Positions 1 to 64,000 of a stretch of 64,000 nucleotides of DNA are shown in pieces. The stretch comes from Arbacia lixula (lineage: Eukaryota; Echinodermata; Echinoidea; Arbacioida; Arbaciidae), in NCBI GenBank assembly GCA_963669155.1, contig OZ022583.1, forward strand, positions 8,229,921 to 8,293,920. Reading direction: 5' to 3'. Position numbers and translations under genes: made by a program. The notes beneath the pieces were generated by a model that was not told the DNA's origin, searched no databases, and saw only the letters and a program-made list of their open reading frames with translations. Every line of letters starts with the position of its first letter. Position 1 is the first letter of the stretch.

Positions 1-347
1 GGTGACTACGTAATGTATTCTGTGCTTAGCTACTCTACCCATATATTAAAGAAGAGTACTGTTTAACAATAAATGCTGCACATTTCTTTGCAATATTCAG
101 ACCGTTTTATCAAAACAGCTGGGTCTGCCATTTTTCAAATATGCATAGCATGTCGGTGGTGTACCGTAAACATGTATACAGCTCAGTGGTGCAAGGTAGT
201 AATGTCGACCCTGAAGGTTGAAATTGGCCTATCGCTGCAACCGATAGGTGGTGCACATTTTGAATCCACCGAATTGCATTCGTTGATCGCAATCAATGTG
301 CAGTTAATCTCAGGCTACACTGAATGCATACTCTTTACATCACTGAC

Positions 348-353
348 TTTATT
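348..353 (-). promoter_or_regulatory. Candidate polyadenylation signal of the BRI3BP-like gene
   Basis: TTTATT on the plus strand reads AATAAA on the minus strand, 25 bases past the stop codon. It is the nearest such hexamer downstream of the gene. A 3' UTR this short is possible but unproven. Confidence 0.3.
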
Positions 354-377
354 CCTTTCCCGCCCCAGTTGACCATT

Positions 378-3300
378 CTACTTTGAGTCCCGTTTCGCCG
401 CCGCGGATCTGACGAGGTCTACTTTGTTCTCGATGACGGAGAGCTGCTTCCCGTAGTCGTCCAGTTCTTGTTGGACGTAGGCCACTCTGGCCTCGAGCCG
501 GTCCAGCTTGTCGCTGTCCCGGGTCGACACTGACCAGCCAATCAGCCGGTAGAAGGCATAGATCATGTAGAAGAAGGCCAGCAGGACGGCGGTGAAGACA
601 GCGTTGTTTGTGATCACGGAGAGCGCGTAGCCGAACAAACCTGATGATACGAAAGATTATAAATTCACATACCGGTAGTAAAATATTATCTTTTCGGTAT
701 AGAGTAGCGATGTGGTGTCATCATAAGCATGTTGTCAAGAAAACTGGCTCTAAACAAAATCACTCCAGTGAGAGGTTTACCGCTCCAATATTGTCTAGCC
801 GACTAGTGTCCCAACTCCCAACATTAGAGTACCCACAGTGATCACTGCTGCTTGCTCTACCCGCATACTTTAGAACCAGTTGTCTTGACGATAATGCTTG
901 AATGACATCACACTTCAACACTCTATGGCACTCTTTACTGAGCCCGAGTATTTTCCTGGCTGGGTTTAATTGGGTAGATTGGATTGGGTAGTATGTATAG
1001 ATTGTGGCTCTATACTGTTCTTCTAGTGCATTAGCCTAGGTACTAGGCTGTGAGGTGCATGGACACAACCCAGTCTGTCAACAACTAGGTCTGGTAACAC
1101 AGACTATGCCTCAATCCCATCCTCCTCCTCCTCTCAAAGCCAGGGGAGCTATGACGTCATTAGGGTGTAGTCTGTGTTACTAGACGTAGTTGTTGTAAGA
1201 ATGGGTTGTATCCATGCCCCTCACAGCCTAGTACCTAGGCTAGTAGTGCATGTTAATTTTTGCAGAATTTCATTAGTCTGTAAAAGATATACACAACCAT
1301 TAAAAAACAGAGGAGAGAAGCTCTTACCATTCTTTGCACACAAGAGAAAACATCAAAAATATATTAATAATAACTATTTATACATAATGCTAAATATATT
1401 ACTCATTGCGGATTTTTTGACCGGTTGATTACCCGTAATTGGCGGCCAGTGGATTCTGTCCCTTTGTCCTTTTTCGGTAACTTGTTACCGCCCGACGTTG
1501 CGAGCCATATCAGCGGCCTATTGTTCGGTTGAGAATCCGGGTGCACAGGCAAATAGACTATTTATGAGTGGGTTTCGGTTAGTGCGCTGCACTAACCAAA
1601 GGGTATTTAAACCCCCTACCTACTTCAATTTTGTATCACAGTGGTGCACGAAACGCCATGATCTTTGTAGATTCTGTTGACCATACATTGCGAGACAAAC
1701 GATTATCACTAGCGATAATATATACATGCATGTACATTGAGAAAGTCCAAATGGAACAAGTGATAACAGACAATGTAATAAACGATGATTTAGCTTATTG
1801 AATGGTCAGAATTATAGTGAAGACATGAAGAACATTATTTTGCTGGTGACAGTCAACTAAAAACACAAAAGAGATATCATACCAGCGAGGGCATTAGAAG
1901 GCATAAGGATAAAGCACAAATTATATAATTTACCTAGTAATACCACCAGTTCGTACATGCACCACGCTGGCCCATAGAGGGAGTGTAACAGCAGGGAGGT
2001 TGCCATGGTGAAGACGGTCACGCCCCCTGAGATGAGCGTATAGCAGACGTATCCCAGCAGCAACCAGCTGAAAAGTAAAACACCATCCAACCAGGTCTTC
2101 TCATATTTTTGCAGTTCGGCTTGCAAATCGAGAGCTGTCAGTTAAAACACAGGAAAATTACAATTTTGTTATACTGATAACTAGTTACATATTTTACTTC
2201 ATTTCTTTTCTATTTTTTTATTCATTCAGATATAACAATAACTGTTCAGCAGTGCTAGCTGACAGGATCAGCTTACAAAATTCACATGAAAAACACTGTT
2301 TACAATCAATGACCATCACACCATATTCTCAATCTATCAATCATACATATTTCAATGGCAAATTATATTCCATAATCAATTAGTTCTTTATGTTTTTCTT
2401 TGATTATACAATATAAGAAAAAAACAAATAAGGGAAAGCACTTGAGAAAGAGACAAAAAGAGAAAGAGATAGTGTGATAGAAGAATGAAGAGAGAGAAAT
2501 AAAGAAGGAAGGAGAGAAAGTGGGGGTAGAGAGATACAGTTTATGTACATGGATTAAAGACAAAGAAAGAAAATTCACCGACTGTTTACCAACTATGGCC
2601 CAAACTCACTTTTGACCTTAAAGATTGTCATGGATATTTTGTCCACAAACTTGACAGCCTCTTGCATGAGCCGTCCGTCCTTCAACTTCTTGAGAGTGAC
2701 CGACGCTTGCCGACCAGCTTTTTGCCATGACTGAAAAGTATGGAATCAAACACAAAACAATCACCAATTAAAGTTTAAAGATCTACTATTCTCAATATGT
2801 TATTTTCACATGCATGGCTTCAAAAGTATTTCTACATTTCTTCAATGATCTTTGTCTACTATGCAGCCATAATTTTTCGAGTTGATGAATCACTATTTTA
2901 TATCAAACTATTCAAAAGTGAACAGTTCTATTATCTAAACTCTACAATACACATAGGTCTGGTTGCAGTAGGCCAATAGCGGTCTAGTTCTTCTCCAATA
3001 TGTCCACATGGAGTTAGAGAGGTGGAGAAATACTTTTGTGAATACTAGACCTCAATGGATACTTGTGATACTTAAGATAAGATATATTTTTGCTTAAAAG
3101 TTAATAGGTTGTACTGGTAATCATAACATCTGTTCTAATCCCCAGCCCCGGATTTTGTATAATTTTAATGATTTCATCATTTTAAGATAATTCCTTCCTG
3201 GGCCATGTTGCATATAGGTTTTCAAATGGCAACTTCCATGGTAACAGCCAATGAGCTCTTATTGCACCTGTTGCCATGGTAGTTACCATTGATGGTAAGT

Positions 3301-3654
3301 AACAATAATTGAAAACCTATATGCAACATGTCCCTGGTATCCTAAAAGAATAGGGCCCATAATCACAGCAGAATGGAACTCCATTCATGTAGTTATCACC
3401 ACCTCTACCCTCTACCTGCAATAGCCTGGCAGCTGGGGTATATTTAACCTGCCACAGAGAGAGAGAGAAAGAGAGCTAAGAGAGCAGTTTACCTTCTGAG
3501 CATCCTTGACGACCTGTGCGCTGGTGATGTCATCCCAGGACTTGTTGACACTCTCTGAGATGGACCCAGTGGTCTGGTAGTTGCTCCAGACCAGGAACAC
3601 TGTCATGCCCAGCAGCACGGACAGGAAGATCAGGCGCCAAGACATCCCCACCAT
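378..3654 (-). CDS. BRI3BP/TMEM109-like multipass membrane protein, 4 exons
   Basis: Four exons join in frame on the minus strand: 3493-3654 (ATG at 3654), 2610-2730, 1934-2134 and 378-640 (TAG at 378-380). All introns are GT-AG and the phases match (0, 1, 1). The predicted protein has 248 residues. Residues about 5-22 form a hydrophobic signal or anchor segment after MVGMSW. Exon 2 is a basic amphipathic stretch (SWQKAGRQASVTLKKLKDG). Exons 3 and 4 carry three hydrophobic segments (about 112-131, 132-165 and 175-197). The C-terminus is a charged coiled coil with heptad-like leucines and valines (about 208-242) ending KRDSK. From family knowledge, human BRI3BP has about 250 residues, a signal peptide, several membrane spans and a C-terminal coiled coil, so length and architecture agree. 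The family name is recalled from pattern and is less certain than the gene model. The start could be either of two nearby ATGs (MVGM). Confidence 0.72.
1027..1250. mobile_element. Foldback MITE, copy 1 (about 85-bp inverted arms)
   Basis: The segment is an imperfect hairpin. The left arm (about 1027-1112) contains GCCTAGGTACTAGGCTGTGA and ACAACCCAGTCTG, and the right arm (about 1166-1250) is its reverse complement with roughly 10 percent mismatches. The short centre contains TGACGTCAT. A second, one-armed copy lies at about 13800-13960, which shows that this is a dispersed family. It lies in the last intron of the BRI3BP-like gene. No protein is encoded. Confidence 0.75.
3202..3334. repeat. 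Foldback repeat, about 130 bp
   Basis: Outer arms CATGTTGCATATAGGTTTTC (near 3204) and its reverse complement (near 3310-3331) flank inner arms built on GGCAACTTCCATGGTAAC and GTTGCCATGGTAGTTACC. The whole segment can fold into one hairpin, which is typical of a small non-coding foldback transposon. It lies in intron 1 of the BRI3BP-like gene. Confidence 0.6.
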
Positions 3655-4218
3655 GGTTCTGATTGAGAAAGAGGACGAGTTAAAGATTGTCCGTCCCTTT
3701 TGCAAGCTTAAAATTTGAAATCATCTATCACGATCGTAAATTGAAGAAAGTGTTATTCAAGACCATTTCTAAGAATATAGCATGTTGAAGCTTTCTGTAT
3801 ATGTAAAAAATTTCAGCCGTTAAATTTCAAACCGACTTTTTTCGTACTACGAAAAAAGTATTAGTCTTTGTTGCAGTCTCTATGTGGTTATTATGCGTGT
3901 GTGAAATCCTAATTTTATGAGTAACTACCAAACTTTGGAGATGATACCTTCCATAGAACAATTCTTTTCATAATGCGTTTTATAATTTAATAAACAGATT
4001 AATCAATAAAGCAGATATTTCAACACAAACTGCTAAGAGCCTGAGGTAAAGACTATTAATCAGATGTTGTTTACGTGCATTATTTGAATTTTACACTATG
4101 TATCAGTTTCAAATTGTGAATATAGAGCTTGCTAACACTTCTCTATATGTTTTGCCAATGTTTCGATGGTTTTGTGGTGATCTGAAAAAGGGACTGGCTG
4201 TCTTTAAGCCTAGAGCTC

Positions 4219-4508
4219 AGTCCCATAGCCAACAAATGGTGCTATAATTAGCGTGGCACTATCATAGTCGGGCACTGAGAGAGTTGAATTAATTCTGGGG
4301 ACATATGAAACTGGGAGATGTTTCAGGGCATTTTAGCCAAGACATCCCCACCATTGTTCTTAGTCCCATAGTTAAGAAATGGTGTAATAATTAGAATGGG
4401 ACTATACACAGTTTTCTACTGAAAGGGTTAAATGAATTTTGGAACAGGAGACGAAATGAGAATAGGTTTCGGGGCGATCTAGCCAAGACATCCCCACCAT
4501 GGTTCTGC
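4219..4508. repeat. Two diverged tandem copies of a ~145-bp unit upstream of the BRI3BP-like gene
   Basis: Units 4219-4361 and 4362-4508 both start AGTCCCATAG, share an AATGGTG...AATTAG segment, and end with the same 25 bases (4336-4360 and 4482-4506). Those 25 bases also occur at 3636-3660, where they are the start-codon region of the BRI3BP-like exon 1, in the same orientation. The repeat therefore either supplied the start of exon 1 or was copied from it. Confidence 0.6.
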
Positions 4509-7500
4509 AGGGTGCGGATCAAGAGAGTAGATTTGAGCTTTCCCACAAGAAAGTACAATCTTTGATTACATTAGATCTTGAACCCTTTTATCTTCTCTAA
4601 TTACCAGGCAAGGTATATACACTGAGCAGCGCCACTCCTGCATAACCCCTTGTATGGACAATAGACAACAGGCTATGAATAAACATCCTATTCCTAATAT
4701 ATGGCGCAATTAAGCCACACCCCTTTGGTTACTGCAGTTCCATGGCAAGTACTGACATCCTAACTGGACCCGGGTTCACGAAGCCTGAAAATCTAACTGT
4801 GAGTGACATGTTAACAAACATTTGATGTGAGAATTTAGGGCCGTAAACAAATATGTAAGCCTGAAGTTACTGTACCAGCATAACTGTATCAGATGTTGAT
4901 CTAAACATGTAGCTACGTGTACATTGTCATGTCTGTGAATTAAAGTAAGGTAGTTTATCCACATAACTGATTTAGTTTAACCTGCAAATATACATTACCT
5001 TTCAGATTGGCTCCATTCATATAAAATGTAAATAGTATTCCTTAAACAAAAGACGAATACATTAGAAAAAAAATGGTATACCCATAGTCCCACATGAACA
5101 TGTGCTGTAGGTTACCTGACTGTACAAATATAATTACATGTACATAATGAACAATTTTGACTGCATTATCGCACACAAAGCATGAATGCAATTATACTAC
5201 TGGGTGGCATCCCTGACAATGAATCAAAGTCTGCAGTCCAAATTATATGGAGAAACATTCGTACATTGTTATTGTAAACATAAAAGAATAGTAAGTACCA
5301 TAGAAGTTGCCCAAAATATATGTTCTTCAATATTGCATAGTACAGTATCTATTTAATGTAAGGGACAAAGCACACCTCACAATACAGTCGGCATGGAAAA
5401 CATATTCATTACTAAAAACAAATCCAGACTCCCTACAGTCCCCATACAACAATAAACATATATTTAAAGCAACAACACTCACAGTAATCTACACAGCTGT
5501 CTCTCAGTTTGAAAGGGTTGATGTGTTGGGCTGTAACCTTCTGTGATTCTCCTCCTCTCACTGTAGGCCCGCTAAGTGACGTGGGTTTGACATTTCTCAC
5601 ATACCGCAGTAACCTGCCCCCACTCATGATCGGAGTTCACTTAAAGGGATACTCAAGATCATGGCATGTACTTAAAGACCAACTACATGCATAATTGTCT
5701 TGAAATTTCTGTAAAAAGTTGGAATAAAATCTGATCACATAAAACTCATTACTGTGTACTGTAAGTTTAAATTTGTGCAGTGTTTTGTACTACTCCAATT
5801 TTTGAGACAAAAGACAATGTTCTCTTTTCTTGAAAGCTTTTAACGTTTTTGCCACCTGTAGCACCCTACAACTAAAATTGTGATTGTGAGAGGAGTACTC
5901 ATAATATGTCAAAACTATTATCTCTGTAGTGACTTGATCATGTGACTTATCATGTGACTTGATTTTTCCCAATACAGCTCCAAGGTATGTTCCTCAAAAT
6001 CTTGGTGAAAATTGACCTTTTAAACAAGTACAATTTCAAGACAATTTCATCAGATCTTTAACCATTTTATCTTTTGATATTACCAGATATGCTTAAAACA
6101 TAAAGATTGGGAAGCATAAATTGGCAAACTTCCATTTTCTAGAGTCTATACAGAGTATTTGTGTGCTACAACTGTATGTAATACATATCCACCAGCACAT
6201 AGCTCAATTTTAAATCTATGTGTACATGTCAGTACGATGCATACAACATCAGTATTCTCCACATTTATTCCGAGGGTACTCGTTTGATCTCTTGTCTTTT
6301 TTAATTTAAAGGTTGTATATCCTTTGGCCAAAATATTAGAGGCACATAAGCACACAAGCATTCACAGGATCCTTAACAAGTGGAATTTCTTTTTGGTATC
6401 AAACGCAAGGTGTTCCTTTTGTGTTTGTTACATAACTGTGAATTTTGGGTTTTTATATTGTGCTATTCATGCACTTCTTTTCCATCAGTCTTTTCCATTG
6501 TCACCTGAGGTAGATAAAGAAAGGAAATTATCTTTCCATTGTAGCACATTAATTAACACAAAAATATGCATGCATTCATTGAAATGTCCACAGTTTGCCA
6601 GGAAATGCTGTGATTGTTGTGCGCGCATTGTGCATGCCTTGGCTGAAAATTTGCAGCTGTTCACCAAATATCACACTATTAATGAAATGTTTGCGTTCAC
6701 AATCTTAAAACTACCGAGATTTTGACCGAGATGAAAACACTGATGTTTAATTCTCACCAATTACAATGTGTGTGAATGCCCTGCTGTGTGAATAACATGT
6801 GAAGTAACATGAATTTCAGGCATTATTAGAATTCTATGTCCCTGTAAGCTTCATATTTTATCAACTGTACCTTGCATCTGGTATATGCAATGTTTAAAAT
6901 GTTTGGTAACATCTACAAAAGGAATGTGTACTATTTCCCAATATATAACATTTCTGTATTACTAAACCTACTAAAAATAAAATGCAACCTTTAATATTCT
7001 GCTTATTAAATCATCAAATGTTAGATGTACCATTTGTTGTGTATTTTTGTATTAGAAAATGTTTTTAGAGGAAAAATATTTAAAATGTTGACATTTCTAG
7101 TAAAAAATATCTGCATATTCATGAAAATAACAACCTGCGAAAATGCTGTCTAACCCCTTCATTAGCAAAATATCTGTATGCGAAAATATAGGCTTATTAT
7201 AATATTATACAGTAATGCAAGTGTACAGAGCTTGGCCCTATGTTTTTTCTAGTAATCAAATATTAATGATGCCTCTGTGAGCTATCCTATTTGGATCTAT
7301 GTTAATGATTGAATATTCATTAGTTGAAAGTCTTTTATATGGAATAACATTTTGGTACAATGTCGAACCATTACGACATGAAAGAAACTTGTTCTGAAAA
7401 AAAAATTTCTGTGAATGACTTTGGCATTGATTGATGATGATGATGATGATAAGAATATAGCAAGGTATTCATATTTATTTCCACATTTTCAAATTGAGAT

Positions 7501-8990
7501 TTGCATCAAAACATAATTTTGGAAAAAGAATACTGCAAAAAAAAATGAGACAATTATTCCTATCAAAAGAGGACTGAGATTTGAGATTTGCTTCACCCAC
7601 ACCACACATACTGCTACACTACACTACATCCATTCAGTACACCCTTCCTCCACAGTGAACGTTGCAGCTGGATCAATATTTTTTTCCAAATCAACACGGA
7701 CAAAGAAAGTCGTCAAACAGCATCTATTCCTGGAAATATCACTATGAGAGCCAACTCAAACTTGCATTTTACATGTCAACATAGCTAGCACTCTAAACGA
7801 AAATAAACTACGAATACAATGATTACCTTGTTTGTCTGTAGAATGAGTTTTCTTTCCGATATTTCTCAGCTCAGCTCAGGCTGTTTTATGCAGTACGTGA
7901 CGTACCGGTGTCCGTGCGCATGCATTATGTACAGCTGTGTGTTTAGTACACATACAACATGTGCAAAAGGGCAATGACCTTTGACCGCGACAATACACCT
8001 ATTCGGGAAATTCCCAATTACAAAAGAAAAAAAAAAAAGAAGGGGGGGGGGGGGGCGGTGAGGCGTGGTAGTTTGTAATGATACCTCTTTTATGTGCCAA
8101 TCCCAAATTTTCACATTCAAAGAGGGAATGTTGTTCTTATATTTTGTCGTGATGAAATATGACTTCTTTACCAAAATTTCACTTTATTTTGAAAGATTTT
8201 TTTTCCAAAGACCAAAATATTACTTGTTTACTAGAATGTGGTATAAGAAGACCACTTCTACTGCAGAATTAATATCTAGTCCTACTTAGGCTTAGTTGGT
8301 GTAGACACAAAGGCCTACACACACACAACATATCATGGTGCATCCACTGTTTTATTTGTCTGTTCCCGTTCAGTTTGCACAAATATTTACCGCTTATGTT
8401 ATATCTGGTATTTAGAGAAATTAATAAAAAGAAATTATAGAAAATAATGACAATTATTACACATTGTATTTAATGTAGTTATTAAAACAATAGAATTGAT
8501 AATGTAGTCAGGACAACATATTATGCATAAATGCGTTTCAAGAGTATGAACAATAATTTATAATAATGTCATGGTTATGCAAATTGCAAATCTGAATTGT
8601 ACAACTTGTATGACAAAACAAATACATTATCATGATACGAAAAAAAATACAGAAGAAATAACCTATAGAACAATACCAAACATATTAGCTTAGAATAAAC
8701 AAAAGATTAAAGCACACGTTTATCATAAGCAGATAAACATAAAGTTAAGGCACTGAATAATAGACATTATCTTAGGCACATCTTATCATGATAATGATGA
8801 AGTGAACGATAGCATGGTGGTACGACAAATTATTGTGGTTTTAAATGCATTCATAGAAACCGGATGGAAATAGCACTTACAGACACGTTCTTGCGAATCC
8901 TGATAAGTGATATCCCGAATAGATGTATGTATATTTACAAGAAACTTCACTACTACTTAACATGCGCCCCGCCCCCCCCCTCTCTCTTTC
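4509..8990. other. Intergenic AT-rich DNA, no supported gene
   Basis: Several short open frames occur, but none has a recognisable domain, splice-supported continuation or coding-like composition. Visible items are a short GAT trinucleotide run near 7433-7450, a 14-base G run near 8043-8056 after an A run, and AT-rich simple sequence. Nothing else could be supported. Confidence 0.5.
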
Positions 8991-8993
8991 TTT

Positions 8994-9033
8994 CTCACAC
9001 ACACACACACACACACACTCTCTCTCTTTCTAT

Positions 9034-9117
<84 letters not shown>

Positions 9118-9205
9118 TCTCTCTCCCTCTATCTCCCTTCTCTCTCTTCTCTCTCTTTCTCTAATTCTCTCTCTCTCTCTCTTTTATTCTCCCCCTCTAC
9201 TCTTT
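8994..9205. repeat. (CA)n and (CT)n microsatellite block
   Basis: Alternating CA runs (8996-9018 and 9036-9070) and long CT runs (9071-9111 and later) are followed by a T tract near 9203-9218. Long SLSL/THTH reading frames across it are artefacts of the dinucleotide repeat. Confidence 0.95.
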
Positions 9206-9309
9206 TTTTTTTTTTTTTTACTAAAGCGACTTTCTACTCCCCACATCTCTCCTTCCCTCTCTCTCTCTCTCATTTGACGCTTTTAGTTCATTTTTATTTT
9301 CTCCCCTCA

Positions 9310-10475
9310 TCTCTCATCTGATTTGTTTTCTCCCCCTGCCACCTTTCCTTTGACGTCCTCCCCTGAATGATCTTCCTGCATCCACCATTCATTCCCATTT
9401 ATCTGGATATCCTCGTTAATACCTGATTCCACCTCTCTCCCACCCCTGTCTCCTCACCTATTGATGATGATGGGTAAATGATCTGGGTGATTATGTAATC
9501 AAGAATGTTCAACAAAAGAGCCAGGTGTGGGGATAGAATAAATTAGCACATCTCAATAGGAAAGGAATGAAAGTGATTAGAGAAGTATAGTATACTTACG
9601 GATAAGATGAATCAGGGATGTGTTAGGAAGGAGGGACAACTCAAGCATAATGTATTCAAACATCTGTGTGGATACTAAAGCGTGCTAATGAATGTCAAAA
9701 GCATTCCACAATCACTGCAATGCTTTGAAGTCCCATGCGTGGCACCGTCATTTTGCTGCCGTCAACTTGGAAAGCAATATCTTTAATTCCCTGTTTTGTT
9801 TCTCGAAGCTGTGTTTCTTATCACATTTTTTTGTAATTTTCAAGAAAGTTAAGGGCAACACCTCTAAAGATCCTGCAATCGTTTTTCTTCTAAATAATTG
9901 TTGAATGATGAACAAACGGAGATATAAAATAATATTCTTACTTACGTAATTACCAAATTTCTTCACTTTCCGGAGATTTCCGGAAATGTTGGATTCAATC
10001 ATTATTAAAATTCTATATTAAGCTGTTTATTTTCATTAACAGAGTTTGCGTGAATTTGCGTGCAGCTGAGATATTTTACTATAAAAAAACAGTTTATTTT
10101 TGTTCGCTGATATCTCTTTTCCGCACAAAAGTATTGATGCAATCCAACAGAAGTGGACAAGCGAAATAAGACTCTACATTTCTTTTGTTCTCTCTGAGAA
10201 ACCGTTGCTAGGCAATCCTGTTCGTTATTGTTAAAACATATGAAAAGCACATGCTGAGACCACATTTTTTTTCGGCGGTGCCACGCATGGGCTCAAAGAA
10301 AGAATGTTGTTTCATATCCTTTCCTAACACATCCCTGGATGAATACGAACATAATTCCAAACAGAACTGAACTAAATACCCAACTTAATTGAAATAACAT
10401 GACTAAAGAGAATCTAAACAAATGAGAATTCAAAAGAACAAATAACCTCCCTACAATACGATTCTTGACTGACAA
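9310..10475. repeat. Duplicated segment, copy A (interrupted by a hAT-like insertion)
   Basis: About 9310-9612 plus 10338-10475 match the segment at 10592-10745 plus 11283-11560 almost base for base, for example CACCTTTCCTTTGACGTCCT, GGGTAAATGATCTGGGTGAT and AACAAATAACCTCCCTACAA. Copy A is broken at 9613-10337 by a transposon that copy B lacks. Confidence 0.8.
9613..10337. mobile_element. Non-autonomous hAT-like DNA transposon, 725 bp
   Basis: The termini are CAGGGATGTGTTAGGAA on the left and its exact reverse complement on the right. The element is flanked by the direct repeat GATGAAT (9606-9612 and 10338-10344). The paralogous segment at 11418 reads straight through (AGATGAATACGAACATAA) with no insertion, giving an empty site. 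Subterminal inverted copies of CCCATGCGTGGCACCG lie at about 9731 and 10275. CAGGG ends and a 7-8-bp target duplication are typical of hAT elements. No transposase is visible. Confidence 0.85.
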
Positions 10476-10591
10476 TTTAAAAGTAAGGTGGTCAAGAAGT
10501 GTACTGAGGTAGTGTTTTTTTTTTGTTACGCTTTCTTATGACTTCATTTGTATTCAAGAAGTCACAGTGAAGACTGAGAGACTGCCTGCCA

Positions 10592-11560
10592 GTCTCTCAT
10601 CTGTTTTTTTTTTCTCTCCTGCCACCTTTCCTTTGACGTCCTCCCCTGAATGCTCTTTCTGTATCCACCATTCATTCCCGTTTATCTAGATACCCTCGTT
10701 CATACCTAGTTCCACCTCTCTCCCACCCCTGTCTCCTTACCTACACCGGCCATAATTGTCCTCATCCACCCTACCCCTTCCCCATCACATGAATATTATC
10801 AATCTTATTTCCAGACTGGTTTTTTTCTAATAAAACCATCATGACCACATGAAAAGAACTATTTCCATACGTTTGGGTGTAAGGGCCTTCTGAAGTAATT
10901 CCAATGCTCCATCTGTATACAGTAGATTGCATTTACAGGATGGATCACGCTGTTATTAATAATACATGTACTAGGTGTAAATATATGCCTAAGATTTCTT
11001 GCCCGGTAAGCAGTAGATTACAAGATTTTTGGCCATCTGATATTTCCTTCATTTGCACTACATAACGGAACACGTCTTTCAGACTTGAAGTCCTGACATG
11101 CCTGAGGCGCACTTATTTATTCTGGGGTTCTTTGCTCGCAGCATGAACATAATTAACATAAAGTACATTTGCATATTCAAATTAACTAAAAAAAAAAAAA
11201 AACCAATATAAATAAAAGAATGGAGCAGGCCATCAAAAATGTAGGAACCCTATTTAACAAATCAACCAATAAAAACAAGAAGGATGATGATGGGTAAATG
11301 ATCTGGGTGATTATGTAATCAAGAATGTTCAACAAAAGAGCCAGGTGTGGGGATGGAATAAATGGGCACATCTGAATAGGAAAGGAATGAAGGTGATCAG
11401 AGAAGAAGAATACTTACTGATAAGATGAATACGAACATAATCCCAAACAGAACTGAGCTAAATACCCAACTTATTTGAGGTAACATGACTAAAGAGAAAC
11501 TAAACAAAAGAGAATTCAAAAGAACAAATAACCTCCCTACAACCTGCCAGTCTCGACTGC
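10592..11560. repeat. Duplicated segment, copy B (with an extra ~540-bp block)
   Basis: 10592-10745 and 11283-11560 correspond to copy A. The intervening 10746-11282 has no counterpart there, so it was either inserted here or lost from copy A. The copy contains the empty site of the 725-bp hAT-like element. Near its end the motif CTGCCTGCCAGTCTC recurs (also at 10582), suggesting further local duplication. Confidence 0.75.
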
Positions 11561-13658
11561 CTGCCAGCCAGTCTCGACTGCCCGCAAAATTAAATTCCTC
11601 AATGTTAACTAAAATAATAATCATCATCATAATAATAAATATATATAATAGTAACGATAAAGAAAAAGTTGCCCCCTGGAGGCATTTGGTGGGCTATCTT
11701 CTCCCAACTCCTTGCCATTTGTGTACCCCTATTTTAAAGGTGATATTCATAGAAAATCCAAAAATATGAAGATATTCATCTACAGAAAGCTTATAAGCCA
11801 TACAATGAGCTCGGATGACATTCAAACAATATATCACTTTCCTAAAAGCGAAATTAGGATGAAAACAATCACCGTATTCTCGGGGACAAATTTGACCTAC
11901 TGTCATCCGAAACGGCCTTTAGGTCTGACGTAAGAAACGGGAGGCGTTATTGTGCATCACACATGCCAATCCGCAGCTTCTCTTCCGCCAGAAGCATCAG
12001 GCATTGTTAATGAAACTGTGATGGCAGTTGCTAGTGGATTAACAGGTGTGATACACAATGGTCATTGTGAAGCATATCTCGGCTGTGACGTACCATGGAC
12101 CTATCATGGATGGACTGCGCTCGGATAGACTTCCTTTGATCTATGAGGTCCGCCGCCTCATAACAATTCAAGACATTCAGGTGTTTTAAACAATTAGCTG
12201 TATTTCTAATTAGGTAGTGCCTTCCTCTGAATAATAAAAGACAATCTGTTTTGAGAAGTATGTCAACCGTTCAGCCTTCGCTGGGAGCTCGTAGCTGATC
12301 TATTTACACACACTGTGAATTAGTTTTGGGGTGAGCGAAGGGGAATTTTGAAAAAACTTGTAGAAAGAATTTGGTCCGTAACTTTTCCGGACACCTCCGC
12401 ACACGAAATTGAGATTGTTTCCATGAAAGATTAAACACTCAATAAACAATTTACAAGATATTTTTAAGGAAATATGATTCGGAAATGTGCGATATGGAGG
12501 CATTTCTCTGGCATGTTTTCTACAGTATTCTCCTTTTATCACAAAAACGAAGCAACAATATAATCTGAAATTCACAGAATCGTATCTTTATAAGATGTAA
12601 TACTACTGCACATGCACTTCAGTTCATGAAGTGGTTCTGAAATCTTCTGCGCATACAGAATATATATTCCTCAAAATGCATCCTACATTTTGTCATGCTT
12701 GTTTGGCGGCGGATCTCCCTCGATCAAAGAGCCAAACGCGTCAAATATTCCATTGTGATATCAATGCACGCGACTGCTGTAGGAATAAATTACACTTCGT
12801 GCTGACTCCATTCCTTACACCTCTCTGGACGTACACACAACGCCACTTTTCCTCAGGCGATTTCGTAGGTCAGGAAGAGAGTCAATTTAGTGAAATTTGA
12901 CTTTCATTAAACACATAACTGAACACTTTCATGGCATGTTAGCTGCATAAATTGCTTTAATAACTCGTTCAGTTATAAAATAAACTATATTTATTTGATT
13001 TTATTTCCTATGAATATCACCTTTAACAACTTAAGTTCGCTGTTATCTCTCCTCTCCTCATTTCTCCTCTCCTGCAACCAGTGTGATTCCTGCGCCCCTT
13101 TATTATACCACGCTCCCTGTTACAGAGAGTTTACAGTAAAGAAGTGTTATGCCTCTTGGGTATGAGAAACTATTTTGAAGCAATGAGGTAGAAGGCTTTG
13201 AGTATAGGAATTTGGTTGAATGATGCATCTATATAAACGCAAAAAGATACAAAATAGTTCGGTAGGAGAGACAATACATTATAAGTATATGTCAAGGAAA
13301 GTCGAATATGATTAGTTGTCATTCTTGATCGTACTAATATTTAGCTTCTTGCAGTAACCACATATCAGCCTGATATTATGGGTTGACATTCAGATTAATG
13401 GGTTAAACTGTAGCTTAATGAAAGGTAACAGGAGTATAGATTTATGTGAGTTATATATAGAGAGAAATTAGTTGATCTTTCACGTACATGTACATTATTA
13501 GAGTTAATTATTACAGGTTTAAATAGACATCAGACATATTAAAATAAGATGTATTTTAATATATAAGATAAAGGCCTAAACAGAGAGAATAAGATCAGAA
13601 GTTCATGTTACGTCTATGATCTAACCATAACCCTCATTTAATGTCTTCCCCACACACT
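11561..13658. other. Intergenic DNA, no supported gene
   Basis: Short open frames (for example 12300-12575 and 12631-12900) show no recognisable domain and no partner exons. AT content is high. Nothing further could be supported. Confidence 0.45.
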
Positions 13659-13690
13659 TTTTCTGTCTGTCTGTCTGTCTGTCTGTCTGT

Positions 13691-13737
<47 letters not shown>
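13659..13737. repeat. (CTGT)n, C10 and (CT)n compound microsatellite
   Basis: Tandem CTGT from about 13662 is followed by ten C residues and then an uninterrupted CT run to about 13735. Confidence 0.95.
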
Positions 13738-13738
<1 letters not shown>

Positions 13739-13799
13739 TCCTCCCGGTCAGCTCTCTTAAGTCCCTTACAAACAATGCATCCTTTCTCCCAAATTCCTC

Positions 13800-13962
13800 C
13801 CTCATAATAATGACGTCATAGCTCCTCTGGCTTCTTCCCTCTGGCTTCCCCCTTTGTGAGGATGGGATTGGGGCATAGTCTGTCATAGTCAGACATAGTT
13901 GTTAACAGACTGGGTTGTGTCCATGCACCTAACACCCTAGTACCTACACTACATTTTGTGTC
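13800..13962. mobile_element. Foldback MITE, copy 2 (one arm only)
   Basis: The segment matches the reverse complement of the centre plus one arm of the element at 1027-1250: TGACGTCATAGCTC, GGATGGGATTG, CATAGTCTG and GGTTGTGTCCATGCACCT are shared in the same order. The opposite arm is missing. Confidence 0.6.
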
Positions 13963-14065
13963 TTGGAGTCATCTTTATCGCCGCCTGCATCTACAAACAC
14001 ATAAATGTTCTTTGAATGTTTCCATGGTGAGAGTGTACTAATAAATACTATTTAGAGAATAGCAA

Positions 14066-14447
14066 AACTTTCGGTAACACCATGCGGTTGTATTCTTTCG
14101 GATAATTGAGCCACGTATGGGGTGAAGAAAGTACAAAACTTACTATAACTTCTCCACACTTTTCTAAATTCTTTCTCCTTCGTTTCTCTTTATAATTACT
14201 TTTTGACCATGGTGACTAGTTCACAACTCTCATTTCACCACCCACCCTCTTCTTCTACTTCCATTTTATCCCATCTATTTTCGGTTTAAAACACCGAAAA
14301 CTGAAGCTAAACATAGTTTTGTGTAAGTGATATAAAATATAAAAATCACCTCTCCTCTTTTTTTTTTTCACTTTCCTTTTCCTTCCTTCACCCCATAAGT
14401 GGGTCAATTATCCGAAAGAATACATCCACATGGTGTTACCGAAAGTT
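14066..14447. mobile_element. MITE with ~62-bp terminal inverted repeats
   Basis: The left end begins AACTTTCGGTAACACCATG and continues through TATTCTTTCGGATAATTGA to TATGGGGTGAAG. The right end (14386-14447) is the reverse complement with about four mismatches. The interior is AT- and pyrimidine-rich and non-coding. Confidence 0.75.
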
Positions 14448-14639
14448 GTAGTTCAGAGCCTGCTCTGCATGGAAAGGCCACGCGGTGCCCAATACAGACC
14501 AGACTCTTACACTATATAAACCATGTGATATTATTCTGAAGGAATTCAAGTTGATTATCACTCATACTGCTGATGCCCAGTCAAGAACTACATCCTATAA
14601 CTTTGATTGTTCCCTCTTCAATCCGTCCCAGTTTCATAC

Positions 14640-14905
14640 CCTCCACAGCGGACGGGTTTAACACACACAAATTGTCAGATCCAATTTTGTCCAAAAGTGA
14701 AAATCTCATTAAATATTCCACGGATTATTACAAGAAAAGAAATTAATGAAATGTCACAAAACCTGTCTTTAAAATATTTGACATCCGCCGACTTTATGAT
14801 GTGTTAATTTCAGCCTGATTTGAGTTGAAACTGATTTTTCTTTATTAGTTTTCATAAGCGCCAACAGTTTTTTTTTAAGCACCTAGTATTAGATGGGTAA
14901 TCTCG
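14640..14905. repeat. Dispersed repeat shared with about 62870-63035
   Basis: Shared blocks in the same order include GATCCAATTTTGT, GGATTATTACAAG, GAAATGTCACAAAAC, TTGACATCC and AACACCTAGTAT (62.9-kb version). They are diverged by substitutions and small gaps. The element type was not identified. Confidence 0.5.
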
Positions 14906-15214
14906 GGTGGTAATGAAGATGTAGATTGTGCGAAATCCCTCGGTCTGCTGGTGGTACGTGGGTGGGTCTATTGAAAGCATAGCAGCGACGCCCCTGGCCC
15001 ACTCGCACTTTTACAGTGCATTCAACCGGCGCCAGGCCACATATACACACAAAATGCGTGCATGCGTTGCGTAAAGTTCGTCGAAGAAGAAGACCAAGTC
15101 CAAGAAGATGTGGATGTTAATAGTCATGTACTGTCCCTAGTATGCCTTCAAAATAGACCACCGTGAAGTTCGAGGGCCTTTGAACGGGGACATGCAATGT
15201 CTAGATCTTTCAAA

Positions 15215-18200
15215 ATGGCAGGTGAGCAAGTTTAGCTTTGTAAAAGTCGCAGGAGAGAATAGGTCACATACGCTGTGGCCGCCCCCAGACTTAGGGCGGA
15301 CAATCAGCGAGCAATCGGTGTATCACCTCGTGCTCGCATGGGCTGGGGATATGGGATGTGGTTCCATTGCCGTTGAAATGCTAGTATACTTGCATGACTT
15401 GTGCCACATCAGTTAACAATGATAACCCAAATCTTGTCTGAAGTTTACCCGACGTAGCAACAATTTATTTTGCATGCTTGTCGTCAGTTGTGTCTTTCAT
15501 AAAAGAATTGGGGCCATATTCATGAAGCTTAAGTCAAGTACAGTTGTTGCTGTGAGTGAGCATTGGATGGTGGTGAATTTTTGGTATGCAGGCATTTGTT
15601 AACCTCATGATAAAGAATAGCTTTATTTGTTCCACTGTTGCCAATAAACAGCTGTTTCCTATTATTCAGGATGAAAAAGTTGCTGCTAGGGTAAGCCTCT
15701 GGCAATTAAGCTCCAGTGTTACTGTATTTCTATATATCAAAGTGGCAAGGTGTCATTCTCTTCACCTGGCTATGGAAGTTGTATTTATCTTTGTATTGAA
15801 ACATGTTTACAGTAGGCCCTAAGCCATTTTCTAAATTCACAACTTTACCATAGTTACACTGACAGGTTGTATTCAACTTGTGCACCACTGATTCTGTTTC
15901 AATGGTTGGAATGCACTCTGAATCTATTAGTTGTTCATTAAGTGAAAAATGCATTTGAAAGAAGTGCATGCATACATAACTAAAATGGTCAAATTAATTT
16001 ATCAATTGTTGCTAGATGTGAAACTCTCCAGCAAGCCTCTAATAGCGGTCATAAAGAGGAGGGATGTTTGTCAGAAATGTGCAACAATGCCAAAGTGTGT
16101 ATTCTCAGATAAAGATAGTGTGAAACTAGTTACATGCAACAAGTAGACTAGTTTATCAACATGAAATGGTATGCTTGACTTCTTTTACAAAAGTCAGCTT
16201 GCTAGAGGTTTGCCACATAGCAACAGGGAATAAACGCACACTACACGCATTTGTTCCTGAGCAGCAGGCAGAGGAATGCCTTGTTACTTGTTAGAAGTTT
16301 ATTGCTACTAATTCCTGGTGAAAGATGTGTGCAATTGTGCATGCAACATGAATAGTCTATTGGAATTTATCTTGATGGATCATTCATCCATGTTCAGGGT
16401 TCAATTGTTAGTTGTTTTTTGTCATTGGTCCATACCAGCCTCTCCTGATTGGTCAGTGAGGTAAACAATATGCATGAGTGTTACATAAATGGACACTGAA
16501 TATTCATTGCCCTCTTTCCAGCAGTACCACCTGACCCACATGATTTGTGTATTTCCACCCTAGATTATGATACCATTCAAGTTCATTGGTCTATACCTGC
16601 CTCGTCTGATTGGTCAATGAGGTAAACAATATGCATGAGGGTTACCTCATCTGCACACATTGAATATTCATGACTTGAACTTCCTTTTCTATCCCGATGT
16701 ACACTTTGAATGTTGAATGAGTTTGGGTTGTGCTTCATTTCATACAACTGGCTCTAGAGCCTCGCAAGCCAGACAGACATGTATGGAGATCCTACTGCAA
16801 ACACATGCTTCAATCTGCCTGCTATGTTTGGGAGTTCAGTACACCAAAGAGAGTCGTGGGGATTCCTGAATGTACTTTAGAGGAGGATTTGTCTCAAGGC
16901 ACGGTAGGCAACAGTGTACTAATATGCTACCCGCATACGCATCAAGTCCTCAAGCAACTACTCCATTCATTAGCAGGATGGAGCATGCCTATCTTACTAC
17001 TGGGTGAATGCCTTAGATTTCTTTTAAAAGATACTACAGTATTGTAAGATTACATCTATAGGTGAGTCCATAATTTGGGTGCCATTTTTTTTTTTAGACA
17101 TCTTGGGTTTTCAAAAGAAATGCTGAGCTTTTTAGGTGTTTTTAATAGGGTATCAGAATTACAATATATCATGCACAGCATACTCTGCCCAAATTTTGTC
17201 TTGAAGTCTTTGCACCCTAATGATATGGAATCACATACTTAATGTCGATTTGAGACATTTTGGCAACATAACAATGCATACTCCATGTGGGACTCTTATT
17301 CATTGCAATCTCAGAATTGAAGTAGAGTTACTGCCAATCCAATATCAAGAAGGGTATAATTTTTAGCACATAAGTCTATTGTGTTTGTTGATATATTGTG
17401 TCATGAATTTTCTAAAACTGGTCCTCTTTTTTTGTGTGACATTTTATTTACAGACAGCGCTCCAGCCAATGAACCATCGTTTAGCTTCCGAGTGGTGATC
17501 AGTGGAATCAAGAAAAGGTTTCCAGGGGTCGAGAATATCTCCACAGCAGACTTGAACGAACTCGTGAAGGAGGCCAAACAAGATGGCGGACAAAGAGTTG
17601 TTATAGTGGTAAGTGGTTGAAGAAAGGGCATATTCTATCTGTTTGGATAAACTCTACTGCTAAGAAGTGTAAGAAATTCCATACCTTTAAAGTCGTCTTC
17701 GCCTATGGGATAGCCGAGGGTGCGGCGACGGCGACTATAGTGTCTACTATATACAGGGATACTCACATATCACTGTATGTGTCGGCGAGGGGAACCGCTG
17801 GGCGCCAGGTTGCGTACTCGCAGTGTTGCCTTCAGGTGTTCCGTGCGTGCGTGAGCTGGAGGGCTGAGAACGTCGTAGACGAGCCTGTGTTTTTGTCCAC
17901 CAGTATAAATCTAAGATAACCACCAATATAAATAAAGATGGTGGGTTCCCGCCAAAAGTTAACCAAAATGGCTGCCGTGGAATGTGTACACTTATACAGT
18001 ATATAAGTATCCTCGCGGCTTGCACTTTTAGTGACTGTACTGTACATAGACATAGACACATAGACGCATACATTTACACAAAAATTGAACATGAAGCAGA
18101 CACTCGATCAAACACATTCACATAAATCAGAATTTGAGTCTTTCATTGGCCACACCTCACATTCCTTTACTTAACTTCGTTCTTACACCATCCATCGATC

Positions 18201-21200
18201 AGCACCTTTCAAACAAACATACCTACTTACTTTCTTAATGGAAGCAGCCTCTCTTAACAAGATTAAATGAATATAGTGAATTTCGATCGTTTAGTGTGTC
18301 CCCTAAATGACGAAAAGGAACACTTGGACCACTTTAAATTCCTTCTATTTAAACTGTCAATCTTGGCAATGAAACGCTTGCCTGCGTTTGCACCGGCTTT
18401 TAATTATATAGCCGATGCGGAGAGCATTGATTCGTTTCATTTTTTTTTTTTTTTTTTTTTAGATCATGTTTTATAGTTTGCTTGCTTCCTTAGTTACAAA
18501 TAGCGTGACCCGGTCACTTCTGACACCATTATAGTTGAAGCGGCTAGTTATTTGGCACTACGAAACGCTCGGACCATGAGACCAAGCACAGAAGTACAAA
18601 AACGGTACACTTACCTTGTTCCTGTAATAGTGTTCTGCACTCGGTGTCTTTTGTAGTCAGTCTAGAAACGGCCTGCCTTGCTGTGGACCGGGGCAGGGCT
18701 TATATATTGAGCCCTGCCGCCCTCTATTGGTGGAGCTGGTGTGGGGGTTGGGTCACTAACTACTACACTCCCCCCCCCCACCGTTTTAAAAAACGGGTTC
18801 CCAAAAAGAAATTGAAACATTCAATTGAAAAAACAAAACAAAAAACTTTCCCCTATGAGTTAACCTACTTCTTTAACCAAAATCCTCCATGCTCCCATGG
18901 CGGTGAGCTGTCCGCTGAACCTGCATGGGCTAAGACGCCATCTTACCAGTAAGAGATATTCGTTACTCGAGTAACTCGAGCAAACCAGCAAAATCTACCC
19001 ACAAATTAAATCCCTGCAAATGCAGCGAACAGTTACTGCTCGCAGCGCCAATGAAGCGGTTCGTTATTTGGCCTGTGTTTTTGTTAATGTCCAAGCTCCA
19101 ACTGATCGCTAGCGCTCCTCTGGATTCTGGAGCTAGCTGTTGGTAATTCGTTGCTGTCCTGCGCATGCGTCGCACGTGATTGCCACACGTGCGCCAGCAA
19201 GGCGAGGTCCGTGCGCAAGAGAGGAAAGTGCAGTGACCCCGAGGCTTGCAGCCAATGCCACTGCATTTCCAGTCTTGCAACACCTTGTTCATTCATTGCA
19301 GCTTGATACATCCTGAAGACCGAAGCCTTGGTTGCTGATATAGGTAGGAGTCGTAGGTCAGTCCTTTTGAACCCTGGAACTTGCCCCGGCAGGAAGACTG
19401 CAAAGTCTTCAGCGTAGTTGGTGATGAACCGCACAGCCCGGGTGACATCTTCTGGAGAGAATACTCCGTGTCCCCGTCTTATCCCACCAGACTGAGGTGC
19501 ATCGGCCGCATCCCATTGTCCCGTATCCACAGCTTCAGATGTCTCAGCTTATTGCTGATCCTAAGGAAAGTGAAAACAAAAAAAGGGGTAGAAATAACAT
19601 TTTTATTAAAAAAAAAACATTTTTATGATAAACATTTTTATTCATGAATAATTTTCTATTTTTGGCTAACAGTAACAATACAAAATTTCAGGGCTCGAAT
19701 TACCCACCGGCAAACGGCAATTCGCCGCGATGCCCCCTCTACTTGCCGCGTCGCCCCTCTCAAAATGATACTTACGGCAACTTGTTGCCGTCCCCTTTTT
19801 CAGTTTGCCGTAATGCCCTTTTCCCCTAAACGTACGGAAACAACATTCTTTCGCACCAAACTAATAACAGCTTCAATTCACAAGCGCATCAGAGCAGTGT
19901 CGGTTCATTTTCAAACGTTCAGCGTGATTACAGCCGACTCGACTCGTGCATGCTCGCACCGCAGTGAATGGGATTTTTTTTTTGTAAACACGCTGCCATT
20001 CTATTACCCGAACTCACTCCCTCGTACCTTCGTCCGAATAGCCTATGTACGTTACGTACCCGAGTACAACTTCAGGGGGGTAAATGCGATGGGAGAGTTT
20101 TCGTAAACAAATGCAATGGACATTCCATTTATTGAACTCAATCCCTCGTATTATTATTGTATGTACATCGAAGTAAAGTTTACAGCGGGGGGAAAGTTTC
20201 GATACAGGCTGTTACATTACACGCAATGTGCCATTGCGGCTATTTTCCAAGTGCGATGTTTCTGCTCATTGATCTAGATTGTGAATGAATACGAGAGAAT
20301 GATTTTGTTTCGAGTTTATCGATTTACGTTTGAAGAAAAATAAATTGTCTGGCTTTATTCGAGGAAGCGAAAAAAATATTTGAAACATGACAAAAAGGGC
20401 ATTAGGCCATATGGTCTTTTCCCGTTTCAGCAGGTGAAAATGGACATTCCGTTTCCCCATAGACTTTGTGTAGCGGTACATGAAAAAGTTTACACAGAAA
20501 GTCAATACGCATTGAGTAGCGATGTTAAAATTTATCAGCCACTGTACCAACAACTCATTACAATCCACTTCAATCGGATCAATCGGCGCACAAAAAAGAT
20601 TTTGACAAACACATTTAACATAAATACATCCTCACCTTTCACATTAATAGCATTTTGTCACGATTGAATGGAATGTTGATGGGTAATTTGGGGGGGTTTT
20701 GACATCGTTCTGATCAGTCAACGACTTATTCCCATCCGCCATTATTCGAAAACGCGATGTCGTCAACGTAGAGGGCAGCAACACACGTCTGTGTTCAAAG
20801 CCGTATATACATACGCTATGTGCATGTTTTCCATGCGGCCGACCCCGGCCCGCGCGAGGCCAGGGTGAGGGGTACAATCGAGTGCGCTGCGCTGGAGTCG
20901 AGAGCAGTCTGATTATCATGATTGTAGTAAAGTGAGATCGTGTTTTGTGGCCATCTAATCTTTGAATTTCGTTGAGATTCTGGAGTAATTTCTATTGCTG
21001 TTCCGTGTATTTTGAGGAAAAACAAGGCTTCCAATGAAAGTGTTTACATAAATGTTAAAACATTAATTACAAAATCAAGACAAAAATGACAATATATCAA
21101 CAAAATGTAATTTCATATTTAAAATAAAGGCAACATTTTAATATTTAAAAATAGACAAAAAGAAACCTGTTGAAAAAATTGATATTTTGGGGGCAAATCA

Positions 21201-23930
21201 TACACACTACAGCAACGTTGGTTGATGTGCATCGTATTATATACTATTTTACGTGCGGCAGTCATCTTGGGAAAACTATCAAATATCAAATAATATGGTA
21301 CACCCTCCTCCTCTTTTTAAAAAAATGCGGACGATCAACATCTACTCAACTTTACCTGGCCTTACGGCCAAATGAAAAAACAAACAAAACAAAAATTTTT
21401 AATTTTTAAGCCGCCAATGGGGGTATGGGTTTGGGAGCCCTTTCATATTTTAGGGATTTGCCTTGGTGCCCTTTCATAATTGTCGGTTTTTGCCTTGGTG
21501 CCCCTCTGACCTAACTTGCTGCCCTTGAAAAAAGTGAAAAAAGTGCCCCCCAAAACTAAAAATTGCCTGCCCCTAAAACAGGTGACTTTCGAGGCCTGAC
21601 AAAATGATTAGCTAAAAGAATCAATTTCGGTGCACTGTAAATAATGCAGGTTATTTGATTTGTTAGCTGTTCAATCAAGGTTTATTACTTTGTCTCTTCA
21701 AATTTTTACTAAATGCTAGAAATTCAAATTCAAATAAAACCCCACAAATAGACAAAGTAGAAAGACAAGCTGTAAACTGTGTGAATGTTATTTTTAGGGA
21801 GTCTCCTGAGAAATCGGGGAATCAGCTGTAGTATTAATGACTTATGAAAATTCAAATTAATATCTACCTGTGCATGAACTTGAACATGTTGACACAAATC
21901 GGAGAGCCGCGACAGTTGTAAACCATCTTCGCCTTCTCCCTCTCCTGATGGGCTCATCGCAAACAATTTGTCATTGGGCTCGTCTCTTTTGTGACTTTAG
22001 TCGAGTTCACCTGTCCCATAACAAGGAAATATTTTTGGTTCCTTGTGAGTTCCAGCATGTCAAGCCTATAGTTCATGACAACTTCAGGTGAAATTTGTTC
22101 CTTGCATCGCCGTGTACACTTGCACCCGTTCCAATCGTTGTAGGCAACTTTCTTGGTGTTTACCGCCTTGTCCTTTGCCATCGTCCATGTCCATGCCGAT
22201 CTCCTCCTCAATGCTCTCGATCTTTGCCATGTCTGGCAACTCCATCTCCACATCATTATCCACATCGTCCTGTGCATCTTCATCAGTGGCATCGCTATCA
22301 AGATCAGACTCTGTGTCTGAGAGATCGCATCATCTGTGTCTTCTCCGTGCTTGCTGCAGAAATACAAAGCCACGGCATCTCTCCAGACAGCTTCGCTGGC
22401 AGTTCCCCGAAGCCCGGCAGCCCGGCAGCTGTCAGATTGGACAACGCGTCCAAAACTTCTTTCTCACGCTGCATGTCAAATTTACGAGATGCAAATTTTA
22501 AAGAAAGTGCCACAATTGTCGATTTTCTTGGTTTAAGCAAGCGTGGCTAGTCGCCCATTTTGGGCTTTCAGGTCTCATATATATGCAGCTAAATTCATTT
22601 TTAGTTACCAACTAAGCATAGTAATTTTTCATGCATATGGCCCCTGAAGGATATTGCCTATTCCATACTTGGAATAAAAAAATTGGTATTTAAAAACAAA
22701 ATATGGTACATGTAATACAAGAATGTTATTTACATATTTTTTCACAGGATGCCAGGCCTGAGCCAGAGTTTGATGTCAGTCACATCCCCTCGGCCATCCG
22801 CATCGATTCAGAAACTGAGGACATGGCCGTTGTCATGGAGACCATACAAGAACAGCTCACAAGTGAGATGATGCTTTTGTTGTGTACTTATAGATTGAAG
22901 TGAAAACAAAATGTTCTCCACGATTATCATTTCTAATTTTTGGTCTATTTGACATCCATATGAAACTAGAATAAAGTAAAACTCTGAGAATTTTTTTGGT
23001 GTTGGAAAGAGCATTCTTCTCCACAATTAGAAAAACAGGTTTTTGCTTGTGTTGCATATTGTATTGTGGGATCAAGATCAAATAGAGGGATTCTGATTTG
23101 TTATATCAAGGAGAGGACTTGAAGATCTGAAGTGTTACAGTTTAGATTTATGTTAAGTTCTTCATATTGCTTAATAACTGGAGATATGAAGTAAACATGA
23201 GTGGTGGCTCTTTATCAAGTAACTCCATGGAAAATCGATCGTAAAATGGAGCCTGCTGAAGTAGAAATGGGAATTGTGATGGGGGGTACTATTAAATTTG
23301 GCTTGTTATCATGTAAGATGTGGTTTTATTCTGTCCACAGAGGCTTGCAGTAGCCCAGGGACCAGGGAAGAGCCCATCAATGTGGTCATGTACTGTTCTG
23401 TGGGCTACAGGTCATCCTTGCTCGCCCAGAAGTTCTCCCAATCTCTGGAAGCAGATCGCCAAAAACAAGGTACCAGACAGCAACTTCTATTCACCCTTTG
23501 TGAGACTTTTGCTCAATATTTGCCCTTTTCCAAACTCTTTAGGCGCAATTGAAGCATTTGTTCACTAGAAAGCAGTATGGAATCTGGTAGAGAAGTATGT
23601 TGACCAATGATCTGATCACTTGTAGAAAGTTGACGTAGTTCCTTATTTGCAACAAATGAGCTCATTGATGCAATTCTGATACTGATTGTGATTGTTGATC
23701 TTGTTAAAACAGGAAAGGCTACCCAACACCCGTCAGACTCTTCAACTTCTCCAAAGTACCCTCCCTCGAGCTACAAAGTATTCAACCTCGAGGGCAGCCT
23801 CTTTAAATGGGCCAACGAGGGCCGGCCAATGACTGACACCCAAGGAAGCCCTACAAAGTTTGTTCACCCCTACAATGCCGTATTTGGGCGTCTGGTCAGT
23901 AAAGATATACGAAGGTGGGAAGGCCCTTGA
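15215..23930 (+). CDS. Single-domain rhodanese-family protein, 5 exons
   Basis: Exons are 15215-15221, 17454-17608, 22748-22862, 23341-23469 and 23713-23930 (TGA). All introns are GT-AG with matching phases (1, 0, 1, 1), giving 207 residues. The first coding exon is only seven bases (ATG GCA G) in the context CAAAATGG. The rhodanese fold is recognised by VVIVDARPEPEFDVSHIP (about 51-68) and by the active-site loop C111-S-V-G-Y-R116, followed by SSLLAQ. Then come VFNLEGSLFKWANEGRP and a C-terminal VHPYNAVFG. Family knowledge: the loop cysteine carries persulfide sulfur, so the enzyme is probably a catalytically competent sulfurtransferase. The physiological acceptor cannot be told from sequence. 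Exon joins 2 to 5 are strong. The tiny first exon is supported by phase, donor GTGAGC and a plausible ATG, but not proven. A GTCAGT donor-like site lies near the 3' end, so an alternative last exon is possible. Confidence 0.85.
16400..16680. repeat. Two direct copies of a ~110-bp sequence in intron 1 of the rhodanese gene
   Basis: Blocks starting at about 16420 and 16584 share CATTGGTC, TGATTGGTCA, GAGGTAAACAATATGCATGA and TGAATATTCAT in the same order. They lie about 165 bp apart and are about 85 percent alike. No function was seen. Confidence 0.6.
19084..22540 (-). pseudogene. Decayed transposon-type gene in intron 2 of the rhodanese gene
   Basis: Coding-like minus-strand blocks lie in two clusters. 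The upstream cluster (about 22370-22011) has an acidic stretch (DSDATDEDAQDDVDNDVEME) and then, in another frame, NDWNGCKCTRRC and YRLDMLELTRNQKYFLVMGQ, with a GTGAAC donor at 22010. The downstream cluster (about 19560-19240) has ISNKLRHLKLWIRDNG and, in another frame, SPEDVTRAVRFITNYAEDFA followed by LPGQVPGFKRTDLRLLP. I recall the same order (CxC..C block, LK.H..NG, FI.NYAE...LPG..PG) in repeat-encoded proteins of many invertebrates, but I cannot name the family with certainty. At least three frame changes mark it as dead. A hAT-like element sits between the clusters. Confidence 0.45.
19689..21598. mobile_element. hAT-like non-autonomous element, 1.9 kb
   Basis: The left end CAGGGCTCGAA and the right end TTTCGAGGCCTG are inverted relatives. 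Subterminal regions on both sides are rich in GCCG/TTGCC and pyrimidine motifs. The flanks ACAAAATT (ending just before the left end) and ACAAAATG (immediately after the right end) look like an 8-bp target duplication with one mismatch and one extra T. No intact transposase frame is visible inside. Confidence 0.6.
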
Positions 23931-24852
23931 ATATAGGCAATGCTAAAATATGTTTGTCTTTCATATGAGCAGGGTTTTCAAGTCAGTCACTGGTCAGTAT
24001 TTATTGTAATTGTATTCGCAATATTATTTTTTCTGTGGTTGATAAAATAATCCTGTGCAAGTGCTATGCAGTGCAACTTTTATCAATGAAAGAATGCAAT
24101 GTTTTGACCAGCAGTTCCAAACAAGTATAAACGGGTATTTATATATAGTTTGCATGTTGATTGTGCCATGTTTCGTGATATGTGATCACTGTACATGCCA
24201 CATGAGTGCACACTGCTCTGTGTATGAAAGTTGTGTACTTGGACAGACAGAGTACTTGTGCTTTGTCCTTTTGTTTTATCAGGATAACTTTGAAGAAGTT
24301 GAACTCTTCTCATGGATCAACGTACGTGAATAGCTTTGTTCCTACTGATCAAAACCAGAAATTAGAAAAGGAGAACGCTCACATCCATGTACACACAAAA
24401 AACTTTCGTCCAGTAGCTGAATTGTATATACACATACAAATGTATTTTTGTACTCAAAGATTATATATTTTTACAAGAATTGCCAGTTTGCAAGCTACCT
24501 CATATTTGATCATATTTGAAGATTTTATATGGCACGTGATATATTCCCTGTGAAGTTGAAAAGGATAATTATAAGCAATACTGCATCTTAAATATGTAAA
24601 CTGTAGGAAGGTGGTGCTCTTGAAGAAAACATAGATATCATTAGAAAATGTTGTCGAGTGTCCTATGAAATATGACTAGTTGGTTGCAAGTCTCTTAAGC
24701 ATGTGTTGGGGAGGATGAATCTTTGCTTGTGGGGGACGTCATAGTTTATGAATAACAGGGAGTGAGAAACTGGGAGCATAACACTTAAAGGGTAACTAGA
24801 TTAGAAAAAATAAGTTCCCACAAATCTATGTAAAATTATCCACTAAAAACAA

Positions 24853-25330
24853 ATTTCACATCACATTCGTTTGCCACAATTAAGTCTCATTTTGACGAAA
24901 ATTTGAAAAAACGCACACCTCCAGTGACATCAGAAAAGTCAAAATGCCATAAATGCCAACAGCGTGAATAAAATATTTTATTCACGCTGTTCAAACAATA
25001 CGTTACCAATTGGAACCCCACAGCTTGTCCCAGGTTTGTCTGAGTAACAACAACTAATAAATTCAAAGTGCATTCCATCCATTGAATATGAATGACAAGA
25101 TACAGGTGAATGCTCTAACACGTTACTACGCAGTTACTGATAGGGGGAAAATTGTGAATACATTACGAAAATGGTCTATTGGTGACTTCCGTACAAATTT
25201 TCGTCAAAATGAGACTTTATTGCGGCAAACAAATGTGAAATTCGAGTAACAACAACTAATAGATTCAAAGTGCATTCCATCCATTGAATATGAATGACAA
25301 AAAAAAAGGTGAATGCTCTAACACGTCACA
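24853..25330. repeat. Foldback/duplication complex with a 34-bp perfect palindrome
   Basis: AATTTCAC...CATTTTGACGAAAATTT at 24853-24903 recurs inverted at about 25194-25243. A direct repeat (GAGTAACAACAACTAATA... to GAATGCTCTAACACGT) occurs at about 25044-25122 and 25243-25327. At 24958-24991 lies a perfect 34-base palindrome centred on AAAATATTTT with half-site AACAGCGTGAAT. Confidence 0.75.
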
Positions 25331-25507
25331 GCTTTTGTCATTCATCCCATTTCCGGGCCTGTCTACAGTAATAGGTACATTTCTGTTACATTTACTGTAA
25401 CATTTGAATAAATTCCTTTTTTTTTGTCTCAAATAAACCAGCCAATAATGATAAAATATCAAAGAAATGTATTGATTTGCACTTTGTTAGGTTTTTGTAC
25501 ACTTCAG

Positions 25508-25620
25508 AAAGTTTGCCCTGTACAAATTTGCCACAGTACGTTAGTAACGGGACAGACGAGTTTGTAATGCACTTGTCTGTCCTGTTACCACTGTGAGGTT
25601 GGAAAATATGTACAGGCTTA
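25508..25620. repeat. Short foldback repeat
   Basis: GTAACGGGACAGACGAG on the left pairs with CTTGTCTGTCCTGTTAC on the right, and pairing extends outward to CCTGTACAAA and TATGTACAGG. This forms a hairpin of about 110 bases with no coding content. Confidence 0.55.
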
Positions 25621-27796
25621 ATTTAGAAATATATAATGAACATTCAGAGCAGGATTTTAGCTGAAGTTATTTTGGAGGAAATTAATTCAACACTCTGTCA
25701 TATCTTGGTCGTGCAAGGTGGTCATAATTTCTAATTCCATTTTGCCAAAAAAATATCCCTTTACTGTAGACAGATCCATATATAAGTTCACGATATTGTA
25801 GGGACAGTTTAGTTGTCCCTTCAAAATACTGTGACTTCGAAGGAGGAAGTGGCAACACGTCTTGTCAGGTTGGTGGACTATAGGCAGACTGCCTGAGTCC
25901 TGTTTATTCTTTGCTTAGCTTGCTCATCAGAGTGAAGATAATGAATATTCAAATATTTTAATACATTGCTCATCAATATTCAACAGGTCATATGTCAATT
26001 TGTGTCACATGACACTATACATAAATATTCATTGGTCAGAGGGCCAATCAAATTCAAGAGTATGGAGCATGTGCAGTGCTGGTGCAGTGGATCAGGATGG
26101 GTTGACAATGACACTTGAGCTAGAAAGATTTGACAAAAGAGGGTGTAATCTATAGAGGTAACTAAACTCAATACTTCAACCATAACATTGAGGGGGTGTA
26201 TAATACAGGTCTTTCTTTTAGTTTTTTGTTTAATTCTTGGTATTTCTAATTCCTTCAATGAAATGTTCTGAAATGTTTGTTGTTGGTTTTCTTGACAGGC
26301 AGCGCAGTATACTGTCAAAACTTGCTGGTTGCCTACAGCCGTCCGTTTGGTTCCTACCCAATCGATCCCCCATGACTTTGCCATTGATTCATGTAAATTT
26401 TTTTTTTTTGGACTGCTGCATTGTACTATTATTTTGGGTTGTTATTGGCGCTGGCATCGTGGATGTCCCTGGACGTAGCAAAAAATCTATCTATTTGTTG
26501 ATCGAAGGTCATAGAAGATTTGAAGAACAATGAGAAATCACAGCGTAACAAGTTACTTAGTACCCGGAAATCACTGTATCGATGCACAATGCATGCACAT
26601 GCGTATGCTGCACCAGAGGAATACTTCACCGAGTTCACTGTTTATTTTTTTTATTAGCAGTCATAGGCTTTTCATATGTTAGATCATTTTATGTACTAGC
26701 AGCGAACAGTAAACGCAGAGCTCTTGGTCGCTTACTTCAGTCTCATTCCGTACGTGATAAAAGTGCCGTCAAGTGACGCGCGATTAACAAACACATTAAC
26801 AACTGAAATAAGCGACAATTTTTAAATGCCAATTTGAGAAACCATATAAAAAGAGCCAAGTAACTCTTAGATGCACACAACCATTGCCTACAAAGTGCAT
26901 AACATAAAAGTGATCGGTGTAACAGTTTTTGATTTTCAAATTGGCAGCATATGACGTGGAGTAGACAGACAGACTGTACGCATTGTGACTGCACGAAGTA
27001 ATGGAGAGTGATATTCCTTTTTCGGATCGCTCTTCGTTATCCATTTCTGCAGGGTTTTACGAGCAATATTTCAAAGCTTACGAGGCGAAATCGCTTGACA
27101 TTTATGTGTGGTTTATTTTTAAAAGCTCACTGGGTGACTGTGAATTTTGCGTCGCCCTCTTATTCATATTTTTAGCTCTTTTCACGGGCGCTTTTAGGAC
27201 CTTCCAGTGCGAATTTGCCCACCACCTCTGTATTTTTTCGCTGTGGCATGGTTAGATGGTTGAATAGATTGCAGGTAGGAAGTTCACAATGTACCAGATT
27301 AAGCTGAAAGGATGGGGATGAGAGGAGTGTCATGGGATAGAAAAGAATTAGATCATGAAATGAATGGTGTTAGATGGAAAAGTACTGGGTGTGGTGCTTT
27401 AGGGGGCCCTAAAGAAAGTACATAGCAAAAGCAACTATACCCAAGTGGGCTGTTCTGCAGAACAAAGTAACATGTTCTAGTTACTCTTGGTGGTTCAAAA
27501 TAAAGGAGAACAAAACAACAACACATGTTGGAGTTAGCAGTACAAGATGATACCCTACAATACTGTTGGTTGAACAAAGCATCGAGACTACACAGTGGGA
27601 AGAAAAATTCTTCAAGTTCAATCTATCTTGTGCTGTTCGTTTGTATGTCACGCTGCCATATTCTTTGATATCATCCAGCCACCTCCTACTTTGCCTGCCT
27701 CTTCCTCTGGTGTTAGTAGCTCCAAGGGGTCCAGACAACTGTAAACGACGGATAAAAAGATGGATAAAAAGCCCCGTTGGAGCTAAGTTGTTTTGA
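25621..27796. other. Intergenic DNA between the rhodanese gene and the Penelope-like element
   Basis: No supported gene was found. An 84-codon plus-strand frame starting at 27001 (MESDIPFSDRSSLSIS) has no recognisable domain, Kozak support or partner exon. The rest is AT-rich with short open frames only. Confidence 0.4.
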
Positions 27797-27940
27797 TAGT
27801 ATGGAAAATATTGATCATAGTGGTAGTAATATCGCTAAAGAGCTAAAGAGTGGGCAAATTGCAGATGCTGAGAAATCACTGGCGGTAGCTGCACAATTAC
27901 TACCGTGGTTAGAAGCGGGCGTCGGAAGGCAGTCGACCGG
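27797..27940 (-). repeat. 3' pseudo-LTR of the Penelope-like element (shortened)
   Basis: GATAGTATGG...TTGATCATAGTGGTAGTAAT and CGGTAGCTGCACAATTACTA...GAAGCGGGCGTCGGAAGGC match the upstream repeat at about 29986-30338 in the same orientation. Some 215 bases present upstream are missing here. Confidence 0.75.
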
Positions 27941-29985
27941 AGAGTTACGGGTGGTCGCAGGGGGCGCATGCCGGCGGATGGTCGGAAGCCATTCCTCCGG
28001 GATTTCAATGCCGTTATCCCTATTGATGTTATTCGAATGTAAGCCGATATGGATAGCCGTGTGTACCAGTGCTTATCCCGCGCTTTGCAGCTTACCGCGT
28101 CCCAATTGGGAGGGTGATCTGCATTCCAAGCATGCTCTGCGACTGCCGAACTAGCTATGCGCCGTTGCTTGACATCTCTGCGGTGCTCTACCATTCTTTC
28201 ACTAACAGGTCTACCCGTTTCCCCGATGTACACCTTGTCACAAGTCCCGCATGGAATCTTGTAGACAATGCCATCGATTCTGTCGGGTATCGTGGGGTCC
28301 TTAGGGCGCACTAACTGCTTACGAATGGTAGTATCGGACTTGAAAACGGTCGGTGTGCGTGGGCTTTCTGTACACTGTGGTGGTGAGACGGCCCTCACTG
28401 TCGTGGTGCACCAGTGTATCGCGAAAGGCGATGTGGCTATTGTCTTCCGTCTCCACAGTGAAAAGGATAGACGGCTGCTGCGCGTTCACGTAGTTCAAAA
28501 GGCAATCGGTAGCGGATCTGTTAGTTACAAAGAAGGTATCATCGACATAGCGTTTCCAAATTCTCGTCTTGAATTCGGGCGGACAAGCGTTGAGCACGTC
28601 TTCCTCAAAGGATTCCATGTACAAGTTAGCAATAACGGCAGAAACGGGACTTCCCATGGCCGCGCCTTCTTGTTGTTCATAGAAGAGTCCGTCGCACATG
28701 AAGGACGTGGACTTCAACACGAAACCAAGAAGTTCTGTGACGTGCGCAGGAGAAAGATCGGTACGGTCGGGCGCTGAAGGGCGACATAGCATGCTGCTTC
28801 AACGGGTACATTAATAAACAGGGACAAGACATCGAAAGAGACCATGACTTCGTGATCAAGTATGGTCTCGCTGCGCAAGAAATCAACAAAAGAAGCGGAG
28901 TTGCGGACTGCATAATGGTTATGACCAATAAGTCGCAAGAGTATGTCAGCTAAGAACTTAGAAGCGTTGTAGGCAAAAGAACTCACACACGAAACAATCG
29001 GGCGCAGCGGGACATCGGGCTTGTGGATTTTCGGTAATCCATATATTCTAGGCGGTTGCTTCTGCGAGGGCCTAAGTACCCTGTAAGTTGCTTCATTGAT
29101 ATCACCATTCTTGTGAAAGCCGCGGAGAATGGCTGCTAGCTTGCGGGCAAGACAATCGGTAGGGTCCTTCCGTAAGGCGCGGTAAGGGCCTGAAGTAATA
29201 AGTTCGGACATCTTAGCACGGTAAATAGAGGTATCTAATACCACGCTTGCGCGGCCGTTGTCAGCAGGCAAAATAGTGATGGTGCTATCTTTCAGAGATT
29301 TCACGGCTTTGCGCATGCCCGGAGTTATGCTAGATTTAGGCGGCTCAGTGGAGGCGAGGATCGCCTTGACCTCTCTGCGGACGGAGCCGACGGTTCGGCA
29401 TCGCGGCAACGGACGGTGGATTCAATCTTGGCAATAATCTCGGTAGCAGGGATATGCTTCGGAGCAATAGCAAAGTTCAGTCCCTTGTTGAGCAGCACAG
29501 TCTCTTCAGTAGTCAATACGTGCAACGATAAGTTGACTACTCGAGTGTCGAAATCGGAAACTGTGCATACGGAGTCACACGTTCCCTGCTCAGTGAGCTT
29601 GTCATACTTGCCTTGTTGGCGGGCTTTGCACTTCTCAAATTGGGCGCGGTATTACCGTTGTGTTGGAGGATCAAATCGCGATGTTCTTCGTTAAGCGTGG
29701 TCTTGATTTCCGCGGTAGTGGATTCGACTTAGGAGTTGATGGAATTCAGGGTCATACGCGTCAGGTTGATTCTTTCTCGGAGAAAACGGCGGGAAGTATT
29801 AACAGCGATTTGTCTCGCTTTCTTGGTCAGAACTGGAGCGCGAATTTTTAGGTCTCTCGAGATGACGGAATTCTTGTTGCAGCGCGTGAGGAAAGTAAGG
29901 TGGTTGGTAAATCTCGCGAGTATCTTGGAGCAGCACTCATGTGTACGTGCTAGCCTTAGGGCAGGTCGCCCATACATAGGGTCAA

Positions 29986-30340
29986 TAGTACGGAAGATGT
30001 TGATCATCGTGGTAGTAGTATCGCTAGAGTAGTAATTTGTTGTCTGACGGTAAGGCAAACTGAAGATTGCGACGTTTCGACCGCTACTGCTAGTCTTCGT
30101 CAGGCAATGTGGACAATAGTCGCTGCGTGCGTCTATTATAGCATAAGCTGCGTTCCGAAGGTGCCGGATCACCGCGCTGCGATTGGTTGGTGCACTCCAC
30201 CAATCACTAGCTGCAGACTGTGCGGGTAGTGGACGTCGAGGAAAGCCCCTCGGTTGGCGGCGGCGTCGCGGGCGGGCGAACACTTGCGGTAGCTGCACAA
30301 TTGCTACCGTGGTTAGAAGCGAGCGTCGGAAGGCGGTTCT
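29986..30340 (-). repeat. 5' pseudo-LTR of the Penelope-like element
   Basis: This is a direct repeat of 27797-27940 with a longer middle section. It overlaps the first codons of the element (MINIF...), as is common when Penelope-like elements carry LTR-like repeats. Confidence 0.7.
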
Positions 30341-30944
30341 ATACGGGGTAGAACCGTCATATTCCCTTTAAGATCTCTCCGAACTTGTTGGCTCTGACTT
30401 CATTCATCCACAGAAACTCACCCAAATATGAAGGGAACAGCATTTTTTGGTTCCTCCCGGTGCTTTTCTCGCGCCAGGAGGACGTTCCTTAGATGCTCTT
30501 GATGCTGCTCCAGCTGGAACATCTTCTCCTCCTCGGATTGGTTGGCTCATCCTGTAGATCCTGGTGTTTGCCTGTTGACACTTCCAGCAGAAAAACACAA
30601 AATCTTTGTGCTATGTACATTTTGTCTGAAGCCCATCTGAAAATGTTGCATTACGCTTTGAATTTGACTGAGTAATGACCATTACATCCTCAACCAACAC
30701 TTAAGTTTCAAGGCGGTATCACCTCACCTGATAATGGGCACTCAAGCTAGTGTTTGAAAGGAGTTGCCACAAGGAGATCGCTTAGCCATCCTGGTCCTTA
30801 GGAGAATGGAGTGCATGCCCTCAGTGTGAGTCTGACAGACTTTTCATACCTTGTATGAAAAGAGTAGCCACAAAGGCTTTCCTGTTTGTAAATCAAGATT
30901 GGTGTAAATGTGTCAAATCAAGTTTCACTGATGAGTAATAACTA
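30341..30944. other. Gap between Penelope-like element and HECT copy 1
   Basis: A minus-strand stretch near 30404-30598 has a coding-like look (WKCQQANTRIYRMSQPIR). It could belong with the HECT fragment downstream, but there is no recognisable domain and no supported junction. Confidence 0.25.
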
Positions 30945-31425
30945 GTAGGAGCTAGCTGTTAGCTCGTCCACCATGCAGGAGAGAACATATTCCTAGAAAT
31001 GTTATGACAGGTTTCCCCCTGCATGGCCGCCTCCGTTGACGCACTGTCCTCAGGCAGGTTTAACGGCCTCCTTTTGAGGAAAATGTCCCTCAACCTTCTC
31101 ACAAGCTCCCCAACTTCAGCGTCACCAGTGCTACAGTTTGGTCAAGAAGAGATATATATCACAAATGATCAAACTGTGCATTGTTCATAATTGGGAATAG
31201 TAGACAGGTCCGTATTTTCTATATAATATTCAATATTGAAATAGGAAAAGCAAAAAATACAAATACAATTTATTTAATAAATCTAACCAGAGTAATTTGA
31301 CTATAAGGTTGAGTATTTTGATAGTAATTGGTGCGTAATGAATAATCAAAGCCCAAGAAGGAATATAAGAAAACAGACCCCATTCAAACAACAGGTAATT
31401 CATAATTACCATTCTTCCTTGAGGA
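30945..31425 (-). pseudogene. HECT-domain fragment, copy 1
   Basis: The minus strand reads ELVRRLRDIFLKRRPLNLPE, then DSASTEAAMQGETCHNISRN, and loses frame where the other copies continue DVLSCMVDEL. The 5'-side tail (31139-31420, with GATATATATCACAAATGATC) is shared with copies 2 and 3. From family knowledge the segment is the start of a HECT N-lobe of the G2E3-like type. Only a short decayed part is left. Confidence 0.55.
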
Positions 31426-32150
31426 TGCTTAAAGCTGATTTTTAGTTCATCTTGATCACATGATGGTGTCTGTCAATAAAAATGCACACACAAATATTCT
31501 TTACAGTGTAAGTTTACTGAACTTACAATATTCCAAGTTCGGCATAAATATTAATAAAAAAAGAGGACCCTGAAAACAAACTGGCTCCGGCTTTAAAAAA
31601 TGACAATGGGACTCGTGGCTAAAGGAGGACTAGGGGAATGCATACAAGTCAAATATTAAGTGCCTGATAATCGAAATGTTTGAAGAAAAATGGCTTACCT
31701 CCAAAACTCCAGTTTGTCCCAACCCATCTGCTAGCTGCTTCTCACATTAATCCTCTGGTCCTTCGAGAAGCCGGTCAACGAGCTTGGAGTCCAAGAATGA
31801 TGGTGTGGGACCATCCTGGAGGATGCACTGGCCTGGAGTCATAATAATAAAAAATATGTATGATTCAATCCACTTGTAAACTTTGATCCAATGTAGTACT
31901 TAACAATACCAGAATGAAAGGATTATAGGCCTTTAATAAACGTATAAAAATAACCTTCCTGAGCTACTTTTTTATGGGATTCATGTATGGGATATTTGCC
32001 CCCCCCCAAAAAAAAAAAGAAAGAAAGAAAAAAAAAGATATGCTCAAGAGTAAATAAATGATTACGTGTTGATAATTACACTTAATTTCACTTATCAAAA
32101 TCTTACTCAAAGTACCGTAGGCCTATCAAAACCATATATATGTAGGAAAT
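31426..32150. other. Intergenic DNA between HECT copies
   Basis: AT-rich sequence with an A-rich simple stretch near 32000-32035. No gene or repeat is supported. Confidence 0.4.
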
Positions 32151-32169
32151 CATCCATGATGGGTTAATT

Positions 32170-32945
32170 GAGGTTTAAATATGTATAGGATAGATGACAT
32201 GCCCATCAGAAGGCCTGCTGCGAAAAATGCCTTTTGGGGACATGGGCTGGCCTCGAGGTCACTCCGTATCTGTCTTGCCTTCTCAGGTCCGTGCATGTAG
32301 GCAAGAAAAAGGGCATTGAGGGCCAACCTTAAGAACTCCTTTCTTGGTCCCCCAAGATCTTGCCCCTTTCCCCCCATGAAATTGACTTCCAAGGGGAGCC
32401 TTGGGTCATAGGAGCAAGCTGTAGGCTTGTCCACCATGCAGGAGAGAACCTCTCACCTTCTTCAAGAAATGCAAGAGCATTGCCTTATCCTCTCTGTTTG
32501 CAATCAACCATGCCACAGGAAACCTCTCCCCAAACTAAAGAATTCCTTTCTTGGTCCCTCAAGATCTTGCCCCTTTTCCCCCATGAAGTTGACCTTCAAG
32601 TGGAGCCTTGGGTCGTAGAGGCTAGCTGTTAGCTCGTCCACCATGCAGGAGAGCACATCATTCCTAGAAATGATATGGCTGGTTTCCCCCTGCATGGCCG
32701 CCCCCGTTGACGCACTGTCCTCAGGCAGGTTTAATCGCCTCCCTTTGAGGAAAATGTCCCTCAACCTTCTCACGAGCTCCCCAAATTCAGTGTCGTCAGT
32801 GCTACAGTTTGGTCAAGAAGAGATATATATCACAAATGATCATACTGTGCATTGTGCATCTTTAGGAAAAGCAGACAAGTCCATATTTTGTGCATGCTAT
32901 TCAATATTCAAATAGGAAAATCTTTAAGTTCAAATACAATTTATT
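32170..32945 (-). pseudogene. HECT-Mutator-HECT composite, copy 2
   Basis: Minus-strand order: HECT piece 1 (RRLRDIFLKGRRLNLPEDSA, then MQGETSHIISRNDVLSCMVDEL and NFMGEKGQDLEGPRKEF, about 32773-32540); a short Mutator-transposase piece (RFPVAWLIANREDKA-like, about 32530-32445, partly out of frame); then HECT piece 2 (CSYDPRLPLEVNFMGGKGQD, LGGPRKEFLRLALNAL and FFAAGLLMGMSS, about 32437-32170). Part of the HECT region (VLSCMVDEL to GPRKEF) is present twice, on both sides of the Mutator piece. LEVNFMGEKGQDLGGPRKEF is the conserved HECT N-lobe motif. The C-lobe with the catalytic cysteine is absent, so no ligase activity is expected. Confidence 0.65.
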
Positions 32946-32956
32946 TAATAAGTCTA

Positions 32957-33185
32957 AGGCGAGGGATCAAAAATATCGATACCATGCCCGCCGCGGCCAG
33001 GCGCGTAGGCTGACCAAGGCTGGCATGCCCGCTGCGGCCTGGCTGAGCCACTTACTTCATTTTGATTAGAACAGCCAGCCGCGGCCTCGCGGGTATGTGT
33101 GCCAGAACTCGGAAACTTTAATTGGGCCGTCCTCCCTCGGCCTACCACCTAGATGTTAAAGTGGCTCAGCCGGCCGCCGCTGGTC
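32957..33185. repeat. GCCGCGGCC-rich stretch
   Basis: Within about 230 bases, CCGCCGCGGCCAGG, CCGCTGCGGCCTGG, AGCCGCGGCCTCGCGG and CCGGCCGCCGCTGG recur, in an otherwise AT-rich setting. It begins exactly where similarity to HECT copies 1 and 3 ends (AATAAGTCTAA). Confidence 0.6.
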
Positions 33186-33895
33186 GTAGATGCTTAAACC
33201 ACTAGCTATAGACATGTGTCCATGCTATAGACGTAGCTTGTAAATAGCGTGACATGTAAAGCCGCAACTATAGGTTTTCCCGGCCATTTTCATCCCCCAT
33301 TCACTCAATTACATGTGCGGAGGATTCAATTTAGCTAATTTTTTGGCCTGTGCTTAAACTGACATTTCAATATCGCACTTTAGGAATTCAATTTAATGTG
33401 AACAGCGACCGAAAAAGTACGTCAAAAAGTCAATCAAAGACGTAAAAAATTCGCCTATTTCACAATGGTGATATTCAATTTCACATATGTAAACAAGAGC
33501 TAATTTGTACTTATTTGTATTTTCTATTTCATTTTAAAGCTATCCATTTAATGCAAAACGAAGTCAATTTTACCATGTATGGTATATGGTGTGCTAACGC
33601 ATGATTTTATAATTGCTAAAGAAATCATGTATCAAAGTCAATCTTTGAAACTGAATGATGAATCATATTCATCACCATATCCCACATATATATTCTGATA
33701 AACGATCGACACTTCGGGTATAGGCCTTGGAGATGGAGAGAGATCGAGATGAACGCATCACCCCTGTCTCTCCATTCCTCTCCAGGGCAATGACGTTATA
33801 ACAATGTTTTGTTTCATTATATAATTTTAATTTGATACTCTTTCTTCATATCATTTTCGGAATGTAGGGACATGTGTCTGAAAAAGGCACCATGC

Positions 33896-33941
<46 letters not shown>

Positions 33942-34520
33942 ATAGTTTTTTTTACTTCATTCTCTCTCTTTCTTTTATATAGGATATAATATGTTGTGGA
34001 TTGCCCTCTATACACACCACCTCTCCATTCCTCTTCAGGGAAATGACGTTTTGGCAATTTTATTTGTATTATATATTCATTATTTAATTTTCATTTGATA
34101 ATGATCCTCCTTCATTTAATCATCTTTTGAAATGTATGTGCCAGCAAACAAAAGCTTCTATACTTCACTATTTTTGTTTCATATATTTTCTTTTTTTTGG
34201 TTTATTCATTCTCTCTGTTTTGTTTTGTTTTTCTTTTAAAAATTTTATTTTTAGATATACTACACGCATTTTCCATGAATTGATGTGTATTTTATGTGTC
34301 ATTGTATATTTATGGACACGTATCCGCGGGATCACCGCCAATAATCGCAAGCATTGCCAATCTGTCAATGGTACTAGTAGATTATTATCATCATTTTTTT
34401 TAAAATCCAAAATAGGTTTCTAAATAGCCAATAAATCAAAGCTGAAAAATCGCAATTTCGGCGGGGGAAAGTCATTGTCTAATGCATTCAAAATGTCTCG
34501 AGTTCAAGTTAATCAATAAA
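33186..34520. other. Intergenic DNA with CT microsatellite and a diverged direct repeat
   Basis: A CT-rich run covers about 33894-33941. Blocks at about 33770-33860 and 34018-34115 share CTCTCCATTCCTCT, CAGGG.AATGACGTT and ATTTAATTTTCATTTGATA-like text. No gene was seen. Confidence 0.5.
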
Positions 34521-34544
34521 CCAATCAATCAATCAAGTTTACCA

Positions 34545-34980
34545 ATCAATCAAGTTCATCAATCAACCAAGTTTACCAATCAACCATCTCAATCAATCAA
34601 GTTTACCAATCAACCATCTCAATCAATCGAGTTTAACAATCAACCATCTCAATCAATCGAGTTTATCAATCAACCATCTCAATCAATCAAGTTTTATCAA
34701 TCAACCATCTCAATCAATCAAGTTTACCAATCAACCATCTCAATCAATCAAGTTTACCAATCAACCATCTCAATCAATCGAGTTTACCAATCAACCATCT
34801 CAATCAATCAAGTTTTATCAATCAACCATCTCAATCAATCAAGTTTACCAATCAACCATCTCAATCAATCAAGTTTACCGATCAACCATCTCAATCTATC
34901 AAGTTTACCAATCAACCATCTCAATCAATCAAGTTTACCAATCAACCATCTCAATCAATCAAATTTATCAATCAATCATC
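34545..34980. repeat. 30-bp minisatellite, about 14 copies
   Basis: The unit AATCAATCAAGTTTACCAAT followed by CAACCATCTC repeats tandemly with few differences. Two copies carry one extra T (GTTTTATC), which shifts the frame. The long plus-strand NQPSQSIKF reading frame across it is a by-product of the repeat. Confidence 0.95.
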
Positions 34981-35239
34981 ATTGGAAAATGTGGAACATC
35001 GTACTGAATGAATATTACAAAACACAAACATTAAATGTCATGCAATAATATGTTTAATTGATATTAAGTCTCAACAACTTAAATGAGTAACATAAGAAAA
35101 GACATCTGTTATGTCTACGTCTCAAACTTAGACCAAAATATTCACATTAAACATTATTAAAGCAAAATCAAACACAATTGCCCTTTCAATGCATTTCTGT
35201 AGGAAGATATTACAAGCAATGTACATGTATGTGTCTTAA

Positions 35240-36672
35240 TTATCTACGAGATAATTTCCTGCACTTGTTGTTCACCGCTTCCCTGAGCTGTTTCGTCTGG
35301 GCACCCGATGACAGTCCTCCGGGGAATTGGGCTTCGGCCTGGGACACTATCGCGATGAAGCAATTATCCTTACGGAGCGTGGTCTTCGAGACGATTCTCC
35401 CCGAGCAAATGACATCTCCTCCATTGAAGTTACTCGAAGCAAGCTCTCCCGTTGTGAAGTGTCGGCTCAGCAGACTCAGCACAAGATCCTTGGCGGAAGA
35501 CGCTGCATCCCAGCACTTAAGGTATTCAGTCTTGTCCATTTCGACTTTGGCGTCTCGCGACCCAATGAAAACACGAGTGTCCGACCCGAAGACGGGTGTG
35601 AAGACGGGTGGGTTCTTCCGATCCACATCACGGAACCTTCGAACCTCCTCTCTTAGGTGCTGGACCTCGAGCAAAACGGCTCGGTGTTGCTCTTGCAACG
35701 TTTGGATCTCCTTGGTGAGGGTAGCTACTTGGGAAGACAATTGAAGAATGACTGATTCTAGTCCGATTGGTGGCTGGAGAGGCTGCCGGGCGAAGCTAGG
35801 TTGGTGAAGCTCAGGCTGGTAGTATGGCTGATAGGTCTCTGCTTGGTAGGGCCGCTGGTAAAAGTTTGGTCGGTGGAGGGCTGACTGTTGAATCTCTGCT
35901 TGGAGGGATGTGGGCTGGGTTATGGGACGTTCTTCGATGAGGGGCGGAGGTTGACGACAGGTCTCAGGATCTGGGCGGTGAACTAGTGCAGGAATGGTCT
36001 GGTCGACTGGGTCATCATCTGAGTCACTAAGGCCACTGAATCGAAGCTAAGTGTGGGAGAAAAAAAAAGAGAGAAAAGACATTCATGGTTAATAATAATA
36101 ATAATAAAAGAATAAAAACAAGATATGGAAACAGGGGAAACAAATTGTGATAGAGGTAAACAGAGAGAGAGAGGGCGAGAGATTGGAGCGAGAGAGAGCG
36201 CGGTGTGGAAATAGGTACTGACATATAAAAAATGACACAATAAAAGGCTTAATGTGGCAAAAATAATTGGCACAGTTAACAATAATTACCTCAAAATCGT
36301 TGGGGGTTGTGTCGCTATCAACCGCCTCAGTGGGAGTGTCTTCCAACGTCTCAGTGGGCGTGTTGTCGACCATCGTCTCAGTGGGCGTGTCATCGTCCAA
36401 CGTATCAGTGGGCGTGTCATCCATCGTCTCAGTGGACGTGTCGTCGACCATCGTCTCAGTGGGCGTGTCGTCGTCAAACGTCTCAGTGGGCGTGTCATCG
36501 TCCATCGTCTCAGTGGGCGTGTTGTCGACCATCGTCTCAAGGGGTGTCTCGTTCAGCGCCTCGGCCGGTATCCTAAAGGGACGTCGATTGCGAATTGCAG
36601 CTCTCAGTCGTTTGTTCAGCATTGTCCTGTTCGCTGCAGGCGCCACCTTTCTGACTTGGACTCTTGGTTTTC
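35240..36672 (-). CDS. BEN-domain protein with acidic repeats, 3' exons
   Basis: Two minus-strand exons join in phase 0. The 36290-36672 exon (acceptor ...CTTCAG, entered in phase 1) has a basic start (KPRVQVRKVAPAANR) and about nine tandem copies of a 9-10-residue acidic repeat of the type DDDTPTETM. The 35240-36046 exon (TAA at 35240) has a Q/P-rich linker (PNFYQRPYQAETYQPYYQPE), a coiled coil (TLTKEIQTLQEQHRAVLLEV) and a C-terminal BEN domain from VFIGS through FTTGELASSNFNGGD to LREAVNNKCRKLSRR. Family knowledge: BEN domains bind DNA and recruit chromatin factors, so a nuclear DNA-binding or silencing role is likely. The frame is open throughout and both splice sites are good. No in-frame ATG precedes the repeats, so an upstream exon is needed; 44688-44847 fits in phase. 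Confidence 0.8.
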
Positions 36673-36689
36673 CTGAAGATATTAATAGA

Positions 36690-37080
36690 CACAAGAATAT
36701 GTATAAGGCGCCACGGAGAAACTTTTTTAGGGAGAGGTACTCGTCGCGACGATATGACACAAAAGATCGTCGGTAATCGTCCCGACGAACCAAATTTTTG
36801 GCCAATTTTGCTCATTAATTTCCCCTTCTTTCCTCATTAAATTCATGACCATTGTTCTGGGATGGATAGTTCCGACGAGTCGGAACGAAAACGTCTCGTA
36901 TCGTCCCGATCAATTAACTGGTAGATCTTTTGTTGTTCAGTGAGGCGTTGCGTTCATTGTGTAAACGTCGCGCATGGTCCCGACGAGTGCCCATTCAACT
37001 TGAATCGCCTTTCGGTGATGAGACTTGTTCATTGTTTAAACGTCGCCCATCGTCCCGACGATTGCTCTTGATCATCTAGA
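36690..37080. repeat. TCGTCCCGACGA-rich stretch
   Basis: The near-palindromic core CGTCCCGACGA or close variants recurs near 36777, 36870, 36905, 36975 and 37052, along with GTCGCGACGATA near 36746. The intervening sequence is unrelated AT-rich DNA. No coding content. Confidence 0.6.
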
Positions 37081-37666
37081 AATTTGAATCACTCGTCAGT
37101 GCCGACTTGCGTTTGTTGTCCATACATAACAGTGCAGACGATGGCTAATATTGGACCACCATTTTATCCGAGTTCAACAATGAATGGTTATGGAGTAAAT
37201 ATTATTTTAAGAATATGTTCTCCATCTCCATACGAACATGGAATTTACAAAACATATGTTATATAGATTTTAACATTTGATGTTTGTTGACTTTTGTTTA
37301 CAATGATTCCCATCGCACTACGTCAACTAGAGTTGGACAGGTGCGCGTTCCAGCCTCACAAAAATAATTGTTGTAATTATATTTAGAAACATAATGTATA
37401 TTTACATATATAAATTTATTGCAGAACACACTACTCAAACAAGACTAAAATTACTGTTCTTCTGTAGAATTAGTGTATTTGCAAAATAAATCGTTTATTT
37501 CGAAATCATGAGTAATTGTCATTCGTCTGCTGACTGAAAAAAATAATGGAAAATTGATTAATAATTTGTTTTACGAATCTTTGTCGCCTCTTTCCTCTTT
37601 CTATGTGTCGCTCTCGCTGTCTTAAATTCTTCCTCATCTATCAAATAACTCAGCAGCGCAGACAAC
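37081..37666. other. Intron or intergenic DNA, no supported feature
   Basis: AT-rich sequence with only short frames. If the long-intron BEN model is right this is intron 1 of that gene. Confidence 0.35.
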
Positions 37667-37779
37667 GGGGGGGGGGGGGGGGGGGGGGGGTGAGGCTTCC
37701 GCTTGTGCATTCCCAACCTCACAAGATGAGGGATGACATGTACAATCATCATCATGATAATGATGATATAATTTCGACG

Positions 37780-37812
<33 letters not shown>

Positions 37813-37815
37813 GTA

Positions 37816-37882
<67 letters not shown>

Positions 37883-37967
37883 CATTATTGTTATATTATG
37901 ATTATGATTATTAATATAATATTATGATTATGATTATTACTATTATTATTATCATTGTTGTTGTTGT
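37667..37967. repeat. G24 tract and (TAA/TTA)n microsatellite
   Basis: An uninterrupted run of 24 G residues (37667-37690) is followed after 90 bases by about 100 bases of AAT/ATT triplets (37781-37880) and interrupted ATT/ATG triplets to about 37967. Poly-I and poly-L reading frames here are artefacts. Confidence 0.95.
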
Positions 37968-38018
37968 AAATACACACACTACCACAATGAAAAAACACAA
38001 ACACACACTATATGTAGC

Positions 38019-38350
38019 AGGGGCGGATCCAGGATTGATTAATAGGGGGGGGCCGGAAAGTGAATTTTTTCCCCTTCCCATTCACCAAAAAACGCAAGTC
38101 GCCGAAAAAGCTGATGAGCGGGGGGGGGGGGGGACTCTGACACATTTTTTCCATACTATTTTTTTTCCATACTATGGCACAGCGATGAGCGATGTGGCTC
38201 ACTTCTTCACATTCACATTCAAAACTGGTGACGCCTGTTTTGGGCGTTCTAGGTAGTACCACAGCGGTGGGCGTGGTATCAAATTGGAATTTTAGTGCAG
38301 AGCTCCCTTTTGATTGTACATAGATCATGGCTCCAATGAAAGGGAAGTTT
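38019..38350. repeat. Dispersed-repeat-like segment beginning CAGGGGCGGATCCAGG
   Basis: The start CAGGGGCGGATCCAGGATT is a sequence I recall as a common repeat terminus in animal genomes (hAT-like). A second 13-base G run lies near 38120. No matching opposite terminus was found in the window, so the assignment is weak. Confidence 0.3.
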
Positions 38351-38464
38351 AACTTGAGAAAAAAGAGGCATACCCACAACCAATTTCTTTTGTAGCTTGT
38401 TCAATAATGAGGGAAGTTCTTCGGGTTAAACTGGAAATAACACATACCTTTTTCCTGCTATTCC

Positions 38465-39325
38465 GGGTTCGTACGGACCCGCAAGAGCATCACAAGGATC
38501 ACGCACGGGGTCGTGCGGTCCCGTATGATTTCGCAAGGTTCATCGCACGGGTGTTTCCGAGCACCTACGGGCTCCGTACGTCATAGTACAATGCCCGCAA
38601 GTGCTCCTTACGGAGCCCGTAGGGTGCCCCTACGGGATTTTGCAATCCGGTGGTAAAGATCCCGTGGCCACGCCCCCAAATCCCGTAGTAAGCCCGTAGA
38701 CAGCCCCTAATTGATCTGACCACAACTTCGTACAGCTGTAATCTTGTACGGGGAGCCGTACGGGGCAAGGCCCGTACGGACCTCCAAGTCGTAGGGGCCC
38801 CTTACCCCCGTATTTTTAATGTGATGGTAGCTGCAATAATCGTCCGATGCATCGGCAGCTTTTAGCACGGAGTTATAACCTCCCGATGCATCGTACGAAA
38901 TTTGTTACTACCCGTAAGCCCGGAGAGGGCTACGCAAGGGCGCCCTACGGTCACATTAAAGCTCCCATTGCAATCGTATGGATATCTGAGCATTTGAAAC
39001 GCAAAATGGAAAGCCATCAAATCCTACGGAGCCCATACGATTTCGAAAAAAATATATCGTACGGTTATCTGCCGAAGGCCGTCCGGGACCCGTACGAGAG
39101 TCGTACCGAAGCCTAATCATCGGTAATTAAAGTACGGAGTCCGTAATTCGATCAAGCGGTACTCGTGCGGCTGACGCTTGCGAAATATTCAAGGGAATCG
39201 TACGAGCCTCGCAGGATATGTGACCACCACACAGGAACGCCGCAAACCCTTACGATGCGCCCGGATTTCCAGAAATCCTATAAATCTGCCGTAGGTAAAA
39301 TAAATCGTACGGCGCCGTGTGGATA
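38465..39325. repeat. CCGTACGG/CCCGTA-saturated segment, ~860 bp
   Basis: More than 25 occurrences of CGTACG, CCGTA, TACGG or close variants are spread over about 860 bases, in both orientations and without a fixed period, for example GGGTTCGTACGGACCCG, GAGCCCGTAGGGTGCCCCTA, GAGCCGTACGGGGCAAGGCC and GACCCGTACGAGAGTCGTAC. Flanking DNA lacks the motif. There is no long reading frame that looks coding. Confidence 0.7.
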
Positions 39326-40736
39326 TGTGTTTGAGGCCTTTACAAACGTAAGAAAAAATAATCAACATTAACACCTAAATATCTTATCTAAATAAATCAA
39401 TCAATCAAGATTAACACCTAAAAATCCAATCAACTTGTTTCAGTTTGATAGAATTAAGATAACTTTTAAGTCTGTTGAGTGGAATTTAAAATGACGGCAA
39501 AAATTAACGTAACATTAGTTTATCTGCATTAATCTTTAGTCGATTATTATTATTATTGTTAAAGACGCACGTTCGTCGTAAGTATAGTTCTGCAGCACGG
39601 AGACTTAACGCAGCAATGCCCACGCGATTTCGTGCGAATGGGACTGTGTGCTGTTGGCCCGTGAACCAATTTGGCCCGAACTTTGTGTGCGCTTGCCCCT
39701 TGACCTCGCGCTAATCGCATTCGTTGTCACAGCTTTTGGTGCGTCACGTGGGGGAAGCAGCGTTTGCGTGCTGGTCTCCGTGCTGGAAATACGCTTGTGA
39801 CGAATGTGTGCCTTTAAACCATTCATCAACTTCATTAATATAGCATTGGAGTCGTGACTCAACCATCGATTTCTATAGAGATTTCTATAGAGTCTCTATA
39901 GAAATCGATGGACTCAACACATTGTACATTCTGACCAGATCAGAGCCGTAGATGGCGACATCATCGGCGAAAATGTTACAAGTACCTGTATTTGTAACAT
40001 TTTGAGTACTGTCATTAATAAAGAGGAGAAAAATGATTGATCTAAGCACCCCATCCTGGGGTATACCAATAGTTACTTGTTTCAGTTTAGATATTTTACC
40101 ATTAATAATAATTTCAAAACGGTAAATTATAATTTATTATTATTTTTGTTGGTAATTATTGATTATTATTGTGGTTCACTAAGCCATTGAATTTTAAGAT
40201 ATGGGTTTTGATTTTGACCGAATCCTCTGGAACGTGCGAACGTTCATTTCAATTTTGTCTTTGGTCATGTTGGTCGGTCAATTTTGAAACATCATCATTC
40301 AGTTTCATGATTTGTGTAATTCATTGGTCACAGTAGCTAGGCACGATACAGCAAAATCATTTTCGTCAAATGTTCACTAAGTATCGTCTCCCAGACTTGC
40401 CAGTTATACGGAATAGCCGCTGCACTTATTGCCTTAATCAAATAATTTTATCGTCACATTTACTTCACTTTAATCGTGCATCACATACAATGATAAAGAC
40501 AATGCGTTTGGGCATTATAACGGGTACATACCAATATCACGAGAAAAGAAAAAAAAAAGTTTAAGCCCGGGATCACCATCCATTTAAAACAGTTTATATA
40601 AGTCATGACGAATTATAATGACAACATAATATATATATTTTTTTTTGGGGGGGGGGGATGACGAATTAATCCTCCTATCTCTTTTAGAGCTAAGACAAAG
40701 TTTTGTGACAATTGACGAATCTTGGACCCTTTACTG
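39326..40736. other. Non-coding stretch with a 49-bp near-perfect hairpin
   Basis: At 39863-39911, 19-base arms CCATCGATTTCTATAGAGA and their exact complement flank an 11-base loop (TTTCTATAGAG) that repeats the arm sequence. Near 40020-40080 an AAAGAGGAGAAAAATGATTG...CCCCATCCTGGGGTATACC stretch resembles a degraded RT-type coding remnant, but this could not be supported. No gene is called. Confidence 0.4.
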
Positions 40737-41287
40737 TACAGTGCGTCCCAGAATAAACGAAACCGAGTTTCATCACAACTTTTTGCTATCATAATCAATA
40801 ATTTGCTTCATGAGGTGTACATGAATAGAAAGATACGCTTCTCTTCTTTTATTTCATGTACAACTCAATGTTAATAATTCATGCATGATTGAGTTAGAAC
40901 AATGGACAGTGGTGCTACCAAATTTTCATTTGCACACGCAAAACGCAAATTTGATTACGTTTTTAGACTTTTATAGCTATGTTTTACGAAAACAAAGTTC
41001 ATAACCCACATATTCATAGTTTATTCTTTCATTTGAGACATTATGCATGAAATATGAATGACGCATGTTCGAGAAAAAGTTGTATGAAAACATGCTTCAT
41101 TTTTACCTATTCGACAAATAGTCGAAAAACTAACATTCAGCTCTCCCGACTTAGCAGCAGACAGTCGCTCAATATCTGCGCGAGCCATTTCTAACGTTCC
41201 CTTTTATCACCCGTGTTTCTGTAAATTCATCGAAGCATTAAGGCCATTGTTAGCTGCCAATTCGGGAAACCTAAATGGCTTCACACA

Positions 41288-41727
41288 CCCCTTTCATGAA
41301 GTGAGTGAGAAGAGCCTGGAGCGCTCCAGGAGCGGGCTAAGTCGTACAATTTTGACTTCGTGAATGGGGTGGGGCCAGGAGCGCTCCCAAATAGAGCGCT
41401 CTTTTTTGGCTCCGATAAGCCAGGGGCGCTCCAGGAGCGGGCCAAGTAGTTCATGAATGCTCGGAAAGCGAGGCGACCAAAATTCCTAAAATTCCTTTGC
41501 ACGGCCATTGAAATGCACAAGAACGGAACTTGCTCAAGCATAGCACACTGCTGTTTTGTATGGGCGTGTTCAGTTGCCATGACTGTTGGCTCTCATTTGG
41601 CCGACTTCATGAATTGCTCAGCGTAATTTGCTTTTAGTTTATGAATGCAAATTTTACTGCTTGGCGCGGGCTATTTTGGCCCGCTCCAGGAGCGCTCTCA
41701 AAATCCAATCTTTCATGAAAACGGCCT
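41288..41727. mobile_element. Foldback element with GGAGCGCTCC cores
   Basis: CCTTTCATGAA on the left and TTTCATGAAAACGGCC on the right bracket repeated cores: GGAGCGCTCCAGGAGCGGGC near 41319, GGAGCGCTCC near 41371, GGGCGCTCCAGGAGCGGGCC near 41426, and CCCGCTCCAGGAGCGCTC near 41680 in opposite orientation. Non-coding. Confidence 0.55.
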
Positions 41728-41746
41728 CAGTCAACCATCCACCTAT

Positions 41747-42202
41747 CTTGGAGCGGTTACACACGGTCAAAAATTCGTACTTCAAATGATAATTCCAGGG
41801 AAAAATAATGCTAATGACGAATTTTTAGCACGTGTGTAACCAAATTAGAATCACGAACGCTGATAACAATCACGAATTTAAATTCTAGTCCGGAGGTGAA
41901 TTCCAGTGAAGTTTCACTCAAATTACGTTGCGAATTTTGCGTGTGTAATGCTTAACCTCAAAAACATCTTGTGGGGGTGGGGGGGGGGGGGGGATGGGGG
42001 GAAAAGCGAGCGCTATATCGAACCTCGAGCTTTGATTGATTAGTCACCAAGGACGCGTACCACCTTCACTCGAGAATTCGAATTCAAATCAGAGTTTTCG
42101 AGCGAGCGTGTGTAAGGTCCGATGATTCTAAAGACGAATTGCAATCATCATTACAATAATGATTCAAGTTACGAATTTTCTCTCGTGTGTAACCGCTCCA
42201 AG
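41747..42202. mobile_element. Foldback MITE with repeated CGTGTGTAAC motif
   Basis: The left end CTTGGAGCGGTTACACACG is matched by the right end CGTGTGTAACCGCTCCAAG as an exact 19-base terminal inverted repeat. Internally, CGTGTGTAA recurs near 41831, 41940 and 42107 together with many copies of ACGAATTT. A G-rich run lies near 41971-42000. Non-coding. Confidence 0.75.
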
Positions 42203-42564
42203 TAAAATTGAAGCATATTTTCTAATTAAGTTTTCTCGAGCATGCTTAAATGATTTTTTTACGTATGAGGTGTCATTTGAAAGGAAAGGTTATGGATATT
42301 ATGGCTATCATTTTGTCGGAAGAGCCCGAAAAACTCACCCAAACTCGTAATTTGCACGTGTAAATGAAAATTTGGTGGCACTATTTTCTGTTGTTCTAAT
42401 TCAGTCATGCATGAATTATCATATTAACACTGAATTGTCCATCAAATGAAAGAAGAGAAGCATATCTTTCCGTCCATGTACATCTCACTGAGACAATTTA
42501 TGATTGCGATGGCAAAATATTACATTGAATTCCGGTTTCGTTTTTTTTTCTGGGACGCATTGTA

Positions 42565-43155
42565 GAGCATGAAATCAAATTTACGATCGATATTGATCGT
42601 AAGTCTATGGCCAAACGTGTAGTAGAGAGATACAACTGATTTGATCTTCTTATATGGAGCTCTGAACGCGATTTAATGTTTATATACTATTGGGGAATAA
42701 AAACAATAACTGGATGATAATTAAAGCTTTATTTAAAAAAAAAACATGGCTGTGTGCACGATAACCCTTTGAATGTTATTATACTTTTCTGAAAGAGAAA
42801 AAGAGAATATAAAGAAAGACAGGAAAAAAGGACTAAAAAAAAGAAAGAAAGAACGAAAGAAAAAGAAAGAAAGAGAGAAAGAAAGAAAGGAAGATAATGG
42901 TGGGTGAAAAATGGGGGGGGGGGGTAAATGAAAAATATGAGGAATATGACTCATTAATATGTAATACTAAAGGTGCATTTTTTTTTTTTTTTTAATTTAT
43001 AGACATTATCCGAAAAGGAATCAAGACAGACGATCGGGACGATGGATCAAGTGAAGGGATGTCAGTGAATATTGTATGTAATCTGAATTGTCTCTGAATA
43101 TTGTTTTTATTGTTAACTTTATCATTACTTGATACATTATCATTTCCAGGAAAAC
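42565..43155. other. Gap between long-TIR element and BEN gene
   Basis: It contains a GAAA-rich purine tract (about 42795-42895), a 10-base G run near 42915 and a T tract near 42979-42994. No gene. Confidence 0.5.
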
Positions 43156-44445
43156 TCAATTCATTCTTTCTTGACTTTGTGGTGGCTCTGAAAAGAGCCG
43201 TTGGTTTGGCGCGTTCAATGCCGACTTGCTCAAGCCAAAGAGAGCTCGGCGACATTTCGCATTGATCGCATTTCGGAGATCATTTCGAGCCTTCTCTGAT
43301 TTAAAGCTTCCTGGGAAATCGAATTCCGCCTGAACGAGGACAGCACGGAAAGCCAGTTTGGTGTACAGTGCTTCTTTCATCACGCGTGTCCCATTATACG
43401 AGACTGCACCACCGTAGAAATTTGACCTAGCCAGCTCCTGAGTAGAGTACACTGCACCAAGGAGACGGAGGACAAACTCCTTTCCCTCTTTCGATCGATG
43501 GAATGCTTCTAGGTACTTGGCCTTTGAGAAGATGTGCGCCGCTTGATCGTTGCCAATGAAAACGTTGCACGCGTCGAAAACTCTGGCGGTTGGTTCCTCT
43601 TTCTTGGCGGCAGACTTGCCCTCGATCACTGCCTTTAACTCGTTGACTTCAAGCTTCAACTCCCGATTCTGCTCGATGAGCATGTGCATACTGCGCACAA
43701 GTTGCTCAATCGGCAAGGTGTTGAGATCGCTTGGCTGGTCCCTCAGGTGGCTTGGCATGTCCTCCAGGACACTTGGCAGATCCCCCAAGTCGCTTGGCTG
43801 GTCCCCCAGGTCGCTTGGCTGGTCCCCCAGGTCGCTTGGCTGGTCCTCCAGATCGCTTGGTTGGTCCTCCAGGTGGCTTGGCATGTCCTCCAGGACACTT
43901 GGCTGGTCCCCCAGGTCGCTTGGCTGGTCCCCCAGGTCGCTTGGCTGGTCCTCCAGATCGCTTGGCTGGTCCCCCTGGTCGTTTGGCTCGTCCCCCAGGT
44001 CGCTTGGCTGGTCCTCCAGATCGCTTGGCTGGTCCTCCAGGTGGCTTGGCATGTCCTCCAGGACACTTGGCTGGTCCCCCAGGTCGCTTGGCTGGTCCTC
44101 CAGATCGCTTGGCTGGTCCTCCAGGTCGCTTGGCTGGTCTTCCAGGTCGCTTGGCTGGTCCTCCAGGTGGCTTGGCTGTCCCCACGAAGGTAACCCACGG
44201 AGAGGGGCTTGGGCTCTTGCTCTTCTTTCAATCCTCTCTCGTCGTTTGCGTGCCAGTGGATTTTCCTTGACTTCTGTGGGAGTCCTCTCCACGATCTTGG
44301 CCTTGTAGGTCCCGCCGTCGTGGTTGACGTTCACCGCCATCCCAGCCTCCAGCCTGCCTTTCTCCCTGATCTGCCTTCTGTCTATTTCTTCTTCGGTTCC
44401 ACGCCAACATGGATGAAGCCATCTCACGGTTACTCGTTGATTCAT
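43156..44445 (-). CDS. BEN-domain protein with heptapeptide repeats, single exon (429 aa)
   Basis: One uninterrupted 429-codon frame starts at ATG 44445. Residues 1-60 form a small module (WLHPCWRGTEEEID, then GRLEAGMAVNVNHDG and TYKAKIVERT) that could be an SH3- or Tudor-like barrel. A basic stretch follows (ARKRRERIERRARAQ). Next come about 22 tandem heptapeptides of the type QPSDLED/QPSDLGD (about 43725-44186). Then follow a coiled coil (IEQNRELKLEVNELKAVIEG) and a BEN domain (VFIGNDQAAHIF, STQELARSNFYGGAVSYNG, FDFPGSFKSE and NAINAKCRRALFG). It has the same plan as the spliced BEN gene at 35.2-36.7 kb. The role is inferred as nuclear DNA binding. It may be a retrocopy of a spliced relative, or an independent gene. 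Confidence 0.85.
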   Translation of the reverse strand: MNQRVTVRWLHPCWRGTEEEIDRRQIREKGRLEAGMAVNVNHDGGTYKAKIVERTPTEVKENPLARKRRERIERRARAQAPLRGLPSWGQPSHLEDQPSDLEDQPSDLEDQPSDLEDQPSDLGDQPSVLEDMPSHLEDQPSDLEDQPSDLGDEPNDQGDQPSDLEDQPSDLGDQPSDLGDQPSVLEDMPSHLEDQPSDLEDQPSDLGDQPSDLGDQPSDLGDLPSVLEDMPSHLRDQPSDLNTLPIEQLVRSMHMLIEQNRELKLEVNELKAVIEGKSAAKKEEPTARVFDACNVFIGNDQAAHIFSKAKYLEAFHRSKEGKEFVLRLLGAVYSTQELARSNFYGGAVSYNGTRVMKEALYTKLAFRAVLVQAEFDFPGSFKSEKARNDLRNAINAKCRRALFGLSKSALNAPNQRLFSEPPQSQERMN

Positions 44446-44687
44446 GGTCGTATCTCAAAACTAAAAACGAAAATTGATGATTACTCGAAATCGAATAGAG
44501 AACGAAAATGTTGATGATGACCAAATCGCTTCCAAATTTATAGCCATCAAGGAGCGACGCTGCTCAAGTGTTAAGTTATTAAAGGTCATTTCATCGGTAA
44601 TCACAAAACTAAAATAATTTATCTTAATATCAATAAATATCAATCTTTTAAATTAATATCAATTTTACAATAATGATCAATACTCAC

Positions 44688-44847
44688 TTATAGATAGCAC
44701 ACGAGCTTGGTACTGGGAACGGTTAGAGCCAACGTGAACTTGCATCCCAACCTTCAGCTCTCCTTCGTAGTTAATCTTGCTCCTAACGATGGTCTCCACT
44801 GTTCCTGCGAACCGACTGTCGATCCTCTCTACGGTGATCATCGTCAT
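44688..44847 (-). CDS. Candidate first exon of the spliced BEN-domain gene
   Basis: The minus strand encodes 53 residues from ATG 44847 (MTMITVERIDSRFAG, then GELKVGMQVHV and YQARVLSI) and ends at a strong GTGAGT donor in phase 1. The block GELKVGMQVHV resembles GRLEAGMAVNV near the start of the 429-residue BEN protein. The next unclaimed phase-1 acceptor on this strand is 36672, which opens the repeat exon of the other BEN gene. The joined model has 449 residues, close to 429. It implies an intron of about 8 kb that contains the single-exon BEN gene and several transposons. The link is inference. The exon itself is well supported. Confidence 0.5.
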
Positions 44848-45074
44848 CTTGAAGTATTGGTATTGTTAAGTAAACATGAGCGTTGGTATGATATGATCAG
44901 AACTAGAACTTGATTTGATTAATGAGGAAACGTTGTAGTATTAATAAAGGTTCGCGGATCCGGGTTTCTTCTTGGAAATCAGAAACGCAGCCATGCTATT
45001 GGTTGTTATTAATTGGTCAGTTAACCAATGAACGTTCGCCCCTTTGAAATCCCAATCCGTATTGTGCCGGCGTA

Positions 45075-45910
45075 CCTAAGGGAGGTTTAAAAATGTATGG
45101 GATAGATGACATACCCATCAGAAGGCCTGCTGCGAAAAATGTCTTTTGGGGACATAGGCTGGCCTCGAGGTCACTCCGTATCTGTCTTGCCTTCTCAGGT
45201 CCGTGCGTGTAGGCAAGAAAAAGGGCATTGAGGGCCAACCTTAAGAACTCCTTTCTCGGTCCCCCAAGGTCTTGCCCCTTTTCCCCCATGAAATTGACTT
45301 CCAAGGAGAGCCTTGGGTCGTAGGAGCTAGCTGTTAGCTCGTCGACCATGCAGGAGAGAACCTGCTCTCACTTTCTTCAAGAAATACAAGAGCACTGCCT
45401 TATCCTCTCTGTTTGCAATCAACCATGCCACAGGAAACCTCTCCCCAAACTAAAGAACTCCTTTCTTGGTCCACCAAGATCTTGCCCCTTTTCCCCCATG
45501 AAGTTGACCTCCAAGGGGAGCCTGGGGTCGTAAGAGCAAGCTGTAAGCTCGTCCACCATGCAGTAGAGAACATCATTCCTAGAAATGATGACATGGCAGG
45601 TTTCCCCTTGCATGGCCACCTCCGTTGACGCACTGTCCTCAGGCAGGTTTAACTGCCTACTTTTGAGGAAAAGCTCCCTCAACCTCACGAGCTCCCCAAC
45701 TTAAGTGTCGTCAGTACATCAGTTTGGTCAAGAAGAGATATATATCACAAATGATCATACTGTGCATTGTTTAGGAATAGCAGACAGGTCCATATTTTGT
45801 ACATACTATTCAATATTCAAATAGGAAAATCTTTAAGTTCAAATACAATTTATTTAATAAGTCTAACCAGAGTTATTTGGCTAAGGTTGAGCATTTTGAT
45901 AGTAATTAGT
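45075..45910 (-). pseudogene. HECT-Mutator-HECT composite, copy 3
   Basis: It has the same mosaic as copy 2. HECT piece 1 (LRELFLKSRQLNLPEDSAST, ISRNDVLYCMVDELTACSYD, GEKGQDLGGPRKEF; about 45688-45455) is followed by the Mutator piece with PVAWLIANREDKAVLLYFLK (about 45440-45365). HECT piece 2 follows (LSLEVNFMGEKGQDLGGPRK, EFLRLALNALFLAYTHGP and FFAAGLLMGMSS; about 45349-45090). The upstream-side tail (45720-45910) is also shared with copies 1 and 2. The HECT C-lobe is absent. The copy abuts a fuller Mutator fragment at 46.4 kb and a BEN remnant at 45.9-46.4 kb. Confidence 0.65.
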
Positions 45911-45929
45911 GTCTAATGAATAATCAAAG

Positions 45930-46375
45930 CCCAAGAAAGAAGATGTCACGCTCAACGCCGATCATGTTCTCTTCACATCCGATCACGGCCTTGTTGTCTG
46001 GCAACAGTATGTACTTGGGAGGAGGCTTCATCATGGACTCAGCCTTGGCCTGGAGCTCCTTCACCTGGCGTTCCAGCTCCCGATTGCGCAGCACTAGCTT
46101 TCGATTCTCCTAAGTCGCTTGCTCTCGTCCAGCAACATGACGAACGCCGAAGCGTTGTTGACAGGAGTCGATGAGGGATGGGTCATGGGAGGTCGTGTCT
46201 TCGTTGTCGTTAGGGGAGTCATGTCTGCGTCTTCCAGGGAAGTTGGTTCTGCATTATCTTCAAGGGCTCTCATGTGACACAATGTAACAGAATGATGGGG
46301 CTTTAGAAATAGCTCTGCCCTCCTGGGCCCAGAGAAAGGGAGGGTAAATGACCACATTGTGAGACTAACAGGCAC
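45930..46375 (-). pseudogene. BEN-family-like remnant with coiled coil
   Basis: In one frame the minus strand reads TSLEDADMTPLTTTKTRPPM through FVMLLDESKRL. After a one-base shift near 46110 it continues ENRKLVLRNRELERQVKELQ, then PPPKYILLPDNKAVIGCEEN, and stops near 45938. The acidic linker, coiled coil and VIG motif echo the two BEN proteins nearby (coiled coil, then VFIG). The BEN core itself is missing. Its truncated end is next to HECT copy 3. Assignment to the BEN family is inference. Confidence 0.4.
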
Positions 46376-46700
46376 CCAAGCTGGAGTAGCCTAACTTTAA
46401 GATTGGAATAGGGTGGCGACCTGCCCTACTACCTCTTACTTTCTCTAAGAAATGCAAGAGCACTGCCTTATCCTTTCTCTTTGCAATCAACCATGCCACA
46501 GGAAACCTCTTTCCAAATTCCTCCACCACTAGCACAGTCACTAACAAGAAATCATACGCATTTGTACCGTGTGTAGAATCCATACAAATCAATTTTTTAC
46601 CAAGAGCTTTCAGCATGTCCCTTTGGATTAGCGTCATCATTCCCAACACAAAATCACCCCTGCCTGAATTGTCTTCTGGACAGTTCGCACCCTAATCCTT
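46365..46700 (-). pseudogene. Mutator-like (MULE) transposase fragment
   Basis: The minus strand reads GDFVLGMMTLIQRDMLKALG, then ICMDSTHGTNAYDFLLVTVL and VVEEFGKRFPVAWLIAKRKD, then KAVLLHFLEKVR. DSTHGTN with the first catalytic aspartate, followed by a hydrophobic strand and FPVAW, is the start of the MULE-type DDE domain. The remaining catalytic residues are absent and the frame ends near 46365. Upstream minus-strand text to 47004 (STYKNEGTEHLRLIRVSIYR) may belong to the same element but was not recognised. Its FPVAWLIA segment is the source type of the pieces inside HECT copies 2 and 3. Confidence 0.7.
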
Positions 46701-47465
46701 GTACTGGCGAACAGTATTCAGGTCTTAGTGTTCTTTTCAAACATACAATTCCACACAAGCGGCTACCAGTGTAGTTGAGCCCATTCTGGCCATGGGCAAT
46801 AAGGCCTCTCTTGGTTGTATGTTGATTGAGGGCTTTTTTGCCACATTCTGACACGCTGGCAGGGTGAGTTTTTGTTGGAGTTAGCTCTCCCTTATCAAAA
46901 GCACGATAAATGCTAACACGAATTAACCGAAGGTGCTCTGTGCCCTCGTTCTTGTAGGTGGATCTACAATCTACAAATCTTCCAGGATGAAGACGTCTGT
47001 CCACTGCTAGATTCTTGTGGCCAGCAGATTGGTGCAGCCAGCAGCATGTTTAGAACAAAGCTTCTCATCCAGGCAGTGAACATTCCGTTGGTTGCTGGTT
47101 CTTGATCCGTGCTTCTTCTGTCGGTGCTTGAAGAGACCAAAACAGTGTCTTCCCATTGTTTAGGCTCTGAATTTAATATTTATTACTGGTATTTATCCAG
47201 GGTTAACACTGTTCTACCAGAGGCTCTGCCTTGACATTTTTTTCATTTAAAACATGGTAACAACATGATATCATTATCCTGCCTAGATTTAAGTTTAAAC
47301 TTTAAACAAGTTTAAACAAACAATAATAACATGGTATTTGATTTAAAATACAAATTAAAACAAGAACCTGTACTATACAATGACAGCTGTGTTGCCTAAT
47401 CTTCCCAATCCTATGTAGTCCAATGGCAGCCAATTTACAAATAGTATAAATGTGAGTGTTCATAC

Positions 47466-48735
47466 TCAGATCATCCTGAACAATAACTCCAAGGTCACAT
47501 GCTTTTCAAACTCTCTAGTCTTGGAAAACTGGGTCCAAATGGTGCCTCTGGTTGTCCATTTTCCCATTGAGTTTGTATGGGCACCAGCTGTCAGATGGAC
47601 AGCATTGATATCATCTGGAAGCTTAAGTCTCGTGATAAAGAGTTGCCCAGACTGCATTGGACATGTTGGTAATGCAGGTACTTCTTTCTTTTGACTGGGT
47701 AGTATTTTGGTGTATGGCATTTCACCCCACTACCCACTGGCTTTCCATCAGCCAATTTTCCCTTCGTTGTTGTCCGAACCTTATCTAAACTCTTGTTCAT
47801 CCTTTTACCAACATGTCCAATGCAGTCTAGCTTCTCCACCACATCGTCTTCGCTGTCTCCATACACATTCCTAACTGCCTTGAATGCAGAGCTATCGCCA
47901 TCTGAAATCATCCACTTTTTTTAATATCGCATGTTGTGCTTTTGTATGGAATTTTTTCCAGAGGACAAGAGCCCTGGCAGCCTCCATAGCATTATTTTAA
48001 CCATTTCTCTGACAGTTCCCGTTCTCTTTGTGATGCTTCTGCCACTTTTCACATTCGTCTTTTTCCATTTTGCCTCTGTGCTGTTGACATTCTTCACCTA
48101 TTCGGGAATGGATGTGGCGGTCCAGCACTTTGCCTGTATCCGCTGATATCACTAGGCCAACCCCGATGTTTGATCAATGGCCTCGTTCCATCACATGAGA
48201 CAGTGACATCTAAAATTGTGTCCGAGGTGACAGATGAATCCTCCATCAGGAGTTCATGTAGTCTCTTTGCTGCTTCAGCCATTTCTGCTTCTGCAATGGC
48301 TTTAGCTGAAGATGCTACATTTTTTACTTGACGTGCAAATGCTCTCTCTGACAATGGTGGAGGCATGTTCAGAAAAGCGCAAATATCAGCTATGCCTCTT
48401 CTTCCGGTCCCTACTTCAATTGATAACGTTTGCTTATGTCACTACTTTTTGTTGAGGATTCTCGCCTTGAAGTCACAAACGTAGTGGCAGGCACCACCTT
48501 CAGTTTGCTCCATGTCAGGAACCATCACTCTCCACAACAGACAGATGACCTTTATAAATATGAACAAACAAAAATGTGACATGTAAAACATGGTAAATTA
48601 CTTCATTGTAACAAGACTCCATTTTTCTCATTTCTTGGAACTGCACACCTCTAAAACCTCGATAAGAACGTTTTCCGCGACCCTTTTTGGGTAGACAAGC
48701 ACAAATTAATGTCTGATCAGGAGGCATTACTGTAA
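47466..48735 (-). pseudogene. Decayed Mutator-family transposase (PF20700-like)
   Basis: Minus-strand blocks in order: a candidate N-terminal exon from about 48727 (MPPDQTLICACLPKKGRGKR, then YRGFRGVQF); LSERAFARQVKNVASSAKAI; DVTVSCDGTRP near 48180; then after a frame change GVGLVISADTGKVLDRHIHS and MEKDECEKWQKHHKENGNC; AMEAARALVLWKKFH; MISDGDSSAFKAVRNVYG and VVEKLDCIGHVGKRMNKSL. DGT, ISADTGKVLD, SDGDS and CIGHVGKRM in this order match my recollection of the invertebrate Mutator-like transposase domain. At least four frame breaks make it non-functional. Its N-terminal ATG context (ATGCCTCCTGATCAG) is the same as the start of the PHD segment in the array that follows at higher coordinates. Confidence 0.65.
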
Positions 48736-49145
48736 CTTTTAAATTGATAATTTCAAGATTTATTCACCAAAGTCAGTGGAAACACTATGTCCCAAGTATA
48801 TCTACAGGTGTTTTTATAGCCACTATAGAAGATAATGTTACACATTTCATTCTAAACCAAACTGAAGATATAACAGTGTTATACCCCCTCCCCCATGCAT
48901 TAAGAGAATACTGTATTGTGACCCAAAATAAACCACTTCATGAAAGTGGAACATCACATTACTGGAAATCATAAAAACGCACACTATGCCGACAAACAAC
49001 TAAACTGTATGTCTGAAATGCGGTCCCCTTTTGAAAAGAGGACAGGTTTTGTGAGAACAAGGCCATTTTCTCGGTTGGGCCGGTCGCAATTTCAAGCATG
49101 TGCACAATTTAGCACATGTACATATTTGCTCATTCATCATACTCA
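48716..49145 (-). repeat. Array unit 0 (partial, C2H2 segment deleted)
   Basis: The sequence matches the later units from AATTTCAAGATTTATTCACC to the AACAAACAACTAAACTGTATG/TTTTGTGAGAACAAG region. About 250 bases that encode the C2H2-like segment in other units are missing (junction near 48840). It directly precedes the start codon of the decayed Mutator transposase. Confidence 0.75.
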
Positions 49146-49147
49146 GT

Positions 49148-49180
<33 letters not shown>

Positions 49181-49189
49181 TATTAGATG

Positions 49190-50300
49190 ACGAGGCATTT
49201 GGCTATTATTGGAGCGCATGAGAGGGGTCTCTCTCTCGCTATTTCACGGTTTCGGGGACCGTGTAACCCGCCCAACATTACTCATATTCAACGAATCTGA
49301 GGTGGAAGACTGAAGTTTGATATCATCCCCAGCCTTCCGCATAACAGTGACCCCTGCGCCTGCCGTGGGTTTGTTTAGTGCCTCTTTACGAGACGGAAGC
49401 GTGTAGAACACACCCTCCTTGTTCGATCCTCTAGGCTCTCGGGACTATCCCAGTCTGGCTGTCTTAGAGGTTTTCTCAAGTCCCCTTGAGAGCCGTTCTA
49501 GCCTGGTACAAAGTCCAGAGAACGTTCCATTCAAACTATCGCATCAAAGAATGCCTGCACCAGTTTGACCGTGCCACTCAGTGCGATCAAGCACAGTTTA
49601 GCAATCTTGCTACTACTTAGACTCAATACCCTGGTCATACGATCGTTCCGCGTACAATACGTTCCCCTTGCTCCGAGAACAAATCCATGAACTTCAACCT
49701 TTGACACACTGCAGAGGGTCTTGACCTTCGGAATAACAGTTATACTTCCGGACCTTCTCCTCGTAGGCGGCCTCCAGCTGAGCCATGTCATTGTCCCAGA
49801 CCACAGTGGGGTCGACTACATAGCAGACTTCCCCACTACGGAGTATCAGGTCCGGGCGCAGCCGAACACCACCAGGGTCGAAGAGAGTGGGCTCCTCGAT
49901 GACCCTGAGACCCCGCTCCGCAGCGACTTTGGCTCCCAGAGCACAAATCTTGTTGTGCCTGTTAATCCGCTCGAGAGAAACGAAATGACAGGCACCCGAA
50001 ATGTGTCCAGTCGTCTCGGTCGTACGGCCAAAACGACGACAGATTGCATCCATACCTCTGCGACCTCTACTAAGAGTCTCCTTTGTCCCTACTGTGTTCG
50101 ATCGTAACTTCAACGCGCATAGATACTCTATTTCCGAGAGGAAACTCCTGCCACCGATCCACCGATTAACGATAGGATTACGGTAACAGTTGTTCCCCCT
50201 GGAGGAGGTCCCCATTTGCTCCCACTTTCGGAGGTGAAGCTCTCTCCAACCCAGATTACTTCCATGCTTTGGGGGCACTGGAAGTGAGGTAGCCTCAGCT
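49190..50300 (-). pseudogene. R2-superclade retrotransposon 3' end, copy 1
   Basis: The main minus-strand frame (50278-49694) has the R2-type C-terminal domain: CRRFGRTTETTGHISGAC (the second cysteine of the zinc motif is F in this copy), then RPDLILRSGEVCYVVDPTVV, the restriction-like endonuclease core. The text stops at LQCVKG, while an overlapping frame continues VEVHGFVLGARGTYCTRNDR to LVQAFFDAIV. The end of the protein is therefore frameshifted. A ~300-base non-coding 3' region follows to about 49190. The reverse transcriptase is absent (5' truncated at 50295). Confidence 0.75.
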
Positions 50301-50310
50301 AGAGTATGCA

Positions 50311-51177
50311 GTTACACATACTGGAGCTGCACATACTGGAAACACATACTCACCTTTTGGCGGGTCTCTTTTTCCCTACATACTTAATGTGGCACCATCT
50401 ACCACAGACCTTGCATCCAACCCATCTTGTAGTTGATAGTGGCTTGGTACAGCCCACTGTATCACACATTATGCTCTGGACATGAGGCATTACTGTAACT
50501 TTTAAATTTCAAGATTTATTCACCAAAGTCAATGGAAACACTACATCCAAGTATATCCAAGTAGAGTTTTTTTTATCATTCATTGGCAGTCCATCGTAAC
50601 GATGATGAATAAGAGAGAAATCTGTTTTTTTCTTTTTAAATGTTTCTATGGGTGACTCCAGTCCAATTCTGCCAGCACAGCGGAAGCCGCAAACATTACA
50701 CTTGAAAGGTTTGTCAGTGTTATTGGTAGAAGATGCCATAGCATACCTAGCAGCTCTTCTATTCAAAGCAGCTTGGCGCGCTCTTCTTCTTTTTCTATCA
50801 TTATAGAAGACAATTTTATACATTTCATTTCTAAACCAAACTGAAGATGTAACAGTGTTATACCCTCTCCCCCATACATTAAGAGAATACTGTATTGTGA
50901 CACAAAATAAACCACTTCATAAAAGTGGAACATCACATTACTGGAAATATAATCATAAAAACGCACACTATGCTGACAGACAACTAAATTGTATGTCTGA
51001 AATACGGTCTCCTGTTAAAAAGAGCACAGGTTTTGTGAGAACAAGACTATCCAATGGCCTGTGCTGGCACCTGCTGGTTATTCTGCGCAATAAAGAAATG
51101 CTCATGTTCATGTATGTAAATTATCTGTAAATGTATTTGTGGGCAGTCGCACAGTGACTGAGTCACTGACTAATCAG
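50311..51177 (-). repeat. Array unit 1 (PHD + C2H2-like)
   Basis: The unit contains the PHD segment (about 50355-50490, one extra base breaks the frame after GRWC...KKRP), the C2H2-like segment (50520-50830, NRRAARYAMASSTNNTDKPF then KCNVCGFRCAGRIGLESPIE) and the shared AT-rich tail to GACTAATCAG. It directly follows R2 copy 1 in plus coordinates. Confidence 0.85.
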
Positions 51178-52070
51178 CTACACATACTGGACATACTGGA
51201 CACACATACTGACCTTTTGGCGGTCTCTTTTTCCCTACATACCGGTACTTAATGTTGCACCATCTACCACAGACCTCGCATCCAACCCATCTTGTAGTTA
51301 ATAGTGGCTTGGTACAGCCCACTGTATCACATATTGTGCTCTGGTCAGGAGGCATTACTGTAATTTTTCAATTGATGAAAATTTCAAGATTTATTCCCCA
51401 AAGTCAATGGAAACACTACGTCCAATTATGTCTGTAGAGTTTTTTTTATCATTCATTGGCAGTCCATCGTCACGATGATGACTAAGAGAGAATTTTTTCT
51501 TTCTTTTTTCTTTTTTAATGTTTCTATGGGTGACTCCAGTCCAATTCTGCCAGCACAGTGGAAGCCGCAAACATTGCACTCAAAAGGTTTGTCAGTGTTA
51601 TTGGTAGAGGATGCCATAGCATGCCTAGTAGCTCTCCTATTCAAAGCAGCTTGGCGGCGCTCTTCTTTTTTTTGATCATTTTAGAAGATAATTTTACACA
51701 TTTCATTTCTAAACCAAACTGAAGATAAAACAGTGTTATATCCCCTCCCCCATACATTAATAAAATACTGTATTGTGATCCAAAATAAACCACTTCATAA
51801 AAGTGGAAAGTCACATTACTGGAAATATCATCATAAAAAGGAGGCTATGCTGACAAACAACTATCCTGTGTGTCTAAATACGTTCTCCTGTTAAAAAAAA
51901 CCACAGGTTTTGTGAGAACAAGGCTATTTTCTTGGTTTAGATCAATGGCCTGTGTTGGCACCCGCTGGTTATTCTGCGCAACGAAGAAATCTATATGTTC
52001 ATGTATGCAAATTATCTGTGTAAATGTATTAGTGGGCAATCGCACAGTGACAGATTCACTGACTAATCAG
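51178..52070 (-). repeat. Array unit 2 (PHD + C2H2-like)
   Basis: The PHD frame is open from ATG 51355 (MPPDQSTICDTVGCTKPLLT, then WVGCEVCGRWCNIKY and QYVCPVCPVC). The pattern C-x2-C..C-x2-C..W-x-C..C-x2-C fits a PHD-type zinc finger. The C2H2-like segment is at 51391-51644 (FECNVCGFHCAGRIGLESPI). Some bases differ from units 1 and 3 throughout, including TTTTCTTGGTTTAGATCAAT in the tail. Confidence 0.85.
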
Positions 52071-52160
52071 TTACACATACTGGACACACATACTGGACAC
52101 ACATACTGGACACACATACTGGACACACATACTGGACACACATACTGGAGCTACCCATAC
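52071..52160. repeat. 13-bp minisatellite at the PHD 3' end
   Basis: ACACACATACTGG repeats about six times. On the minus strand it extends the PHD C-terminal YVCPVC text, cycling VCPVCVSSMCVQY every 39 bases because 13 is not a multiple of three. Confidence 0.9.
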
Positions 52161-53014
52161 TGGACACACAAACTCACTGTTTGGTGGTCTTTGTATCCTT
52201 ACATACTTAATGTGGCACCATCTACCACAGACCTCGCATCCAACCCATCTTGTAGTTAATAGTGGCTTGGTACAGCCCACTGTATCACACATTGTGCTCT
52301 GGACAGGAGGCATTACCGTAATTTTTCAGTTGATGAAAATTTCAAGATTTATTCACCAAAGTCAATGGAAACACTACGTCCAAGTATATCTGTAGAGTTT
52401 TTTTTATCATTCATTGGCAGTCCATCGTAACGATGATGACTAAGAGAGAAATTTTTTTTTTCTTTTTTCTTTTTTAATGTTTCTATGGGTGACTCCAGTC
52501 CAATTCTGCCAGCACAGCGGAAGCCGCAAACATTAAACTCAAAAGGTTTGTCAGTGTTATTGGTAGAAGATGCCATAGCATGCCTAGCAGCTCTTCTATT
52601 CAAAGCAGCTTGGCGGTGCTCTTCTTTTTCTATCATTATAGAACACAATTTTGCACATTTCATTTCTAAACCAAACTGAAGATGTAACAGTGTTATACCC
52701 CCTCCCCCATGCATTAAGAGAATACTGTATCGTGACACAAAATAAACCACTTCATAAAAGTGGAACATCACATTACTGGAAATATAATCATAAAAACGCA
52801 CACTATGCTGACATACAACTAAATTGTATGTCTGAAATACGGTCTCCTGTTAAAAAGAGCACAGGTTTTGTGAGAACAAGACTATCCAATGGCCTGTGCT
52901 GGCACCTGCTGGTTATTCTGCACAATAAAGAAATGCTCATGTTCATGTATGTAAATTATCTGTGTAAATGTATTTGTGGGCAGTCGCACAGTGACAGATT
53001 CATTGACTAATCAG
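52071..53014 (-). repeat. Array unit 3 (PHD + C2H2-like), longest open copy
   Basis: The PHD frame (52313-52071) ends in a 13-bp minisatellite. The C2H2-like frame is open for 150 codons (52801-52349): FHFYEVVYFVSRYSILLMHG, then EEHRQAALNRRAARHAMASS, FNVCGFRCAGRIGLESPIET and a lysine-rich stretch to SIDFGE. Its TAA stop (52349-52351) lies inside AATAAA (52348-52353), so stop and polyadenylation signal coincide. The basic stretch plus CNVCGFxCAGRIGL resembles the C-terminal zinc-knuckle regions found at the ends of many animal non-LTR retrotransposon proteins. That link is inference. Confidence 0.85.
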
Positions 53015-53140
53015 CTACACATACTGGAGCTACACATTAAGAAAGCATATTATAATTTCTTGAAATCTAATATGGGAAATATGACAAACAGATAAACAAT
53101 ACAATTTCCACTAGTAGTTGGAAGGCCTCATTTATATTGA

Positions 53141-54000
53141 GCTACACATACTGGGCACTCATACTCACCTTTTGGTGGTCTCTGTATCGCTATGTGGCAC
53201 CATCTACCACAGACCTCGCATCCAACCCATCTTGTAGTTAATAGTGGCTTGGTACAGCCCACTGTATCACACATTGTGCTCTGGACAGGAGGCATTACTG
53301 TAATTTTTCAGTTGATGAAAATTTCAAGATTTATTCACCAAAGTCAATGGAAACACTACATCCAATTATATCTGTTTTTTAGTCTTTTTTTTTTATCATT
53401 CATTGGCAGTCCATCGTTACGATGATGACTAAGAGAAAAAATTTTCTCTTTTTTTTTTTTTAATGTTTCTATGGGTGACTCCAGTCCAATTCTGCCAGCA
53501 CAGTGGAAGCCGCAAACATTACACTCAAAAGGTTTCTTGTCAGTGTTATTGGTAGAAGGTGCCATGGCATGCCTAGTAGCTCTCCTATTCAAAGCAGCTT
53601 GGCGGCGCTCTTCTTCTTTTTTTATCATTTTAGAAGATAATTTTACACATTTCATTTCTAAACCAAACTGAAGATGTAACAGTGTTATACCCTCTCCCCC
53701 ATACATTAAGAGAATACTGTATTGTGACACAAAATAAACCACTTCATAAAAGTGGAACATCACATTACTGGAAATATAATAAAAACGCACACTATGCCGA
53801 CATACAACTAAATTGTATGTCTGAAATACGGTCTGTTAAAAAGAGCACAGGTGTTGTGAGAACAAGACTATCCAATGGCCTGTGCTGGCACCTGCTGGTT
53901 ATTCTGCGCAATAAAGAAATGCTCATGTTCATGTATGTAAATTATCTGTGTAAATGTATTTGTGGGCAGTCGCACAGTGACAGATTCACTGACTAATCAG
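53141..54000 (-). repeat. Array unit 4 (PHD + C2H2-like)
   Basis: It is preceded by a 125-base spacer (53015-53140) not seen elsewhere in the array. The PHD segment is at about 53160-53300, with the stretch between CEVCGRW and the last cysteines shortened. The C2H2-like segment is at 53356-53790 (KKPFECNVCGFHCAGRIGLE). It joins the tail block at 54001. Confidence 0.85.
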
Positions 54001-54675
54001 TTACACATACTGGAGCTACACATTAAAAACGTATATTATTTCCCCCACTGGTGTGCCGGTGGGGGAAAAGGGTGGGGGTGGGGACGGCAGTTCAAATTCC
54101 CGGTCCAACATGCAGGGGTCCTGTTGGTGTACTGTGGAATCCCAGCCATAAAAACTGCTACCCCTGTATTGTACATCTCTGTTGCAGATAGTCGTCCTTA
54201 TTACGGTAGTAGTAAGTCTCCCCGTGGCTTTGACCTTCATTGTAGTTGTCAAGGGTCGTTGTGGGGCGTCTCCCAGTATGCATTGGATCTAGGGTAATTA
54301 GGCCTAAGGGTAATCCCAGTTTTTCCTATTAGGGACATCTTGATATGTGTCTTCGGGGTCCCCTTCTCTCTGTCGCCCCATTCGCCTTGTTTCATTATCT
54401 TGAACGAATGAGGGTTCATCGTAACACTCGGTGTATTGGGTCCCTGTTTCTTCCCTTGCACATGCTCCCCTTAGCTCACTGGCTACGCCGCTCTTAAGTG
54501 GCGATTTTGGCAGCCTATTTTGGCTGTATTGATTTATAAATCAATACAACAAACAATTGACATTAGTATGTACAATACATCTCTTTGATAGTTATTTCAT
54601 GTCCGATACATCTTAGCTTTGTCTGCCCCAACTACATGCTACAGTAAATTATGACATGATTATATCAAATTCTAT
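54001..54675. repeat. Array tail block A
   Basis: Nearly identical to 59419-60095 over about 670 bases. It includes a CCCCCACTGGTGTGCCGGTGGGGG hairpin near 54042, a GT-rich stretch, and TTGATTTATAAATCAATACA. It follows an array unit in both places, so unit and tail were duplicated together. Confidence 0.9.
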
Positions 54676-55534
54676 ATATCCCAGTCTGGCTGTCTTAGAG
54701 GTTTTCTCAAGTCCCCTTGAGAGCCGTTCTAGCCTGGTACAAAGCCCAGAGAACGTTCCATTCAAACTATCGCATCAAAGAATGCCTGCACCAGTTTGAC
54801 CGTGCCACTCAGTGCGATCAAGCACAGTTTAGCAATCTGGCTACTACTTAGACTCAATACGCTGGTCATACGATCGTTCCGCGTACAATACGTTCCCCTT
54901 GCTCCGAGAACAAATCCATGAACTTCAACCTTTGACACACTGCAGAGGGTCTTGACCTTCGGAATAACAGTTATACTTCCGGACTTTCTCCTCGTAGGCG
55001 GCCTCCAGCTGAGCCATGTTATTGTCCCAGACCACAGTGGGGTCGACTACATAGCAGACTTCCCCACTACGGAGTATCAGGTCCGGGCGCAGCCGAACAC
55101 CACCAGGGTCGAAGAGAGTGGGCTCCTCGATGACCCTGAGACCCCGCTCCGCAGCGACTTTGGCTACCAGAGCACAAATCTTGTTGTGCCTGTTAATCCG
55201 CTCGCGAGAAACGAAATGGCAGGCACCCGAAATGTGTCCAGTCGTCTCGGTCGTACGGCCACAACGACGACAGATTGCATCCATACCTCTGCGACCTCTA
55301 CTAAGAGTCTCCTTTGTCCCTACTGTGTTCGATCGTAACTTCAACGCGCATAGATACTCTCTTTCCGAGAGGAAACTCCTGCCACCGATCCACCGATTAA
55401 CGATAGGATTACGGTAACAGTTGTTCCCCCTGGAGGAGGTCCCCATTTGCTCCCACTTTCGTAGGTGAAGCTTTCTCCAACCCAGATTACTTCCATGCTT
55501 CGGGGGCACTGGAAGTGAGGTAGCCTCAGCTAGA
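54676..55534 (-). pseudogene. R2-superclade retrotransposon 3' end, copy 2
   Basis: The frame 55509-54925 carries the intact zinc motif CRRCGRTTETTGHISGAC (C-x2-C-x8-H-x4-C) and the endonuclease text RPDLILRSGEVCYVVDPTVV. The same frame change after LQCVKG as in copies 1 and 3 separates it from the GFVLGARGTYC end. The 3' region is shorter than in copies 1 and 3. Its upstream junction (AGCTAGATTATGCAG) matches copy 1 (AGCTAGAGTATGCAG). Confidence 0.8.
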
Positions 55535-55540
55535 TTATGC

Positions 55541-56432
55541 AGTTACACATACTGGAGCTACACATACTGGAAACACATACTCACCTTTTGGCGGGTCTCT
55601 TTTTCCCTACATACTTAATGTTGCACCATCTACCACAGACCTCGCATCCAACCCATCTTGTAGTTAATAGTGGCTTGGTACAGCCCACTGTATCACACAT
55701 TGCGCTCTGGACAAGAGGCATTACTGTAATTTTTCAATTGATGAAAATTTCAAGATTTATTCACCAAAGTCAATGGAAACACTACGTCCAAGTATATCTG
55801 TAGAGGTTTTTTATCATTCATTGGCCGTCCATCGTTACGATGATGACTAAGAGAGAATTTTTTCTTTCTTTTTTCTTTTTTTAATGTTTCTATGGGTGAC
55901 TCCAGTCCAATTCTGCCAGCACAGTGGAAGCCGCAAACATTACACTCGAAAGGTTTGTCAGTGTTATTGGTAGAAAATGCCATAGCATGCCTAGTAGCTC
56001 TCCTATTCAAAGCAGCTTGGCGGCGCTCTTCTTCTTTTTCTATCATTATAGAAGACAATTTTATACATTTCATTTCTAAACCAAACTGAAGATGTAACAG
56101 TGTTATACCCCCCCCCCCCCCCCCCCATACATTAAGAGAATACTGTAGTGTGAGACAAAATAAACCACTTCATAAAAGTGGAACATCACATTACTGGAAA
56201 TATAATCATAAAAACGCACACTATGCCGACATACAACTAAATTGTATGTCTGAAATATGGTCTCCTGTTAAAAAAAGCACAGGTTTTGTGAGAACAAGAC
56301 TATTTTCTCAGTTCAGATCAATGGCCTGTGCTGGCACTTGCTGGTTTTTCTGAGCTATAAAGAAATGTATATTTCATGTATGTTAATGTATTTGTGGGCA
56401 GTCGCACAGTGACCGAGTCACTGACTAATCTG
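55541..56432 (-). repeat. Array unit 5 (PHD + C2H2-like)
   Basis: The PHD segment is at about 55570-55720. The C2H2-like segment is at 55750-56073 (NRRATRHAMAFSTNNTDKPF then ECNVCGFHCAGRIGLESPIE). A pure run of 18 C residues lies near 56110. The tail is slightly shortened and ends ACTAATCTG. Confidence 0.85.
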
Positions 56433-56575
56433 TTACACATACTGGAGCTACACATATTGGACACACATACTCACCTTTTGGTGGTCTCTCTATCCTTACA
56501 TACTTAATGTTGCACCATCTACCACAGACCTTGCATCCAAACCATCTTGTAGTTAATAGTGGCTTGTACAGCCCA
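56433..56575 (-). repeat. Array unit 6 (PHD segment only)
   Basis: The PHD text is KPLLTTRWFGCKVCGRWCNI, then RPPKGEYVCPICVAPVC. The usual start (MPP...CDTVGC) is replaced at 56575 by a BEN fragment. The BEN frame ends in a stop at the junction, so the two are not a fusion protein. Confidence 0.8.
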
Positions 56576-56795
56576 CTATACAGCTCGGCGACACTTGGCA
56601 TTGATCGCGTTTCGAAGGTAGGTTTGAGACTTCTCTGACTTGAAGCTACCAGGGAAATCAAATTCCGCCTGTACGAGGACGGCACTGAAAGCCAGCTTGG
56701 TGAGGAGCGATTCTTCATGCGTGTCCCATTGTATGCGACGGTACCTCCGTAGAGTTTCAACTTTGTCAGCTCGTGAGGAGAGTAGACTGCACCAA
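56576..56795 (-). pseudogene. BEN-domain C-terminal fragment inside the array
   Basis: The minus strand reads KLYGGTVAYNGTR in one frame and LLTKLAFSAVLVQAEFDFPG, SFKSEKSQTYLRNAINAKCR in another. It is close to the C-terminal BEN region of the 429-residue gene (FYGGAVSYNGTR...FDFPGSFKSE...NAINAKCRR). One frame break and truncation at both ends make it non-functional. Confidence 0.8.
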
Positions 56796-58216
56796 GCGCA
56801 TGAGAGGGGTCTCTCTCTCGCTATTTCACGGTTTCGGGGACCGTGTAACCCGCCCAACATTACTCATATTCAAAGAATCTGAGGTGGAAGACTGAAGTTT
56901 GATATCATCCCCAGCCTTCCGCATAACAGTGACCCCCGCGCCTGCGTGGGTTTGTTTAGTGCCTCTTTATGAGACGGAAGCGTGTAGAACACACCCTCCT
57001 TGTTCGATCCTCTAGGCTCTCGGGACTATCCCAGTCTGGCTGTCTTAGAGGTTTTCTCAAGTCCCCTTGAGAGCCGTTCTAGCCTGGTACAAAGCCCAGA
57101 GAACGTTCCATTCAAACTATCGCATCAAAGAATGCCTGCACCAGTTTGACCGTGCCACTCAGTGCGATCAAGCACAGTTTAGCAACCTGGTTACTACTTA
57201 GACTCAATACCCTGGTCATACGATCGTTCTGCGTACAATACGTTCCCCTTGCTCCGAGAACAAATCCATGAACTTCAACCATTGACACACTGCAGAGGGT
57301 CTTGACCTTCGGAATAACAGTTATACTTCCGGACCTTCTCCTCGTAGGCGGCCTCCAGCTGAGCCATGTCATTGTCCCAGACCACAGTGGGGTCGACTAC
57401 ATAGCAGACTTCCCCACTATGGAGTATCAGGTCCGGGCGCAGCCGAACACCACCAGGGTCAAAGAGAGTGGGCTCCTCGATGACCCTGAGACCCCGCTCC
57501 GCAGCCGAGCACCACCAGGGTCAAAGAGAGTGGGCTCCTCGACGACCCTGAGACCCCGCTCCGCAGCGACTTTGACTACCAGAGCACAAATCTTGTCGTG
57601 CCTGTTAATCCGCTCGCGAGAAAAGAAATGACAGGCACCCGAAATGTGTCCAGTCGTCTCGGTCGTACGGCCACAACGACGACAGATTGCATCCATACCT
57701 CTGCGACCTCTACTAAGAGTCTCCTTTGTCCCTACTGTGTTCGATCGTAACTTCAACGCGCATAGATACTCTCTTTCCGAGAGGAAACTCCTGCCACCGA
57801 TCCACCGATTAACGATAGGATTACGGTAACAGTTGTTCCCCCTGGAGGAGGTCCCCATTTGCTCCCACTTTCGTAGGTGAAGCTTTCTCCAACCCAGATT
57901 ACTTCCATGCTTCGGGGGCACTGGAAGTGAGGTAGCCTCAGCTATCCGGTCGATCTGACTCACTGCCCCGAGTGCAGAGGCGATACCGGAGATAACTTCG
58001 TCGGCCGATCTCGTAACATTGGACAGCATCTTCATCCGCGCCGTCGGGATGGAGTCTGCGAGGCAGGGCAATCCGAGGCCACCAGCGCACTTCCTGGTGT
58101 AGAGGAAGTGGTTAGTGGTCTGGTCTGCTAAGTGGTACCACTTCGTAGCGAAGAAGCGTACGGTCACGTCCAGGGCCCGTATTGCAGTACAGCTGTACCC
58201 TCCTTTGATTAGATCG
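56796..58216 (-). pseudogene. R2-superclade retrotransposon 3' end, copy 3 (longest)
   Basis: The frame 58167-57427 extends further upstream than in copies 1 and 2 (VRFFATKWYHLADQTTNHFL, then YTRKCAGGLGLPCLADSIPT), the region between reverse transcriptase and zinc motif in R2-type proteins. The zinc motif CRRCGRTTETTGHISGAC is intact. A ~63-base tandem duplication at about 57441-57562 (CACCAGGGTCAAAGAGAGTG present twice) then breaks the endonuclease frame. The 3' region to 56796 matches copy 1, including TTTCACGGTTTCGGGGACCG. Confidence 0.8.
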
Positions 58217-58539
58217 TTTTATATCCCCTCCCCCATACAATAAGAGAATACTGTATTGTGACCAAAATAAACCACTTCATAAAAGTGGAACATCACATTA
58301 CTGGAAATATAATCATAAACACGCACACTATGCCGACATACAACTAAACTGTATGTCTGAAATACGTTCTCCTGTTAAAAAGAGAACAGGTTTTGTGAGA
58401 ACAAGACTATCCAATGGCCTGTGCTGGCACCTGCTGGTTATTCTGCACAATAAAGAAATGCTCATGTTCATGTATGTAAATTATCTGTGTCAATGTATTT
58501 GTGGGCAGTCGCACAGTGACAGATTCACTGACTAATCAG
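58217..58539 (-). repeat. Array unit 7 (tail part only)
   Basis: It begins inside a unit at TATATCCCCTCCCCCATACA, immediately after R2 copy 3, and runs to GACTAATCAG. The C2H2-like and PHD segments are missing. Confidence 0.85.
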
Positions 58540-59418
58540 TAACACATACTGGAGCTACACATACTGGACACACATACTCACCTTTTGGCGGGTCTCTTTT
58601 TCCCTACATACTTAATGTGGCACCATCTTCCACAGACCTCACATCCAACCCATCTTGTAGTTAATAGTGGCTTGGTACAGACTACTATGTCATACATTGT
58701 GCTTTGGTAAGGAGGCATAACTGTAACTTTTCAATTGATAATTTCAAGATTTATTCACCAAAGTCAATGGAAACACTACGTCCAATTATATCTGTAGAGT
58801 TTTTTTTATCATTCATTGGCAGTCCATCGTTACGATGATGACTAAGAGAGAAATTGTTTTTTTCTTTTTTCTTTTTTTTAATGTTTCTATGGGTGACTCC
58901 AGTCCAATTCTGTCAGCACAGTGGAAGCCGCAAACATTACACTCAAAAGGTTTGTCAATGTTATTGGTAGAGGATGCCATAGCATGCCTAGCAGCTCTTC
59001 TATTCAAAGCAGCTTGGCGGTGCTCTTCTTTTTCTATCATTATAGAAGACAATTTTACACATTTCATTTCTAAACCAAACTGAAGATGTAACAGTGTTAT
59101 ACCCCCTCCCCCATGCATTAAGAGAATACTGTATCGTGACACAAAATAAACCACTTCATAAAAGTGGAACATCACATTACTGGAAATATAATCATAAAAA
59201 CGCACACTATGCTGACATACAACTAAATTGTATGTCTGAAATACGGTCTCCTGTTAAAAAGAGCGCAGGTTTTGTGAGAACAAGACTATCCAATGGCCTG
59301 TGCTGGCACCTGCTGGTTATTCTGCGCAATGAAGAAATGTTCATGTTCATGTATGTAAATTATCTGTGTAAATGTATTTGTGGGCAGTCGCACAGTGACA
59401 GATTCACTGACTAATCAG
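58540..59418 (-). repeat. Array unit 8 (PHD + C2H2-like)
   Basis: The PHD segment is at about 58565-58715 (start codon context GCATAACTG, altered). The C2H2-like segment is at 58813-59205 (NNIDKPFECNVCGFHCADRI). It is followed by tail block B. Confidence 0.85.
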
Positions 59419-60095
59419 CTACACATACTGCAGCTACACATTAAAAACGTATATTATTTCCCCCACTGGCGTGCCGGTGGGGGAAAGGGGTGGGGGTGGG
59501 GACGGCGGTTAAAATTCCCGGTCCAACATGCAGGGGTCCCGTTGGTGTACCGTGGAATCCCAGCCATAAAAACTGCTACCCCTGTATTGTACATCTCTGT
59601 TGCAGATAGTCGTCCTTATTACGGTAGTAGTAAGTCTCCCCGTGGCTTTGACCTTCATTGTAGTTGTCAAGGGTCGTTGTGGGGCGTCTCCCAGTATGCA
59701 TTGGATCTAGGGTAATTAGGCCTAAGGGTAATCCCAGTTTTTCCTATTAGGGACATCTTGATATGTGTCTTCGGGGTCCCCTTCCCTCTGTCGCCCTATT
59801 CGCCTTGTTTCAATGTCTTGAACGAATGAGGGTTCATCGTAACACTCAGTGTATTGGGTCCCTGTTTCTTCCCTTGCACATGCTCCCCTTAGCTCTCTGG
59901 CTACGCCGCTCTTAAGTGGCGATTTTGGCAGCCTATTTTGGCTGTATTGATTTATAAATCAATACAACAAACAATTGACATTAGTACGTACAATACATCT
60001 CTTTGATAGTTATTTCATGTCCGATACATCTTAGCTTTGTCTGCCCCAACTACATGCTACAGTAAATTATGACATGATTATATCAAATTCTATAT
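59419..60095. repeat. Array tail block B
   Basis: It matches tail block A almost base for base up to CAAATTCTATAT. After that point block A runs into R2 copy 2, while block B runs into unrelated sequence. It carries the same CCCCCACTGGCGTGCCGGTG hairpin. Confidence 0.9.
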
Positions 60096-60309
60096 AAAGT
60101 CCAAACCCATGAAGAACCGACATTAGAAGAATTTTGTTCTCATGGTTGCACTTTTCCTCCATCAGCGTTCCATCAACTTGGAGAGGAACAGACCTCCCAG
60201 CTTTCATGCTTGCTGTTAGGTCATTGTCAGTGTTGCTAGGAGGTTCTGCAAATGAAATATATTTTAAAATGTCAATGTTTCCCTTCCACTGGGACACGTG
60301 TAGATACAT
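60096..60309 (-). other. Unrecognised open frame next to the array
   Basis: An 80-codon minus-strand frame (60309-60067) reads HVSQWKGNIDILKYISFAEP, then VPLQVDGTLMEEKCNHENKI. Composition looks coding, but I recognise no domain and see no start context or partner exon. It may be a transposon remnant. Confidence 0.2.
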
Positions 60310-60756
60310 TTGGACATGTTACTAAATACACAGACAAGGAACTGATAGAACTCTTGTCCAGGCCATTTCTTCTACAGCATATGATGCAGGTAAAATGTGA
60401 TTGTGTTCGCATCATCCTGTATAAAAACAGACGTTGTTTGATTGTGTACCGGCCTATCTTCCAAAATGTTTTCTCGTTCGGAGAAGGGGTTAGATTTCCC
60501 TTACCACTCTGCTTTTACTTTGGCTGTCTCTTGCCATGCACGCTCGATTTTATTCCTGTACTTTTCTGCGGTTTGACCAATGCCTATACTAGTAGACCCC
60601 CCCCCCCCCCACAAAAACCCCACCCAGTTGGTATTTTAAAAACTTCTATGCCAATCGGCCAATCACAGACTGCTATGGATCATAGGGGATTTTTATTCAA
60701 ACTAAGCTCGTTTTCAGAATACCACACTAGCTAGTGCAAAGAAACCCACAGTATAC

Positions 60757-60918
60757 AAATATTGACTGCTATGAGGGGCACAGTTAAAATTATAAGCCCA
60801 AGATGATGTCAAAACCATGACTATGCCCGAAGCGAAGCTGAGGGCATAGTCATGGTTTTGACATCACCGAGGGCCTATGATTTTAACTGTGCCCCGAATA
60901 TTAAGCAGTCAATATTTG
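60757..60918. mobile_element. Perfectly pairing foldback element
   Basis: The arms start CAAATATTGACTGC and pair through GGGCACAGTTAAAAT, GATGTCAAAACCATGACTAT and GCCC around a short GAAGCGAAGCTGA loop, then reverse. Related text (GGGCACAGTTAATTTTGACG) recurs near 61114. A second inverted pair built on TAACCAATC(A)GATGAGAGGAAT and ATTCTTCTCATCGATTGGTTA brackets about 60940-61210, suggesting a larger parent element. Confidence 0.7.
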
Positions 60919-61229
60919 TTTTATAAACCGAATGTATAGATTCTTCTCATCGATTGGTTAAAAGATTTCCTGAACTGACAAGGCCTACAAGATAGCATGT
61001 AATAGGCATGTAAATCAACACTCATCGCGCGTAAAGGGATTGCGCACACACGAGCGATATCGCGCGGTGTTGAGGTTGTCTTATTATTTTCCGGGCACAG
61101 TCGATTGCCATGCCCCGGGCACAGTTAATTTTGACGTCATCTTGTTAAAAACGGGGGCACAGCTATTTCGATGACTCTACTTTTAACCAATCAGATGAGA
61201 GGAATCTATGTATGAGGTATATAATAATA

Positions 61230-64000
61230 GATGTCTCTCCAGTTGTCTCATGGATATTTCCTCTTTCGCTCCAATAAGTATAGAACAGTTCACTTGGTGG
61301 TTTTCAGAATAGGCACACATGATCTCAATTCTCCATACCATGTACTAGAAATGAGGTACAAGATATTTTATTCAGTCCAAAATTGTGGAAGTTTGCTTTC
61401 CACCAGCACAATAACATTACAATACAAATATAGCAATATTATGGACACATAAACAATGAGTTAGAAAAACATTAAAACATTGTTTTAATTCACCTGTGTA
61501 ATTATAGGTTATGTACTATACATGTATGTGCCAAATTAATTACAGACTGAAAAAAAACTGCAGAGCTGAGTTCATATTAGTTTCTTTCTCATTCTGCTCC
61601 TAGTATGAAAAGATATATGAGATTTACTTTTTGTCAATGTTATGTTAATACATTATCATGTAAGGGGAATATATAGGGGTATAGGGAAGTATATAGGGGA
61701 ATGTTCCTTAATGCACTAGCAGCCACATTCAGATTTTTTTTGTAGTCCTATCCACTAGCTTACAGTCTCACATACTAGACATGGCTGAATGTAGCTAGAG
61801 TGGTGCATGGATTGACATTTCCTTATTTGAGGTACGGTATAGAGAATTCACTACTGCCACCTTATTTTGCTTGCACCTAACTAGTAGGCTCATTGGACAA
61901 ATGGTCAGAATGCCTTTGCTGACATATTACCTGTTTAGAAACAACAGAAAAAAGCTCAATGTATTGTAGTTCACGAAGTACATGTAAATTACAGGTCAAT
62001 ATATGGCTATATAGTACATTTATATGTATCTATCAAATTTATTTTGTGTGGTGGTACATTTATATATTTTAATTTCTGTTGAGTTTGTCACATATGTGAA
62101 ACATTCTGCAGGGTGAAATATACTTGTTGGTGTCTCATAAATATTTCCTCTATAGATTACCGTAAGTAGTTGCGACTTTCTTTAATCATGAGTCATTCAA
62201 GTTTCATGCACATGCTTGTATGAGATCTGAAATTGGAATGTAGTTTGTATACAATGTAATTGTACATTTTGTGTATTGTGATCTCAAAGATGAAAATATG
62301 ATCATACAAATCTGAGCTGGGCATGTGGGCAGAGTACAATGTCTAAATTGTATTGAACTTATATTTTATGTCAAATTAAACATGCAAAGATGATATATTG
62401 ATAATTTGAGTCGGTACTTTTTTTTTTGCTTATCATTGATGTTACTGTAGTTTAAGTTGTATGTTCTGATCAAGAAGTTTAATCTATAGTGTATTTACAC
62501 CTAGAGTAGTGTGAATATTGTGTGCTTAAATTTGTTTGCGTTGGTGTACGCAAGTCTGCGGCATGTATGTACTTGTGTGTGCGTGTGCGTGCGTGTGCGT
62601 GCTTGTAGTTGTACTCGTGTTAACCAACATTTGACACTTTTGGAAAGTGAACCAAGTCGAAACAAGCCAAAATTGAAACAAAGTCAACGGATGACAATTT
62701 TTTGGAGCAGGTTTCATGATATTTCATCGAAATAAAACTTCAACCAAAAAAATCATTAATTCGAACCCCAACAATGCCGATTGTGCATTACTTTGTCAAT
62801 CCTCAATTTCAACTGTAATTCAGAACGCAAGGGCATTGTTGTGTTCTGAATTCATTGTCTTCTACACACACATTTTTAGATCCAATTTGTTCCACAGGGA
62901 AACAGACATTAAAAGGATTATTACAAGTCAATGATTGATGAAATGTCACAAAACTTGCTTTGAAAAAAATTGACATCCTTTGACCTTATCTAACTTCTTA
63001 AAAATGTTAGTGGTTTTTTTTTAACACCTAGTATCTCGCAGTGAATGTACACAAACCATCTGTTCATGACTGCTTTGTAACTACTGGGAATGATAGGTAT
63101 GTAGATCATTTCACTATCAACTTTCATTCTGTTTTTTTTCTTCTATCCAGCACTCCTGCAAGCACATACGCACCAACACACACAAACACACATCTACGCG
63201 TTACACACAAATGTTAAAGTGTTTGAAATGTCACATACAATTACTTGAAATATTTGATGTAAGTTCACAGAAATAAATGAGGCATTTTATCCCCAGAATA
63301 TGCAAGGTGAATAAATCTGCCAACAAACAATGAAAGTAACCATAATTGAATCTCATCTTTATGCTATATATCAATTTTTGTATAACTAAAAATAGACAAT
63401 TCTCATAGAGCAGCAGTTAATCTCCCACGCACAGGGCTAACACTTGTACATCTGTCATGGTCTTGAAATGGTAGAGAATTTGCTCTAATATTCAGACTCA
63501 AAGAGGTTTTGAAGAAAGTTTTATTATATTTCTTGTGAAACGTCATATTTACAAAACGAGAAAGTCCACTGTGTGGAGAACATAATATCAACATGAAAAT
63601 GCTTTTATAGAAACAAAGAAGCATAGATGTTACTTGTGTAAAACACTGAAGTGCATGCAAAAAGAAATACTGAATTTGATCAATGTGCATCGCCTTGTTA
63701 ATGTAATATACATGTATATAAACTCATGACTTGAGGAGAAAATCCTTCATAATTGTGTGCTTTGATTACCAGAGCAGACAAGTTAGATGTAGACTGATGA
63801 AAGTTTGAGGGAAAAAAAGACTGACATGATATTAAAATATGAATCACAAATCCTGAAATGTTGCATTCCAAACTTAGAAGATACATACTTCATAATAGCT
63901 GTAACTATTGGGGAGAGCTCTGCATCTATTAAATACCAGTTTATTTCCAGGTTCAATAAAAAAAAAAAAATAGAATGTAGTACAATGATACACCAGGCAT
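61230..64000. other. Intergenic DNA, no supported gene
   Basis: AT-rich. It contains a GT-rich run (TGTGTGTGCGTGTGCGTGCG) near 62573-62606 and the diverged dispersed repeat at about 62870-63035. Short frames have no recognisable content. Confidence 0.45.

Follow-up and report, generated by a model that had tools for sequence, protein, structure and literature searches.

In the window analysed here (the whole stretch of 64,000 nucleotides of Arbacia lixula DNA), segments resembling PHD and C2H2 zinc fingers recur in tandem together with R2-type 3' ends, raising the question of whether the locus is a zinc-finger gene cluster, an amplified retroelement derivative or a composite of transposon remnants. 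Repeat finding and self-BLAST confirmed a tandem array on the minus strand, spanning approximately eleven kilobases, with self-matches of up to 1.9 kb at 93%, far beyond chance. The preliminary description of this DNA was correct as to the tandem PHD-/C2H2-like units with three R2 3' ends and as to the transposon derivation of the array. We consider it likely that the array is a patchwork of transposon remnants that multiplied locally and has no function.

Between 48718 and 59457, the array contains seven PHD-like segments (one partial), six C2H2-like segments and eight copies of a sequence that we call the backbone (two partial). The units are spaced by 865-992 bp, and by more where other pieces interrupt them, namely three R2 3' pieces (A, ~49206-50301; B, 54677-55532; C, 56795-58215), a fragment resembling part of a nearby 429-aa ORF, and the X block, a 0.64-kb sequence present twice. 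The latter, reported earlier as a duplicated tail block, was borne out by the alignment of 54678-54039 with 60096-59457 (97.95% over 633 aligned bases). The copy at 59457-60096 is probably the original, because it is continuous with the flanking sequence at 60096. The features are the following:

46094..48727, minus strand: flanking sequence outside the unit, with two decayed Mutator-type frames (47591-47911 and 48094-48366)
48718..49139, minus strand: backbone copy that lacks the C2H2-like insert, nearest the Mutator-type sequence (from genome-locus matches)
49144..49205, minus strand: 28S rRNA, 62 nt, starting at the R2 insertion point (from Rfam)
49206..50301, minus strand: R2 piece A, with a 194-aa frame covering the zinc finger and endonuclease region, followed by the 3' UTR as far as the R2 3' end
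50309..54039, minus strand: four backbone units with LINE insert; PHD-like starts at 53295, 52313, 51355 and 50490
52399..52637, minus strand: example of a C2H2-like segment, a LINE C-terminus and tail flanked by AATGAT(A/G)AAAAA-type repeats
54039..54678, minus strand: second copy of the X block, joined to R2 piece B (from self-match)
54677..55532, minus strand: R2 piece B, whose 194-aa frame is uninterrupted and whose 3' UTR breaks off at the start of the X block
55540..56580, minus strand: array units, comprising a partial PHD-like segment, a full backbone with LINE insert and a second, frameshifted PHD-like segment
56582..56796, minus strand: fragment 79% identical to 43243-43461, a part of the 429-aa ORF (the earlier 'BEN')
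56795..58215, minus strand: R2 piece C, of longest 5' extent, lacking ~7 nt at the R2 3' end
58216..59457, minus strand: near-full backbone unit with LINE insert, frameshifted PHD-like copy and truncated backbone (58216-58562)
59457..60096, minus strand: X block, probable original

The fragment that had been labelled BEN is related to the nearby 429-aa ORF, but the label itself found no support, as neither the source ORF nor its array piece gave a Pfam BEN match. The element containing this ORF has two other near-identical copies, which match from 44582 to at least 41500, where the query ended. A stem-loop is present near the ORF, at 43158-43204. A histone-terminated retrocopy was considered as an origin for the ORF and dropped, because the other copies match far beyond this stem-loop.

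The backbone is a dispersed repeat, found in at least 29 other places among the matches listed in one search and at least 33 in another; the genome-wide DNA searches skip very common words, and their counts are lower bounds. Fourteen of the 20 fetched loci match window positions 48748-49139 at 72.9-76.2%; in a further one (L028), the match covers 153 bp of this interval at 87%. One terminus of the dispersed repeat was seen, and its terminal pattern does not occur in the window beyond chance. Among the matches listed for the 607-Mb assembly, with 40 of the 91 candidates scored, no complete unit lay outside the array. A query from 50000 to 50800, comprising an R2 end, a PHD-like segment, the lead-in and the LINE segment described below, gave at least 45 matches, 10 of them in the array and at least 35 elsewhere, and each of the 35 listed outside the array covers a single segment of the query. 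A mobile or satellite family of which the array is just one cluster would account for the regular tandem period and for the dispersed backbone, but the matches listed outside the array, all of them to single segments, make it very unlikely.

In the C2H2-like segment we recognise the C-terminus of a LINE reverse-transcriptase (RT) gene, inserted into the backbone. A genome search with this segment recovered, besides the six copies in the array, two close relatives at 73% and 67%. At locus L010, an RT frame (PF00078, E 3.5e-9) lies 87 bp upstream of a frame ending in a finger, on the same strand but in another frame. The layout at L012 is similar; its RT match is weaker (E 0.002) and misses the cut-off, so that RT is above cut-off in L010 only; the finger of L010 is itself under the Pfam cut-off (15.1 bits versus 25.2). 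Uninterrupted sites are provided by the dispersed backbone copies and by the array copy at the Mutator end, all without the C2H2-like insert. Around the insert, a direct repeat was read by eye as identical at 13/13 positions in one unit, 12/13 in four and 11/13 in one, its exact length being uncertain because it is A-rich. The homology to the 3' end of an RT gene, the uninterrupted site and the target-site duplication identify the segment as a 5'-truncated LINE insertion. It corresponds to the C-terminus and tail of a LINE with a zinc finger after the RT domain, but differs from such an element in that the array keeps only ~0.2 kb of it, in tandem copies that have lost their zinc ligands. At the zinc-ligand positions, both C2H2 histidines are replaced in all six copies; the one array copy submitted to Pfam gave no match at E up to 1.

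Pfam searches with two of the seven PHD-like copies detected PHD at 12.5 bits (cut-off 24) in one and no PHD match in the other. Relatives elsewhere in the genome are 42-48% alike, one of them with a PF00628 match at E 2.2e-7. Judged from these relatives, the array segment is related, at the protein level and in degraded form, to an exon-like PHD segment located elsewhere. The link is at the protein level only, as BLASTN between eight array pieces and eight PHD loci gave one weak, chance-like match. The PHD and C2H2 labels given earlier are thus upheld through homologues elsewhere in the genome, but have poor Pfam support inside the array.

By their protein matches, the R2 pieces are genuine R2. 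At E up to 1, the frame of piece B, to which that of piece A is 96% identical, has five matches in the PDB. Three of these are named R2 (E 7.6e-28 to 9.3e-26) and two 'Reverse transcriptase-like protein' (E 5.3e-13 and 5.4e-12), which we take to be R2 of Bombyx. Only in piece A does the R2 3' end pass directly into 28S sequence at the canonical site, presumably the exact R2 cleavage point; B and C stop earlier. When 171 bases were scanned with permissive filters, the flank of piece A matched Rfam LSU_rRNA_eukarya (54.3 bits, E 1.4e-12), with 61 of 62 nt equal to the model consensus, while it was not listed in a whole-window Rfam scan with fast filters. The latter scan, which thus missed the short 28S piece and may likewise have passed over a weak ribozyme, detected no ribozyme family at the gathering threshold in the window. 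A passage of PMC3414825 places the Drosophila R1 site 60 bp from the R2 site; the end of the 28S piece, 62 nt downstream, is within 2 nt of that distance, as was noticed after the fact.

In their C-terminal zinc-finger and endonuclease matches to solved-structure R2 proteins, and in the 28S sequence after the 3' end of piece A, the pieces resemble the 28S rDNA-specific R2 elements. Unlike these, they are three local copies outside rDNA, joined to unrelated repeats and all 5'-truncated without reverse transcriptase and N-terminal fingers, and are therefore fragments rather than elements. Their 5' junctions, read by eye, are with array sequence and not with 28S. Pieces A and B have one common unit-R2 junction; piece C, which extends farther 5' and contains an internal 62-bp tandem duplication, joins the array at another point. 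The A and B pieces are 98.5% alike and the neighbouring unit 93.7%, both within one duplicated block, and identity therefore cannot date the steps. The array is located in a chromosomal contig among other repeats, not inside 28S genes. No other close copy of the R2 piece was found in the assembly searches, and a DNA search with the 28S flank, which skips very common words, listed the array locus alone. Since piece A keeps 62 nt of 28S, rDNA-derived sequence would have been captured and then duplicated locally. R2 is thought to drive local duplication within rDNA, and it is conceivable, although very improbable, that an R2 protein with a 28S read-through transcript hit a non-ribosomal tandem repeat and left a truncated R2 with the 28S flank there, and that the resulting breaks drove further local duplication.

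The units and the Mutator-side sequence indeed have the ATGCCTCCTGATCAG start at 48727 in common, as had been described. It had been proposed that the promoter and start of the Mutator element were captured and re-used by the units, and Mutator-type frames do occur a few hundred bases downstream of the shared start, with PF20700 matches in two frames (E 2.3e-7, above cut-off; E 5.6e-6, 26.0 bits, just under the cut-off of 26.5). However, no Mutator match at E up to 1 was obtained for the 70-aa frame opening at the shared start, and the lead-in is part of the dispersed repeat. Each of the 33 lead-in copies listed elsewhere (40 of 88 candidates scored) stops by query position 104, without running on past the start into the downstream sequence. 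Such a capture is therefore highly unlikely, and the shared start most plausibly marks a junction where the last unit of the array abuts other sequence.

The possibility that the array is a young cluster of zinc-finger genes for PHD and C2H2 proteins, also raised in the preliminary description, fares no better. In its favour, four of the seven PHD-like copies have no stop inside the match, and pN/pS is 0.52 for the LINE segment, a value that is not neutral-looking, although calculated from few sites, and that leaves room for residual constraint on this segment. Variable columns are also fewer there than in the backbone (29/219 versus 77/460), but not significantly so (p 0.26). On the other hand, pN/pS is 0.90 for the PHD-like segment, likewise from few sites, and variation is spread evenly over the three codon positions (PHD, 9/12/10 variable sites in 50 codons, p 0.80; LINE segment, 7/10/11 in 62 codons, p 0.63). 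In addition to the loss of the C2H2 histidines, the cysteine of the PHD HxxC motif is replaced in all six copies covering the position, three of the seven PHD-like copies are frameshifted, and both copies scanned score below the Pfam cut-off. With these features, a functional gene cluster is highly improbable.

A tandemly amplified head-plus-tail (internally deleted) derivative of R2 or of another retroelement, to which the recurring R2 3' ends and the junction common to A and B could point, is hardly credible, since the unit parts match other repeats and not R2, the C2H2-like part being the C-terminus of a different LINE inside an unrelated dispersed repeat, and since the R2 pieces stand apart, one of them bearing a 28S flank of its own, piece C enters the array at a different point, most units have no R2 tail and the window has no ribozyme family at the Rfam gathering threshold. 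Short internally deleted elements of R2 (R2 SIDEs) are a known kind, described in PMC3414825, and as portrayed there share with the array the R2 3' end as a short piece; the array pieces differ in having no R2 5' ribozyme at the Rfam threshold, in lying outside 28S genes and in not being element-bounded.

The locally amplified composite of remnants may have arisen as follows. A copy of the dispersed repeat would have received the 5'-truncated LINE 3' end, the source of the C2H2-like segment, and the backbone with this insert would have come to adjoin a decayed PHD-like exon. The composite would then have multiplied in tandem, and we infer unequal crossing-over and conversion because the copies are mosaic in identity. 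An R2 piece with its 62-nt 28S rDNA flank would have been captured into the array, either by off-target R2 reverse transcription or by DNA-break repair with an rDNA fragment, and may have spread thereafter with the local duplications. Tandem repeats and satellites derived from transposons are a general known kind. The array resembles them in its tandem units made of transposon pieces and in its mosaic identities, but differs in its low copy number, its presence at one locus as far as searched, its long period and its interruption by rDNA-derived R2.

The locus thus provides a correction to the reading of such sequences, as what looks like a tandem series of zinc-finger units can consist of a LINE C-terminus and a decayed PHD exon inside a repeat. 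For the R2 of a bat star, R2NS-1_PMi, a passage of PMC5035012 leaves open whether 28S genes are targeted. By its 28S flank, the R2 piece directly documents that the R2 lineage of this array occupied the 28S site.

The array is very probably a decayed, locally multiplied composite of several repeat-derived parts and a captured R2-28S fragment. Its tandem organization on the minus strand, put forward in the preliminary description, was borne out by repeat finding and by self-BLAST of the window, which occupies positions 8229921-8293920 of contig C8. The main features are as follows.

~48.7-60.1 kb, minus strand: tandem array
~49206-50301: R2 piece A, within the array
~54677-55532: R2 piece B, within the array
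~56795-58215: R2 piece C, within the array
60096-59457 and 54678-54039: two copies of a 0.64-kb block, 97.95% identity
46094-48727: Mutator-side flank

The array contains eight backbone pieces (two partial), seven PHD-like segments (one partial) and six C2H2-like segments; where uninterrupted, the units recur every 865-992 bp. The interruptions described earlier, namely three R2 pieces, a BEN fragment and a duplicated block, were all found, the fragment formerly labelled BEN being a stretch of ~215 bp related to 43243-43461 (79% identity by self-BLAST). The mutual identity of the six full units is 89.7-97.4% and uneven along their length, which suggests exchange among copies. Just outside the array, an inverted repeat is located at 60770-60900 (arms of 64 nt, 86% complementary, 3 nt spacing).

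The backbone belongs to a dispersed repeat. The assembly (606,990,701 bases, 590 contigs) was searched with positions 50000-50800, which comprise an R2 end, the PHD-like segment, the lead-in (the backbone piece at the shared start, 48727) and the LINE segment, and exclude the 5' part of the backbone. With 40 of the 91 candidates scored, at least 45 matches were found, of which 10 lie in the array and 35 outside it. Each outside match listed spans a single segment, the lead-in in 29 cases (65-85 bp) and the C2H2-like segment in six (five loci). Fifteen of the 29 lead-in places and all five C2H2-like loci were fetched; the latter match that segment, and one additionally matches a simple repeat near 42.8 kb. 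Fourteen of the 15 lead-in loci (L014-L027) match 48748-49139 over ~400 bp with 72.9-76.2% identity, and the remaining one, L028, matches this backbone region over 153 bp at 87%. The dispersed repeat represented by L014-L027 exceeds 4.8 kb and includes minisatellite stretches. Dispersed loci have several kb in common, up to 99% alike among the matches listed, and 13 of the 14 shown share the terminus TTTTTTGTAAGGG, L021 stopping slightly earlier. The two loci inspected for ORFs contain frames of 110-250 aa, and many of these are repetitive.

Two frames adjoining the array match PF20700, one above the cut-off and one just below. The re-use of a Mutator start by the array units, as proposed previously, was not upheld, since no PF20700 match at E up to 1 was obtained for the 70-aa frame that begins at the shared start, and the dispersed lead-ins listed stop short when 831 bases spanning the array/Mutator-side boundary serve as query (40 of 88 candidates were scored, and relatives that have diverged would escape). 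Array lead-ins matched this query to position 131 at most, and at least 33 dispersed places were found, those listed ending by position 104; among the assembly matches listed, the sequence downstream of the start did not occur a second time. The best explanation of the shared start is a junction of the last array unit with other sequence. Near the Mutator pieces, a transposase-like frame at 46365-46649 (minus strand) resembles ZSWIM/MULE domains (PF21056, E = 8.4e-6; PF10551, E = 1.1e-4; both under the cut-off).

The protein search with the C2H2-like segment (38 of 38 candidates scored) returned the six array copies, C1:43045900 (73%), C20:15441832 (67%) and then weaker places; matches within frames of 1104-1138 aa have E values of 0.5-2.4 and are thus individually at chance level. 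At L010, a locus elsewhere in the assembly, a PF00078 frame (E = 3.5e-9) is followed 87 bp on, on the same strand and in a different frame, by one ending in the same finger, which keeps both histidines and is weak in Pfam (15.1 bits versus a cut-off of 25.2). Both histidines are replaced in all six array copies. In L028, in the dispersed loci and in the array's own backbone copy next to the Mutator side, the segment is absent and the sequence is continuous. It is flanked in the array by AATGAT(A/G)AAAAA-type repeats, identical by eye at 13/13 positions in one unit, 12/13 in four and 11/13 in one, the exact length of this direct repeat being uncertain because it is A-rich. Judged from this arrangement, insertion of a 5'-truncated LINE is the best reading of the segment.

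A protein search with the PHD-like segment (48 of 48 candidates scored) returned seven copies in the array, of which three contain an internal TGA, followed by C4:13475906, C8:16791753 and C8:27223436 (42-48% identity). These next-best places carry an exon-like frame downstream of an apparent splice acceptor, and the PHD match is good (E = 2.2e-7) in the one scanned. Compared as DNA with eight PHD loci, the array pieces gave a single weak hit. Pfam scans of two array copies gave a PHD score of 12.5 bits for one, in which a further cysteine is also missing, and no PHD match for the other. Tyrosine replaces the HxxC cysteine in all six copies covering it (the seventh does not include that part), and three copies have lost the histidine; these positions, like the finger histidines, are zinc ligands. 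As to selection on codons, a check suggested in the preliminary description, variable sites are spread evenly over codon positions in the PHD-like segment (9/12/10, p = 0.80; pN/pS 0.90) and in the LINE part (7/10/11, p = 0.63), where a pN/pS of 0.52 mildly favours constraint. Variable columns are slightly fewer in the LINE part than in the backbone (29/219 versus 77/460, p = 0.26).

Outside the array, an ORF of 429 aa (43156-44445, minus strand) contains ~21 seven-residue repeats and, inside its last codons, a histone-type 3' stem-loop (Rfam RF00032, 40.6 bits, E = 1.6e-8). At least two further copies of its 3' part (99%; 40 of 115 candidates scored) are present on contigs C2 and C21 and match from 44582 to at least 41500, the query end, at 97%. 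Many repeated places on C37, C123 and C16, which may be histone clusters, are 86% identical to a 51-bp stretch around the stem-loop. Minisatellites occur at 34504-34980 (30-bp units) and 36326-36539 (27-bp units), the latter within an open frame of 238 aa.

The R2-type 3' ends were confirmed by the 194-aa frame of piece B: with E values up to 1 allowed, its five PDB matches were three sequences named R2 and two named 'Reverse transcriptase-like protein'. With all 15 of 15 candidates scored, the close matches of this frame in the assembly are array pieces (94-99%). More distant R2-like proteins of 26-30% identity lie in open frames of 557-1382 aa at the following places in the assembly (G000).

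C116, 4692-5117 and 8773-9198
C1, 48219616
C3, 20308618 and 20313858

The two places on C116, 4081 bp apart, are possibly a tandem pair. The array was the sole locus listed when the assembly was searched with piece A DNA (3 of 3 candidates). This piece includes the R2 3' end, which is followed by 62 nt of 28S rRNA. In a search of 171 bases this 28S stretch scored 54.3 bits (E = 1.4e-12; gathering score 50); it differs from the model consensus by one base and was not listed by a faster whole-window scan. The R2 insertion point lies directly before TAGCC. The backbone resumes ~4 nt beyond the 28S piece. Pieces A and B have a common 5' junction; piece C extends further 5' and meets the backbone at another point. 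In-register identities among the pieces (97.0-98.9%) are unfit as clocks: A and B share a duplicated block in which the unit part reaches just 93.7% identity. Piece C also contains a 62-bp tandem duplication (57438-57567) that shifts the reading frame.

R2 SIDEs and an R2-to-R1 distance of 60 bp are described in PMC3414825. PMC5035012 describes R2NS-1_PMi from Patiria miniata, an element whose boundaries and target it leaves undetermined. The array is of an ordinary kind and the 28S flank is its one useful detail: if the array R2 and R2NS-1_PMi are one family, this flank would indicate 28S targeting.
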